Origin: Nitzschia sp. pyKryTriq1
Lineage: Eukaryota; Bacillariophyta; Bacillariophyceae; Bacillariales; Bacillariaceae
Length of the DNA stretch: 64,000 nt
Assembly (NCBI GenBank): GCA_956465555.1
Contig: OY101115.1
Location: 3,348,001-3,412,000 of the forward strand
Reading direction: 5' to 3'
Part shown: positions 1-64,000 of the stretch, one piece after another
Numbering within the stretch: the stretch's first letter is position 1
Layout of the letters: each line of letters opens with the position of its first letter
The notes under the pieces: model-generated
The model's input: the letters and a program-made list of their open reading frames with translations, nothing else
The model's database searches: none
What the model was told of the DNA's origin: nothing
Position numbers and translations under genes: made by a program

Positions 1-2
1 AC

Positions 3-71
3 GAGGCATCTCCTCTCCCCGCCGCTGAATTGTCGTCAGACACATCGTCCATGGAAAAGGGCGCAGCGTAA
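3..71 (+). CDS. possible 3' end of an upstream gene (partial)
   Basis: A reading frame is open from the window edge and stops at a TAA at 69-71. The 22 visible residues are Ser/Ala/Glu-rich and end in MEKGAA, the composition of a disordered C-terminus. Nothing identifies a family, and with so few codons the frame could be open by chance. The following DNA is typical non-coding spacer with palindromic GTAC repeats, which fits a gene end here. Confidence 0.25.
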   Translation, partial: EASPLPAAELSSDTSSMEKGAA

Positions 72-1095
72 ACTTGGATTCCATGTCTCCATGGTTCCGA
101 AGCTGTCGCTCCGGGTTGACACAAATAAACTGGCATATTATTTACGAATATTCGTAGTACAGTTGCTCAATCAACTTCTTCCAATCGTTGTGTGTGTGTC
201 CTCCGAGGTTCGAGCAATCAAAGGGAGGAGCCCGTTCTCGCTTTATGATGATGATTCAGATGATGATTCCCTCCTGGAGACAGTTTGGCAGCAAACTCCT
301 GTCCTCAAGGGAGATACAGGAATACGCAGCTGTCTGTTGATGTCACAATAGTCCGACAGACAGATAGAGGCAGTCGTCGTCTTGGTTGAATGAATAAATA
401 TTCGTACAAGTAGTAGTCTACAAGTACGATTATTATTTGTGTCGTCCAGCTCTGCTGGTGCTTTTGGGTGGTGCCATCAATACCGGTACCGGTACCGGCA
501 CCGGTACTGAATACTGTACGGTAGAGGAATTGAAAATGCCAGTCAGTCCATCTGCGCCTTTTTGTTACCGTCGTGCGGCGTGCAGCAAAAACGGCGGCTT
601 TTGGGAACAACGACCGACCGCGCGGCGACGACGACACGATCGACGATGATGGGGAAATTCACTCGCCGCGGCGGCGGTCGCCTGGTGTTCCGCGTTGTCA
701 CGCGGCTCGGCTGGCGCGGGGAAGTGAACGTTGCGAGTTGCGACTCATTTTAGGTCATGCATTCCGATGAGTCGTCAGTCGCCATTAACGCAGCACGACC
801 ATTACGTGTACGACCTCGAATTTTGTTGGGAAGAGTATTCGTACCGGTAGGCTACAGTAGTAGACTAGTTGTATCTCTGTCTCGTATTGTAGGCTTACAA
901 TTTCACCAAAAAGACATGTCTTCTACAGTAGTACTGTACTACTCTCTAGCTCAGAAACATCAAAGTTAGTATTTCAATCAGGTTTCCTTCGAATTTTGGT
1001 GCTTGATAGCTACTGTCTGTACGACATCCTCCAACAGAGGAGTCGAGTTGTGTCGAGATCATGCTGTAGTTTCGAATCTTCCAAGTTCTTTTTGA
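72..1095. other. intergenic region, GTAC palindromes
   Basis: No convincing gene. Short open frames exist on both strands but have low-complexity or GC-repeat composition and no family resemblance. The stretch around 480-530 is made of ACCGGTACC-type units, and 835-945 holds more GTAC/CTAC repeats. A GCGGCGGCGG-rich patch lies at 665-720. The right end is the 3' flank of the minus-strand PRAT gene. Confidence 0.6.
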
Positions 1096-1984
1096 CTAAA
1101 ACTCGACACGCTCCTCTTTGTAACGGGACAGTGGTGAGGTACTAGCCCCGTTCAGAATGTAGATCATTCCGCCCCATAGTATCGCACCTTTCGCCATACC
1201 AAGGGGACCCTCTGCAAGTCAACGTTTGGGATTATTGGAAGAAACCGTCGAGAAATAGTTCCATGAGATCAACGTCATTCTGGGCCAGTCGATGATTCGA
1301 TCCTATACTACCGTACGGTATGGACGTACCTTTTCTGGCAAAAATGGCTCCTGACAGCGCACTGCCCAAAACATCATTCCATTCGTCATTTTTTCCATAT
1401 CTCAATCTTCGAATCGCAACATCGCTACCTTTGAAGATCGCCGAAACTCCACCAAAATTCTTTCCAAATCGTACGGAACGGGTATTCATTCGGCCCAAAC
1501 GGCCTTTAAATTCTGTCATGAACATCTGAGGGACTCCTGCAGGTTCTAGTGGACGAAACAATAAACCAGGGATACCAATGAATGTGCCAGCCAGCCACCC
1601 TGTCAAATATCCTTGAACATAGTTGATGACAATCGCAACCATTAGCTCAGTTGTCGAAGCAACCACTTTTCCTACCGGACCCAAGTCATCAAACGACACT
1701 TCCTGAGGCTCTTTGAGCACTTCTGGCTCGGAAGTTGCCACTTCTTTTTTCACCCGCTCTTTTCGTGCCGCCAAAAGGACGGCCGATGAACCTTGTGAGT
1801 ACGTTCCTGGAAACGTCTTGGATCGCCTTGACCGAATCAGACGATCTGTATAGGAAGATTCCCTGGAAGCACTATATGGATGCCATTGAGTATAGTACAG
1901 CGATGCACTGGCATGGACCCCAGAAGAATAGGTCAGTAGTAGAAGCCCACATAAGCCTATCCACGACCAACACCGCGTCCACAT
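1096..1984 (-). CDS. Tim17/22/23 (PRAT) family protein with signal peptide, copy A
   Basis: Two exons, 1984-1330 and 1211-1096, with a 118-nt intron (donor AG|GTACGT, acceptor TTGCAG), give 256 aa. Residues 1-26 form a secretory signal peptide ending at ASA|S, then a basic RSRRS stretch. Residues about 105-245 carry the Gly-rich hydrophobic segments of the Tim17/Tim22/Tim23/PMP24 family, with the signature run FGGVSAIFKGSDVAIRR then DEWNDVLGSALSGAIFARK; exon 2 adds GPLGMAKGAILWGGMIYIL, the last membrane segment. Family members form protein or metabolite channels in mitochondrial, plastid or peroxisomal membranes. The signal peptide argues against mitochondria and suggests a membrane of the secondary plastid or the ER (inference). 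The +1 residue is Ser, not the aromatic residue usual for stromal import. Its paralogue lies just upstream on the same strand. Confidence 0.8.
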
Positions 1985-2579
1985 GTTAAAATAGAGTTTC
2001 GTTGCCTCTCGCGGAAATTTTTACGAGAAGGACACTTGGATTATGATGAAGAGAGACAAGGGCATGCAACAACTAAAACACAAAACATGTGTCCAGTTTT
2101 GTGTCCTCTCATCATCGTTGCGATCCAAAAACATCATCGGATGTGAGGCCGCTCTGGCCGTCTTCCGTTGACGAATCCTTTCGTGGGTTCGTGACTCAAC
2201 TCGGACTAAACTACTAGAGCAGTTCGACCCACAAAGACGAAGACGAAGACGACTTGGCTCCTCCTCCTCCTCCTTTCTGGTTTGACCGCTCTACCAGGGT
2301 ACACGTATGTCTTCAAACACCTTCTAAAGAGCGAGCTCCAGAGAATAGTGACTACAGTGTCTCTATATTATATTTAGATTTTACTCTTACTACTCCTACA
2401 GTACCACTTAGCTAGAGCAGCGACCTTCGTATCAAACAATGCGCCAGAAGACGACACACATATGACCACCAAATAATATAGAAAGCGATCCCTATCACGG
2501 TCCAAAGACACAAGCAATGAGTTCTTGACGGAAACAAAGGCGAACATTGATATTCCAGCCTTTTTGGACTACTAGTAGT
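1985..2579. other. spacer between the PRAT paralogues
   Basis: Contains the promoter region of copy A and the 3' flank of copy B. A GACGAAGACGAAGACGAC run followed by CTCCTCCTCC lies at 2236-2275, and CTAGAG/TACTACT repeats at 2390-2430. No gene seen. Confidence 0.5.
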
Positions 2580-3465
2580 CTACCACTGTTGTCGCCCAAA
2601 TCTGGGGGGTGAATAAAACTCGCGTTCCCTGAATCTTGATATTGGGCGGGTGCTTGTACTTTCCAGAACATAGATAACAGCCCCAAAGAGAAGCGCCGCC
2701 TGTGCCATTCCCACCGTGCCCTCTAAAAGTATTAACACAGATGGATTAGGAAATGCAAAGTGATTCAGAACAGCGGTATGTTCACAACAACGCTCAAAAG
2801 TCATACTCACGATTCCTTGCCAAAATGGCCCCAGCGCTTGCGCACCCATAGACGGCGTTCCATCTATCTCTTCTCGGGTATCGAATCAGATTCACTGCTG
2901 TGTCGCATCCCCTGAACGTTCCTAGGACTTCTCCAACCGACAGGGCCCATCGTAGCGATCGGACATTCATTCGTCTCAGTCGACCCTGGATTTCCAATGA
3001 AAGCCGAGATGTACCCGTACCAAAAGGTCGGAAAACGAAATCTGGAAGACCGACTACGGTCCCAACAGCATATGCAGCGCAAAATCCAACAATAAAGTCA
3101 CCTAGCGCGTCGGTAAGCACTCTCACGGTTCCTGTGACGACTTTTTGTTCCGGGCGAAGTCGATCGAAGGAATCTGATGCAAAAGATGGACTTCTTATAG
3201 TTGTTTTTCGTGCTGCAGGCACTACCAAACCATGATGTAAATTATCGTTTTGGACTGATAATAGAGAACGCCTGGAACGAACGATGCGGTTGTTGTAGGA
3301 TGCAGCGAACGGATAGTCTTGGTGCCAGTGATCAACGTACAAGGAGGCGCTCGCCTTGGTTTCGGCTATGCCCAAGACCAGAAATAGCAACAAGCACAGC
3401 GCACTGCGGCTCAGAATGCACTTGTCCAGATAATGTCGATCCAATGTGAAGTTGTTGTTATTCAT
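2580..3465 (-). CDS. Tim17/22/23 (PRAT) family protein with signal peptide, copy B
   Basis: Two exons, 3465-2811 and 2722-2580, with an 88-nt intron (donor GTGAGT, acceptor TTTTAG), give 265 aa. I chose the ATG at 3465 (MNNNNFTLD) because the frame upstream has no ATG. Residues about 20-45 are a hydrophobic signal core ending in KASASLY, matching HASASLY of copy A. The shared order is signal, W-H near the mature N-terminus, IVRSRRS, the PRAT core (LGTFRGCDTAVNLIR, then DRWNAVYGCASAGAILARN) and after the intron GTVGMAQAALLFGAVIYVL. Exon 1 is 655 nt in both copies and the intron sits at the same codon and phase, so this is a tandem duplication. Sequence divergence is large, so it is not recent. 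Function is inferred only from the family; see copy A. Confidence 0.78.
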
Positions 3466-4084
3466 CGTTCTTGGAAAACGTTTCGAGGCGCTCCCAGGGA
3501 AGCGGGATGTGACTTCATAAATATGAACGACGGTCGTCGTCTTCAAATTTTGATATCTTTTTGACACCCATTACCATTGCGATCCTTCTCCTCGTTCTCA
3601 CGTGTTCGCATCGTCGCCACGAAGACCTTCTGTCCAGCTACTCGTACCCGGATGTTCCAGGTACAAGCGGTCAAGCGTGCATGGTCGAGTCCAACTAATC
3701 GTAGTCGTCGTCGACTAACTCTCTACTCAACTACCACTGGCATGGACTCCAAAACGCGACGAAATCGGCGTTGGCGTGGAGAAAGAACAGGTGGGGGGGG
3801 GGGGGGGGGGGGCTGACACCCCCTCTGCTAAACTGCTACGTACGGTATGAAGTAAGAGGAGTGAGTGAGGAGTTGTCTGCCACCTCCTCTTTCTTAGAAA
3901 ACCTATATACTCTACTAGTAGTAGAGGTCCCTACTCTCTACTAACTCTCTAGAGCCAGTACTGTACTGTAGTAAAACCTCGTTTCCTTCGGTGCCTCTGC
4001 TACAGTAGTAGAATCGAGAAATCGCAGCAAAGCACCAGTCTACAACCGGTACGTAGTACAATCGAAGAAGAATCTTCAGCGTGT
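3466..4084. other. intergenic region with a poly-G run
   Basis: Upstream flank of PRAT copy B and 3' flank of the FEX gene. It holds a G homopolymer at 3793-3812 and CTCTACTAGTAGTAGAG-type palindromic repeats at about 3905-3975. No gene seen. Confidence 0.5.
3793..3812 (+). repeat. poly-G homopolymer (20 G)
   Basis: Uninterrupted G run in intergenic DNA. Similar runs occur at about 12037-12048 and 63981-63993. They may be real, but homopolymer length is often unreliable in assemblies. Confidence 0.9.
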
Positions 4085-7000
4085 CTACTCGACAGAGTCG
4101 GCCCAGTCAACAGAGGCAGCGAAAAGAAAACTGACTAGCAGGCCACACATCACTGAATTGACCGCATAATACACACCGTCCACACGTAAGAGGATGGGAT
4201 CCACGCCTGCCAAGATTTCGACGATGAATCTGGCTACCGAGCTGAGCGTTCCACCGAAACCAGCAATAATGGCTACCAGAGCAATGCGTTCTTTTGGGCC
4301 AGGATTTCCAGCCAGTAGACTTCCAAGACTGCCAGACAGGGCACAAGCCCCAATGTTGCAAGCAAATGTCCCAATGGGGAAGCTTGGTCGCCAGGAATTG
4401 AACTTTGACAGCCTCCATCGCGTGAGAACTCCAAGAGGTGAAAATAGTAAGCTCATGGCCACCAAACGGTCCTCTGGTTCGTAAAAGAAATTAAGCGATG
4501 TGGTCTGTGCCACCAGTGACATGATGAAAATGGCTGTAATGATGGCCCTGACAGACGGTGTTTCGGATTCTTCTTCCTGGACAGTACGACGTGGACGACT
4601 TTTAGATCGGCAGCCACCGTCACGACCATTTGAGATAGAATCGCCCGATTCAAAGGAGTGGGCAGTATTCACAACATGATCTTCTGGATCGTCATCATCC
4701 ATGTTCAAGCGAATTCCGTATCCTCGACGATTGTCCTGTTTTGTCTCACGACGGCATCGCCACACGAAAATGTAAACAGCCACATACTGCCCGAAACGGT
4801 AAGCGACTATCGGTAGTTGAATGCCCAAAACAATTCCCACAAAAGCCTTTCCGATGTCTCCACCTAACAGCAGGTTTACCATAGCAGAAATCCATGAAGA
4901 AAATGAAGACAGTGCTCCACAAAGTCCATCTCGAAGTCCCAACATAAGATCTTCACTTTTTTCTTCGGGTGTAGTGCCCACATCCCAACCATCGGCAAGA
5001 CGGACACGCCGGATCCGAGAGATTTTTTGAGACACGTCTGTAGCCACGCTGGTAATAATTTGATCCAAGTCTGGTTGATCTTGTGTCCCATAGTCGATAA
5101 TATTTCCCCCGTCGATTTGGCCGTACTGTGGAGCCCTCAAATGAGGTCGCTGCTGTGCGTAGGATCGCCCAACCAAACCGGCATCGTCCGTGTTCACAGA
5201 TGCCGGGCTACCGATTTTTCCTTGCATCCTTCTTCTCGATTGATCAGGCTTCTTGTCGGCAGGTTTGGTTGCTGTTCGAGAATATTTGTCTCTATTACTA
5301 GCGACGCGTGTTGTATACTTTGGTTTCGCGTCGTCCTTCTGAGTGACGATTTCATCTTGAAATGCTTCTTCCTGTTCAGACGGCATTTCTTCCGAGTCCT
5401 CGTCCATCTCATCCAAACTCCCATTCTCATTACCTGGCATGCAAACTTGTTCGTCGAGAGCAAGATCATGATTGTCAAACGAAAAGGCTGTATCTTCCAC
5501 ATAATCCGGAAAGGATGACCCATCTTGTGTCATTAGCACTGGAATTTCCTCCTTGTATTCTTGTGACGATGCCTCTCGATGATTTAGGCGCGGGGAGAAA
5601 TCTTGCGAGTCCCGACTATCCCGTCGTCGATAACCTTCATGAAAATAATTTTCTACCACATCCACATCTTGTTTCTTGACCGGAAAGAGAACGAGACACG
5701 GGGAGGATCGAATGCGTCGTTCCAGAGCCAGAAGCTGGACTTCTCGCAATTCATTTTGTAAATTCTCCTCCTTTGGTTGCCAACTTGATTTTCGAGACGT
5801 AGGAGTGCGACGCCGGCGAGATGCTCTTACTACTCGTTGTCGCTTGGACCGTCGCAATCGTAGTCGCCATCCCTTGGAGCTGGTTTGATCGTTATGGTCG
5901 TCGTCATTCAAACTAAAATTTTCCCCACTACCTTGAGACGCAAGGAACCCTTTACCATCCTCTACTAGCTCGCCATCATCATCTTCGTCGTTGGACCCCC
6001 TCCCGGAGGGGAACCCGGTATCGTGACTTAAAGGACTGAACACCATAGCTGATGGGGAGGAAGCCGCCTCTTGAAGCAAATCGTGTTGGAGTCGAGGGGG
6101 TGAAAAGCGCGTCTCGATAATTTGCATGAGAGATTCACCACTGCATAGCAATCCCATGAAGAAGCATGACAGGCAATTCAGCGGTAGATTGGTAAACAGA
6201 GCTGATTCACTCTGAAAGACTGCATCAAAAAACCGGAACCAATAGGCCATACCCAGTCGACACAAAATTCCCAGTTGTGTGAACAACGACAAGATGATAA
6301 TGTCATCATAGGCAGTCCAGAATTTTTCTACATATTCTCGATCCTGTCGATCCTGCTCCAAAACATCGGGATCTTCTTCAATACGTGAGGCTACTGGCGG
6401 ACGTCGTCGTCGTCGTGGTTGTTGGTTCTGCGTTGTGTTTGGATGGGACGGTGAGGGTAACGGTGGGCGATGTGCCCCTCTTGAATTAGAATCTGCAGGT
6501 GCTTGATGGAGGGGAGAAGGTGAAGATTCGTTGTTGTTGGATTTTATATCGTCAGTTTCTCCTGGACTCCTCAAGAACGGTGGATCAGCGATTCTAGCTT
6601 TCATTCCTTGTGAGGTAAGAGCAGTGTCTTCCAGTTCCAGTGATGCACTACTACTTGTACCAGTCGCAGTAGTTTTATTCGGACTGCTGCGAGGAGGATA
6701 AAAGAATTTATGCAAGGCTTTTCGTCCTGGTTCCGCGATAGTTTGTTGAAAGGTATCCGACAATTCTGCCCATTCTTCATTCTCCATGTGCAAGGCTTTT
6801 CGCAGTCGCCCAGTGGGAGAAGACACTTGGTCCGTTACTCGTATTTGTTCTTCTGTCAAAGCACCAGCAGCATCCTCATCACGGGGCGACGAAGAGGAGG
6901 ATACCGCGGTCGAAGAGGCGGGTGGCCGCGACAGGGATACGGATAATTCTTTCAATTCAATCCCCGAAGAATCATCCACAGCAATACTCAAAGGCGGCTG

Positions 7001-7093
7001 CGGTGGTTGTGCTGAAGTTTCTTCGTTCGCGCCAGATCCCGTTTCACCATTTTCTGCTGGGTCTGCTGCTGGTGCGGCTGGAAGATCCTCCAT
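4085..7093 (-). CDS. FEX: FEX/CrcB (Fluc) family fluoride exporter with very large disordered inserts
   Basis: Single exon, 1002 aa, ATG at 7093. Eukaryotic FEX proteins are two fused CrcB/Fluc halves that export fluoride across the plasma membrane. Half 1 starts at about residue 260 with LGILCRLGMAYWFRFF and then LPLNCLSCFFMGLL (TM1-2; Asn in the LPLN motif). It resumes only at about residue 720 with GLCGALSSFSSW (TM3, equivalent to the bacterial G.TTFSTF break) and a following TM to about 770. Half 2, about residues 850-990, has FSPLGVLTRWRLSKF, PIGTFACNIGACALSG and IIAGFGGTLSSVARF. The first 255 residues, about 380 residues between TM2 and TM3 of half 1, and about 80 residues between the halves are Ser/Asp/Glu/Arg-rich and lack secondary-structure signals. 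Yeast FEX1 is about 375 aa, so most of this protein is insertion. Half 2 lacks the two Phe of the FSTF-type break (SSVARF), as is usual for unequal FEX halves. Family assignment is firm; transport is inferred. Confidence 0.85.
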   Translation of the reverse strand: MEDLPAAPAADPAENGETGSGANEETSAQPPQPPLSIAVDDSSGIELKELSVSLSRPPASSTAVSSSSSPRDEDAAGALTEEQIRVTDQVSSPTGRLRKALHMENEEWAELSDTFQQTIAEPGRKALHKFFYPPRSSPNKTTATGTSSSASLELEDTALTSQGMKARIADPPFLRSPGETDDIKSNNNESSPSPLHQAPADSNSRGAHRPPLPSPSHPNTTQNQQPRRRRRPPVASRIEEDPDVLEQDRQDREYVEKFWTAYDDIIILSLFTQLGILCRLGMAYWFRFFDAVFQSESALFTNLPLNCLSCFFMGLLCSGESLMQIIETRFSPPRLQHDLLQEAASSPSAMVFSPLSHDTGFPSGRGSNDEDDDGELVEDGKGFLASQGSGENFSLNDDDHNDQTSSKGWRLRLRRSKRQRVVRASRRRRTPTSRKSSWQPKEENLQNELREVQLLALERRIRSSPCLVLFPVKKQDVDVVENYFHEGYRRRDSRDSQDFSPRLNHREASSQEYKEEIPVLMTQDGSSFPDYVEDTAFSFDNHDLALDEQVCMPGNENGSLDEMDEDSEEMPSEQEEAFQDEIVTQKDDAKPKYTTRVASNRDKYSRTATKPADKKPDQSRRRMQGKIGSPASVNTDDAGLVGRSYAQQRPHLRAPQYGQIDGGNIIDYGTQDQPDLDQIITSVATDVSQKISRIRRVRLADGWDVGTTPEEKSEDLMLGLRDGLCGALSSFSSWISAMVNLLLGGDIGKAFVGIVLGIQLPIVAYRFGQYVAVYIFVWRCRRETKQDNRRGYGIRLNMDDDDPEDHVVNTAHSFESGDSISNGRDGGCRSKSRPRRTVQEEESETPSVRAIITAIFIMSLVAQTTSLNFFYEPEDRLVAMSLLFSPLGVLTRWRLSKFNSWRPSFPIGTFACNIGACALSGSLGSLLAGNPGPKERIALVAIIAGFGGTLSSVARFIVEILAGVDPILLRVDGVYYAVNSVMCGLLVSFLFAASVDWADSVE

Positions 7094-7864
7094 CGAATCG
7101 AGAGGATTGATTCCAGACTAGGAGACTATGTGCTGCTGCCTTCGAGTCGTTAGGTGTTGTCAAAGATCATCCATCGAAATACGGTACGTAGGATGTCAAG
7201 TGTCAAGATAGGAGTTGGAAGGGGACGAGAGTTGAATAAAACACTATTCGGAGAGGAGTCATCATCTCATCCCGTCATCGTGTGTGGGTGTCGTTCGTTG
7301 AAAAATGCCACCGATCCAACGGACCAAAAACTGGCCAGGCCAGCGCGACGCGAATGGTTGTCTAAGCGGAGGCGAACAGGGGCGAACACTTGGTTGCAGT
7401 CACAATGACCCGCCGAAAACTCGCCAACCCAAAAATCGGCTCTTACGAATAATAATGCGCGCACCCAACGGCTGCGTGCGAGGAGGAGATGCGAAATGAT
7501 GAGGGGTGACGGCGGCGGCCAGCGGCGGGTGCGATGACGAGAAAGCAATAGCCAAAGCCAAGCTATCCGGTGGAGCCTACCTGCTGGTACTCGTGTCATA
7601 CTTCCATCATCGGTACTCGTACCAGGTACAAGAAGGAAGAAAGGGGATCTAAAGTACCTGTTACTAGACTACAGATCGTAGAAAGATCATCTCTGGGAGA
7701 GACTGCTTCTTTCGCTTGCAAGAGGAGCGAGGAGCCAAGAAAACGCCGGTGTTTTCCGAAATTGCAAACTTTCGAATCTTTTGATTCATTCAGCCGAAAT
7801 CCATTTATTGGTGTACGAGTACATACAGTACAAGTACAAGTACACGTACTGCTGACAATCCAAG
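7094..7864. other. divergent intergenic region, FEX / DENN genes
   Basis: Shared upstream region of two divergent genes. GTAC/TACTCGTAC repeats lie at 7610-7630 and 7815-7850. Open frames here are GC-skewed shadows without family resemblance. No TATA box or other element can be assigned with confidence. Confidence 0.5.
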
Positions 7865-10800
7865 ATGGCTGCTCATCATGGCCATGCACAACAAAAGGCG
7901 GCACTCCCGCTATTTGATCTCTTTTTGGATTTGCCGCACCCGGCTGCGGCCAAGTCCTCTCCCCCGCCCTTCATTTTGAGATCCCCCGCCACCTCGGCCG
8001 AAATGGAGAAGGAACTCAATGCCAACTTGTCACGCATCGGACGTTTCGCCTTTCCGGAATTCGATGACTCGACGTCGCAGAGCATTCCACGAGATACGGA
8101 ACTTAATCGCTTCAGTCAATATGCCATGCAACCCAAGACATTCCAGCACTACACATTTTCGCTGCAGTTGCAGTCGGGTGTAAGAATTCATGGGCATGTT
8201 CGACGGTTCCTTCCGATTCATCCGGGCGTCAAGACTCGGTACGATGTGGGGCGGCGGGGGGAAAGGGCTTTGGTGATTTTGACTAGAGCCAATGGAGGGG
8301 ATTTGGTATATTCGGCTGTACTCAAGTGAGTAGTAAATTGCGTACATACGTACAAGCCAGCAAACAAGCACAAATCACTGGTTCTCGCGTAGCTAACTTT
8401 CTTCTTCCACTCACTTCTATCTCTAGAACTTTGGACGCGATTTTGTTTCAAAAATACGCGCTGGAGGCAGAGCTTCAACCACATGAGAAGCAACCAGAGC
8501 AGTGGTTTCTGAACAAACTATTTGATCAACATCGTCACATGTGCATTGCCTTTGCGTCCCTTCCACAACAAGATCGGAAACCCATGGTACTCACGGTAGA
8601 TTCATTGGAGGTGGGTGTCAAGCAGATTCCTTTGCTGGAACAGGCGGACAATTCCAAATTCTTGATTCCAACGTCACTCTTGGCGGCATCTTCTACCGTA
8701 GTAGAGTCAGTGACCTCGTCGTCAATTCTTCCATTGCTCCGCGTGTTGGGGGTTCAAAACACACTTCGTTTGTTATCGGCACTCTTGAGCGAAAGCCGAA
8801 TTTTGTTGGTGTCGTGCAGTCCGACGCGCTTGGCTCAGTGTGCACGATCGGCATTGTCTGTACTCGCCCAGGGTCTTTTGCATTGGCAACACCTCTATAT
8901 TCCCGTCCTGCCCCCGCATCTCTTCCAGTACCTTGCTGCTCCGGTGCCGTACTTGATTGGGATGCTTACTACTATGCTGCCTCGCTTAGATCAAGCTCGA
9001 TCGGATGGACTTGGCGAAATTGTAATTATCAACCTCGATAACATACAAATGGAAACAAGAGGAATCAATCCCGCCGATGTCGCCAGGAAGATTCCCGATT
9101 TGTTTCGATCGGCCATGGCTGAACAAGGAATGCCAGCTTCTTCCATGTCGGGTACCGAAATGTTAGCTCAAGATTTGGTGGATCTGCTCAAGGTAGACAA
9201 GAGAAGTCTCTATGGAGAGTCGGCCTTGACCAACGTATCTGAAACGGCAGCCAAAGCAACCAAGGCTGTCAAAACAGGATTTCTGAAGTTGAAGAATAAA
9301 GGAAAACAGTTTCTGAAAAATCGATCTGGAAGTAATGTGTCGACGGGGAGTGCTGGAAGTGACGATGAGCTGGATGTGGGCGGCGATGGGAACGAGGGAA
9401 CGGAGGATCCCACCACTCAGAACACCCTATTACCCGACTTTATCTACACTCAAGGGGCTCAAAACGAAGTGGCCGAGGAAGAGGCAAGGATCGCATTTTC
9501 CTCCTTCTTCTTGTCCATGTTTGGCAATATGAGATGGTATCTTTCCGCCAGTCCCGGGCAACTTCCCCAGCTAGACCGCCAACGATTTCTTCAGCAGAAA
9601 CGGGCAATGGGGGAAGGTGAGAACACTCCCATTTGGCCGTTGCTAGAAAACTTTTGTCAAACGCAGATGTTGGAAGAGTTTGCCAAATCTCGAGTTGAAG
9701 AGGTCCGCAACAAAATTCCTGTCACTTCGGATTCTCCGCTGTTTACACAGTGCTCGAACTACCACAGAATGCACAATGTCGACTTTAGTGTTATCAATGT
9801 ACGACGTGTGACACGCCAAGTCGCGCAAAATGATCCTTCGCGCATCATTTTGCAAACCCAGGCCCGACGTACGGCCATGTTGTTGACCTCGAACAAGACC
9901 TACGAAGGAGACTACAATCGAGCAGTGGCAGCATTGGTGGAGCAATGTAGAGAATGTAGCTCGGTCCTTTACGATGTCATGTCCGTAATCTGGGTCCGAC
10001 TTCGAGATTGCAAAGGACTGCATTGGAAGCATGGCTTTCAGTCCCTCCAAATCTTGCGCAACCTATTGTATCATGGACCACTGTCGGCAATTGCAGAGGC
10101 AACTGATGGTTTGGATAAAATTCGTGTTATGAAATTTTACAACGACAACATGCGTTCTCAGATCTGCACGCAAATGCGTCAGGTGGCACACCAAGTCTAC
10201 AATCTTTTGGTGGACAGAGCGAAATTATATGCCATCCGGCGTCTGTGTATTAACAAGCGTCGCGTGATGAGAAAGCAAGACCAAATGAGGGTAAGTCCGA
10301 ATATGCATACTCGTATGCACGTGGGAGTTGGTTTGGTTTCTCCGGGCCAAGTACTAACCCTTTTTGAATTGATTGCCCAAAAAATAGTATGTGAAGGATA
10401 CAAGGATGGGGATTGCCACGCCATTCAGTGCCATGCATAAAGGTTTCAATCCTAGATCGTCAAAGGTCACTCCACTCCCTCCTGGATCTCTTGCACCCAG
10501 GGCTCACTTCGCTGCAGAGCAAGATCTGCTCGGTCTCGTGGCTCCCGTGGCGCCGGCTCCTGTAGCACCTCGTACTCCGGCTTCGGATCCCTTTGGTTAC
10601 GCGACCCAGAACCCACCAGCTCCTTCTGTTTCAACCTCCACATCCAGTGCATCAGACTTGGCTGGCCTCTTTGCCACCAATGTAGCAGTTGCAAATCCAC
10701 CACAGCCGTCCAGCAACCCTTTTGAGTCTGCTCCTCCTGCTGCCCCGCTCCCTAGTGCCAGCAATGTCGCCCTAGCGGCGCCTCCTGCCGCCACGGCTGT

Positions 10801-11410
10801 ACCAGCGCAGCAACAGCCTGCTGTTCCCCCTGCTCCAGTACCTCACTACCCACCTCAAATACAGCCGGCTCCGTATCAGGGACAGCAACAACAGTACGCA
10901 AGCGTCAACCCCGCCCAACCAACGGCGGCAGCTCAGCTCTATGGTACGAACTTGCCACCACAGGCCCAGAGTCAGGCCTACCAGCAGCCCTACCCGATGC
11001 AAGGACAACCAGGGTACCCTGCGCCACCCCCACAGCACTATCCCGTGCAGGGTCAATCGGCACCGGTTTATCCACCAGCACCGCAGCAGGGTCAACCGGC
11101 ACCAGTTTATCCACCAGCACCGCAGCAGGGTCAACCGGCACCAGTTTATCCACCAGCACCGCAGCAGGTTCATCCGGCACCAGTTTATTCACCAGCACCA
11201 CAGCAGGGTCAACCGGCACCAGTTTATTCACCAGCACAGCAGGGCTTTCCCCCGCAACAGTACCCGCAACAGCAGTATTACCCTCAACAAGGTGCCCCGC
11301 AACAACCGCACCCTCACCCACAGCAACAGCAGGGCTACCCCCCTGCCCAACCGCAAGGGCAAACTCAGCCGCAGAAACCCAACGTGTCACAGTTCGATCC
11401 TTTCAAATAG
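7865..11410 (+). CDS. DENN-domain Rab GEF fused to an ENTH/ANTH-like domain and a DPF/NPF tail
   Basis: Three exons, 7865-8325, 8427-10290 and 10388-11410, give 1115 aa; intron 2 has a TACTAAC branch site at 10352-10358. Residues 1-150 are a uDENN region. About 250-340 is the cDENN core (LLRVLGVQNTLRLLSALLSE, then ILLVSCSPTRLAQCARS and PYLIGML). About 510-585 is dDENN-like (FFLSMFGNMRWYL ... FCQTQMLEEFAKSR). DENN modules are exchange factors for Rab GTPases. Residues about 628-765 read as an ENTH/ANTH-type helical domain (LQILRNLLYHGPLSAIAEA, DKIRVMKFY, VAHQVYNLLVDRAKLYAIRRL), a fold that binds phosphoinositides in clathrin adaptors. The tail, 780-1115, is Pro/Gln/Ala-rich with DLLGL, SDPFG, NPFES, a tandem repeat and a terminal FDPFK; DPF and NPF motifs bind AP2/EH-domain proteins. 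This suggests one protein coupling Rab activation to coat assembly (inference). The ENTH/ANTH call is less certain than DENN. Confidence 0.85.
11051..11242 (+). repeat. 39-bp in-frame tandem repeat, five units
   Basis: Five consecutive units of 39, 39, 39, 39 and 36 bp, each encoding a variant of GQPAPVYPPAPQQ, lie in the last exon of the DENN gene. Units 2 and 3 are nearly identical at the DNA level, which indicates recent expansion by slippage or unequal exchange. Copy number is likely to vary between alleles. Confidence 0.9.
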
Positions 11411-12397
11411 ATATAAAAGTCTACTCTAGCTAGTGTCCAATTCGTTTTCCTTACAACTTATTCCTCATGAAATAGAAAAGGCAACAACAATATCGCGAGG
11501 AACCATGTTTCAAGACCTTGCCATGTTTGACCAGCCCGGTTCCCCGAAGACAGCTTCCATGTGTTTTAAACCTCGAAAGCAGTGGTGGGTCCCCAGTCCC
11601 ATTATAGGGAACTTGCAAGCTTGGAAAGTACTGCCTAAAGTCTTCCTATTCAACAATTCTAGTGTGATTTATTCTCCATGTGAAAAGTTCCATTGTACTA
11701 GGGAAATCAACATCGGTGCAGTTGAACACTGGCTGGGGAGTATGCCAAGCAGGGGGAAGATACGCGCACCCGTTAACATCGATGCACAATGGGTAGGAAG
11801 TGTAATACCGGTCCCAACAGTTCTCACAAGTGAATATGCATACGGAATCGTAGGCCGCATCTCGCACGTAAATGTGTAGGCAAAGGGAAGTGAAATCGAA
11901 ATGCACATCATACCGGTCACTAGATTGGAATTTCATACAGACATCATAAGTATTCGTGGCTGCAACGAACAGATCTGCAGCTGTACGAACATGTCAGAGG
12001 GAGCTACAGTATGTACAAGGATTGTATTTGGGTTGGGGGGGGGGGGGGCGAGTGGGCGCCATGTGGCCATGTAGTGGCCATGGTGAATGGGAATGGTGAA
12101 GAGTTCGCATTTTCCTAAAAAGGCGAACTTCAAACTGATGATGAGAACTTCTTTGTCTTGCTTCGCATGTTCAAACATGGAAGGCAATGCCAATGCCGTG
12201 CCGGCGCTTGGCTCTTGTTCTGTCCGTGGCGAGTGCACATCAAGTAGAGCACACGTAACTTTTGTACCGGAATGAAATTTGTCTCCCCCAACACGAACCA
12301 CCACGCGAACGCCATCATCGCCATTATATTCCAAACATCATCAAAAACCATCACATCAATCAATCCATCATTACCCATCAAATCAAATAATTTCGAA
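11411..12397. other. intergenic region, no gene recognised
   Basis: Contains the 3' flank of the DENN gene, a poly-G run at about 12037-12048 and an AT-rich leader before the next gene. A 148-codon open frame at 11433-11879 (+) and overlapping frames on the other strand have no family resemblance, no repeated domains and ordinary spacer composition, so I do not call them genes. Confidence 0.5.
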
Positions 12398-12910
12398 ATG
12401 GGAAAGAAGATCGAGAACAAATCATCGACGATAGTCAACACTGAAAGTTACACTTTCTACCCACGATACAAGAAGACAATAATGGGAGGTCCACTCGAAG
12501 AGGAACGCGATGAGCCATCGATCTGCTCAGAATCTGAACTAGACGCCTTTGGAGAGAGCATGCGTTCGTTTTCAGAGCCCAAACACCATCGAAAGTCGGT
12601 AAGCTTTGGTGACTTGCTTATCCGTACTCATCAAGTAGTGCTTGGTGAACACCCCTTTTGTCAGTCTGGCTGTCCTTTAGAGCTTGGCTGGGCCCATGAT
12701 GAAGGGAAGATAGTATCTGTGGACGAGTTTGAACTGCAACGAGGACCAAGCAAGCCTCGATCAGAGCTTCGCACGACGCGACAGGAACGACGAGAGATAT
12801 TACTGAAAACAACCTCAGAACGAGACTTAAAGATTCACGACCGGAAACTTCGAAGAAACAGCCGCAACGCGGATGACCTTCAAGCCTTTTTTCAACAACT
12901 CGAGCTATAG
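12398..12910 (+). CDS. diatom-type orphan protein with VSFGD...LGEHPFC..GCPLELGW core
   Basis: Single exon. I chose the ATG at 12398 (MGKKIENKS), giving 170 aa; an in-frame ATG at 12272 would add 42 low-complexity residues. The centre, about residues 65-125, reads KSVSFGDLLIRTHQVVLGEH, then PFCQSGCPLELGW, then VDEFELQR, followed by a basic helical tail with LRTTRQERREILL and RKLRRNSRN. I recognise this arrangement (beta-strand VSF, LG.HP.C..G.P..LGW, then .DE(Y/F)E..R and R..R...L) from many unannotated diatom genes, but I know no function. There is no signal peptide or membrane segment, and the basic tail would suit a nuclear or cytosolic protein. Confidence 0.65.
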   Translation: MGKKIENKSSTIVNTESYTFYPRYKKTIMGGPLEEERDEPSICSESELDAFGESMRSFSEPKHHRKSVSFGDLLIRTHQVVLGEHPFCQSGCPLELGWAHDEGKIVSVDEFELQRGPSKPRSELRTTRQERREILLKTTSERDLKIHDRKLRRNSRNADDLQAFFQQLEL

Positions 12911-13098
12911 TTCAAGCTGCGAGATCTGTTAGTCTACAGTACTCGTACCAGCTTAGGATAAGAGTTCACATTTACTTGAAGCGAACTCGACCATTTCTAT
13001 TCTAATTTTGATTACTTCTTTTACTTTTACTAGATACGTAGTGGTACTCCTACTGTAGTCTATCTATCTTCATGTAGCCCTCTGTCGGAGGAGAGACT

Positions 13099-13124
13099 AC
13101 CGGTACCTGGTACCAGGTACCGGT
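13099..13124. repeat. perfect 26-bp GTAC palindrome
   Basis: The sequence starts ACCGGTACCTGG and is exactly its own reverse complement over 26 bases, with the axis in the central GGTACC. It belongs to the GTAC-rich class scattered through the intergenic DNA of this window. Confidence 0.95.
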
Positions 13125-13261
13125 CCCGTATGGAATAATACCGTAAGACTACTGCAGCCGTGATGCGAGATTGTTCAGGACCTCGTAATGTAGTCTTCCA
13201 GAGTCAATACTCTAATGTGCTCGTAGAGCAGACGAATTGACTATCACTCTACTACTACTAC

Positions 13262-13281
13262 TAGAGAGACTAGTCTCTCTA
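13262..13281. repeat. perfect 20-bp palindrome TAGAGAGACT|AGTCTCTCTA
   Basis: Exact self-complementarity over 20 bases, centred on CTAG. It lies 20 bp left of the 13303-13330 hairpin, so three strong inverted repeats fall within about 230 bp. Confidence 0.95.
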
Positions 13282-13302
13282 CTCTCTACCGGTAGAATAC
13301 AA

Positions 13303-13330
13303 GTAGAGAGTTGTCGAGACAACTCTCTAC
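13303..13330. repeat. 13-bp inverted repeat with 2-nt spacer
   Basis: Arms GTAGAGAGTTGTC and GACAACTCTCTAC flank GA. As RNA or single-stranded DNA this would form a very tight hairpin. No T-run follows, and it is not at a gene end, so I do not call it a terminator. Confidence 0.9.
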
Positions 13331-13838
13331 TTACTACAGTACCTGTACCGTAGCAGCAGGCTGAGGCGGCGGCGGAGGAAGAGGAGTCGAATAATACGAT
13401 TAGCCGCCGAAAATGAGGAGAAGGAAAAAGTTCCCAACCGACGAAACGGAGTAGGCGGGAGCGCGCCGGCAACTTCAACATATTCTGTTATTGAACATCG
13501 GTCATCAACCGGCGCGCTCGCGCGTGTCGTCCGTTCTCGCGCTCTCGCTCATCGACGGTACAGTACTTGTACAGTAACTCGTGCCGGTACGTAGCGCAGA
13601 CCTCTCCCTCCGAGCTCCACGAAAAAGCGAAGCGACCGATACCGGTAGAGTTACATTTCTGTACCGGTACCTGGTACAGCACATGCAGCGAAGCCACAAT
13701 GAAAAAGCCAAAAGCAAGAAGCAAGTCTGTAACTGGATACCACAAGTCACAAGGGTTGCCGTTGATTACTTTACACTTTAGTACTTTACAATTTGAAACC
13801 GAGGGGACAAAATTTTCTTTACAGTTCATAAAATTCAG

Positions 13839-15803
13839 ATGACCGACAATCAAGAAGAAACGGTGTGTACCAGGGTACTACAGTATGTACTATCCCAATG
13901 CCCCATGCCCAATGCCACGGCGGTCTGAGAGGAATCATCATCTCTGTGAAACTAACAACGTATCCATTTTCTTCTGTATTGTATTGTCAATCTTCAGGGG
14001 AAGTCCAAGCATGCCAATCGTCATATTAGCAAATTCTTGGAGTTGACAGCCCTCAACGAGGAAGACGTTCACAATCCTGTGCAATTGATTCGAGACGGGC
14101 GCCGCTTATCCGCGCAACGGCTGTTGCGTAACCAAGACTTGACATTGACGAAACCGATATTAGTACATGACACAGCGCGATCGATCGGAATGAAAATGCT
14201 GGCGTTTCCCCGAGGTCGACAAGTAACAGTCCGAGATGTAGCAGACCTATTGGGACACCAGTACCCCGTGCACGTTATTGATGTAGAGCACCAGGAAGAG
14301 TTGGAAGGCTGGACATTGGCGGATTTGGTGGACTATTTTGAAGATGAGGAGCGGCTTCTGCTTCAGCATCAGGAAGAGTTCCTAGCAACTCAAGAACACA
14401 ACAATGCTGCTGGATCCAAGCGACGACGACGAAAGGCTGCTGAGAAGTGTATGGACATGACCAATCGGCAACGACCCCGCGTTTTGAATCAAATTTCCCT
14501 TGAGTTCTCCAAGACTGCACTTAGTGAGAAAATCTTGTCTCCAGAGTTTGTCCGGGAGATAGATTGGATTGACCATGCCTGGCCTAGAAAAAGGAATCCC
14601 GACGGGACATTGGCGAGACCTGTGGACGAAGTGTACCCAAATGTGCAATACTATTGCTTGACGTCAGCTGCCGGATGCTACACCGATTTTCATTTAGACT
14701 TTGGTGGGACGTCAGTTTGGTACCATGTTCTCAATGGAGAAAAGGTCTTCTGCCTCATTCCACCCACAGAAGAGAACTTGGCGATTTACGAGGAGTGGCT
14801 GTGTAACCCCGATCAAGCTTCAATATTCTTGCCCGATCTTATACCAAATCATAAAGAAAATGTCCTTCGAATTTCCTTGAAAGAATCACAAACCTTGGTA
14901 ATTCCAACGGCATGGATTCACGCAGTATATACACCCTCGGATTCTTTGGTCATCGGTGGGAATTTCATGCACGGTCAAGATATCCCATTGCAGCTAGAAG
15001 TACATTGCATTGAAAGCCGGACTCGAGTGCAGGAAAAGTTTCGATTCCCTTTCTTCCTCCCATTGAATTTCTATGCAGGGGGCTATTACTTGCACAAACT
15101 TCGCAAGGGAAAAATTTCACAGCGGGAGGTGGAGGGGCTTGGAGAACTAGTGGACGCTTTGGACGAATGGTGGAAGCTCCATGCCCACTCTCAGTCACAA
15201 CTGCAAACTGGGCCGACAGTCGTCAATGCTGCTGCCGAATGCGCGAGGAAGAATGGGTGCAGTTCTGTGGAAGAATTCCTCGGCGAGCTTCGCAAAGAAC
15301 GTCAACGAGTAATGAAGGAGGGTATTGCGCCAAATCCCATTGCCCCCGTGAAATCGGAGGCTGGCACGGTGACTTCGACACCCCTCAAATCATCCACCTT
15401 GTCGCCCACGAAACCCAAGCTTCGACTGTCCTTGAAAGGAAACACCTTACTAGCCCCTACACCTCCCAAGCCGGATCCAAACCCGTCTACGGTACCAGCG
15501 GAAACTGAAGGGGACACCAAATCAGGGTCGGCCAGCAAATTCCGAATTGTCGTATCGTCCTCGAAATGGAACGCTTCGGTACCAGCCAAACAAAAGCGAC
15601 CCCGGGAAGACACGGAGTGGATTGATGATGGCTTGACAATGGAGGATGAATGGATGCCTGCAAAGGAGACGAAGAGTAAACGAAAAAGTGGCACCGCACC
15701 CAACCCCCGTCAGGGAAACGCTGCAAACGCCAATACTGCCCCTCCGCGATCTCAGCCCAAACCGTCGACTTCTCGTCAACGCCTCATGAAAAGGTTTCGC
15801 TAA
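13839..15803 (+). CDS. JmjC-domain histone demethylase, KDM2/KDM7-like
   Basis: The main exon is 13998-15803. A short first exon, 13839-13862 (MTDNQEET), joined through a 135-nt intron (GTGTGT ... TTCAG) gives 609 aa; the first exon is tentative, since the main exon has no in-frame ATG near its start. Residues about 220-350 form the JmjC fold: YTDFHLDFGGTSVWYHVLNGEK contains the HxD Fe(II) ligands and the Lys for 2-oxoglutarate, and WIHAVYTP supplies the distal His. The following helical region (GGYYLHKLRKG) matches KDM2/KDM7-type enzymes, which demethylate histone lysines in the nucleus. No PHD or CXXC finger is visible upstream, unlike animal KDM2/7. The last 150 residues are Lys/Pro/Ser-rich with KRPRED and a basic C-terminus that could act as a nuclear localisation signal. 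The active site looks complete. Confidence 0.85.
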
Positions 15804-15882
15804 GGCAAACGACAATGCTGGGGTTAAAGTAGTTACATAATTTGGGGATAAATTCAGCTATTTCGCTGGGAGTCATCGCTAG

Positions 15883-17823
15883 CTAGCTAGAACCAATCTC
15901 GCTTAGATCATTTTCATCGCCCTCGGTTTTTGCTTCGTCCTCAGACGCAAGATGCACAAATGGCATTTTCTTGGGTTGCGGTGGCGAGATCAAGGAGCTG
16001 CCGTCAGGCGTTGTTGGTGGTGGAGCCGGTGGTGCCAAGAGCTGTACATCAGGATCCGGTGCTACGGCCGCCAATGCACTTTGAGTCAAATCAGCGGAAG
16101 GATTGCCGGATTTCAGAATTCCCAGCGCCGCCGCAGCCTCTTGCAGTTTCGCAATGGCCAATCCCTCGGCGTCTGGTGACGAATTGCTTGCCAGCCACTC
16201 AAGACAACCTTGGCGCTCCTCAAAGCCCACCGCAAATAGCAAATCCTTCCCGCCGGAAACCGCCTCTACTTTTTGAAAACTTTCATTAGTGGTAAAAATC
16301 TTGCGATAGCGCGGATTTCTTGGATTTCCAGTCAAGTTGATGATGTAAAGATACAAGAGTTGAGAACCCACTCGTAATGTGGTAGCATCATTTTCCTGCG
16401 CCATTTTCCGCACGGCTTGGCGCAGCGTGAGAGTACCAGTACTCGGAACAATACTATCTATACCTTTCTCGTTCAGTGCTGGTTCCCCGGGGAGCTTGAC
16501 AGGTGAGGTGGAAAAACTCAAGGCTTCTGCCGGTTTTGGTGGTGAGTGCGTACTCGGCGATGGCACTGGCACCGGTAGAGACTTTGTCTTTGATGGATGG
16601 GAAGCACAAGAGCTCTGTATCGAGTCGACACACTCTTCGAGTTTAGACAAGAGAGCCTCAAGTTGACTTTCCCAATCTTTCATGTTTCCGTTAGAATTTC
16701 CACTTTGGCCTTGAAGATTCCGAAGTTCGCGAAGCTCGCTCTTGATCTCGAGGAGCTGTGCCCATAACAGTAGACCGTCGGATGCTCTTCTCGGTTCGTC
16801 ATCACTTCTAGAAACAGCACTCGAAGCTCGCAGCAACTCCATGGAATGATTGGTGATGGATGTCCCTTGACTGGAGAGTTTCTGGAGTATTTTTTCCTGC
16901 AAAGAAACATGCGCTTTCATACTCTCGGATATGGACTGTACTTCTTGCAAGAGTTTTTCTTGTGCCTCTGGAACCGAGTGACTTTCATCCATCTCCTCTT
17001 CATCAGTAGTATATTCAATTTGATCCTCGTCGTCCTCGTCTTCATTGCCGCCTATTTCATCCTCATCATCAACAACAACCTCGTCGTCGTCGTAACTACC
17101 TCGATCCTCGGCTCGACGGTTACGCAAAATCAAACGTTGGTGTTGTTGTTGTTGTTGTTGTTGTTGTTTCATCTCTTCTTCTTGTAGTGCTGGAGGCGGC
17201 AGCAGTTGAAAATCCCCTCCATTCAACCAACGTGCCGCAGCTGCCGCCGTTAAGCCCACAAACCCACCTAGAGCCACCAGGGAAACTCCTTGAAGAAAGG
17301 GACCTGGCCCATCCTCCTCTTCATATCGAGGGGGGTAGGGCGATGAATAGGGTGCACTGTTTGTGGTACGATATGGATCCTGGGGAGGATACTGAAGAGG
17401 GGGATTCAAATACGGATTGGTGGACGAGGCTGGATGCTGCGGTTGTAAATTATTGGCTGGCGCGATAGGAACTGGAGGAGGAGGAGGATTCGATACTGGC
17501 GACGCGTTCGTGGATGCAAGATGCTGCTGCTGCTGCTGCTGACCAGGATCTTCCTCGACGGCGGGTTTCTCTTCCAAAATGCGATCCCACGCTTTGTGAA
17601 TCTGCGCATCCGTCACTCCCTTTTCATAAAGGTATTGTTGTTTTTGTTCCATGGGGATGTCTCGAAGCGATGGATGCTTCCAGAAGCGAAGGGCCTTGGC
17701 AATATTGGCTTCATCCTCGTCGTTATCACTCTTTCCTTCGACGTCGTGTTGACGTAACTGTTCGCTGTGGATTGGCGGTGACAAGGTGGCAGGCCCTTCG
17801 GCAGATGACGACTCCTTGCTCAT
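15883..17823 (-). CDS. PEX14: PEX14 peroxisomal docking protein with a C-terminal PUB domain
   Basis: Single exon, 646 aa, ATG at 17823. Residues 40-86 match the PEX14 N-terminal domain that binds the PEX5 receptor (ALRFWKHPSLRDIPMEQKQQ, then YLYEKGVTDAQIHKAWDRIL). A Pro/Gln/Ser linker follows, then one hydrophobic segment at about 178-200 (GVSLVALGGFVGLTAAAAARWL), a polyQ tract (CAA repeats at about 17138-17169), an acidic stretch and a coiled coil at about 270-385, all as in PEX14. Residues about 465-560 are not PEX14-like: TLRQAVRKMAQENDATTLRV, LYIINLTGNPRNPRYRKIF, TNESF and LLFAVGFEE match the PUB domain, a fold that binds the C-terminal tail of Cdc48/p97. The fusion would place a Cdc48 docking site on the peroxisomal import pore (inference). 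It is divergent from COQ4. Confidence 0.85.
   Translation of the reverse strand: MSKESSSAEGPATLSPPIHSEQLRQHDVEGKSDNDEDEANIAKALRFWKHPSLRDIPMEQKQQYLYEKGVTDAQIHKAWDRILEEKPAVEEDPGQQQQQQHLASTNASPVSNPPPPPVPIAPANNLQPQHPASSTNPYLNPPLQYPPQDPYRTTNSAPYSSPYPPRYEEEDGPGPFLQGVSLVALGGFVGLTAAAAARWLNGGDFQLLPPPALQEEEMKQQQQQQQQHQRLILRNRRAEDRGSYDDDEVVVDDEDEIGGNEDEDDEDQIEYTTDEEEMDESHSVPEAQEKLLQEVQSISESMKAHVSLQEKILQKLSSQGTSITNHSMELLRASSAVSRSDDEPRRASDGLLLWAQLLEIKSELRELRNLQGQSGNSNGNMKDWESQLEALLSKLEECVDSIQSSCASHPSKTKSLPVPVPSPSTHSPPKPAEALSFSTSPVKLPGEPALNEKGIDSIVPSTGTLTLRQAVRKMAQENDATTLRVGSQLLYLYIINLTGNPRNPRYRKIFTTNESFQKVEAVSGGKDLLFAVGFEERQGCLEWLASNSSPDAEGLAIAKLQEAAAALGILKSGNPSADLTQSALAAVAPDPDVQLLAPPAPPPTTPDGSSLISPPQPKKMPFVHLASEDEAKTEGDENDLSEIGSS
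17138..17169. repeat. CAA/TTG trinucleotide tract (polyQ)
   Basis: GTT/TTG repeats on the plus strand encode a Gln run in PEX14 on the minus strand. A second, shorter Gln run is encoded at about 17520-17541. Confidence 0.8.
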
Positions 17824-18294
17824 TGTGCCCTTCGACTTGTGATTTTACTTGCTTGTGTGAGTCTTCTCTCTCTCTCTCTCACACACACACACACTAGCTC
17901 TTCTACTGGCTAGTAGGTCTATTAGTATGATGAGGGCCGTTGAGATGAATTATGTCAAGGGAAGAAAGGATTACTCTACTCGTACCGGTAGCAAGCAAGT
18001 AGCGCAGGAAAAAAAATAACAGCATCAACTCTCAACGCCGCCTTCCTCGAACGTCGCATCGATCAACGCGATCAATGACGCTTCGCTTTTTGATCCTGCG
18101 GGTCGAACCGCGAAAAGTTCGCGCGCAACAATAAGGGGCGGCGGCGACCCGGGGTGCGATGAGGAACGAACGAATGTGACGAAAACTCAGATTTCAGGCT
18201 CTGTTCGTTATGTATTATCGTTTACTTGCTGCTTTGCTCCCATACCAGTCTAATCTGCTCCACTACACTGCCACCAGCATCAACATATTCGAGC
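17824..18294. other. divergent promoter region, PEX14 / COQ4, with TC/AC microsatellite
   Basis: 471 nt between divergent start codons. A (TC)n(AC)n dinucleotide tract lies at about 17864-17894, close to the PEX14 start. GC-rich DNA with CGCG runs lies at 18040-18160. No specific element assigned. Confidence 0.5.
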
Positions 18295-19294
18295 ATGTGG
18301 AAATGTATTCAGTCATCGCTGCCATCGAGAGCCACGGCTGGTACTAGAAGCATTCTCCGGCGATGCCAAGAGCAATGTGTCAATCGGATTTTTTCTTTTG
18401 CCAATCATGCCTTCTCCACGGCGTCCACGGACGAGCCGTTCTATGGAAGGCCACGAGTGCCCCAATCCAAGCAACCACGTTCCATCCAAAATCGACTAGC
18501 TGTCGCGATTCATTATGCGACCACCGCCTTTTCCGACCCCACACGAGCGGATGCCGTGGCGGCCTTGGGAGAGATTACGGGTCCTGTCACCCTCCGACGA
18601 CTCGCTCAACAAATGAGACAGAATCCCGTCGGGAAACGGATTTTGCAAGATCGACCAGTGGTCAGCAAAGCCACGATTCCATACGAGAAATTTATTGCAG
18701 AAGCACCGAAAGACCATGTAAACCACCCCGATGTGACCTTTGGACAAGCCTATGGATTCTTTTTGAATTCGCATGAATTTGATCCCGATGAACGAGATGA
18801 CGTTCGATTTGTGGAAGACGAAGAACTCGCCTACATTATGCTACGGTATCGGCAGGTACGTCATTATTTTACATTACATTTTGAGAATCGATCAAAACTC
18901 TATCTTTTCATGGTGCGTGTGTCATAGTAGCACCGACTCACCTATCGGTATTTGGAATACTCAACTTCTTCTTGGATACTACCAGTGCCATGACTACTGG
19001 CATACTCTCACTGGTCTACCACCGACGGTATTGGGAGAACTAGGACTGAAATGGTTGGAACTCTTCCAGACTGGATTGCCCATTGCCGCCTTGTCGTCGA
19101 CAGTAGGTTCATTGCGACTGGATCCCGACGAACGAGAGATATTGCTAGAGCAGTATCTGCCCTGGGCGTTGGAGCAGAGTCGCAACATGACAACCTCTTT
19201 GTTGAATGTCTACTACGAGGAAGAGTTTGATACGCCATTGATCGAGTTGAGAGAACGATTGAACATTCAACCAGCACCGGAAGTGGCGAAGTAA
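18295..19294 (+). CDS. COQ4: ubiquinone biosynthesis protein COQ4
   Basis: Two exons, 18295-18855 and 18986-19294 (130-nt intron, donor AG|GTACGT, acceptor ACCAG), give 289 aa. I chose the ATG at 18295 because the frame further upstream lacks ATG. The N-terminus (MWKCIQSSLPSRATAGTRS ... FSTAS) is rich in Arg/Ser and free of acidic residues, a mitochondrial presequence. The body matches COQ4 (NRLAVAIHYATTAFSDPTRA, DAVAALGEITGP, LRRLAQQM). The metal-binding motif HDxxH-x11-E is intact as HDYWH...E in LTGLPPTVLGELGLKWLE, directly after the intron. COQ4 acts in coenzyme Q ring modification within the CoQ synthome of the inner mitochondrial membrane. Divergent neighbour of PEX14. Confidence 0.93.
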
Positions 19295-20306
19295 TAAAAC
19301 AACTCCACGGATCAAGAAATAGCTACGAGTAGCAGTTGTTCGTCTCGACTTCTCTGCTCTGCGAGTTCGTACAGTACGAGTAGCACACTCTAGCTCTAGA
19401 GTAGACAATGGCTTTTCTAGTAAACGAAACATGTAAATAAACATTAGAAGGATGGAAAGTTCTTGGATCTCTAGAGCCATACTTCACCATATGGAAAGAT
19501 ATCAGTGAGCCGCTTGGCAAGACGACGTCAAGATTGCCTCCACTTCTGCTGCGTAGACTACATACTTGCTCCATAATGTGGTATCCAACGGCTCTGCAGC
19601 TTCGCCGCAACGGAAATGGCGGGAAGAATTTAGCATGGTATTTAGAGGGTTTCTCGCGCACCGTCATGGTACACACATGAAGATCGCCATGATATCTGGC
19701 AGTTTCAACGGGGGCACGTAAGCTTCGCTGAATTTAGCCAAATCGGCTCCCTAAGTATTCTCAAAACTCTATTATTGCCCTACTTCTCGCTCCGCTCTCA
19801 CACACACATCCGTTTCTAAACTTTTCTATCCGTTGAACCGACATCATTCCATTCTTTAGCGAATGATTGCATCCAACACAAAACACGAAACACAAAACAC
19901 AAAACACAAACACTGGAAGCACATTGAAAAATTTGGAACAACACAGTCCTTTAGCAGAAAATTTCACTAACGGTCTTTCACTTTGGAGACAGCAGCCTTC
20001 CTGTGTTAACATTTGTTCAAAACGGTGAGTGTTATCGGAAGTGCGAGTTGACAGGATGCGCGATCCCTTTTCCCGGGTCGAAGACAAGAATCATCTTCGG
20101 TTGCGCTTCTTTTTGCTTAAAAAGAGAATGGTTCCGACAGCGGAAGTGATAGGCTAAGGAATTTTGTTTACATATAAGAATCGTCTTCTCCGTTTCTCCC
20201 TCATTCTCACCAACTTCCCTCGAATGTCAGAAAGACCCGCCCAGAAGAAGTTATCCAAAACAATCCGCTGCCGCCCATCCAGATACAAACTAAATCCTCT
20301 GTTGCC
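19295..20306. other. intergenic region, no gene recognised
   Basis: AT-rich spacer with GTACGAGTAGCAC units near 19375 and an (AACAC)n-like microsatellite at about 19875-19915. Open frames on the minus strand at 19323-19676 and 19761-20087 have no family resemblance and overlap the repeat, so they are not called. Confidence 0.5.
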
Positions 20307-21776
20307 ATGATGCCATCAATCGAAAGCACAAACACGAAAGAAACATATTTCATCCAAGACAAAAAGCAAGTCGACTCTTTTGCCTTTTCCCAAATGTCTG
20401 ACAGTCCAGATCAAGTTACAATGCTCAAGCCTGCGAAAAAACGCATGCAGCGGTTCGCAGAAGACAATGACCATTGTTCTTCGACTTCCCAACGATCGAC
20501 GAAATCATATAGATCGACACGATCGAGAGGATCCACGAAGTCGTCAAGATCGAGGGCACGACGAAAGCGTGGTGAAAGTCTGGAAAGACTAATTAGCCAG
20601 CTAATTCTTGGGACTGCTTCTGCTGGCGCAACAGAGGCACACTTCGAGGTTGGAAAGGGATCATCACCAGCCACAGTAAACAGAGCATCAGTGGATTATA
20701 TTCTACAAGACCTTGTTCATACGGATGGTAATGAACAAACGCCACGGACAACCCCGACAGAGCTTCCAAGCCGCCGATCAAACGCGGAAACGTACATCAA
20801 CACAATCAAGGACAAACTTCGAGAAGCCAACCACCACCACCAAGTAGAGCTTGATCCATCGTTGTCTTCGGAACCCACTTTGAGGCTCAACATCGATTTT
20901 GCTCCTTCGTCGACAGTCAAGAACGAGTCAAGACCTTCTCATCATCCTGGTACCACGGAAGAATACGAAGATCCAACATTGGAGATGAACTTTTCTGAAG
21001 GAGAAGAAGAACACGATCTCACCAAACAGCATCCCAACGCCAATCAATTTGGGAAGGATTTTGATCCAATCGAGGAGTCATTTGAGAGTGTGGAGTGGAA
21101 AGCAGTTGCTCTGAATCCCATTCTCGGTGGAACGACCCGTTCATTTTCGCCAGCTTTCAGCGAACCGTCTTTTGGCTCGCCATCGCCGACCCCCATGATA
21201 ACGCCACCACATCAATGGTCGGAGAGGGAAGATCCGCCTACTAGTGCTCGCGAAAGAGCCACTAGAAATGTCCCACGGCAACCAATCTTACCTCCAGAAG
21301 AGATCCAACCAATCCCAGCCAAAGGAGATGAGAGGCAGTTTAAACTCCAGCCAAAGCGAGAAAAGGAAGAAGTCGTTTTCAAGAAAAACTTTGAAGACTG
21401 GACACCTTTTGAAGCAATGGAATTCAGCCACAGCGAAGACCTGCGCTTCTCTGACACGCTTGTGGACCCCAAGGAGTTTGTACCGAGCAGTCCGGTCGAC
21501 GAGGATGGCTTTTTTATAGCCCAATCGCCTGGTAAACGAAAAAGGACGGTCGACGTTCGATCTGGGTGGAACGCTGTGCAAGCACCCTATGGTCTCCAAG
21601 GCAGAAGATCCTATAAATTCAGATCATTTGAATCGGTTCATCCTCATTCACCAGACTCTGTTTTTGATCATCCGAGCTCAGCTTCGCACGCTAGCCGAAA
21701 TGGTCGGTCAGACCCTCCGGGGGCTCACGATTTACAATTTCCAGAAGACGAGCGGTTCACTCGAATCAGTATTTGA
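20307..21776 (+). CDS. disordered Ser/Arg-rich orphan protein
   Basis: Single exon, 489 aa, ATG at 20307 (an immediately adjacent in-frame ATG makes the start MM). I recognise no domain. Residues about 55-95 are a Ser/Arg/Thr run (RSTKSYRSTRSRGSTKSSRS, then RARRKRGESLERLISQLIL) that resembles an RS segment followed by a short amphipathic helix. The rest is Pro/Glu/Ser-rich with acidic patches and WTPFEAMEFSHSEDLRF near residue 370. There is no signal peptide and no membrane segment. Codon-like composition and length support a real gene; the basic/RS region hints at a nuclear or RNA-linked protein, but that is only compositional. Confidence 0.6.
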   Translation: MMPSIESTNTKETYFIQDKKQVDSFAFSQMSDSPDQVTMLKPAKKRMQRFAEDNDHCSSTSQRSTKSYRSTRSRGSTKSSRSRARRKRGESLERLISQLILGTASAGATEAHFEVGKGSSPATVNRASVDYILQDLVHTDGNEQTPRTTPTELPSRRSNAETYINTIKDKLREANHHHQVELDPSLSSEPTLRLNIDFAPSSTVKNESRPSHHPGTTEEYEDPTLEMNFSEGEEEHDLTKQHPNANQFGKDFDPIEESFESVEWKAVALNPILGGTTRSFSPAFSEPSFGSPSPTPMITPPHQWSEREDPPTSARERATRNVPRQPILPPEEIQPIPAKGDERQFKLQPKREKEEVVFKKNFEDWTPFEAMEFSHSEDLRFSDTLVDPKEFVPSSPVDEDGFFIAQSPGKRKRTVDVRSGWNAVQAPYGLQGRRSYKFRSFESVHPHSPDSVFDHPSSASHASRNGRSDPPGAHDLQFPEDERFTRISI

Positions 21777-23587
21777 TGAGTCTTCAGTTTACAGTCCAAC
21801 GCAATGTGGTCACTTTTACTTTAAAAGTTATGTCGATGGGGAGTGACAGAGAGAGAGGAGGAAGTGGACTTACGACACGGCGTCGCTACAATGTTCAACG
21901 TTTTGCTTGCCACACCTCTAGGGTTTTAATACTGGTAGAGAAATAATTATCTATGCGTCGTTGCCACTGTACCTGTACTGGATCAAACCTCGTGCGCCGA
22001 GTGCTCTAGTAGTCAATAAAGAGCGAGCATTTACCTCTAGAAGGCGAAAAAATCACACCTAGTACACGTTTACCGTGCATTCATCACAAGTATTGTATTT
22101 ATGCTCAGAAGCCGCAACAACAAAGACTAGGCAGATCGGCTGCTCTAGAGAGAGGTCACGTGCAGCTCTTGTTGTATAGTCGCCTGATGGGCAATAGCTC
22201 CTCTAGTAGCTATAGAACTTCGCGGCACGTTGTCGTTGAGGAACGCAAACGATACTCGCTTGCAACGGAATGCACCGATATTTCTCAAGCTAGATTCCTC
22301 TTTTTCGCACTCTCTAATATAAAGTGGAGTAGCTAACAAAGAGTGCCCTTCGTTTCTTGCTATTCTACTAGGTCTTTATGTTAGACAACGGTAGCGATGA
22401 TCTCTATCCACTCTCCTACTGTACGGTACAAGGTACTGGTACTACAGTAGTAGGTACCGGTACTATTGTACAAGTACAGTTTCCATACCTGCGTACAGTA
22501 CGAGAATACTCGCTCGTACAGCATTCGTACCGGTACCAGTACGGTACATGAGACCGCCATGGATGGTGACGACTGACTGACGACACTCGATCGTACATTT
22601 TTGGCTTTTCAAGCTGATAGGCTCGGGAGGCTTGACCACCCTTTAAATAAATGGTTTATGTGGGAGGCATAAATGAATGAACTGTGAACTTTCCAAAATT
22701 CGCCTTATTTTATTCGTATTTAATTACGAGCATTGCGCATGGCATCAAATGGAAGATGTCGTTCAGACACACATAGCATAGTAATGCACGCCTGCATGTT
22801 GGGGTGTCATGCGATGTGGGACTTGCGCGTTGGTACTCGTACCTGGTACGAGGTAGACCTACTGTACTGCAGACCAGGTACCAGGTCCCGGTACTGTACG
22901 AAGTACTTGTAGTCTCAGATGAAACTGGAGACACGTGCCAGCAAAACGGCCAACCAGCAACCAACATGAAAGGGAGAAAGGGAAAGTGAGACGACGAGAG
23001 GCGACAGGAGTTGAGGGTTGAGGGGACGACGACGATGATGATTCTGCGCTAGTAGCACTCGGTCCACAGCAACACCAAAAACCAAAAACAACAACTCCGC
23101 TCAAGAAAGAGCTTGTTCAAGCCCAAGGACAAAGCGCCTCAATATGTCGGTAAGTTCGAAGTGTTGGCTGGTTGACAGTGTCGTTCCTGAGACTCCCAGC
23201 CTGAGGGTTCGAGGATGAGGATGAGGAGTCGTTTTGCATTCGTTCTGTTCATCGGCGGAGAGTGCACCGATGTGGAGACGGGAGTGATTGGCTCATTCTC
23301 CGAAGCATGCAAGTCCCGCGGGAGAGGAGGAGCAGTATTTCGAAATCTTGACTTTCGTTTCCTCTGTCGCTGCTACTCGCACAGTAGTTTCAACGACAGC
23401 TACTGGAAAATCCGATTTTCCTGCAAAGCCGCCACCTTGCAGGTGAAATTTGATGGGATGGCAATCTCTCTCGCTCCTCCTCACAAGATTCGGAGATTGA
23501 TCTTGTGGAGTAGCGCAAACAGTCAATGGAGTTGTTTTCCAAGGGCATTTCCTTTCTCCTTTGCTTGTCCCGACATCTCTCCATAGA
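21777..23587. other. long intergenic region with GTAC repeat islands and a possible 5' UTR intron
   Basis: About 1.8 kb without a gene. GTAC-rich palindromic islands lie at 22425-22560 and 22835-22905. At 23143-23154 the sequence ATGTCG|GTAAGT looks like a splice donor. No downstream acceptor restores an open frame into the kinase, so if used it is most likely a 5' UTR intron ending near 23586 (CATCTCTCCATAG). Short frames elsewhere are not gene-like. Confidence 0.45.
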
Positions 23588-25528
23588 ATGGCTTCGTGGA
23601 CCATCACTCCAGTCCGATCGAGAAATATGATTCCAGCGAATTCCTTTCCGCCGCTGTTGGCATCCTCTTCGTCGAACTCCTCCTCGAATGACTTCGCGGG
23701 TGATGGTTCTTTGGACTATGTTTCGTCTCCTGTGCCAGTGCGATCTCCTCCAGATGTTTTGATGAAACGAGTAGCCTTACAACAGCGTTCTATTCCTCGC
23801 TTCAAACAACCAAAGATTTCTATCGATCGATCATGGGAATTAGAAATTTCGAACTTGCTGGGAGAAGGCTCCTTCGGTGCGGTCTACAAAGCAGTACATA
23901 AACCGACTGGAGCCATTGTAGCTGTCAAAGTGATCGGCAACTCCAGCGGTAGTGCTTCCGAGCAAGAAAGTATCAAGGGTGAGATTGATATTCTGAGTCG
24001 GTGTGACTCGTCATTCATTGTAGGATATTGCGAGTGTTTCATCAAGCCACCTGCAAACAACAAGCCCGGTGAAATGTGGATTGTCATGGAGTATTGCGAG
24101 GGTGGGAGTATGAGTGACTTGCTGGAAGCGAATGCGGGCTACTTGCTCCCTGAAGATTGTATTCGAGCCGTCTGCGCGTCGATTGTTTTGGGGCTGGAGT
24201 ACCTGCACGGAGTTGCAAATGTCTGCCATCGTGATATCAAATGCGGCAATGTCCTTCTCACTTCGGATGGGCACGTCAAGTTGGCCGACTTTGGTGTCTC
24301 AGCCGAGTTGACCAATACTCTCAACAAACGAAAAACTGTGGTTGGTTCACCTTACTGGATGGCCCCTGAAGTCATTCGAGAATCTCACTATGATGGACGT
24401 GCAGATGTATGGTCTTTAGGGATTACTACTATCGAAATGGCAGAGGGAGCACCGCCACATGCCAATCTGCATCCTCTCCGCGCAATTTTTGTGATTCCAA
24501 CAAAGCCAGCACCAACCTTGGCCGACCCCGACAACTGGTCCCCCGAAATGCTCGACTTTGTACGATGCTGCTGTCAAAAAGAGCCCAGCCAACGGCACGA
24601 CTCTGCATTGCTGAGTTCACACCCATTCGTCAAACAAGAAGTGATTGCGCTTCGAGCGATGCACCAAGGTGAAAAAACGACCGCGACAGCAGACGCCCGG
24701 TACAAATACCGAAAGCTTGCCGACGCCGTGCATCGATCTCCGGGTCTATTAGCATTGCGGAGAGTCTTGGACCGCGTGAAACGAAAGCTAGACCGTGTCA
24801 AGAAAAAGCGTGGAGAGGAACAGGAACCAGATGGCACGACGCGGACTGTGGAATCAGACGGCGCAAGATCCCAAGCATCTGGGGGGCGCGCAACAAGTGG
24901 TCCGTTAGACCTAAGCAATCAGGTCACCATCAACATGAGCGCACGTGATGCCAGGGACTCACCGCTCCAGAATGGTAGCACGCATGGTTCACAGTCACCC
25001 AGAATGTTCACTCCTGATTCTGGTAGATACCAAGCCCCAGCAGCTTTGGATATCGACCCAGCTCTCGCAAACGACAAACTTTTCCTGGGAGATTTGGAGA
25101 AACTGTCGCGAGCCTTCGAGACGAGACTAGCAGCTCTACGTGCGGCTCATGAGCTAGCGCAACAAAAATTGATTACTGAAGCCCGGATGCGAAATGCCTT
25201 GCCCATGGATGTGCGCGACTTGATGGAGAAGGCAGCGGAGCGCAATGCCAAGGAGCATGAGAATCGGCGAGCCATGGAAGATGCTAAAGATATATCGGTG
25301 ATACAGGGTGTGGAGGCGCTAGGTACCAGTATTATTGTGAAGAAAGAACCGATAGGCTTGCCGAGGAACCCCAACAAATACGGACGACAGAGCCCATCCC
25401 CTCAACCCAGTTCGCCAATTCAAATGATGGATGGTGCCGGGGATACCCTGAATACTTCAAACTTCCATGAAGCAGCTTTGGAGCAGGCAGGCACGCCACC
25501 CCCAGTACCTACTGTATCGTCGCTCTAG
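23588..25528 (+). CDS. STE20-family kinase, MST/Hippo-like, with possible SARAH-type helix
   Basis: Single coding exon, 646 aa from the ATG at 23588. Residues 1-80 are a Ser-rich leader. The kinase domain spans about 84-345: Gly loop GEGSFGAVY (92-100), catalytic Lys in VAVKVIG (114), HRDIKCGNV, DFGVS, activation segment TVVGSPYWMAPEVI (the GTPYWMAPEVI signature of STE20 kinases) and DVWSLGITTIEMAEGAPP. All catalytic residues are present. It is closest by eye to the GCK-II/MST group. After a basic linker (RVLDRVKRKLDRVKKKRGEE) and a disordered stretch, about 500-550 holds a charged helix (DKLFLGDLEKLSRAFETRLA, then ALRAAHELAQQKLITEARMR) in the position and style of a SARAH dimerisation helix; that last call is tentative. 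Confidence 0.88.
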   Translation: MASWTITPVRSRNMIPANSFPPLLASSSSNSSSNDFAGDGSLDYVSSPVPVRSPPDVLMKRVALQQRSIPRFKQPKISIDRSWELEISNLLGEGSFGAVYKAVHKPTGAIVAVKVIGNSSGSASEQESIKGEIDILSRCDSSFIVGYCECFIKPPANNKPGEMWIVMEYCEGGSMSDLLEANAGYLLPEDCIRAVCASIVLGLEYLHGVANVCHRDIKCGNVLLTSDGHVKLADFGVSAELTNTLNKRKTVVGSPYWMAPEVIRESHYDGRADVWSLGITTIEMAEGAPPHANLHPLRAIFVIPTKPAPTLADPDNWSPEMLDFVRCCCQKEPSQRHDSALLSSHPFVKQEVIALRAMHQGEKTTATADARYKYRKLADAVHRSPGLLALRRVLDRVKRKLDRVKKKRGEEQEPDGTTRTVESDGARSQASGGRATSGPLDLSNQVTINMSARDARDSPLQNGSTHGSQSPRMFTPDSGRYQAPAALDIDPALANDKLFLGDLEKLSRAFETRLAALRAAHELAQQKLITEARMRNALPMDVRDLMEKAAERNAKEHENRRAMEDAKDISVIQGVEALGTSIIVKKEPIGLPRNPNKYGRQSPSPQPSSPIQMMDGAGDTLNTSNFHEAALEQAGTPPPVPTVSSL

Positions 25529-25657
25529 TTGACGATGTATTTCGCACGCATAGAGGACTACTCTATTTCTTGCTGCCCATTGACTAACTGTATCTGGCGT
25601 GAAAGTAGATGGCTTTTGCTACAACAACACCATAAACTCGTTGACCAGATTTAGCTT

Positions 25658-26883
25658 TTAGTAATAAGAGGTTTGTGGACCAGAATCGTAATCGGTGTAT
25701 GGATCATCTTGACTGTTGGTGTAGGTTGGTTCTGGTGGACCTGTCACGTATTCGTTGCGAGCAAAACCTGGCGGTGGTGGCGTCATCTGTGGTTTCCCTT
25801 TCCCCCCCAAAGCTCCGGCCCCTTTTGATCCGTCAGGAATGATTTCGTCCCTACAAAAGACGAAAGATATTACAAAGCAATAAGGTGAAAGTCGATGAGC
25901 GGAAGGGTAAAAAAAGTGACTCGCCAGAGATTGACACCCCCTTCGGAAAAGGGCAATCTCCAATGTAGGGCCGCGTCTTGGTGCGCCAGACTGGAACACC
26001 ACCAAGTTTCGATCACACATCACACATCACCAGCATCATCATCATCATGAGCTTACCAATTGACTCTTGTGAAAGCTTGAAGTTGGACTAGAAACAACAC
26101 AGAATGAAGAGTTTTCGCCACGAAAATTTCACGCGGAACATGCTTGGTGGGAAAAATAGTGAGCCGGATGAAGTACCAAAACAACAGCAATACTTCCACA
26201 AGTTTATCCAAGTTCAAAATGGCCTTCATTCGTTTCTTGCTCGAATGACTTGGTGATGTGAAAGAGGCCACAACTCCGGCCAGGTTGCCAATAAACAATA
26301 ATATAAGCGGGATCACGGTGAACGTCCGTCTGATTCCTTTGAATGATTGGTCTGCCAACTCAAATAAGTGGATATCTCTCCACATGACTATGAAGAATAT
26401 GAGTGCCCGACTGCCCCTAGATACAGACGCCAATAGTTTCATCCGTCCCTGAGAATCGCGTGGGTTAATTTCTTGCAGTGGCGTCATCTTTTGACTCTGC
26501 GCCATTTGTTCTTGGCGCCACTTGTCGACCCGATCTTGGACGGTCTCTTGAAACAAATGTTCGGTGTCGGGAAGATCTGTGGGCGGATTATAATTGGCAA
26601 AGCCATCTTCTGGATTGTTTGTATTCTGAGTAGGGGGTGGGTGGTTGTAACCAGCATAATTATTGGAATACGGATCTGTGGGCGACTGACCTCCTCGCAC
26701 CAGCAGGACAGAAGACTTGTGCTGAAGCGAGGACGAGCGGATAATATTATGTTGCGTCGTCAGAGAATGATGTCTCTGCCGCGTCACAATCCCATTTTCG
26801 AGCCTTGCGGCACACATTGTGGTTACTAGAATAAAAAACCGCAATACTGCACTTCTCGGACGGAGAGAAGATGGAGATGCCAT
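25658..26883 (-). CDS. secretory-pathway membrane protein of unknown function with an LVRGG motif
   Basis: Two exons, 26883-26057 and 25850-25658 (206-nt intron, donor GTAAGC, acceptor TTTGTAG), give 339 aa. Residues 1-26 look like a signal peptide (RFFILVTTMCAA). After a short basic stretch comes SSVLLVRGGQ at about 60, then a Pro/Asn/Tyr-rich linker. The C-terminal half has three or four hydrophobic segments: RALIFFIVMW, FTVIPLILLFIGNLAGVVAS, LDKLVEVLLLFWYFIRLTIF and LHSVLFLVQLQAF. The tail encoded by exon 2 is Pro/Gly/Tyr-rich (PPPPGF ... SYY). No known domain. The placement of the RGG motif just after the signal region is shared with the derlin at 51.5 kb. ER or plastid-envelope location is inference. 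Confidence 0.7.
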
Positions 26884-27911
26884 CTTGTTGCCGAGGATAT
26901 GATATCTTTGACGTTTTTAAAATGTTGCGAGGCTCTGGATGATTGATTTTTAACACCAGGGAATGCCAAGACGAAGGTGCAGTCAGTCTATCAGACGACA
27001 AGCCTACACTTGTAGCTACAGTAGGTGTGCTGGACGATTTCGGTCTGTTCTGAAGGTCAGATATTGTATGGCAACACGTATCACCAAACACTGCCGTGCA
27101 TCGATCAAAATGGAACATATCCATCGCTACTGTAGCTAAACGCAACACGCACTACCCACTCGTATCCGCCAAAACATCCCATGCATGCATGCCCATCATC
27201 GTGCATGCGGCTCGGTTTTTTGACACGCGGCAAAACGACATCTAATATGGATCGTTATTCAGACGTTATTTATTCGCTAGCCGGGTTCGTGGGGATGTCG
27301 GCTTTCACGCACACGCACGCTCTCACAACAATATCAAGTTGCGTGGTGTGCGGTGCGCTCAGTACAGAGTACAGAGCTCAACTTGGGAAGCCCGGCGTTT
27401 CACCTCTTTCCCCGCCGCGCGCGTGGGCCTGAGAACGTCACGCATGCATGCACAGTACTGGTAGTACCTGGTACGGGTACCCGCGCACTGGGTAGTCTAC
27501 AGTATGAGTACCTGTACCGTACATTACATACCGGTACTGTACCAACAAGAGATGGAGACAACATGAGAAGGCCAAGGCGTCATCGTCCGCCGATCGTCAT
27601 CACGCAACGCAAGAAAGCACGGTCTCTTTCGTCATCAATCTTGAAAACGCGAAAAGACGACGACTAAAAATAAAAGCAGACCTCTACGAGTACTAATAGG
27701 ACCTACTGTACTGTTACTACTGTAAGCATTGTTGGACCTTTTCTTCTTGTTAAAAACACGCATAGGGAGGAATGAGCAGTTGTGCAAAGTACAATACAAT
27801 CGTAAAGACATACTCCTAAAAAACAACTTTCGAGATTGTTAATGTATTCGTAAAGAGGAATCCCCTTGTAACGTTTCATTTCATTTCAATTCAATCCTCA
27901 AATAACGAGTT
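26884..27911. other. divergent intergenic region with GTAC repeats
   Basis: Upstream of two divergent genes. GTAC/CCGG units cluster at 27460-27545. GCATGC repeats lie at 27178-27215. No gene seen on either strand; the open frame at 26747-27148 (-) overlaps the neighbouring gene start and has no resemblance. Confidence 0.5.
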
Positions 27912-29522
27912 ATGCCACCGGCGTCCAACCCGAGGAAAGCAGAAACATCCTTGGCGGCACGCTCTGTTTCATCATCTTCTTCGTCCTCCTCTCTGTCACA
28001 CGGGCAACAAGGACTTCATGCAATAAATAATAATAGCAACACATTCCCCATGCAAGGTCAAACGCAGCAAGTACAGTCATCGGAGCGGGCGAGTACAGAG
28101 GATGATACGTTATATCAAGAGAACAGAGTTTACTCAGAGTACGGCGCCCAACACGAATCTCTCTGGGAGGAACATGCAATACCGCTCCAGCTTCCTGCGG
28201 AACGAGAACAGCAACCCTACACGCCTTCTGGGTTAACTTCCCAGTTAGATTCTTCGTCGCTGGCAGCACCATCGCGGTCTACACCCATCGCCATAACTCG
28301 CCCAAGTAGTCAACGAGCCAGCGCACCTTCTTCGGGGTTTGAAACCGACGATGATGATGATTCTGTGATTGATATTGTAGAGCGAGACGCTATTCGGCTT
28401 CGAAGAAAATACGGCGACAAGGTTGTACCGACCGCGGCATCCTATCAGCCAGGGATGACGGATAACACTCCCGGCTCCATGCTCAAGGCTCCGTACCTGG
28501 GTTCCCTGAGTAAATCGGAAAACTTTTTAATGTCGCTACCACCCATCAGCCTCTCCGATGAAAAAGACATGTACAAATACAACGAGGATCCCCCCAATGA
28601 GATTGGCAGCTACGGTTCCTTACGAGAATCACATCAGCGAGGGAAATTTTTGGATGGACCCAGTAGTTATCGTGAACCGCGTTCTGGTCAGATTCGGCGA
28701 TTGGATCATCGAGGTCGGTACCCAGTGCCTGGCGCAGGACTCAGCATCAGTCTACAGGATAATAATTCACTGTCGATTGGGGAACGTATTCAAGCAGCTC
28801 AGAAGCAAAAGAAGGACGAGACGAGTGACGGGGAGGCGGCTGGTACTTCGACTCTTTCCATGATGTTGAATGAAGCATCGAAGAATCCCGACTCGCTACA
28901 AGACGAAACAACGTCCGAATTGGAACAATTTACACTTCCTTCATCCACGATTTCTGGAGTCGCAGCTTATGAACGGAGTGCATTCGGTGAAGAAGACTTG
29001 GAAGCCTACGACAAATATGATCCTCCAACGATGATGTCCACATCCTTGACTGCCTTTGAAGTCCTTCACTCCGCTAGCAAAGATATGGCAGGTTATGAAC
29101 ACAACCACACGCAACGATTTGTACAAAGGAAACAAGCGCAGTACAAGGCGGCAGCCTCTACTTTCGGTAATTCTGGGTTGCCGTCAGAGGCAGTGATCCG
29201 AGAACAGAGATTTCAGCCCCTGTCAAGATCCTTGTCGGATCCGACGCCTCATCATCTGCAGCGTAGTCCAATGCTATCACCCAGTCTACAACAACAACTC
29301 CATTCTCCGGGAGGACCCACTGCTTTACTTTGTACACCAGGGACTCCTGGATCAATTGCTACTGCATACTGGCCTCACCACCCCTATGCCGGCATGGTGT
29401 TGGATCCCTCTGCTACTATGGTACAGCAGCACGCTTCATTGGCTAATGACACTGCGACGACTCCTGATCAACTGCTGCATAATCCCGATACGGATGCGGC
29501 CTTTGATATGGATATGGAGTAA
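27912..29522 (+). CDS. disordered orphan protein
   Basis: Single exon, 536 aa, ATG at 27912. No recognised domain, signal peptide or membrane segment. The N-terminus has a poly-Ser run, and about residues 140-175 combine an acidic DDDDD run with VIDIVERDAIRLRRKYGDK, the most structured-looking segment. Further on, SLSIGERIQAAQKQKKDE and an Ala/Ser-rich area could form short helices. The C-terminal 130 residues are Pro/Gln/His-rich. Long uninterrupted frame and balanced composition support a real gene. I cannot propose a function. Confidence 0.6.
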   Translation: MPPASNPRKAETSLAARSVSSSSSSSSLSHGQQGLHAINNNSNTFPMQGQTQQVQSSERASTEDDTLYQENRVYSEYGAQHESLWEEHAIPLQLPAEREQQPYTPSGLTSQLDSSSLAAPSRSTPIAITRPSSQRASAPSSGFETDDDDDSVIDIVERDAIRLRRKYGDKVVPTAASYQPGMTDNTPGSMLKAPYLGSLSKSENFLMSLPPISLSDEKDMYKYNEDPPNEIGSYGSLRESHQRGKFLDGPSSYREPRSGQIRRLDHRGRYPVPGAGLSISLQDNNSLSIGERIQAAQKQKKDETSDGEAAGTSTLSMMLNEASKNPDSLQDETTSELEQFTLPSSTISGVAAYERSAFGEEDLEAYDKYDPPTMMSTSLTAFEVLHSASKDMAGYEHNHTQRFVQRKQAQYKAAASTFGNSGLPSEAVIREQRFQPLSRSLSDPTPHHLQRSPMLSPSLQQQLHSPGGPTALLCTPGTPGSIATAYWPHHPYAGMVLDPSATMVQQHASLANDTATTPDQLLHNPDTDAAFDMDME

Positions 29523-30399
29523 AAAAGATGCTAGAAACAGAAGAAGAATCATCGGCGCCCCGCGGCTGGAACATTGTCCGTTCGTATATACTCTTAGAGA
29601 TCGGAAGGACGATAAAGTGTAAAAGTGCAGACTTGCTACAGTATTATACGCTACCTTTGTTTGGCTATTAATCTCAAGAAGTAGAGCTAGAGAGTAGTAG
29701 AGAGAGAGAGACTGCTACTGTACTCGTACTCGTACTCTATAGTAGCTAGAGTGAAAGGGAAGTGACTTCCTTTTGTAGTATCGACCGGTCTCTAGACTCC
29801 CACACCTGGTACCCCGCTACCCCGTAGTCACTACCGGTACCGGGTATGTACCGGTACATAGACCGGTACCGGGTACAGTACAAATACCTTCTTTCGCCGA
29901 CTTCCGCGCTCTGCGCATCTCGCGCACTCCATCCATCCGCATCGTCCGTTACAAAGTAAAGAGACCCGGATGACAACAAGGGAAAAAGGGGTCCCACGTC
30001 GCAGTACTCGTACAGTACCACTTGTACCTGCTGGTACTCGTACCAGGTCTACAGTTAGTACCTGCAGGTACATACCGGTATGAGCGTACTGGCTGTACTC
30101 TGTACGACTGTACATACTGTACGTAGCACGCACGCCCACACGAACGACATCCAAACGCCGCCATCGAAAGGCGGCGGGGGCGCATGCCGCATAGAGCAGT
30201 CCCCGATTGATCGAAGGACGCCTCCACTCCCGTTCATTTGGAGCAAAAGGCCCAGAAAAAGCAACAAGCAAGCGACCCCTCTCGACTGACTCCTCCTCCT
30301 CCTCCTCCACTCTCCTCCCATTTTCTGGAGTCTACTCTACTAGAGCGGAGAAGAGAAGAAACCAAAAGCACAGCTCATACATATAGAAAGCAAGCAAAT
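29523..30399. other. intergenic region with dense GTAC palindromes
   Basis: GTAC/CCGG units fill 29800-29890 and 30000-30130, including a perfect 16-bp palindrome at 29845-29860 (TATGTACCGGTACATA). A CTAGAGAGTAGTAGAGAGAG patch lies at 29690-29715 and a (CTC)n run at about 30292-30310. Overlapping minus-strand frames at 29746-30321 are products of this repetitive composition and are not called genes. Confidence 0.55.
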
Positions 30400-33300
30400 A
30401 TGGTTCAGTTCCAAGAAGACAATATTACAGATGAGCAATCAGATGCGATGGCGCTGGCAGGTGCTTTTCGAGCAGCAAGCGTAAGTCCAAATGAAAATCG
30501 CCCAACAGCACCGTGATGTCAACGCTCGCCCTAGTGCAGTTGGTCCCGTTCTTTTGCTAACTGCTAACTGTACTTGTTCTACTTGATTTGACTTCATGCA
30601 CGCACCTATGTATGTATAAACGTAGGATGACGATATTCTGTCAGTGATGAATGCCATGTCGAGCCAACCGCAGTCGGGGGAAGACTCATTATCCTCGCTA
30701 AAATTTTACATTGTTCCTGCATCCTGGTTTTTGAAAGCATATCCTATTTTGACGGCCCGGTCCCCGGACGGAATCAGTGATGATTGGAAAGAGCAGATTG
30801 GCAGGATTTCCAACGCAGAATTGATGAATGTAGTGGAGTATGTCAGCAGCGACGACGAGCAGGAGCCTGTCGGCGTTGCGAAACAAGCTGACGGCGTTTC
30901 GGACGCGCAGAAGAAACGGTTTGAAATCATGCATCGAAGAATTGTGGAAAGCCGGCAGCATTCGACGATGATGCGAGGACTCGTTCACAAGACAGACTAC
31001 TTCTTTCTTGGTCCCAGTGCGTGGATGTTAGTGAGAGAAAAGTTTGACTTTGATGGGTATGAACTTTCGAGGGCGTGTGTTCGAACAGGAGGCAGTCAGA
31101 ACACTCTGGCAATCCAACTCCGGGAGGAAGAAAGCGAGGGCAACATTGCTAGTTTGATTCAAATACCCGCCTCTGGAAGGTTCCCCTACGAGAAAGATGT
31201 ACTGAAAGGAGACTTGTCGCCTAGCAAGTCTGAGTCTGCAGTTGTACCGGAAGAGGAAGACGGAAACACGGAGGTAAGTTTGACTGGAAGGAATGGTCTA
31301 TGAAGTAGCACATGACAATAATTCGATTCACCTCACTTTAGTCCTCTTTTGTTTTTGTTCCGAAACCTTGGGATTCTACTGGGGATCAGGATGAGGTCAA
31401 GTCAGAGGATGAATCGCCTGTACTGCTTTTGCCGCCGTCGACAAGCGCGCAGGCGGGCGATGATGCGGATCAAACTGGTAGTATGGACATTGACGCCGGC
31501 AGCAACGACCAAGCAGAAATGACCCCTCCCACATTTGCAGGAAGGAAACGACTTGCTTCAGGCTTGGCGAATTTGGGAAATACCTGTTTCATGAACTCTT
31601 CGATTCAATGCTTGGCGCACACGCATCCACTTCGGAATTACTTTTTGTCTGGCGAGTATGCTAGGGATCTAAATCGAGACAACCCTTTGGGAACTGGCGG
31701 TGAGCTTGCAATGCAATTTGCCACCCTCATTGGTGACATGTGGGGAGTTATTGGGAAACGACGAAGTGTTCTGGGAACCACCGATTCACCACCGTACTCC
31801 AATTCCTCCTCGTCCGCTATCTACCCGCGAAATTTCAAGTATTGTCTCGGGAAGCACGCTGAACAATTCATGGGATACGACCAGCATGACTCACAGGAAC
31901 TTGCAACCTATTTGCTAGATGCGCTTCACGAAGATACCAATCGAGTGACGAAAAAGCCGTACATTGAGATTCCTGAACAGGGGGAGGACGAACCCGATGA
32001 TGTGGCTGCAGACAAAGCGTGGAAATTGCACCTACAGCGAGAGGACAGCCGTGTGCTGGAAAATTTCATGGGTCAAGTCAAAAGTCGGCTGGAGTGCTGC
32101 CAAGAGGGCTGCAACCGTGTTTCAACGACGTTTGATCCATTCATGTATTTATCGGTGCCAATCCCTGGTACCACAGACCGATCCTTGGATATTACATTTG
32201 TTCCATTGGATCCCAGCCAAAGTCTGAGGTCGCTTTCTCTAACACTCAGCAAGACAGCGCTCATGAATGGGTTGATGGAGAAAATGAACGAGGAGCTAGT
32301 GAAGGATGGAGTCATCAAGGAGCCGGTGCCTTTGGAAGACCTTTGCGCTGCCGATGTGTGGTCTCATGAGGTGTTCAGTTGGTACCAGCATACGGGGGAA
32401 ATCGATAGGATTCGTGACTCTGACAAGACCTTTATCTACCAACTACGGCCACTGTTGGAAGTCAAAGAATTGTCCAAGCCAAAGGAAGAACACGCGGTGA
32501 CCGATGATGTTTTTGGAAGACCGAAGAGGACAAGAAAATACAATCTTGATTTGGCAACGCTTACCAGGCTGAATAAGGACGATGATTGGCAGGTAGAACT
32601 CGAGAAGTACACACAAACCCCGACTCTACTATATAGCCTCTTCAATCAGAAACGTGCCACAAACGAAGAAAGACTTCAATTCTACAAGAAGTTGGAGACT
32701 TTCATTGATCTCTGCCACAAAGAGATTGCGGAGGAAGAAACTACGGGCACGAAGCGGTCACGTGATGGAAGCGAGTCCGAAGAAAAAGTTGCTGACAGTG
32801 AAAGCCTGGCCATGACCGAGCAATTACAAGGTCTCCTTGATAGAAGTGACGCATCTACTTCGTTCAAGTCCGTTCGTTCACGTGAAGATGTGGCAATCCT
32901 TGAGTTCTGTGCTAGCAAACTTCGACAGTACATCCTCAAGATGACCGAGGAGAAGAAAACCGAGCACAAGGACGGTGTTCTTGTCCAGGTGATATTACGA
33001 CGACCAAAGCTTGGTTCAAACTACAGCGCATTTGTGCAGCCCCTTGTGATGCGAATCCCGGCAACTATGACTGTTTATGGGTTGCGAGAACTTTTGGCCG
33101 TCCAATTATCTAGACCATTGAAGACGGAAGCAAAGGCTAATACCCATTCGGGAGAGCGCTCCGCTGAAACGCCGACGACCAACCTCCTGGAACCCACTTT
33201 TGGCTCCCCAGAGCTGCTGGTTTTGCGTCAGGTTTCTCTAGCATACGAGCGCAAAGGCTCGTACGGTTCCAAGTCAAGTTCGCCCCATGGCACTGCACTT

Positions 33301-34287
33301 GGTATGGTGACAAGAAGCGATGACACTAGTGAAGATGGCAACCCGGCAGCCTCGATGGCAGTTCCAACAGATGATTCCGAAAAGGAGTTGGTGGCTCAAG
33401 CAGTTGGTCCAAACGGTTCCATTTTCGTCGACTGGCCGGAGGAACTTTGCGAGAACTTCTTCGACGAGGCTGAATTCGACCTGACGGAACGTATCAGTGA
33501 GCCAGAGGATGCGAAAATAGCTGGTGGCAATGGCGAAAAGGTTACCACAGTAATGGACTGCATCCAGAAATACTGCCAGATGGAGCAACTCGAAGAGACG
33601 GAAATGTGGTATTGCAACAAATGTAAAGACCACGTGCGTGCTTGGAAGCAGTTTCATTTGTATCGAGCTCCACCGATCCTCATTGTACACTTGAAGCGAT
33701 TTCATTACTCCGCCTCTACCCATCGACGTAACAAGATCTCGACATTTATCGACTTTCCGCTAGAAGGGTTAGACTTGACCGAACTCGTTTCTCACTACCA
33801 AGAGGGCCAAGAACCTATCTATGACTGCTATGCCGTCAGCAACCACTACGGGAATTTGGGCGGAGGTCATTATACGGCATATACTCTTGGGGATGATGGC
33901 ACATGGTGCCACTATGATGACTCGCGAGTAACGAGCAGCATGTCTCCGACGGAAGTAATTACAGAGGCTGCCTATGTGCTGTATTACAGGCGACGGGATG
34001 TTGAAGTGGGACAGGATCCCTTACCCATTGTCGACACCCAGGCAGCCGCCGTGGTGGTGGACCAGAGTGAACCATCCCGAGACACCAGCGAAATCTCGAG
34101 CAACCATACAGCCCATGCTGAAGATGGCGATGATGACGACAACATGGCTGTCGATGGAGATGGTAGTTCTAGAACAAGCTCCTCTCCAATCTCAGACTTG
34201 GGCTCTTTCGACGGGGGCAACGAACAGCCGAAATTAGTTTCCTTTGTACCCGGCGTGGATGATATTGATTTTCCTCCTTTACAGTAA
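30400..34287 (+). CDS. ubiquitin-specific protease with N-terminal DUSP domain (USP4/15-like)
   Basis: Three exons, 30400-30480, 30626-31273 and 31342-34287, all joined in phase 0, give 1224 aa. After a 27-residue first exon, about residues 50-160 match a DUSP domain (FYIVPASWFLKAYPIL). The catalytic USP domain begins with GLANLGNTCFMNSSIQCLAH (Cys box, about residue 324) and ends with NLGGGHYTAYTLGDDGTWCH, the following YDDSRV and AYVLYYRRRD (His/Asp box, about 1085 onward). Paired cysteines (CC.EGC and CNKC) keep the USP zinc ribbon. A long charged insert of about 450 residues separates the two halves, as in USP4/11/15 and yeast Ubp12. The enzyme removes ubiquitin from proteins in cytosol or nucleus. 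All catalytic residues are present. It ends 79 nt from the convergent next gene. Confidence 0.92.
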
Positions 34288-34366
34288 ATTTTTACTATAA
34301 TCAATCTACAGAGACACGCATTTCCACTACATTACAGATCACACCCACCGGTACCAGCCCTCGCTA

Positions 34367-35663
34367 TCATATCTCGGCCATGTCAGTTCCATTAATTCCA
34401 ATCTCAGAATTCGTCGCGGACCCCGGTATGGTGCCCTTGTTAATCGCAGCAGCTTCAGCTTTGTTCATGGCCCGCTCGAAACCCTTGGCATCGTTCAGCG
34501 AATCTTCACCATTTGCTTTGGGAGACGTTTTGCGGCTCGGCGAAGGGTTCATTTGATGAACTGCTTCGTCGACTTTGTGCTTCATATTCTCGGCCATGTT
34601 TCTTGCACTCTGCATGATCCCCATTCTGCTTAACTGCGCCGTCGCTTTTTTGTTGACCTCAGACTTTGCAACCGCCTTTTGTGCTCTACCCAGCATAGAA
34701 AGAACCTTATTTGAAGACTTTCGGAAGGTTTCTGCTGCCTGATTGGTCTTGGTAACCGCACGATTGTCGAATGTTGGACAATAAGAAAGCAATCTCCCTT
34801 GATTGTCCGTCTCAAACACATCCACAATGGTCAATGAAACTAGATCACCTACTTGCAAAGCTGGCTTTTCTGGAGAAGTCTTCCCAAATTTATCGCTCTC
34901 TGCCAGTGAGGCAAATTCATTCGTCCATGTCCATAGTACACGGTGGGCCGCAGTAACTCTATATCGACCTCCTGCAATTCTCATGACTGTCAGACCAGGA
35001 GGATTTATGAGGTTAAGATGGTCGCCTCCTGGCATTAGCGCTGTTTGTACAAAACATTTGTAAAGAATATAGTTAGCTCCGAATGACTGAATCATTCCTT
35101 TCTTGCTTGGAATGCAGTGACATCTTACCTAGCCACCGAAGAAAGAGCTGCGACAAAGCTGGAATACCAGCAGCAGCTTCTAATTGAATACCTTCCACTT
35201 GCTCAATCCCAAAAAGTTGCGAGGCTGTATGCGCCTCTGGAAGCACAACCTCACTGTCATCAGCGAAAACAATATAAGGCAGAGGAGTGGTGGTTGTAGC
35301 AGTCGTCAACACGGATTCTTCGTCGTCGTACTCGGCGTTCCAGTCCGACAGCGTTGTCACACCACGTGGTGGATGCGAGTTCAGCGCCCTTTTGAATTCA
35401 TCTGGGTTCGATAAAAGGTATAACAACGCGAGATGCATCTCGTGAACGATTTCGGTAGCATCTTCAGTGCTGTCGTAGACAGCCGCATGCCCCGTTACCG
35501 AAGAATTCGTCCCATCGTTTCCTCCTGGGTAGGAAGACTCTGATCCTGCATACGAGCTATAATCCAAAGTGTCATCGAGATTCACAGCATTTGCACTGCC
35601 ACCGGTAGCCTCCGTTCGATGAAGTTCGTAGGCTGGCCCAGGCGTGTCGCGGTTGGAAACCAT
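34367..35663 (-). CDS. protein with an NTF2-like (SnoaL-type) fold candidate
   Basis: Two exons, 35663-35129 and 35040-34367 (88-nt intron, AG|GTAAGA ... AAACAG), give 402 aa. Residues 1-115 are Ser/Asp/Thr-rich with a helical EIVHEMHLALLYLLSNPDEF. The centre, about 130-270, alternates strands and helices and includes GLTVMRIAGGRYRVTAAHRV and then LTIVDVFETDNQGRLLSY, a pattern (strand, D.FE.D..G.I) typical of NTF2-like/SnoaL proteins. The C-terminus is a Lys/Ala-rich helix (MAENMKHKVDEAVHQM) with a disordered end. No catalytic residues can be assigned. The fold call rests on this pattern only. Convergent with the USP gene. Confidence 0.65.
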
Positions 35664-36549
35664 TGCTTTGGATTTCAGATGATGATTGATGATTCGACCG
35701 AAGAACGTGGAGATTCTGCAAGCTGATAAGTTGGACAGTGGAGCTCAACTCTTTCAATTTCAATAAAGAATTGCGTCGATCCAACAGCAGTTGCGAGGAT
35801 AGCCCAATTCGTCTACTGTATTTTAATTTACTCTGTCTTGAGTTGTTGTCCTACGAGGCAAGTGATCCAGTAGATAGAGTGTAACACCTGTGCTATCACC
35901 AATCACCACTGACTTCTACCGGTATCTACAGTATCGTATCACACCAAGCATCGAAATCGTGTTCTTTCAGCGGCGGAAAGGCGCGGCATCAAAAAAAGTC
36001 ATGCCTTTGATTTGAAGTTACGGTGTTCGATGTGGCGGGCTGACGACGTCTTCGACCGTTGAACATTCAGCCACGAAGACAACATAAATCGTAAGTAATT
36101 CTGCCGTCTATTTTCGGAGGGACCCGTAGAAATGCTACTACGCGGCCAACGTGAAATGCGCGCAGGGCCGCAACACAGGTGCTCCGGCCTCACATTTTCG
36201 CGCTACGATCTGAAATCTCGTCTTCATGAAAGTAGTCTACATTGTACATTAGCTTGCTTGATGATCTGATCGAAGGATTGCGATTGATCCTCATAATATT
36301 ATCATCGTTGGCCTTGGCCTCCACATTTACTGCCGGTACGCGGTACACGTGCGCATTGATGCTGAATTTATTGAAATTGGTGCATGTCGAGGCGACGACG
36401 CAGCAACCATAAAGTGAAACGCATGCTCCATATTATGCAAGTATACACTACTACGTATATATGATATACAAGAGATAGATGAGGAGCCAAGCTCGTCATC
36501 ACAAAAATCGAGAATCTCATCTGAGCTTGACTCACTCACTCGAGCTGAG
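35664..36549. other. intergenic region, no gene recognised
   Basis: Lies upstream of the NTF2-like gene and downstream of the Gfo/Idh gene, both on the minus strand. Mixed AT-rich spacer with a few GTAC/CGGTA units near 35915 and 36335. No reading frame with family resemblance. Confidence 0.5.
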
Positions 36550-38021
36550 TTAATCCTTAACGTCGTTGATGAGAGCAGCAGTGGCATGTAGTCCGATTTC
36601 CACAGCACGAAGACCATCTTTCAAGGAAACCTGAGGACGGAATACACCACCTTCGCGGTGACTGCGGATCTGGTTCAAGAGATGGTACCACTCAACCGCT
36701 GTACTACAATAGTGGTAGCCACCGTGTGTTGGAATCTCATTGTCAATTCCATGAACGCTCTTGACATCTGAGCAATCAAACACTTGCTCCCGGACACTAC
36801 TCTTTGGGGGAGGAATACTGCGATCCTTCCAAAGCTCATGCGATGGGCGTTGGAACATGTATACTTTGTTCTCTGGCAAGTAGGCCTCCAGACGTCCCTG
36901 AAAAACAACGAAGCGTGGAAAATTAAATGGTCGTCAGTGTGAATCGCGAAAAGGTCTGCACCTTCTGAATCAAGTAGGAACAAGCAAGCATGGAGCATTT
37001 CGTACCTTTGTTCCTGTGACAATAATCTCTTCCTGATGACGACTACCCTCGGCGAACATGCAGAGTTCGAGACAACCAATTGCATTGGACCAATTTATTC
37101 CATCCGTGGACTCCTCCTTTTGGAATGGCATGGTGACATAGGCAGAATCAATAATCGGTGTATCAAAAGGATCCACTTCGTCACGATAATTGATACCCCG
37201 TTGCGCTAGAGCTCGAACCTTGGACAAGGCCGCTTCTTGACCCGTGATCAAGCGAAACAAGTCAAAGAAATGACAACATTTTTCAACCAAGGTGTCTCCC
37301 GTCTTGGCCCTGTCACGGTTCCATTCTCCGATTTTGTGCAGGAATGGGTAGCGATTTTCGCGAATTGTGCACATCTTGAGCTCCCCAATTTCTGGTAGAA
37401 GCGACAGCAGTTTCGCAATGGCCGGAATATACCGATATTCCATGGCTACCCATATTCTAGCCCTCCAATCGGGATGCTCCGATGCCGCCTGCAGCTCGTC
37501 GTGCTGTTGTTGTGAGACGGCAACAGGCTTTTCACATAGAATCGTAAGATCGTAGCGACCCCACTTCAAGAGAGTAGGAGTATGCATGTAGTTCGGTGAG
37601 GCAATCACAAGCAGGTCAATTTGATCGGCTACTGCCAACAAATCTTCCTCGTTCGTGAAGAGGGTTGGCTGGACGACTGTGGCAACTGGGTCCACTTGAA
37701 ATTCTGTCATCATCTTCTGGGCCTTATCTAGTGATGGTTCAAACGGATCACAGAGAAAGTCGATTCGGATATCTCGCGAGTAGCCCATTATATAAGAGAT
37801 GTGCTCTTGACCCATCTATACCGGTAGACGATAGAGCAGTAAGGACAAAAGTCGTGAGATTCTTCTGGTGCATTTTCGCGTGATGACCTTTCACAGAACA
37901 AATCTACTAGAGTACTGTACCGAAGGAATCTTACCATACCACATCCCAGCAAGGCACAGCGGATCCTGTTATCTTCCTCGGGCACGGGGATACTTTCGAA
38001 ACGTCGAATGTTGGGCGCCAT
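36550..38021 (-). CDS. Gfo/Idh/MocA-family NAD(P)-dependent oxidoreductase
   Basis: Three exons, 38021-37935, 37815-37006 and 36897-36550, all phase 0 (introns 119 and 108 nt), give 414 aa from MAPNIRRFES. An in-frame ATG at 38117 would add 32 residues containing a hydrophobic stretch (IIASLTLHFLVL) that could be a signal peptide, so location is open. The Rossmann nucleotide-binding start is CALLGCGM joined across intron 1 to MGQEHISYI; then LVIASPNYMHTP and LCEKPVAVS, the conserved EKP motif of the family. A YRYIPAI segment and WNRDRAKTGDTLVEKCCHFF follow in the C-terminal domain, including the His-containing catalytic region. Such enzymes oxidise or reduce sugars, inositols or trans-dihydrodiols. 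Substrate unknown. It is divergent from an aldo-keto reductase. Confidence 0.88.
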
Positions 38022-38478
38022 GGTGTGTGTCGTCAACGATTTCGATGACTGATTTAGAAGTGAAAGTGGTGATCGAAGCACCAGAAAGTGGAGTGTCAAG
38101 GATGCGATGATTCTCATGATTGATCCCCGTTGAGTAAGTATGGCGGAAGTGAGAGAATTTCTTCGTGTTTTAGGTGGCGGGAAATTTCGTGAGTCGTGAG
38201 CGTGATCTGCTGGTTCCTATAAGCTACCGTACTGTGTACCCCTCTCCGTAGAAGCCCGTATCCATTCTACGTGTGTTGATGTCTCATCGGAAAGTGCCGA
38301 CCCATCAAGCGTTATCCTTGCATCAAGCATGATTTTTTGATCGCAAAATTCGCGGTTATTGACAACTTCAGTGACACGCCCGCTATCGCACTTTTATCGA
38401 ACGTTCGTCACGACGACGACGACGACGACGACGGAAGGCAAGTCATAACCCTTTCTTCATATTATTCTCTGTGCTTTC
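38022..38478. other. shared upstream region of two divergent oxidoreductase genes, with (GAC)n tract
   Basis: 457 nt (362 nt if the Gfo/Idh gene starts at 38117) between divergent oxidoreductase genes. A (CGA)n microsatellite at about 38409-38432 lies about 50 nt upstream of the aldo-keto reductase ATG. No defined element. Confidence 0.5.
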
Positions 38479-39450
38479 ATGACCATGGCCGCGAATATTC
38501 TCAAAGTCGAAATTAAGCCTGAAGATCCCCTCGTGTTTGGGTTCTGGAAGGTACCGAAGGATATCTGCGCTGATGTTTGCTACCGGGCGATCGATGCTGG
38601 TTATCGTCGCTTGGACTGCGCTTGTGACTATGGCAATGAAGAGGAAGTCGGAAAGGGGATCGCTAAAGCTATCCAAGACGGGATATGTAAGAGAGAGGAC
38701 TTGTTCGTGACATCTAAACTTTGGAACACCTACCACAAACCAGAACACGTGCCTTTGGCCTGCCAGCGCTCGTTGAAGGATTTGCAGCTTTCGTACTTGG
38801 ACGAATATCTCATTCACTTCCCAATATCAATGGAATTCGTGCCCTTTGACAAGAAATATCCACCTGAATGGACTAATCTCGATGGGAAAATGGTGCTGGT
38901 GCCTCAGGATATGTGTGCGACTTGGAATGCCATGGAAAGCTTGGTCGATAGTGGACTCGTCAAGACCATCGGCGTCTGCAACTTCACCACGCAGCTACTA
39001 CGACAAATCTTAGGAATTTGCCGCATCAGACCTTCCACCCTTCAGGTCGAGCTTCACCCCCACAATTCTCAACAACGCCTCATCCGTTTTGCGCACGAGG
39101 AGGGTATGAACGTGACGGCGTTCTCGGCTTTTGGCGCGTCGTCCTACGTTGAACTGAGTATGGCCACAGAAAATGATATCATGATGAAACATCCTACCAT
39201 CTTAGCTTTGGCTGCAGCTCATAATAAAACCCCGGCGCAGATCTTGATCCGATGGGCTCTGGAGCGCAACACCTTCCCATTAACCAAGACGTGTAACTCG
39301 GATCGGATGAAAGAAAACCGAGGTGTGCTTGATTTCTCGCTGGCTGACGAGGACATGGAGAAAATCAACAATCTCAACGAAAACCGTCGCTACAACGACC
39401 CTGGTGTATTCTGTTTGGGAATGGGCACGTTTTGCCCAATCTATGACTAG
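38479..39450 (+). CDS. aldo-keto reductase (aldose/xylose reductase type)
   Basis: Single exon, 323 aa, ATG at 38479. Classic AKR TIM barrel with the full catalytic tetrad: Asp46 and Tyr51 in LDCACDYGNEEEVG, Lys80 in VTSKLW and His113 in YLIHFP. Other family marks are IGVCNFTTQLL, LQVELHPHNSQQ, FSAFGASSY and the NADPH-binding LTKTCNSDRMKEN. Length matches the family (about 320). The enzyme reduces aldehydes or aldoses with NADPH in the cytosol; no targeting signal is visible. The exact substrate cannot be read from sequence. It is divergent from a Gfo/Idh/MocA enzyme, which suggests but does not prove a shared carbohydrate role. Confidence 0.93.
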   Translation: MTMAANILKVEIKPEDPLVFGFWKVPKDICADVCYRAIDAGYRRLDCACDYGNEEEVGKGIAKAIQDGICKREDLFVTSKLWNTYHKPEHVPLACQRSLKDLQLSYLDEYLIHFPISMEFVPFDKKYPPEWTNLDGKMVLVPQDMCATWNAMESLVDSGLVKTIGVCNFTTQLLRQILGICRIRPSTLQVELHPHNSQQRLIRFAHEEGMNVTAFSAFGASSYVELSMATENDIMMKHPTILALAAAHNKTPAQILIRWALERNTFPLTKTCNSDRMKENRGVLDFSLADEDMEKINNLNENRRYNDPGVFCLGMGTFCPIYD

Positions 39451-39953
39451 CTAGCACGAGATTGTCTTAGCTTCTTCTAGAGTAGCAAAAGCATCATCTC
39501 TTTTCACCGCCTCTTTCACCGGTATTATACGAAATTCCGGCAGGCTCGGTATCAACTCTAGATGTTCGTCGTGTAATAATTTGTCGACGAATCATCATCT
39601 TTCAAAGTGATGATGCTATCTGCTTCACTGTATCCCCACGTGCGATCAGTAAGCCATTCCTGATACATTACGTAGTCTCTACAGTAGAGCTAGAGTACAG
39701 GTACTGTAGAGAGTCGTCTATGGCCAACAGCTAGCGGTCCTGACTGTTCTATTTTTAGCCATTTTAGTCGGCCTTCACTGTCACACGACTCAAAACTCGC
39801 GCTTTGGCTTCGCCGCGCAAATACTGTACGTAATATTCGTATACATAGACATCACAACATCGATACCAGGTCGCAAGTCGCAAGTCATCTTTTCAATTTT
39901 GGAACACTATATTCGCAATATTCAATATCCCGCCGATACCTCGTCATCCAAAC
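39451..39953. other. intergenic region with CTAC/GTAC hairpins
   Basis: CTCTACAGTAGAGCTAGAG and neighbouring units at about 39675-39715 form overlapping inverted repeats. The rest is AT-rich leader for the next gene. No gene seen. Confidence 0.5.
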
Positions 39954-40493
39954 ATGACCATCAAAGAATCAAAGACTAGCAGCCATGCAGGTGCGGGAGA
40001 GCCTGATATCGTATTCAGCACTGACCAGCAGGCAGATGCAGTGGGAGAGCCAGATATCGTTTTCAGCACCGACCAGAATGAAACCGAGATTCCGTTTGCC
40101 ATGGCTACCATGTTACCGGAAACAGAGGCGGTGAAGCCAGCTGCAGTGAATCCTACTCCTTCGGGAGCACAGCATCCCCCCTCCAGCAATACGACTGCCT
40201 ACCCTCCAGCAGGCACTCCTCCAACCGTGGTGACGCAGCAGGTCACCACGGGTCAGGGAACACCCATTCCAGAGGGCGCTCGATGGATCACTGTGAAACA
40301 CGTCGGAGGTGTCACGTGGTCTCTTTGCGCCCTCATTTCCACTTTGACTTGCTTTATTGTCGTGTTACCATGTGGATTGTGGGCCTTGCTCTGCCCATGT
40401 GACCAAATCCGCGCCTACGAAGTGAATGGGCAGGTTTACGACGAACATGGCCGACCGCTGGGCCATATCAGCAAGCTAAGAGTCTACAGGTAA
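39954..40493 (+). CDS. small Cys-rich membrane protein with a duplicated peptide
   Basis: Single exon, 179 aa, ATG at 39954. The N-terminal 50 residues contain the 11-residue peptide GEPDIVFSTDQ twice, separated by QADAV. A Pro/Thr-rich linker follows. Residues about 118-150 are a hydrophobic, Cys-containing segment (VTWSLCALISTLTCFIVVLP, then CGLWALLCPCDQ), then a polar VNGQVYDEHGRPLG tail. The LPCG...CPC layout recalls small membrane adaptor proteins of the LITAF/BRI3 type, but the diagnostic residues are not all there, so I leave it unnamed. Confidence 0.6.
   Translation: MTIKESKTSSHAGAGEPDIVFSTDQQADAVGEPDIVFSTDQNETEIPFAMATMLPETEAVKPAAVNPTPSGAQHPPSSNTTAYPPAGTPPTVVTQQVTTGQGTPIPEGARWITVKHVGGVTWSLCALISTLTCFIVVLPCGLWALLCPCDQIRAYEVNGQVYDEHGRPLGHISKLRVYR
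39996..40076 (+). repeat. duplicated 33-bp coding unit
   Basis: 39996-40028 and 40044-40076 both encode GEPDIVFSTDQ, with silent differences between copies. Identical protein with diverged third positions implies selection on the peptide. Confidence 0.85.
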
Positions 40494-41360
40494 ATGCCTC
40501 TCCCGCCCACCACAGGGAATGAGTCATCTGATACTGATACTGGTACTGGTAGTCTAGCGGATAGAGCACTATTTATGTGGCTAGATTGATGGATAATTGA
40601 GGATTTATCAAGATGTGAACCACCGATGGATCTTGGGTTCTAGATTTGGCCAGATGGTGGATGGGTTGTCGGTTGTCGGCGAAGCTACCCAGAGGGCACT
40701 AATGAGACTCTATTGGTGGTTCAGGTTACTTCACTAGCTTCTCATTTAGAAACTGTACGAACACTGGACTACAAAAATGTGTAGGAGTCTTAAATCTTTT
40801 TGTAATTAGGATAGGAGTAGATTTTATTGAACACCCAAGACAATCCTCACACAGAAAATTCTATCTTCGACTACACATACCCTGCAACGCCTGCAGTACC
40901 AAAATGGCTCGTCTATAGTACTATTAACTCTCTACTCTACTAGAGAGAGAGAAGGCTTCGAAATCCAGTACACATTACGAGAACTTTCGGGGGAGATGTT
41001 TTGGATTGAAACAACTACTAAGAACTTGGAAAAGCGCCTCATCAATCCTCAGACCCATTCGACTTACCTGGTTGATTCAGCCGACCATAACAACAACTTC
41101 AATATTAGTCGCCAACACCGGTACCAGGTAGCTTCAAGTCTCAGTCGCTTTTGTCAGCTATGTACTTGTCACTATCTCACTATTGCTCTATTGTCACCCG
41201 CCGGCCCGTCACCCATCACGCAAGCACACAATAAAACACCGACTGCTGAAGATCGTCATTGAACACCAAAAAGATTTCACGCACACGCACCCGGCAGATA
41301 GATCGGATCGTACCTAATAATTCCACTGGTGGACTTACTAAAGACGACCCCCCTCGTACA
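40494..41360. other. intergenic region, no gene recognised
   Basis: Contains GATACTGGTACTGGTAG and CTCTACTAGAGAGAGAG repeats at 40530-40555 and 40925-40950. A stretch at 40550-40580 (GTCTAGCGGATAGAGCAC) superficially resembles a tRNA 5' half but no acceptor or T-arm partner follows. In-frame codons run upstream of the HAD ATG but include no earlier ATG. Confidence 0.5.
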
Positions 41361-41957
41361 ATGCCCGAGCATGAACAATTGCCATCACCAGAGGAGCTCG
41401 ACCAGTGCATCAAGCTGCTGCGAAAGAATGGCATAAAGTTGGTTGTTTTCGACATGGATTTGACTGCAGTTAGTGAACACAGTCGGGGGAAATTACTAAG
41501 GTCAGCCGCCGATGAATACATTTCCAAGGCCACTCCAGCATTTCTGGTGCTTGTCCCAGAATTGCATAAACATGGTTTTTATCTTGCGATTGCAACACAT
41601 TCCGATGAAGCTGAATTTGGATTGCTCGTCCAACCCAAGACGCATATCCTTGGAAAAGAGCTGGCAACTCGATTAGTGACCCAATGCTTTTCTCCAAAAA
41701 TCAGCGAGTCCTTTTACATTGTAGCCTACAACCCGAGAGTTCACCCAGAAGACGAGGCTGAAGAGACCAAAATCAAGCGCTATCACATGAGAAAACTTCG
41801 AGAAAATTTTGGGGTTGAACCAGAAGAAATTGCATTCTTTGATGACACGGAAAGTGTAATCGCGGATTGTCGAGATTTCTGTGGAGTGACGAATTCCTAT
41901 CAGGTAGATCCTTCGTGGGGCTTTCGAATATCAGACCTGACCCAAAATTTCAGTTAA
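41361..41957 (+). CDS. HAD-superfamily phosphatase-like protein
   Basis: Single exon, 198 aa from the ATG at 41361 (MPEHEQLPS). Motif I is VVFDMDLTAV (DxDxT with nucleophile and general acid/base Asp), motif II is in LAIATHSDEAEF, and motif IV is IAFFDDTESVIADC with the acidic pair for Mg2+. A conserved Lys of motif III could be one of several in TKIKRYHMRKL. The cap is minimal, as in MDP-1/FCP-like members. No signal peptide or membrane segment. The substrate, a phosphoprotein or small phosphate ester, cannot be read from sequence. Confidence 0.82.
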   Translation: MPEHEQLPSPEELDQCIKLLRKNGIKLVVFDMDLTAVSEHSRGKLLRSAADEYISKATPAFLVLVPELHKHGFYLAIATHSDEAEFGLLVQPKTHILGKELATRLVTQCFSPKISESFYIVAYNPRVHPEDEAEETKIKRYHMRKLRENFGVEPEEIAFFDDTESVIADCRDFCGVTNSYQVDPSWGFRISDLTQNFS

Positions 41958-42619
41958 TCTATGAAGTACAATATGTGCTACAAGTCAGAAGAAAGTGTCA
42001 ACGAATTTTATCGAACGCACGTTGTTTTACAGCAGGTGATCTTATTGAGCTCCAGAGAGGTGGAAGGAGTTTACTCGAGGTTCATGGTAACTACAGTAAG
42101 TGCACCACTTTCCCGGTGGGTGGAAACAAGTTGCACTAAGGTTTCTCTCTAGTAGAGTACCTGTACAAGTAGTCTAGCTATCTGGAGTATGGTAATATGA
42201 ATACGTGAAAAAAAAGTACGAACAGACATAGTCAGTACTAGATTTTCAATTTCCGATGATGCGTCGCCCACGTCTGAAATTTTTGTCGTCCGAGACACGT
42301 GTGATGTGAGACACGTGTGCAATATAAGTTTACGAGTATTATACGCGTAGACATGCATGCATCGCCGGGAACCAGAACCACCACTGATACGAGTAGCTTG
42401 CTGAAGCTGGCGAAAGTCCGTACTAAGATTATTTGTTGATCGATCTCGCGCTGTTCGATGACGACACAAGCACAAAAAATGGATCGCCTAACTTGGCCTT
42501 ATTGTGTCCAGTGTCTCCAGTGTCCACAAACCACCGGCATTTCACAACTGCAACTACACTGAAACAGCACACTGTCAATCCTCTTTCCCTTTCTCTAACC
42601 CAAATCCTCTCAAGGCATC
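41958..42619. other. intergenic region, no gene recognised
   Basis: Spacer with short GTAC/CTAG units at 42145-42185 and an ACACGTGTG palindromic pair at 42294-42320. No gene-like frame on either strand. Confidence 0.5.
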
Positions 42620-43868
42620 ATGAAGAGAAATTTTGAGAATATGTCGGAGGATTCCGACGACAATAATGCCCAGTTCGAAATCATTGGCAAGGGTTCTGCA
42701 TGGGCAATGATTCAAGACGGAGATCTGAAGGGTGTGCGATCGGGAAAGGATCGTGATTCTGGGTGTGTCGTTGCCTTGAGTTCTCGAAACTCCCTGGAGG
42801 TCAATCGTTGGGTGACAATGCCCTCGCTGGCATCATTTCAGAATCTCAAGGAGATCGATTTGCATAAGAGTCGATACATGCGACAACTTGATGCGTCCGT
42901 TTGCGACCTCGTAAATCTGGAAACGCTTATTTTGACCCGATGCGAAAAGCTGACCTGTCTACCGGAAGATATCGGTCGTCTCAAGAATTTGCGAGAGGTA
43001 AGTTCCATAGGACGACTCGTTCGACGATTGTATGGGTACTCGAAAGGAGAATAATTATCGTCGTCTGACATGTTATGGTATGATGCATACTCATACGAAG
43101 CTTGACTTGACCGACGCATCCGAACTGTTGTCCCTTCCTGAGTCTCTTGGAGATCTAACGGAGTAAGTCTACATCTCAAAGAAGATTCATTCCAACATAG
43201 TGGGTACTTGTTGATTTCTGACGCCGGCTTTCATCTACAATAGCTTGAAGAAGCTCTGCATTGGGGGACACAGCGGATCAGGAAACAAAGTTCTCAAAGC
43301 CCTTCCTTCGACATTGGGAAACATGAAATCCTTGGAAATATTGTGCCTAGATAAGTGCAAAGCGCTTGAATCGCTACCTGAATCCATTGGCGATCTTGTG
43401 AACCTCCGACAGCTCCAGATGCGAGAATGCAAAGAAGTGAAAGAGTTGCCTCCATCCGTTGGGAACTTGCAGAAACTCGTGGAAGTGTCGCTCTCCAAAT
43501 GCATGGGCTTGTCTAGTCTTCCACCTTCTATTGGAAAGTGGATTTCAGTGGAGGACTTGACTCTGAACAAATGCAAAGGTATTACCCATTTACCTGACAG
43601 CATATGTGACCTGGAAAACCTCTGCATGCTTGACTTGAGGGCATGCAAGAAACTCACCAGCCTTCCTCGCCAGATTGGAAATCTTTCGAACCTCAAGAGT
43701 CTTGATTTACGCACTTGCAAACGATTGGAATCTTTACCTGCATCACTCGGTCAATTAGTAAAATTGTCGGTTCTCGACATTTCCGATTGCGTGGATCTGG
43801 TCATTCCAAAGTCATTGGAAAAGTTCAAAGATATTGCCGTGGGATGGGACGAGGAAAAAGTGGAATAA
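42620..43868 (+). CDS. leucine-rich-repeat protein
   Basis: Three exons, 42620-42997, 43101-43162 and 43244-43868 (introns 103 and 81 nt), give 354 aa; the second exon is only 62 nt. After a 60-residue leader the protein is nearly all LRRs of the form LP.SIG.L..L..L.L..C (for example LESLPESIGDLVNLRQLQM and LTSLPRQIGNLSNLKSLDLR), about 11 units. This Cys-ending type resembles plant and protist intracellular LRRs. The exon joins restore unbroken repeats (NLRE|LDLTDA; GDLT|D|LKKLCI), which strongly supports the model. No kinase, NB-ARC, signal peptide or membrane segment. Likely a protein-interaction module in the cytosol. Confidence 0.9.
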
Positions 43869-43949
43869 ATCATGTTATAAGACAACATCGCTACCCTAAA
43901 GATGCTTCGCACTGACTGTAGATGCAAAAGAGAAAATATCTTCAACTTC

Positions 43950-44570
43950 TTAAACGGATTTGATCTGTTTCGTCTTGTCCTTCGGTTGAAAGTGCTTGCG
44001 TCGTTGCTTCAAGAGCTGTTGCATCATTGGGTAGAAAAACACTGGCCACAAGGCAGCTGCCACGTAAAGCGTCGGCCGGTTGTTGGATGCAGCAAGAATC
44101 ACCATGAACATCTCACCGCTTGCACCAATCGGGAAAAGTATCGGGCCAACCGTAAATCGGATAGATTTCGCCAATCCTATACTAGGAAATGCAGTATGGA
44201 CAGCCAAGCACCCGAATCGTACCATATCACCCAAACCCCACATTCCTACGGTCAGGATATGTTGCCATGAACCACAGGGTATGAGAGGAGCCACAAGATA
44301 CTCCACACCAGCGCGAGTACAGGAGAATAGCAACACTGCCGCCAGGGGGGAACGAGTAAAGCCAGCGATACTGTTGAAAATCTCCACAAAGCTGATCATG
44401 AGAGCCAATTTAACGGCAGGACCGAGGGTTTCTTCGCATACCGTCGATTCTGCGTTCGACAACTCCCCGAATCCGGTTGTGAGGACGATCGTCGCAACAC
44501 GCCCCCACGCTAAAGCTGTGATGAGGTTCGAGGCCGTCAGCCAAATGGTTCCAAAGCCAAGCGACGTCAT
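43950..44570 (-). CDS. 3-hydroxyacyl-CoA dehydratase-like (HACD/PTPLA) membrane protein, divergent
   Basis: Single exon, 206 aa, ATG at 44570. The order of segments fits HACD/PHS1, the ER enzyme of the third step of very-long-chain fatty acid elongation: WLTASNLITALAWGRV, VEIFNSIAGFTRSP, VLLFSCTRAGVEYLVAPLI, GMWGLGDMVRFGCLAV, IRFTVGPILFPIGASGEMFM, and a C-terminal KDKTKQIK-like basic tail. In typical HACDs the fourth element reads W..TE..RY..Y; here it is W.LGDMVRF, with Asp for Glu and Phe for Tyr. Catalysis may therefore be altered, or this is a divergent paralogue. About five to six membrane segments. Lysines near the C-terminus could act in ER retention. Confidence 0.75.
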   Translation of the reverse strand: MTSLGFGTIWLTASNLITALAWGRVATIVLTTGFGELSNAESTVCEETLGPAVKLALMISFVEIFNSIAGFTRSPLAAVLLFSCTRAGVEYLVAPLIPCGSWQHILTVGMWGLGDMVRFGCLAVHTAFPSIGLAKSIRFTVGPILFPIGASGEMFMVILAASNNRPTLYVAAALWPVFFYPMMQQLLKQRRKHFQPKDKTKQIKSV

Positions 44571-45103
44571 CGTTGTTGCTGATAATGTAGTCTACCAAGG
44601 AGGAATGATTTTGTTGCGAAACAAAGTGGTGCACTTGTGATGTCGCAGACGAAGAAAAATGGCACAACAACATCACATCACAATATCTTCGAATCTCAAC
44701 CTCAAACCTCAACGCATGATGATGCATGATGCATGATGCGACATGCGACGAGATGATAACACGCAAAACCCCGAGGGGGGTGCGATGAGAACGGCTTGCG
44801 CGCCGCGAGAACGCGTGCTATGAAGCGAGCGAAGGGAAAGTCTTCTCACATCTATCAAAGTAAACTTACCCTAGCATGAGTACCATCAGGTTGTATCATA
44901 CTCGAGAGAGACTCTTTTACTACCGATAGAGACAACTCCTACTCAGACGAAACTCAAAGTGGAGAGAACAGCACGGAGTAGGATGATGATGTAAATATGC
45001 GGTAGACCGCGGGCAATCGTAGCAGCAATTTATAGTACTACTAGCATGGATTTTAGCTGCAGGGGCATCAATCATCGAATTCGACAAAATCTTTGGATCT
45101 GTT
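44571..45103. other. intergenic region, no gene recognised
   Basis: Upstream of the HACD-like gene and downstream of MATE, both minus strand. ATGATGCATGATGCATGATGC repeats at 44715-44740 and a GCGCGCCGCGAGAACGCG patch near 44795. No gene seen. Confidence 0.5.
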
Positions 45104-46869
45104 TCAGGAGCTTTTTTCCGCCTTCGGCATCTTGGTGACAAGAAAAGCCAGAGAGCCGATCAAACGGATCATTGTGAAAATTGCCACGGAACCCCAAACA
45201 CCAGAGAGTCCAAACCTTTGAGGCAGTATCTGAAGTGTGGCCATGTATCCAAGGGCCGCTACCACAATATTCACGGACAACCAAACGAAGTTCCCGCAGC
45301 CCATCATGGTGCCCTCGCCAATATTGACCACTGCACTGAGTGCATGCATAGCTATGGAGATCAAAGCAGGTGTCCTCGCTGCCTCGCGAACCTCTGCCAG
45401 AGGGCTCGAACTAAGAATATGCTTCAGGAAGAAAACCTGAGTGAAGGACATGAGCAATCCAAGTGAAATGCCCCACCGAAGTAGTCGTCTCACTAGAGCA
45501 TGAACCTGGACGCCTCCTTGAGCTCCAGGCGTTCCCTTGCTTTCCTTCCTTCTTGCCATTGCACTAGGTACTAGTGTTTGTGTTGCCATTCCTAATGCAC
45601 CTAGCAAAATGCCCCCAAGTTGAAACGTTTGCAGTGCGAGCGCGTGGGCGGCAGGGGCAACTCCCGCACCGTCGATCGACTGGATCACACGGGCTACCAT
45701 GAGCTGCGTGAGATTCAAAGCGAAACTTTTGATTTGAATCGCTACACTCCCTTTGATCAATGGTACCACCGAACTCCAAGCCGGAAGCTTGGTGAGTTTG
45801 TCGAGTCGGAGAAAATTTCTTTCATGAAGCAACTTGAGATATACTGCTGCTGAGGTGTATTCTGCGCCGAGACTTGCCAAGGCTGCTCCCAGTACGCCAA
45901 AACCGAATACGTGGATCAGAAGTGGGTCTAAAATCGCCGCTAGAATACTTGTTCCCATGGTTATCTTGACAGCAGATGCTACCTCCAGCGTGCCGCGAAA
46001 AGTAGAGAATCCTACAAAGGAGATCATCATGGGGACGAAGGAAAATGCTCGCAGCTTTAGGTATGGTCGTGCAGTTTCGATTGCCGGCGATCCAGCTAGT
46101 AGAGAGAAGAAAAACGTAGAATGTGAGTTGTGTTTGGGATGGCAGAAGACAGGCGTAGCAAAATCTAGCTCTCACATTTCAAAATAGAACCAAGAGCTTG
46201 AGTTGGTTTGAAAAACATCAGTAGTGCTCCTGGTATTGATATCAAAAGAGAAAATAAAATGGCCTGGCAGACAGAGTCTTGCGTTTTCTCGATGTCTCCA
46301 CTGGCATGGCTTTGGGACACCAGCGTAGCCGTTATCGTCGGCAAGAAAGCGAACAACCAGAAGGCAGAATTGTAGACTTGGTTTGCTGCGGCCTGCCCTG
46401 CAACAGCAAGGGCATCACCGAGACGATTGACCCAGAAAAGATCCAAAGCGCTTGTTATGGGGATAATGGCAAAGACCGCCGATAGCGGAAGAGCCGTTGC
46501 GAATATTAACTTGTCCACTTCATCGAAAAGTGATGGCCAAGCTTTTGCCCGACCTTTCATTTTCTGGAGGGGTGCCACTTTTTGGGATGTAGTCTGGTAA
46601 TGGCCTTCCGCAGCCCTGGAAGATGTTGATATTTGTTCTGCACCGTCTCCGGCATGTTCTAGGACGTCCCCTCCATTTTGCTGACTCGAGTTGGTTTCGT
46701 CTAAATATCGGTAGTTTTCAACCCTGACGACATGAGGCTGAGGTCGAAATGTGTCTGCTGCTCGAGCAACTGCATTGTTGCTTCGCCATCGACCCGACGA
46801 TTGCGGATCCGCACTGTGCACGCATCGCAGTAAACATGCCAACAACCAAAAAGAATAACTTGTTTGCAT
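45104..46869 (-). CDS. MATE-family transporter with signal peptide (DinF/EDS5-like)
   Basis: Two exons, 46869-46176 and 46095-45104 (80-nt intron, donor GTGAGA, acceptor CTACTAG), give 561 aa. Residues 1-20 are a signal peptide (SFWLLACLLRCVHSA), followed by about 100 polar residues. The MATE core starts at about 115: DKLIFATALPLSAVFAIIPI, DLFWVNRLGDALAVAGQAAA, FAFLPTITATLVSQSHASGD; exon 2 continues with FVGFSTFRGTLEVASAVKIT, about eight more membrane segments and RFGLSGVWGSVAIFTMIRLI. The motifs fit the DinF/EDS5 branch, whose plant members sit in the plastid envelope and export small organic molecules, driven by H+ or Na+. The signal peptide plus extension suggests a membrane of the secondary plastid (inference). 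The join GSILK|SGSPAIETARPYLKLRA restores a typical MATE helix. Confidence 0.88.
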
Positions 46870-47530
46870 TGTTGAAGGTCTTTTTCCGAATTATTGTGAC
46901 AATGCTGGTGACTTTTCTTTCCTTGGATGGTCCTTCGAAAATGACAAGACTGAATCAGTTGAGAAGATGCGCTTGCTATATATCTGGACTGGGGCTACCA
47001 CCGCATTGTGCAAGGAATAAGGATAGCAAGCTACGGAGGAGGAGGAGGAGGTGGCGATTGGCGGATTGATGATTCTTCGTCCACTTTGTTGGTGAGAGTT
47101 TTGGAAAGCTCGGTCGAAACAACGCATGATGTTGTAGTCAGAGATTTTTTGAGATGCCGCCAGCCGCCGTGCGTGTCGCAACAGCGCATAACAAAAAAAT
47201 GTCATCGCCGTCGAGCGAGGTGATGATGCGATGATCTCACGTGGCAATACGTCACGCGGGGCTGTTCGCGATCGAATCAATCCCGAATTGATAACGACTA
47301 CTATGACTCGTTTTGATTCCATCGTGTCGGACAACCCAACGACAACAAAACGCAACGCGCGAGACAGCAGAGACGCACAACAACAGGGACAAGACGCAAA
47401 ACTGCCTCTATCAAGAAGCGCGAAGTTTACACGCACACTTCTTGAAGACGAGCCACAATGGTGGAAGTAGGTGACATATTGTATCGGAAAGGTTAAATCG
47501 GAACGAACTTGTTCATGCTATTCAGTGACC
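46870..47530. other. divergent intergenic region
   Basis: Upstream of MATE (-) and the GOLD gene (+). A (GGA)n run at 47035-47053. A 181-codon minus-strand frame (47436-46891) ends 22 nt before the MATE ATG but shows no family resemblance. The CTATTCAG at 47520-47525 could be an acceptor of a 5' UTR intron of the GOLD gene. Confidence 0.45.
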
Positions 47531-49051
47531 ATGGAAGATCGAGGTTTACCTGGGAATGATTCCAAGGAGAAGACCTCTCCTCGTGCAGCCGCCGGAGAGT
47601 CAGCAAAGGCGTCGGGTGTGCCTGGCACTCCAGCTACACCCAAAATGGCCCACGGAGAAGCCCCAAAGTCTGCTCCTCTCGCCTCAACGCCCAAAGCATC
47701 CTATTCCCTAGAAGACGCGAACGAGGAGGTTGCGAAATTGATCAAAAGTAGAAAGCTATTAGCATCTGACATTCCAGCTGTGAAGGCAATATTGAAAGAG
47801 CATGCATCTCTGAAAGAAAAAGTTGACAAGCTCAAGTCGCTGCTGGGTCGGTCCGCGAAGGCACAACGAGAGACAAAAGTAGAGTTTGATGCAACACACA
47901 AGAGACTCAGCCAGGCCCTACGAGAAATTGACCGTTTGAACCAAAAACTGGATAAGCTGCAGAGTCGACCAACTCACCGTAAGTATATGGCATGCGGCTA
48001 ATATTGTAACTACCTTACAATATTTTCGTGATGGGCGCTCACCTTGCTGTATTTCCGTTCAGTGGATCTTCTCATGGATTTCGAAACGAACTTTGACAAG
48101 GCGCTTCTAAGCGTTGGTCAAGCAGGAGGCGAAGATACATCGGCTACCCCTGCCCCAGCACCACAGGCAGAGCAAGAGTCTGCCCTCGACTCCATGCTGA
48201 TGCAAGAACTCGGAGAGGCCAAAACTAGGATCGAAAAGCTCGAAGCTTTGAACTCAGCCATGATGTCCCGATCTACTCAACTGGAAACCTCCACCAGGAC
48301 ACTCCAAAAGGAGCGCGATGATGCTCGTCAGCAGAATGACCGCTTGCAGATGGAGCTTCGAATGGCGAAAATGGAAGCGGAGCACGCTAGTAGAGCAATG
48401 CAAGATAAGCAGGCATCTTTGGCGGAAATGCAAATGGAGATCGACCTTGTAACCAAAGCAAGCGCCAAGGCGAACAATAGGGCGGCTAAAGGAGAAGAAA
48501 TCGCGAACACTCTCAAATCAGACCGACAAAAGGTTCACGAATTGGAGGCTCAGGTACAAGCCCTTCAAGAATGGGCTCTTGCCAGTGCGGAATCGAAACG
48601 GCTGACGCAGGAGCGTTGCAATATTCTCGAAAATAAGTTGAAGCAGACGCAAGGGCGACCAATCGAGGGAGATGACTCCGAGAAGCTGTTGTTCAGCAAG
48701 AACGGCTCTATGGTGATTGGTGCAGGCGACCAGGGCTTTCAAATATTCGAACTCGGGCAACATGCTGCTGAAGTTGATGCTCGATTTGTCATCTTGCGAT
48801 GGAAATTTGATTCTTCACCATCAGACTGCACCGTCGATTTCAACATCATGAAGGGGAAGTGTGAATTGCCGTATCAGCAAGCCAAAGCCGACTATATTAT
48901 CAAGGACCGCGTGATTACAGGAGGGGCAGGTGGTGAATCGGAAGGCGCCTTTAACGTTGATGCTGCCTGTACATTGCTTTGGTCCAATGCCAAGTCTTGG
49001 GTCCGACCACGAACTGTGAAATATTCCATCGACGTCATTTCTCTGAAGTAA
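47531..49051 (+). CDS. coiled-coil protein with a C-terminal GOLD domain
   Basis: Two exons, 47531-47978 and 48063-49051 (84-nt intron, CC|GTAAGT ... GTTCAG), give 478 aa. Residues 1-55 are Ala/Pro/Ser-rich. About 65-345 is mostly coiled coil in two blocks, split by an Ala/Pro linker at about 190-205 (TPAPAPQAEQ). The last 110 residues match a GOLD domain: VILRWKFDSSPSDCTVDFNI, then ACTLLWSNAKSWVRPRTVKY and a closing beta strand SIDVISLK. GOLD domains occur in p24 cargo receptors, patellins and Golgi scaffolds (ACBD3, FYCO1) and bind membrane-traffic partners. There is no Sec14, FYVE, signal peptide or membrane helix, so it most resembles a tethering or adaptor protein (inference). It ends 88 nt from the convergent next gene. 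Confidence 0.85.
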
Positions 49052-49139
49052 GGCCTTATTTCAAAGAAACACTTATCAATAACGTAGACGAGCGAGTAGC
49101 TAAGGACAACCTTACTTATATATAATTTAGTTTTGAGAT

Positions 49140-49985
49140 TCACTTTTCCATTTCTCCTCGGGCAGCCTTCGTGCGATCCTTCGTCCACGAAGTACCACCA
49201 ACCGAGCTAATGCATGGAGCCTTTCCAATATACGGAAAATCCTCCAAACGCACGGCATCCAAGCAAAACTGAGCAACGTCGGCACGAGGGATCGATCCAG
49301 CTTCCCCATCAATAACGTTAATAACTCCGGTCGGGGAGTCGACCGTGAGGCCGCCAGGTCGCACAATGCAGTACTCCAAGCCGCTGTTTCGTACGACTTC
49401 TTCTTGGTTGTTCTTATCCAAGAAAATCTTTTTCATGGCAGTCCACATCAAAACTTTGAAGAAGAATGGTGCCTGATTCTCAGAGTCCCCAGCTCCGATA
49501 GAAGTCACGACAGCGATTCTCTTAACTCCCCTTTCCTTCATTGCCGCAATGATGTTCTTGGTACCATCCGTCAACATTGTCTCTCCTACGTCAGCAGTCT
49601 TTCCACCAAGCGCAACAATAACTCCGTCAATATCGTTTTCAAAGACCTTATCGACGTCTGCCTTCTTGGTGACGTCTCCAGCGATGACCGTCAATTTTGG
49701 ATCGGTGAGGGGCTTGTCGGCGTCTGCTCCACCCGAACCCTTAGGGATCACCAGATTGCTTGGATTTCGTGTCAATCCCACGACATTATCTCCCTCCTTC
49801 AGAGCTTGATAAACGCACTCTGAAGCCGTCAATCCCGAGGCCCCGAACACGGCGATGGTCTTCATGTGAAGCGAAGATTCGCTGCGCGCCACAGACAGTG
49901 GGGAGCTGCCTCGGACGAAAGCTGATCGAAACGCAGCAGCCGGAGCCGCCAAGGAGAGCAATACGAGTACGGAGTTAACTTTCAT
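49140..49985 (-). CDS. plastid-targeted NAD(P)-binding protein (NmrA/atypical SDR type)
   Basis: Single exon, 281 aa, ATG at 49985. Residues 1-19 form a signal peptide (VLVLLSLAAPAAA) cleaved before Phe (AAA|FRSAF), the aromatic +1 motif of diatom plastid presequences; a basic, Ser-rich transit region follows to about 40. The body starts MKTIAVFGASGLTASE, a GxxGxxxx nucleotide-binding loop after the first strand, then VVGLTRNP and LTVIAGDVTKKADVDKVF, and a conserved YCIVRPGGLT near 215, as in NAD(P)H-binding epimerase-like proteins of the NmrA/HTATIP2/TIC62-like group. The classical SDR catalytic YxxxK is not evident. Likely stromal. It could be a redox regulator or chaperone-like factor; substrate unknown. 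Confidence 0.88.
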   Translation of the reverse strand: MKVNSVLVLLSLAAPAAAFRSAFVRGSSPLSVARSESSLHMKTIAVFGASGLTASECVYQALKEGDNVVGLTRNPSNLVIPKGSGGADADKPLTDPKLTVIAGDVTKKADVDKVFENDIDGVIVALGGKTADVGETMLTDGTKNIIAAMKERGVKRIAVVTSIGAGDSENQAPFFFKVLMWTAMKKIFLDKNNQEEVVRNSGLEYCIVRPGGLTVDSPTGVINVIDGEAGSIPRADVAQFCLDAVRLEDFPYIGKAPCISSVGGTSWTKDRTKAARGEMEK

Positions 49986-50912
49986 GTTGATGTAGTTAGT
50001 AAGTACGAGGAATGGTTAACTGTAATGTGTGATTTGGAATACTTTACCTTGTTAGATGGATGCGGGCGATGCCTTCAGGCTTGAAGCAGATGTCCAACAT
50101 TGGATCACATCCAACGAAAGATCTTCGAGGTTCGGATCCCATCGCGAGCGAGATGATGGTTGGCGCGGTGAGCTGGCACCTCTTGACCGCACCGTACACT
50201 GCAGTACAGCACAGCACAGTACAGTACATTACAGTACCTCTGGTACAAGTACGACGTACCGGTCAGTACAAGTATGATATCATATAGTACCGTACGTACC
50301 AGTACACCACAGAGGTTCTCATCGTTTGGGGTCAATTGGGGAGGTTTGGAGGGGGGTCTATGAGGCAAAAATCCGGGTTCTTTTGATGCACTCATCGCGT
50401 GGCCCCAAAAATAAGATGCTGATCATTTTTGGATTTCAACGGTTGAGAAAGAGGTCATTTGGTGTTGGGCAAAACGAATACCCTCGACCATCAATCACAC
50501 TATCCTGGTGAGGTTGCCGCTGGAGCTTGGCTGAGGGGTCATTTTTTGGCTGTTCCTATTTCCGGGTTCGAAGTGATATCCGTGTTCTTTCCTAACAATA
50601 TATTCGTGAAATAAAATGCCGTCATCCAGGAGCATGACAATCAATGATTAAAATCATACCTCATCACAAAAATGATTGTCAGCCGCATTTCATCATTGAT
50701 TCTTTCTGAGGAGACTCCTCCCAGAATGACCATTGTATTTCTTTCCTTTTTTATTCTTGTAACTATTACTAGTACTACTACTACGTCTGCTTTTTCTATT
50801 TTCCCTGATGTTTGTTTCTCTTGAAACATCAACGTACTTGTGTATGGAGCAGTTTTCCATCCATGCATGACCTTACATCTATTCTGCAAAAAATCTTTTA
50901 TTCCAACCAATA

Positions 50913-51134
50913 GAATTCTTCCTTCGCGAGAGCTACCTCGAGAACAAGGCCACCAGCACATCCATGATGATTTGCCAGAAGCTCTCAAACCTTGATGTGT
51001 ACGTAAACACCATTGGAAATGACATCACCAAATTTAATTCATATGTCATGACCTTGGTTGACAACCTCAAGGCACGCGGAGAAACCACCACCGAACTACT
51101 CAGCGTGAAAGCTCACAATCTCAATCTAAACTAG
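50913..51134 (+). mobile_element. fossil Ty1/copia (CoDi-like) LTR retrotransposon, gag fragment
   Basis: A 220-bp stretch resembles part of the gag region of diatom Ty1/copia elements: a helical stretch followed by NDITKFN and then LVDNLKARGETTTELL, a pattern I associate with CoDi gag genes. Only this fragment is recognisable. I see no protease, integrase, reverse transcriptase or RNase H, no paired LTRs and no target-site duplication. It is a broken, short remnant of uncertain but not very recent age. Element boundaries may extend further left, as the DNA at 50310-50880 is unexplained. Confidence 0.55.
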
Positions 51135-51275
51135 TTTTACAACGAGAAACAAACACAGCTTATTTCGTGCCCGATCCTAGGCTCATAACCTGGTATTTGC
51201 AACACCTGCGTCGTCCCACGTGGAAGAAACGGTCATCGCGGGTGCTCTCCAATCAAAATAGAGCAAACGAGCCCA

Positions 51276-51276
<1 letters not shown>

Positions 51277-51309
<33 letters not shown>
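51277..51309. repeat. (CA)n microsatellite
   Basis: About 16 uninterrupted CA units in the upstream region of the derlin gene. Confidence 0.95.
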
Positions 51310-51315
<6 letters not shown>

Positions 51316-51472
51316 TGCCAATCTTCAAGCCGCTCTGCGGCCTACGAACGCCAAAAAAAACCAGACACCAGACGCCATAAAACGCAATACTTTTACCAGC
51401 AATTGCCATTATTTGCCATCGCACAACGTCTGAATACCTGAGCAACAGGTCTCTGCTGTGGCTGTCTGGAAG

Positions 51473-52486
51473 ATGAGGCTAAATTCGAAAGCAATCGTAT
51501 TGACTCTGGGAGCTTTGCTGTGTGCTACGGCTTCAGGGAGTGTTGCTGGCCACAGGAGCAGTCCTCTTTATTCCACCTCATCTATTCTGTCGAAGAATGT
51601 TGTCGGAAGCCAACCGGTGCAAGGCATTCCTTCATTGGAAGCAATTTTGAGTTTGAGAGGTGGGGCAAAGAAGAAAAAATCTAGAACATCGACACTGTCA
51701 AAGTCCTCCAAAACCGTCACGGGCAAAAAGAAAGTTGGTGACAAGCTCAAGGCCGAAAAGAAGTCAACATCTGGCGATTTGATGCAAAAATACAAAGACA
51801 TTCTTCCCATTACTAGGGTATATATTACCATGATTCTGGTATGCACGGTACTTGGATTGATGTTGGGAGAGGAACGCGCCCAAGCTTTTTTTAGCCTAGA
51901 TCCAATGCGCACTCTCTATGGAGGAGAACTTTGGCGTCCTCTTACTGCAGCGTCGTATTTGGGCAAACCGTCGATCGGATGGCTCATGAATGCGTACTAC
52001 TTATACGAGTACGGATCAAGTCTTGAACGGGCCTTTGGACCTGCTCAACACCTCATCTTTCTGCTTTCGCAGCTGGTAATCCTGACCATGCTCAGCATTC
52101 TCTTCCGACTACCTGTCTTTGGGACCTCGATGATCACAGCCATGCTTCACGTTCTCAGTCGCGCCACTCCCAACCAAAAAGTAAAGTGGCTCATTTTTAC
52201 TGTTCCATTTTGGTCGCTTCCCCTTTTGAGCATGGTTGGAGACTGCCTTCAAGCAGGAAATGCCGCCGCGGCCCTGCCTCATGTTCTTGGAATCCTTTCT
52301 GGGCACTATTACCATTTCCATAGATTCATCTGGCCCAAAATCGGAGGACAGGACTGGCTCGTAGCTCCTGACTTTCTGATCGAGCGCATGGATCCCAACG
52401 CTGCCAGCAAGAATGCCGCCAAGGAGTCGCTCGCTAAAGCTCTCAAGTCGAGGAAGCGAGGAAAGGGAAAGAAACTAGGAAGATAA
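51473..52486 (+). CDS. derlin (Der1-like) with N-terminal presequence, candidate SELMA component
   Basis: Single exon, 337 aa from the ATG at 51473 (MRLNSKAIV). Residues 1-23 are a signal peptide (IVLTLGALLCATASG), followed by a Ser/Lys-rich stretch with AILSLRGGAKKKKS at about 60-70. The derlin body starts at about 110: DILPITRVYITMIL, LYGGELWRPLTAASYLGKPS, YYLYEYGSSLER and LPHVLGILSGHYYHFHRFIW, the conserved WR..T and GH.Y motifs. ER derlins lack cleavable presequences. In diatoms, symbiont-derived derlins (sDer1) carry a bipartite presequence and act in SELMA, which moves plastid preproteins across the periplastid membrane; that is established for Phaeodactylum. No aromatic +1 residue follows the signal, which fits periplastid rather than stromal targeting. 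Basic tail KSRKRGKGKK. Confidence 0.87.
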   Translation: MRLNSKAIVLTLGALLCATASGSVAGHRSSPLYSTSSILSKNVVGSQPVQGIPSLEAILSLRGGAKKKKSRTSTLSKSSKTVTGKKKVGDKLKAEKKSTSGDLMQKYKDILPITRVYITMILVCTVLGLMLGEERAQAFFSLDPMRTLYGGELWRPLTAASYLGKPSIGWLMNAYYLYEYGSSLERAFGPAQHLIFLLSQLVILTMLSILFRLPVFGTSMITAMLHVLSRATPNQKVKWLIFTVPFWSLPLLSMVGDCLQAGNAAAALPHVLGILSGHYYHFHRFIWPKIGGQDWLVAPDFLIERMDPNAASKNAAKESLAKALKSRKRGKGKKLGR

Positions 52487-52763
52487 GAGGCTTTCAATTG
52501 GAAACAATAAACAAACATATATTCCACTGTCCGTCGTCGTACGAAAGAAGAGCGCTATATATAGCTAAGTTATACTCCTACTTGGTACCGGTACGTAGAT
52601 TATTCCGCATGACGAGCGGCCCTCAAAGCCAAAGCATGAACGAGGATCTTCATATGTGCAGCAATTGTGGTCGAAGAACTATTGAAAGCTAGACTAGGAT
52701 GATTCTGGTCGTTTGTTTGATAGGATTATTTTTTATGCATTCTTGTAGAATTCTTCTGCCATC

Positions 52764-53820
52764 CTAGAACTCAAGTCCGGGGGAAGGAAATTTTCGTACC
52801 AAAATGCTGAGCGACATCATTACACTTGGCTCCTTTCCCTTGCCAGTGACCATCATGTCACGGAAGGAGAGGAAAGTCCCGTCCAGTTCAAATACCATTT
52901 TGTTAAAGAACGTCGAGGTAACTTCAGCGAGTCCAGCAGCCACAGAATCACGATCAATTTGGGAGTTTTCAGCTGAAGAATGTCCGGGCTCGACGGTGAT
53001 AGATGCCTGTTGTCCATTGCCACCCCTTCGCAAAGTAAAAAGCCACTTTTCGCCAAGATACGAGCCATAGAAAGTCACCGCTCCAATGGATGGGTCTACT
53101 GTTACACCCTCCTTAAGAAACTTCAAATTCGACGAGCTGTTCACCATTCCTTCCACTTGAGGCAGACCAGGAGGTTTCATCAATGGGTGGGTGATGAAGT
53201 TGCCAAAGTCAAAAGCATTCAATGCAACCATTGCATTGCCTTCGGCTGTAATTATATAATAGAAACCGACAATGTGAGAACGCAATCGAATAGTAGACAA
53301 TAGCTAATACTTGTGAAGTACCCACAATCCTTTCATTTCAAAACTTACCAGGTGTATTTAGCACAAGCTTTTGGTTCGAGATGATCCGCCCCATATCCAG
53401 GTTGCATTTGTCAACTGTCGCCTCGATCACTCTGCAAGTAAGCCCAAGACGGCTTTGCCATCCTCGCCCCTTTACAGTTACTGGTCCCACTTGGCCCTTC
53501 AAGAGAACTTCGGATGAACTGGCAGTCACATCACAACCAACATGTGCTTGGTCATCCAACCGCAATTTCAGTGCCATTACGGCAAGGTTTGATATCAGAT
53601 TGGATGTGATACCGTTAGAGGGACTGGAAGATTGCACACTGTTGCTGAACGAATTTTGACTTTGCGCCGGTGACCCGTCAAACGATCTAGAAAACGGCGC
53701 CCTGGATGCCACCATTGAGAGCTGCAAAGCACAGATTCCATGGCAGAGAAAAACGGCAAGGCACACAGCAAAGCGGAGCCTTGTATTTCTCGACTGTAGG
53801 GTTTGAGAAGTAAACTTCAT
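52764..53820 (-). CDS. DUF2993-like (LmeA-type) protein with signal peptide
   Basis: Two exons, 53820-53349 and 53245-52764 (103-nt intron, G|GTAAGT ... TTACAG), give 317 aa. Residues 1-31 include a signal peptide (LRFAVCLAVFLCHGICA) followed by LQLSM, so cleavage before Leu or nearby is possible. From about 75 the pattern fits DUF2993, a family common in cyanobacteria and plastids: NLAVMALKLRLDDQAHVGCD, a beta strand LLKGQVGPVTVKGRGW, GLTCRVIEATVDKCNLDM, then after the intron NAMVALNAFDFGNFITHPLM, equivalent to the typical (L)TE.DLN..L..P. The C-terminal half is beta-rich with no further recognised motif. Plastid location is likely; a lipid-linked role as in mycobacterial LmeA is only a hint. 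Confidence 0.75.
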
Positions 53821-54645
53821 GTTCTGTCGATATGATCTATCAAATCAAATGCAAGTTCTAACCACAGAAAAACGTTTTGTGGTATACGTATGTTGTGTTT
53901 CGTTTGAAATAATGGTTGTTTTCTTCTCTCAAGTCTACTCCTTGTGCTTTTTCTGACTCGACCCGGCATACATACTCCCTATTCTCGTCAGATCCATCAC
54001 AAACTGCGCACTCGCCAGTGGGCGCATTCTCTCTTCGACTTTCATTCTCTTTCCCGCGGGTCATCGCGATGGATTTTGGATCGGCCCTTTGCCACGTTCA
54101 ACTTTTGTTCTGCGCGCGCACCTTCGCCCGTACCACGAAGTCGGAGACAGCCAAGCCAATCAGAGCGCTGCAATTTTGTGATGGCTTACGTCATACTTCA
54201 ATCTTCAATCGGGAATGAAACAACGGGAATAATAACTTGATAGTACTGTACGTTCCCCCCTCCAGAGTTACGAGTACAACGCATGGTACAAGAACTACCC
54301 CGGCACCGGTACTTCGACTGGGACCTACTGGGACCTACTGATTATACCGGTACGTACTTGTGCGGTGCCGGTATCACATGCATTTCATAGTCTACGATCA
54401 CCAATTTCAATATATTTATGCGCACGAACATGAAGGAAGACGAGAAAATACTCCGGAAAAATCTAAAAAGATGATGGTGGACAATGATGTCGTCAAATTG
54501 TCGTTTGGAACTGCTACTTTTTCTGTTTTAATCGCACCCTATCCACACTAGCTCAATCATGAGTACTGAGCTTTCGGGAAAGGAATGTCCCACGTGACGT
54601 GATTTTGTTGTAGCCCGCTGAAACTATGTCCCAAGTCAGTACCTT
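53821..54645. other. intergenic region, no gene recognised
   Basis: Upstream of the DUF2993-like gene and downstream of the GTPBP gene, both minus strand. GTAC/CCGG units at 54240-54260 and 54300-54375. Overlapping plus-strand frames at 53916-54240 have no resemblance. Confidence 0.5.
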
Positions 54646-57015
54646 CTAGCTACTAACAGGATCCACAGTAGGGATCCCGGTGATAAGACCAACACCACGT
54701 ACCCTTCCATCACGGAATAACATTCGCATTCCCGGGCGGACGTATTCCTAAGCATAGAATAGAACGAGATGGTGAAACAGTTAGATCACAAAGATTGAAG
54801 ATGCTTCTTCGTTCACGAATAATTTCTCACTTACTGGACGTTGTGCAAACTCAAACTGGACCTTGGCCCGGCTACCTGGGCGCAAGATTATTTCATTTTC
54901 TTCTCCATAAATGGCAGTGTGCGTCGAGGAAACTCCAACCACATGATTGTTGATTATTTCAATCTTTTTTGCGTATGCGCTTTGTCTAACGTTCAGTATA
55001 TGTACGTACGCTTGGTAAGATTTTCTGATAGTAGTACCTTCACCCTTCAACACACAAATTTCAGCTTCAAATTCCTTCGTTGATGTCGGAGACTCTTCCA
55101 GAACCACCATTCCGCGCCTCAATTTTTTCCGCATCTCTTTGGTGAGAGCAAGTGCTAAGCAGGCGGACTGGCCTGACGTCACATGGGCTGTGTTTATTCT
55201 GGCGATATGGGCGCTCTTTGCAACGGTTTTCATGAATGTTCCGTCTTCTACTGGACCAACAAAAACATGGGCGTTCGCTCCAACGGTTAGGCTCCCCGCA
55301 TTGACGAATCCAGACACCACTGCTCCGACACCTGGTACATTGAAGATATCGTCGACTAGGAATTCGAATGGTCTTTTCGCCTTTTTTTCGTGCTTCCTAC
55401 GCTTTGGCAAGGTGAATAGCATTTTCTTCAATAAGTCAATTCCTTCCCCAGTCACACAGGACGTTGAAATGACTGGAGCCAATGAATTGAGTTTTCCCAT
55501 GCATGTTGCGATATCTTGTTCGTTACGGATTTCAAAAGGATTCTTTCCGATATCAGGAGCGCGGAGCAGCTTATAAACTTCTGTCTTTGATGTCTTGAAT
55601 GCATGCTCTGGACACCCATCAACTTTGGTAAAAACAATAATCACTTGGATACCGAAGCTGACGCACAGGTTAAGATGATGGTGGGTCATGTGGGTCGGAG
55701 GTTGTCGGCTATTTACCAGGATCAAGGCATAGTCTGCCATTCCGGACGCAACACCGTGTATTCTACAATACAAAGGGATGATCAGCACCAGAGCAAAACA
55801 ACAGCACCAAACATGATTTCCCAGCACTTTTCTTTCACTTACGTCGTTTTCAAATATTTTTCGTGACCCGCAAGATCCATCAAAGTGATTACACGGTAAG
55901 ACTCTTTAGCAACTTCATCCTCGCTCTTCCTTCTGTTTGTTCGTATCGAGTCACGTCCGGCGATAGCTTCTCCAGTGGATCGAAATCCCATCAGATGTGT
56001 TGATGCGGTGGATGTGCGACCACTCTCGATTTCATGTCGGTGTTTCATTATAGATGTTCTGCTACTTCCACGGCCGTCGTCTAGGAGCGATGATGTTAGC
56101 GTCCCAATCATTGTGCTCTTGCCAGCATCAACATTGCCAACCACGGCCACCCTGATGTTCCTCGATGATAACGTCTCTGTCAGTGATGGTCCCTCACCAG
56201 CGGAAGCTTTCGTGTTGCCCCCATTCTGTTGCATTTCGGTGCTAGCGTCTTGGCCTCTCGCAAGTTCCGCCAATGAAACTGGAGAAGGATCCAACAAATG
56301 AGTTTCGACTCTTTGAATTGTCAAATCGGCCCTTGTAAATACGCCTTTCTCCTTGTTCAACAGCGCTCCGTCAGGGTTCTCGTCAGTCGATTTCTCCTCA
56401 CGTTGGTGTTCAAAATCATCCGCGAAATGGTCTCTTCCATCACCAAGTAGTGAAGGTTCCAGGACGTAGACCGGCTGTCCTCCCGATTTCTTTGGGTTCC
56501 CCTGCTCATCCAGGAATATTTCTTCTTGGATCATTTTGCGTTCAACAACCACTGCGTTGAGACTTCGGGCTATGCACTCCAATACCCGAGCAGTCTCTGC
56601 GCACATTTCGTAGTCTAATAATGAATGACATCCATCGTCTTCAACCCCTATTCGGTACAAACAGCCACCGTTGCCCTCATCCATTCGAAAAGACATCTGC
56701 GTTTTCAACTTTTCCAAACGTGCTGCGGTGCATTTATGCAGTTGTCGCTTGTATTCGATGCTACCATTCTATCACAAACAAAATATCAATGAGATTTCGA
56801 GTGAACATGAAGCGCGGTGGGAGTTTTATCTCGGGTAGAGACCTCTTCCGATTAAAAATACATGTACTTTTCACGTTGACATTCCGATCCATTCACAAGA
56901 TCCAATATCTTTCTTTGGCAGAAAATAGCTTGGCAACCTGTAACGAAGTCCTTAATCTTACCTCGTTTTCGGGATCTACGACTGGGAGCAGTCTCTTCGC
57001 ACTTGGCTTCGTCAT
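54646..57015 (-). CDS. GTPBP1/GTPBP2-family translational-type GTPase
   Basis: Four exons, 57015-56962, 56768-55843, 55762-54835 and 54747-54646 (introns 193, 80 and 87 nt), give 669 aa, in the range usual for GTPBP1. The 18-residue first exon (MTKPSAKRLLPVVDPENE) joins to NGSIEYKRQL, a conserved family segment. Then LKTQMSFRMDEG and YRIGVEDDG, G1 VAVVGNVDAGKST, IESGRTSTASTHLMGF, G3 MDLAGHEKYLKTT split by intron 2, G4 FTKVD, and beta-barrel domains with VDDIFNVPGVGAVVSGFV. The short last exon holds the C-terminal barrel strand (LFRDGRVRGVGLITGI). GTPBP1/2 are EF-1A-like GTPases acting in ribosome rescue and mRNA turnover in the cytosol. All GTP-binding motifs are intact. Confidence 0.93.
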
Positions 57016-58158
57016 CGTACTATGAATTCTTTTTCAGCAACTCGATATATTATCCTGTGGCAGTGGCAGTGACCGGTGACACGAGTGAACAACGAATCTT
57101 TCAACGGATGTTCGGATTCAATATCTACTGGTGACTGCGTTAACAATAAGACCACGACGATGCAGATCACAAGAGGAATATCCTTACGCTGGCAAGCAGC
57201 CTACTCAAAATGCACAGTGATAGATGCAATGAATCTTTCACTCTTCACATCAGTTTTTGGGGTTGGGATCTTGTGACGATGTGTTGTTGATGATTTGTTG
57301 CGCTGTCTTCGTTTCTTCTGTCTGCGATCTTATTTTCCCCGACGAAAACACCTCACCACCGACCACCGACCACCGACCGACACCGCGCGTCCGTCTCATC
57401 GGCGGGAGCGGCGACCGGAGACGCGGAGGCGGGCGCAACGTCCCGCGCTTTTGGCTGTCTGTCCATCTACCGGTATCTGTCTGTATTTTAACGTCTTTAG
57501 TCTTTAGTCTTTCGGGCGTCAGTCTACAGTATCATCCTCTACTAAATCCCAAACTGCCCCTTCTTTTTTAAAATTTCATCTTCTTACAGTAGTAAAAGTT
57601 CTCAACAACGTGCACTGCACCCTCTCAAAAGGGGTCACAGAGCGGACAGTGCGGAGATTTTTTAGATGTTAGATACAGACAGTCAGTACCATTCTCTACT
57701 ACCCCGAGAGTTGTACCGGTACTACAGTATCATACTTACCTGGTAGTACCTGTACCTGGTACTGTTCGTACTGTACCAGGTACAGTAAGCTGTAATCGTA
57801 CCTGGTACCGGTACCGGTACTGTCTGTACGAGTGGTACGAAGGCGTCACACAAAACGCAGCAACGGTCCGACGCGCGCAGGAGTGAGTCGTCGTCCGACG
57901 GCATCAGGATCGCGCGTGGGGTACGTGTTCAACCTGCTATCATCAAAGTTCAAAGTGCGTGTTGCCTCGTGCCACTCCAGCGCTACAGTACCGGTATACG
58001 TGTATCGCACCGTTGCTAAGCCAACAAATTGGATTGCTTTTGAAATCCAGGCGATGATGTTTGCCAGGAAGAGAGCGTCATCTCTCCAAGTTTCACCAGG
58101 TTGCCTTTAGTAATTGGATTCCATTTGATCACCTTCCGGTCAAATCTCAACCTTCACC
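57016..58158. other. divergent intergenic region with long GTAC hairpin
   Basis: Upstream of GTPBP (-) and PGRL1 (+). A 13-bp inverted repeat (57750-57762 and 57773-57785) and a 16-bp GTAC palindrome (57805-57820) lie within a GTAC-rich block at 57710-57850. A GC-rich GGCGGGAGCGGCGACCGGAG patch lies at about 57400. No gene seen. Confidence 0.55.
57750..57785. repeat. 13-bp inverted repeat, 10-nt loop (GTAC class)
   Basis: Arms CTGTACCTGGTAC and GTACCAGGTACAG are exact reverse complements across a 10-nt spacer. A perfect 16-bp GTACCGGTACCGGTAC palindrome follows at 57805-57820. Confidence 0.92.
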
Positions 58159-59224
58159 ATGGCCTTCGTTCGAATGACACCCGCAATCCTCTCAGCTGTC
58201 TTGGCGCTTCTGGCTAGCGATGTCCAAGCTTGGACCAGTCCGATGAAATCTTCCGCGATGGTACGCACCGCCTTCGGGAAATCGGTTCTCAGCATGGCTG
58301 AAGAGGGGAACAGCCAGGACAAGGTGCAATTGACCAGCGGAAAGAAAGAAATCATGTTCGATGAAAAATCCGGTCGCTTTTTCGAGACTAACTTGGACGC
58401 TGGGGAGTGCATCCCGGACGAAGAGTTCTGCACAATCGATGATGAAACAGGAAAAAGGATCCGTTTGACTATAGCTGAAAAGGAGCGTATCTTCCTTGAC
58501 TCTTTGCAGGTAAGTGGTGGTACAGGATCAAAGGATTTGGGCCGTGCGTTCCTCTTCGCATCTCACTTCATTGTCTCTACAGTCTTACTACGTGAATGGC
58601 CGACAATTGCTGAGTGATGAAGACTTCGACTTGCTAAAGGAAGATTTGCAGTGGAATGGTTCGCCACTCGTCGTCCTCAATCGCGACGAAGCGAAGTACC
58701 TAGCTGCTATGGAGGCTTACTTGAAGGGATCCCCCATTATGAGTGACTCTGAATTCGACTCGTTAAAGCTGCTACTCAAGGAGACTGGCTCGAAGTTCGC
58801 CGTGGATACCGAGCCCAAGTGCTACATTGATACTGGAGTCTGTAAGGTCACTCTCCAGGAGGACAAGTTTCGATCAAATCTCCTCTACCTTCCCGCAGGC
58901 ATTATCCTATCTGTTGTCTGGCTGGGTGTTGGCTTCGAACTCATTGAGCCCATCGTCCGTTTGAACCCTGTCCTACTCTTCCTTCTTGGTTTCCCTCTTG
59001 TGTACAATGGAGCGAAGAAGATCACAGAGGAATTCATCTTCGAAAACAAATTCATTGCCTATGGTCCTTGCCCAGCTTGCGAAATTGAAAATCGTGTGTA
59101 CTTTGGAAACATTCTGGGGGTTGAAGGTTTTAGCGATGTAGCAGAATGCAAGTGCCAAAACTGCAAAGAGGTCTTCTCGGTGCAGAGAAACACCCTCAGG
59201 GCTTCCACGCTCCCCAAGGCGTAG
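58159..59224 (+). CDS. PGRL1: PGR5-like protein 1 (cyclic electron flow)
   Basis: Two exons, 58159-58509 and 58583-59224 (73-nt intron, CAG|GTAAGT ... CTACAG), give 330 aa, close to plant PGRL1 (about 320). Residues 1-23 are a signal peptide ending DVQA|WTSP; Trp at +1 is one of the aromatic residues accepted in diatom plastid presequences. The family marks are YLAAMEAYLKGSPIMSDSEF, DSLKLLLKETGSKF, two membrane segments (LLYLPAGIILSVVWLGVGFE and NPVLLFLLGFPLVYNGAKK) and a C-terminal pair of Cys motifs (GPCPACEIENRVYFG and CKCQNCKEVF). PGRL1 works with PGR5 in antimycin-sensitive cyclic electron flow around photosystem I in the thylakoid. The redox and iron-binding cysteines appear to be present. 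Confidence 0.94.
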
Positions 59225-59571
59225 AGAATTGATATGTAACATCAGCTGATTGGCCCGACATACTCTCCCTCTCCAGAGAGCATCCACCAGCCACCACTCT
59301 TAGAGCCTTCGATCTCGCAATACTTCCAGCGGCACGCAATGCCGCCGTAGCTCCTCTCCGTCTAGAATATATTACAAAAGAAAATAGAGGACTAATGAAC
59401 TTGTAGGCATGGCATGAAACAACACGCTTGTCCTAACACAACAAATAATGTGCCCACTTAGCATGTTCTAATCGAGCTCAACAAATGACTAGTAGCTCTC
59501 TACAGAGAGAGTTGTTAGAACTGGGAAGTTGCAGTGCTTCGTAAAGTTATATTTGATGACAGTCTATGAAG
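59225..59571. other. short convergent spacer
   Basis: 347 nt between the ends of PGRL1 (+) and the syntaxin gene (-). A CTAGTAGCTCTCTACAGAGAGAG inverted unit lies at about 59489-59512. It probably holds both 3' UTRs. Confidence 0.5.
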
Positions 59572-60597
59572 CTAAGCGTATAACACCAGAAACAACAGAA
59601 CAATCGCAACCACCGTCAAAATAAGAATCGTCCGCAGTGACCAGGGATCCTTTGTCTTCAGGAACTTGGCCAGCTTTCCCATGACCATACCGAGCTCTTC
59701 CTCTACATTCGTCAGATCCTCATCAAGCTGGTCCAGCATCTTGTTCTGTAGCTCAATTTCTTCCGATATACCTCCAGCCAATTCCCCGACGCGGGATACA
59801 GCTTCTCCAAGCTCGTCCAGGGTTTCATCTTGTTGTTCCATGAGCAATGATGTCTGCGCCTGATTATCCAGAATGAAAGATGTATTTCGACGTTCCTCGT
59901 CGTTTCGTGCCCCCAGTAAACCATCTCCAGACCGCCGAACAGCTTTGTTTCGTTCATCCTCCAAAAGTTTAAGTTTGACTGCCTGAGAAGTAATTTCATC
60001 CTTTGCTTTAAAAATACGTTCTCTGGAAGTGTTGACCAAAGATTGTCGCTCAAACAACTGGGCATCATCAATGTGAGAGAATTTTTCTCTGTCGTTCCCT
60101 ACCATCTGTACCGTTGTCTGCACATCTTTCAGAGTGGATTCCGCATTTTTCAGGTGCCGCTTGAGTTGTTTCTTGGCATCTTTATACTCGTGCGTGTTCA
60201 CAGCCGTGTCCTATGACGGTGATGATGAGGATGATTCAAGCAGGCACACCGATGAGAATGGTCCACAAACAAACAAAAAGTTGCCTCCCCTTCCTCATAA
60301 GTTAGTATGACCTACCGTTTCGTGAACTATCCGAAGAAAGTCGGCAAGTGATTCGTCCACTAGTTCCAATTTCCTTTGCAGGTCCTTTCGAAAGACAAAG
60401 TAGGGATCTCCCGCCGTGCTCCCCAACTCCTCGTCTACGATCGAAGCCCCCGCGGATGTCAAGGGCTCGGACAACTCCGAATTGATGCGTTTCCGACCGA
60501 ATCGCCGTTTGCTACTCGCCACAGAAACACTGCTGTCCAAATTATTATGATTCGAGGAGGAATTCTCGCTCGCATCTTCGGAAACGGAAGAGTACAT
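59572..60597 (-). CDS. syntaxin-6/10/61-type Qc-SNARE
   Basis: Two exons, 60597-60316 and 60210-59572 (105-nt intron, ACG|GTAGGT ... GTCATAG), give 306 aa. The leader (about 60 residues) is Ser/Asn-rich with a basic RRFGRKR. Then GDPYFVFRKDLQRKLELVDE and VNTHEYKDAKKQLKRHLKNA form the N-terminal three-helix bundle typical of syntaxin 6. About 200-270 is the Qc SNARE motif (LLMEQQDETLDELGEAVSRV, continuing GELAGGISEEIELQNKMLDQ) with the ionic-layer Gln. The last 20 residues are a single membrane anchor (ILILTVVAIVLLFLVLYA). Such SNAREs mediate trans-Golgi and endosome fusion. The start could be further upstream; this is the first in-frame ATG I see. Confidence 0.92.
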
Positions 60598-61261
60598 GTT
60601 GTTGCTGCTGCTGTTGCTGCTAGATTTGCCTTGGGTTCCAAACTGCTACAAGGTGGATCGGTACGAAGGTCCCTCTGAACTGAACTCAATTTTTCGTAGA
60701 ATGAATCTATGGGAGAACGAGGGAAAGTTGTGATCAATCTCTATCACTGCTGACGACGTCTCGTCCATGTATCGATGATGATTCCTATCCTATTTGACAG
60801 TTGAATACTGTGGCAACGAGACGATCAATGGCCAGATGCTATGATTGTGCCTTGCTTCCTTCCTCGTCCCATGTCCCATCTACCGGTAGTACCAGGTACT
60901 GTACTAACATAATCATCATCGTGTGATTGCGGCATGCGCTCGGCAGCCAAAAATGTTGAGCGATAAATGGCGGGCTGGCTGGCAACAGAGCCGACGCGCG
61001 CCTCGACGCGCCGCTATAAATAAGCGCGACGGCGGCCAAAACATCGGCTCGCGCCAGCAGAGCGCCCAAGCGTTGAGTTCGGGCATTTTTGTTTCCCGCC
61101 ACCCACACCTCCGCACCGCACCGTCGACCGACCGTCGAAAATCGAAACGAAGAAAGTTGAGAAGTACTAAAAGTCGTACAGAAGAAGTCGAAAGCCGTAA
61201 CTATCATCTATTGTATCCTTCCCATCTTTCATCTCTTGCTTGAGCCCGCAGTCGAAGCACT
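60598..61261. other. divergent intergenic region
   Basis: Upstream of the syntaxin gene (-) and the first DHTC gene (+). CCGGTAGTACCAGGTAC units at 60880-60905 and GC-rich CGCGCGCCTCGACGCGCCGC at about 60993-61012. No gene seen. Confidence 0.5.
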
Positions 61262-62290
61262 ATGACAATCCCAGTTGCTACCAATGGAGATCCTTCTAGC
61301 GACGAAGCACAGGTACCGAAAGAGGAAGCAAACACTAAGCCCGAGCCTCTGGACCCAGAAGCTGCAGATGTCGACCTGTATTATGAAGATGATGACAACA
61401 ACAACGACAACGACGAAACGTATGCTGGCCGAGATCCGAGCACTCTCGATGCTCGAGAACTCAAAATCCGAAATTGGCAGCAGAGTCCGTTTGCAGTGGG
61501 CTGTGTGAATGTGACCTGGGCGGATGACCGAAGGCGGTTTCGACCCGACAGTACAAGTAGTATCCAATTGGAACGAAACCCAAAAGTTTGCTTTTCGGCA
61601 TATGTCTGCGGGTGTTTGGGAGCTAGACGAGTGGGAAACCTGGCAGTACTGGCGCAAACAACGGAAGAATATGATCATGTGGAGATTGTAAATACAGAGA
61701 CTGGGGAGCAACGAATTACCAAACGAAAACGACCCAAACTTTTGTGGGTACTCGGTCCCTATTGGCCGGTCAATTTCTTTCTGACATATCCATTGATTAT
61801 CGGCATATCGTTCTTGATTGGGTGGACAAAACTTCCGGGAAAATCGATGGGTGTTATTATCAGTTGGTCACTAAGTACATTTCTTCTGGTGTTTTCCCTG
61901 GCTATGATCGCCTGTCGGAATCCTGGAGTATTATATCGGCACCGGGAACGACCGCCGAACGCCGACGACTGGAGATGGAATGATCAAGCAAAGACATATC
62001 GACCACCCAAAGCTCGATTTGATCCGGAATGCCAGGTGGTTATAGAAGGCTTTGATCACACGTAAGTCATGACTTGCTGGATGAACAAGTATGGATGTAT
62101 GCTGTAGGCGGTGATGGTAATTTGTTGCTTATAACGCATGACTGCATGTATCCCGATGTTTTGTATCTGCAGGTGCCCTTGGACAGGAACCGCTATTGGA
62201 TCGAGGAATATGTTTTGGTTTCGAATTTTTGTGACGATGGTACCAGTGAATATTGCGTTTTCAGTTGTTTTGAGCATTCTCAATTTTTGA
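61262..62290 (+). CDS. DHHC-related membrane protein with DHTC motif and no Cys-rich domain, copy 1
   Basis: Two exons, 61262-62061 and 62173-62290 (111-nt intron, AC|GTAAGT ... CTGCAG), give 305 aa. The acidic leader holds DDDNNNDND. Around 110-130 is a small Cys-containing block, VCFSAYVCGCLGARRVGNLAVL, shared with copy 2. Two membrane segments follow (FFLTYPLIIGISFLIGW; IISWSLSTFLLVFSLAMIA), then CRNPGVLYR, which matches the DPG motif position of DHHC acyltransferases. The splice joins FDHT|CPWTGTAIGSRNMFWF, which aligns with DHHCPW.G.CIG..N...F, but with Thr for the third residue and without the preceding Cys/His zinc ligands. One more membrane segment ends the protein. Lacking the zinc-binding Cys-rich domain, activity as a palmitoyltransferase is doubtful; Cys of DHTC remains. 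Confidence 0.8.
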
Positions 62291-62987
62291 GCTCTGGCTC
62301 AAGATTTTCTGACTGCCACAAACTTGTTTTGAGCTCGGCCAATGATAATGGTTTAGTTCTCTTTGATTTACTGCGGCGTCTCATCTCAGAAAATTGTTTT
62401 TGAGCTCGCTCTTCTCATTGCCGTTGTGTTTGAGAGATATCTGGGACAAACTCATGACTGGTGCTTTTAGCTTCTTACAAGCAGCGCTTCTAAAAGTGAT
62501 TTTCTAAAGGCCTATTGTTTCTTATTTACGAGCTGGTTAGACGTTTGAAGTAGCAGCAGGTAAAATGGAAACACACATCTACCTAATTAGCATCAGACAA
62601 TGACGAGGTACTGTACCGTTACGATGCTATACGAGGCTCATTTTCTCATTCAGAACCAGTACGAGTATGTACTGTCTACCTGGTAGTTGCCGGTATCTGG
62701 TAGGCGTACGAACGGTGTGCGCATCAACAATCTTCAACGCAACGCGACGAGCAACGACTAGAAAATCTGCGCGGGCGGCCGGCGGCATTCCGGCATTGAA
62801 CCGTGGTGGTTGCGCATAGCTTCTTGCAATTCGCGATGTATTCGTACCGGTAGGTACCAGTACGAGTAGATTTTTATATTACGGCACCAGGTACTGATAC
62901 CGATCTTCTCCTTGTCTCTATTGTGCATCATCTCCATCAGCGCCGTCTACTAGAGAGATCGGTGAAGGAACCCGCAGTACGTACAAT
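62291..62987. other. spacer between the DHTC paralogues
   Basis: First half AT-rich 3' flank with TGAGCTC/TTTTGAGC repeats; second half has GTAC/CCGG units at 62640-62710 and 62845-62900. No gene seen. Confidence 0.5.
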
Positions 62988-63910
62988 ATGTCTCAGAGAA
63001 GAGGAGGAACGCACAAAGAACCCGCGATTGCAGTCGAGGAGGAGACGATTCCATTTGGAGAATCCCTCGAATTGCCTGCTGGCGGTCTGACGATGGAAAG
63101 GACGCCTCCCGAAGAAAGCACGGGAGCCAGTGCCCCGGCAGACGCACCCATTTCCTCGGGATCCTTGTCTCTGGATGCTCGCTATGAGTCGGAAACCCAG
63201 GCATTGAAATTGAAACAATGGAAGGAGGGCCATTTCGCAGCTGGAATGACACCTGGGACTTGGGGCGAAGAATATGGAAAATGGCGGCATAATTTCAGAG
63301 AGCAGTGCGTCGATTTGAGCAAGGACGATGGTAATCCTTGCGGATTTTGCTCGGCAATAGTATGCGGTGCTCTTGGTGCTGGTCGGGTAGGAAATATGGC
63401 GATTTTGAGGCAGTCCACAGAATGGGTCGAAGAGGAAGAAGAGGACGAAACTGGCGAAGTGAAGCCTCGGCGGTTTACTCGTCCAAAGCTGGATTTGGTT
63501 GCTGGGCCGGTGAGTACTGTAAACGGGTTTTGTATAGGTGGCTTGGTATATTATGTTGGATCGTTTGTTCTGACTTCTCTTCGCGCCTTTGCACCATACC
63601 TCTTGTGATGGTAGTATTGGCCAATGCTGTGTCTGGTCACCTACCCATTGATCTTTGGTGTCTCGATTGCGACACTTGTGTCGGCCATTCCGGGAAAACC
63701 CGCCATTATTATTATCTTTTGGGCAGTATGTACACTAGGACTGATCTATGCTCTGGCAATGACGGCCTTTCGGGACCCTGGCATTCTTCCTCGTCACCAT
63801 GACGCTCCAGATAGCTCTTGGCGATGGAGTGATCGAGCCCACTCCTACCGACCCAGGGGTGCGTGGTTTGATCCGGACACGGGTGTTATTGTGGAAGGTT
63901 TTGACCATAC
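62988..63910 (+). CDS. DHHC-related membrane protein, copy 2 (3' end outside window)
   Basis: Two exons visible, 62988-63509 and 63615-63910 (105-nt intron, CCG|GTGAGT ... GGTAG), 272 complete codons plus two bases. Exon 2 ends at GFDHT|GTAAGT, the same codon and phase as copy 1, so the CPWTG-type exon should lie beyond 64000. The shared blocks are GFCSAIVCGALGAGRVGNMA, then PKLDLVAGP|YWPMLCLVTY, two membrane segments, AFRDPGILPR with an intact DPG motif, SSWRWSDRAHSYRPRGAWF and VIVEGFDHT. The first intron (in front of YWP) is absent from copy 1, which has the same YWP codons uninterrupted. The pair is a tandem duplication. The start ATG at 62988 follows a typical spacer. Confidence 0.78.
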
Positions 63911-63980
63911 GTAAGTGACCTATCGTTGGATCGTATTGTACGCTCAGAGCATTGTAGATTGATTCTTTCTCTCTCGGGCG

Positions 63981-63993
63981 ACGGGGGGGGGGG
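63981..63993 (+). repeat. poly-G run near the window end
   Basis: About 13 G in the presumed second intron of copy 2. Like the other G runs, its length may be uncertain in the assembly. Confidence 0.85.
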
Positions 63994-64000
63994 GGCACTA

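Follow-up and report, generated by a model that had tools for sequence, protein, structure and literature searches.

The window, the whole stretch of 64,000 nucleotides that was analysed, carries on its minus strand a gene whose sequence confirms that PEX14 and a PUB domain are joined in one open frame. Its features, in window positions, are the following.

15883..17823, minus strand: PEX14-PUB gene, a single open frame of 646 codons with no intron and no internal stop
17590..17715, minus strand: Pex14_N domain of the PEX5-binding type (residues 37-78, Pfam)
17209..17283, minus strand: predicted membrane segment (helix at residues 181-200) with the motif RWLNGGDF (residues 198-205)
16978..17106, minus strand: acidic linker (residues 240-282), D or E at 24 of 43 residues
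16603..16974, minus strand: predicted helices (residues 284-407, AlphaFold model), the coiled coil of the preliminary description
16105..16428, minus strand: PUB domain (residues 466-573)
16285..16347, minus strand: stretch of the PIM pocket (Y493, N496, Y506, F510, N513)
15967..15990, minus strand: short C-terminal motif ISPPQPKK, a loose pattern of which is present in 11 of 53 homologues

Upstream of the ATG, the frame stays open for seven more codons and then reaches a TAA. The neighbouring genes encode a JmjC protein (14037-15803, plus strand) and Coq4 (18226-19294, plus strand), the profile match of the latter being divided between two frames.

Both domains scored above their Pfam cut-offs, Pex14_N with 25.5 bits (cut-off 23.2, residues 37-78) and PUB with 39.7 bits (cut-off 34.3, residues 484-539); NCBIfam profiles gave no match. 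The union of PEX14 and PUB in one uninterrupted exon, as proposed in the preliminary description, thus stands, and the motifs cited there were found again as NPRNPRYRKI, NESF and LLFAVGFEE. A PUB profile search and a structure prediction of the PUB segment had been named beforehand as checks. The former gave the Pfam match and the latter a PUB fold at about residues 466-573, so that the domain lies where it had been placed (465-560) but extends slightly further. The overall pLDDT of the AlphaFold model is 65.0, with most 10-residue blocks above 90 in both domains and poor values for the linkers and the surroundings of the membrane segment, where the helix at residues 181-200 is modelled at low to middling pLDDT. 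Hydropathy (Kyte-Doolittle, 19-residue window) reaches its maximum of 1.82 at residues 179-197, and the next best value elsewhere is 1.14; this single peak above 1.6, C-terminal to Pex14_N, predicts the one membrane segment expected of a PEX14. The proposed coiled coil fared less well: helices are predicted at residues 284-318, 322-333, 344-373 and 378-407, but the match of solved PEX14 to this stretch reached only 8.9 bits and was not significant.

A profile of the window protein and 36 homologues (37 rows) matched solved structures of both families on separate stretches, the PUB domain of UBXD1 (6sap) with an E-value of 9.7e-8 and PEX14 (8gi0_F) with 1.5e-7 over the whole chain and 4.8e-5 over the N-domain stretch. 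The window protein resembles PEX14 in having Pex14_N, then one predicted membrane segment and then predicted helices, and differs from it by the C-terminal PUB domain and by long acidic and Q/P-rich linkers. For PEX14, the domain table in the accessible part of one survey names Pex14_N only (PMC8172628).

Two protein searches, yielding 36 and 34 proteins, provided a homologue set of 53 distinct proteins. The first scored the best 7993 word-sharing candidates, among which low-complexity words may have displaced some; the second, with the PUB region as query, contributed 17 new proteins among its 34 matches. Counts out of 54 given below refer to the 53 homologues plus the window protein, and those out of 37 to the rows of one alignment. 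That most of these homologues are from diatoms is inferred from named relatives of Pex6. From other stramenopiles no homologue was recognised in searches that need shared five-residue words and in which few matches carry organism names.

Homologues from other contigs show their domains in the same order. One of them, P0167, represents a cluster with JGI and MMETSP (transcriptome) sources, the MMETSP entry being labelled a complete ORF. N-domain, membrane motif and PUB are present in this one protein, the sequence of which may be from either source; its N-domain matched our own profile at 2.5e-19 as an independent row and Pfam only at 0.026, below the cut-off. That two separate genes or a misassembly were taken for one is therefore extremely improbable. 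We found no point in its support, and this explanation was rejected on the basis of the intronless open frame and of the recurring order in homologues on many contigs, besides the transcriptome-labelled cluster.

The membrane motif RW[LI]NGG is found in 51 of 54 sequences, with one further protein (P0158) having the variant RWLDGG, and R198, W199, N201, G202 and G203 are invariant in all 37 aligned rows. A Pex14_N-type domain was detected in 37 of 54 sequences at E < 1e-3 with a profile built from the N-domains of 26 of the 37 aligned rows, which match by construction; of the 17 proteins added afterwards, 10 gave a match. With Pfam alone at E 0.001, Pex14_N was found in 24 of 37 rows and PUB in all 37. 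Accordingly, 17 of the 53 homologues lack a detectable Pex14_N. Eight homologues (P0029-P0032, P0034, P0035, P0165 and P0171) share the C-terminal end WK, and none of them has a detectable Pex14_N.

The protein might then not be a working peroxisomal PEX14 at all, its conserved core consisting of membrane segment plus PUB (51 and 54 of 54 for the respective motifs, as compared to only 37 for Pex14_N), its N-domain being optional and its location another membrane. In line with this, 10 of the 17 proteins without Pex14_N have longer N-termini, with at least 70 residues before the membrane motif. The other seven begin within about 40 residues of the motif or at it (P0016, P0026, P0035, P0158 and P0165) or after it (P0160 and P0169), which points to gene models that are truncated or exon-wise. 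Moreover, Pex1, Pex6 and matches to the Pex2/Pex12 family are present in this genome, and the window gene holds its only Pex14_N copy found. No additional PEX14 lacking PUB turned up in a frame search that may miss an intron-split domain: even at a limit of E 1, the domain described here was the sole Pex14_N match. PEX13 and Pex26 gave no Pfam match either, and neither did the controls, so that nothing follows from this. Taken together, we regard a non-peroxisomal role as doubtful.

The PUB domain carries the known features of a p97-binding pocket except for one. In UBXD1 and PNGase, YxxN(x)9Y has been described as essential for the binding of PIM, and K/RxxN is common to UBXD1, PNGase and HOIP (PMC6995525, in the part available). 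In the window protein, the corresponding residues are Y493, N496, Y506 and F510xxN513. All 54 sequences have the first of these motifs; some bias towards intact PUB domains is built into this count, since the homologues were found by similarity and one search used the PUB region itself. The clamp position of the second motif, K or R in the known domains, is occupied by F (26 rows) or Y (11 rows) in all 37 aligned sequences, with the following Asn kept in 35. By pattern over the 53 homologues, F or Y was found at the clamp in 52 and Asn in 48. Eight pocket columns, picked from the literature and recall after the alignment had been seen and including the changed clamp column, have a mean entropy of 0.24 as compared to 1.41 for the whole domain, and only 2 of 100000 random eight-column sets were as conserved.

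Because the clamp residue is aromatic, the pocket is no plain copy of that of PNGase. From the PNGase PUB domains (2hpj, 2hpl, 2ccq) it differs by the change of R55 to F, and no other enzyme domain was detected by Pfam. UBXD1 gave the best profile match and shares YxxN(x)9Y; in contrast to UBXD1, the window protein has no UBX domain detectable by Pfam, the position of K198 is replaced and the protein is predicted to be membrane-anchored. Mutation of PNGase R55 was reported to abolish p97 binding, whereas in the model of the authors the UBXD1 Lys at the clamp position makes no contact with the p97 carboxylate (PMC6995525, in part), and thus the clamp may be dispensable.

The genome has PUB domains at 12 places, 11 of them beyond PEX14 and one of these below the Pfam cut-off. 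The comparison took in 11 places, with a single member of a near-identical pair; among these, Y38, N41, Y51 and N58 (PNGase numbers) occur together only in the PUB of PEX14. L049, with both Tyr residues, Asn at 41 and also Arg at 55, departs from this set by Gly at 58, and the PNGase-like L050, which contains a stretch that we take by eye to be the PNGase core, has Phe at 51. Judged by eye, the parts fused to the PUB domains of L041-L051 are of thioredoxin-like, UBA, ubiquitin-like and PNGase-like types. Two of these genes, L042 (G000:C1:4249900) and L043 (G000:C3:3109648), appear by eye as almost identical ubiquitin-like plus PUB genes on different contigs and either arose by recent duplication or were duplicated in the assembly.

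The missing clamp residue might also mean that the PUB ligand is something else, such as an internal PIM, a partner without PIM or a ubiquitin-like domain. Precedents exist in HOIP-OTULIN (internal PIM) and SPATA2-CYLD (no PIM), according to the accessible parts of PMC6995525 and PMC4017264. We consider this rather unlikely, as the first motif Tyr, lost in the SPATA2 PUB (PMC6995525, in part), persists in all 54 sequences here and the PIM pocket columns vary far less than the domain does on average.

Candidate ligands were sought among the C-terminal tails of AAA+ motors, with 20 of 126 candidates scored; the motor names are our assignments from sequence motifs recognised by eye. Two Cdc48 proteins end with the binding motif, one in DDDEEEDLYS (C3) and the other in AAEEDLYG (C10), whereas a third Cdc48-like protein (C2; L035, G000:C2:2592500-2599000) with a frame of 821 residues ends in GGDEE and has no DLY tail. 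The Pex1 open frame (C15) ends in HELKTTLR and lacks the motif, although a further exon is possible. Pex6 was not matched by two degenerate DNA patterns but was found with the yeast Pex6 as query, and its identity is backed by relatives named peroxin-6. Its two joined exons (C10; G000:C10:1081074-1081691, L055, L065) give 857 residues, counted from the first likely Met, and end in PIEHEGDVFY.

The last eight residues of this Pex6 run past the end of most other Pex6 rows among the best 120 of 7725 matches. Of these rows, 113, including the Pex6 of this genome, reach the end of D2, and at least two of the 113 (P0155 and P0156) are unlike Pex6. The pattern [DE][VILMF]FY near the end picks 15 of the 113, all at least 61.9% identical to the Pex6 of this genome among the matches listed, and 14 of the 19 end-reaching rows at 68.6% identity or more. 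It is preceded by Gly in 15 of 15 picked sequences, with varying residues further upstream, and followed by one to five residues in 6 of the 15. Among the matches listed, the PIM-like end G-[DE]-hydrophobic-F-Y is confined to close relatives of this Pex6.

Such a tail raises the possibility that the PUB domain mainly recruits Pex1/Pex6 and acts as the peroxisomal anchor of this motor. The picking pattern occurred in 107 of 30000 shuffled tails and in none of 159 other fetched proteins, and the absence of a Pex26 match, in a search without positive control, would fit. A PUB domain without carboxylate clamp could take the longer forms (FYQAEV) as well, for which PNGase R55A, having gained binding to an internal PIM (43 uM), offers a precedent (PMC4017264, in part). 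However, the motif is present in only 14 of the 112 other end-reaching rows among the best 120 of 7725, one of which is 98.5% identical and perhaps from the same species, and it is missing in the rows named Fistulifera (P0071), Cylindrotheca (P0040, P0045) and 'Thalas...' (P0080). By contrast, the PUB pocket is kept in every PEX14-PUB homologue found. DVFY is not an exact PIM, having either Phe at the motif Tyr or nothing after the Tyr, and the Pex1 open frame ends without such a tail. An anchor chiefly for Pex1/Pex6 thus seems unlikely. Since the pocket is kept in every homologue found and the tail is missing from most Pex6 rows, Cdc48 is more likely to be the general partner, in a comparison of two separate searches that were not species-matched; the missing clamp residue tempers this assignment.

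We therefore consider it probable on balance that the protein is a diatom-type PEX14 whose cytosolic PUB domain holds the tail of an AAA+ motor, most likely Cdc48, at the import pore. Domain order, predicted folds, conserved pocket and motor tails form the direct basis of this reading. The N-terminal domain would dock the receptor PEX5 and a single helix would anchor the protein in the peroxisomal membrane. Human PEX14 has its N-terminus inside and its C-terminus in the cytosol (PMC8172628, in part); with the same topology, the C-terminal part would extend into the cytosol, and the PUB domain should face Cdc48. There it may grip the C-terminal tail of the motor, for which DLYS, the canonical PUB ligand, makes Cdc48 the best candidate. 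Cdc48 placed at the pore could pull ubiquitinated receptor or stuck clients from the membrane. Alternatively, the tethered motor might regulate peroxisome turnover; p97 together with UBXD8 has been named as a regulator of pexophagy (PMC11851658, in part). Against the Cdc48 reading count F or Y at the clamp in 37 of 37 rows and the 17 of 53 homologues without detectable Pex14_N. Overall, the interpretation offered in the preliminary description is partly supported.

A broader version, which we hold to be a possibility worth keeping in mind though not a likely one, is that PEX14 itself is a motor receptor for which Cdc48 and the PIM-tailed Pex6 of one diatom group, including a Nitzschia, compete or alternate. 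Two motors with a presumed common origin, Cdc48 of the ERAD type and Pex1/Pex6, would in this case be physically joined at one docking protein. The plastid translocon SELMA works with Cdc48 and a PUB protein. By analogy, the window gene would represent a second use of Cdc48 at a diatom import site; in contrast to SELMA, it encodes a peroxisomal docking protein whose link to Cdc48 is a proposal.

In the open-access literature searched, no joint description of 'PEX14' with 'PUB domain' was found, and the architecture appears undescribed there, although automatic databases may list it. A PEX14 has been reported from Nannochloropsis in a paper whose available part does not mention a PUB domain (PMC7710942). 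Pex13 and Pex14 were not found in Phaeodactylum tricornutum (Gonzalez et al. 2011, PMC3178647), and their absence was repeated for T. pseudonana and P. tricornutum (PMC7549135), as stated in the accessible parts of both papers. With PEX14 reported missing in two diatoms, the gene is of interest as a PEX14, too. The reported absence had left the docking of PEX5 in such algae unexplained, and a clear PEX14 in a diatom-type genome, together with many homologues, answers part of this question. Its PUB domain makes a direct connection of the import pore with an AAA+ motor testable and suggests that diatom algae plug a Cdc48-type motor directly into peroxisome import.
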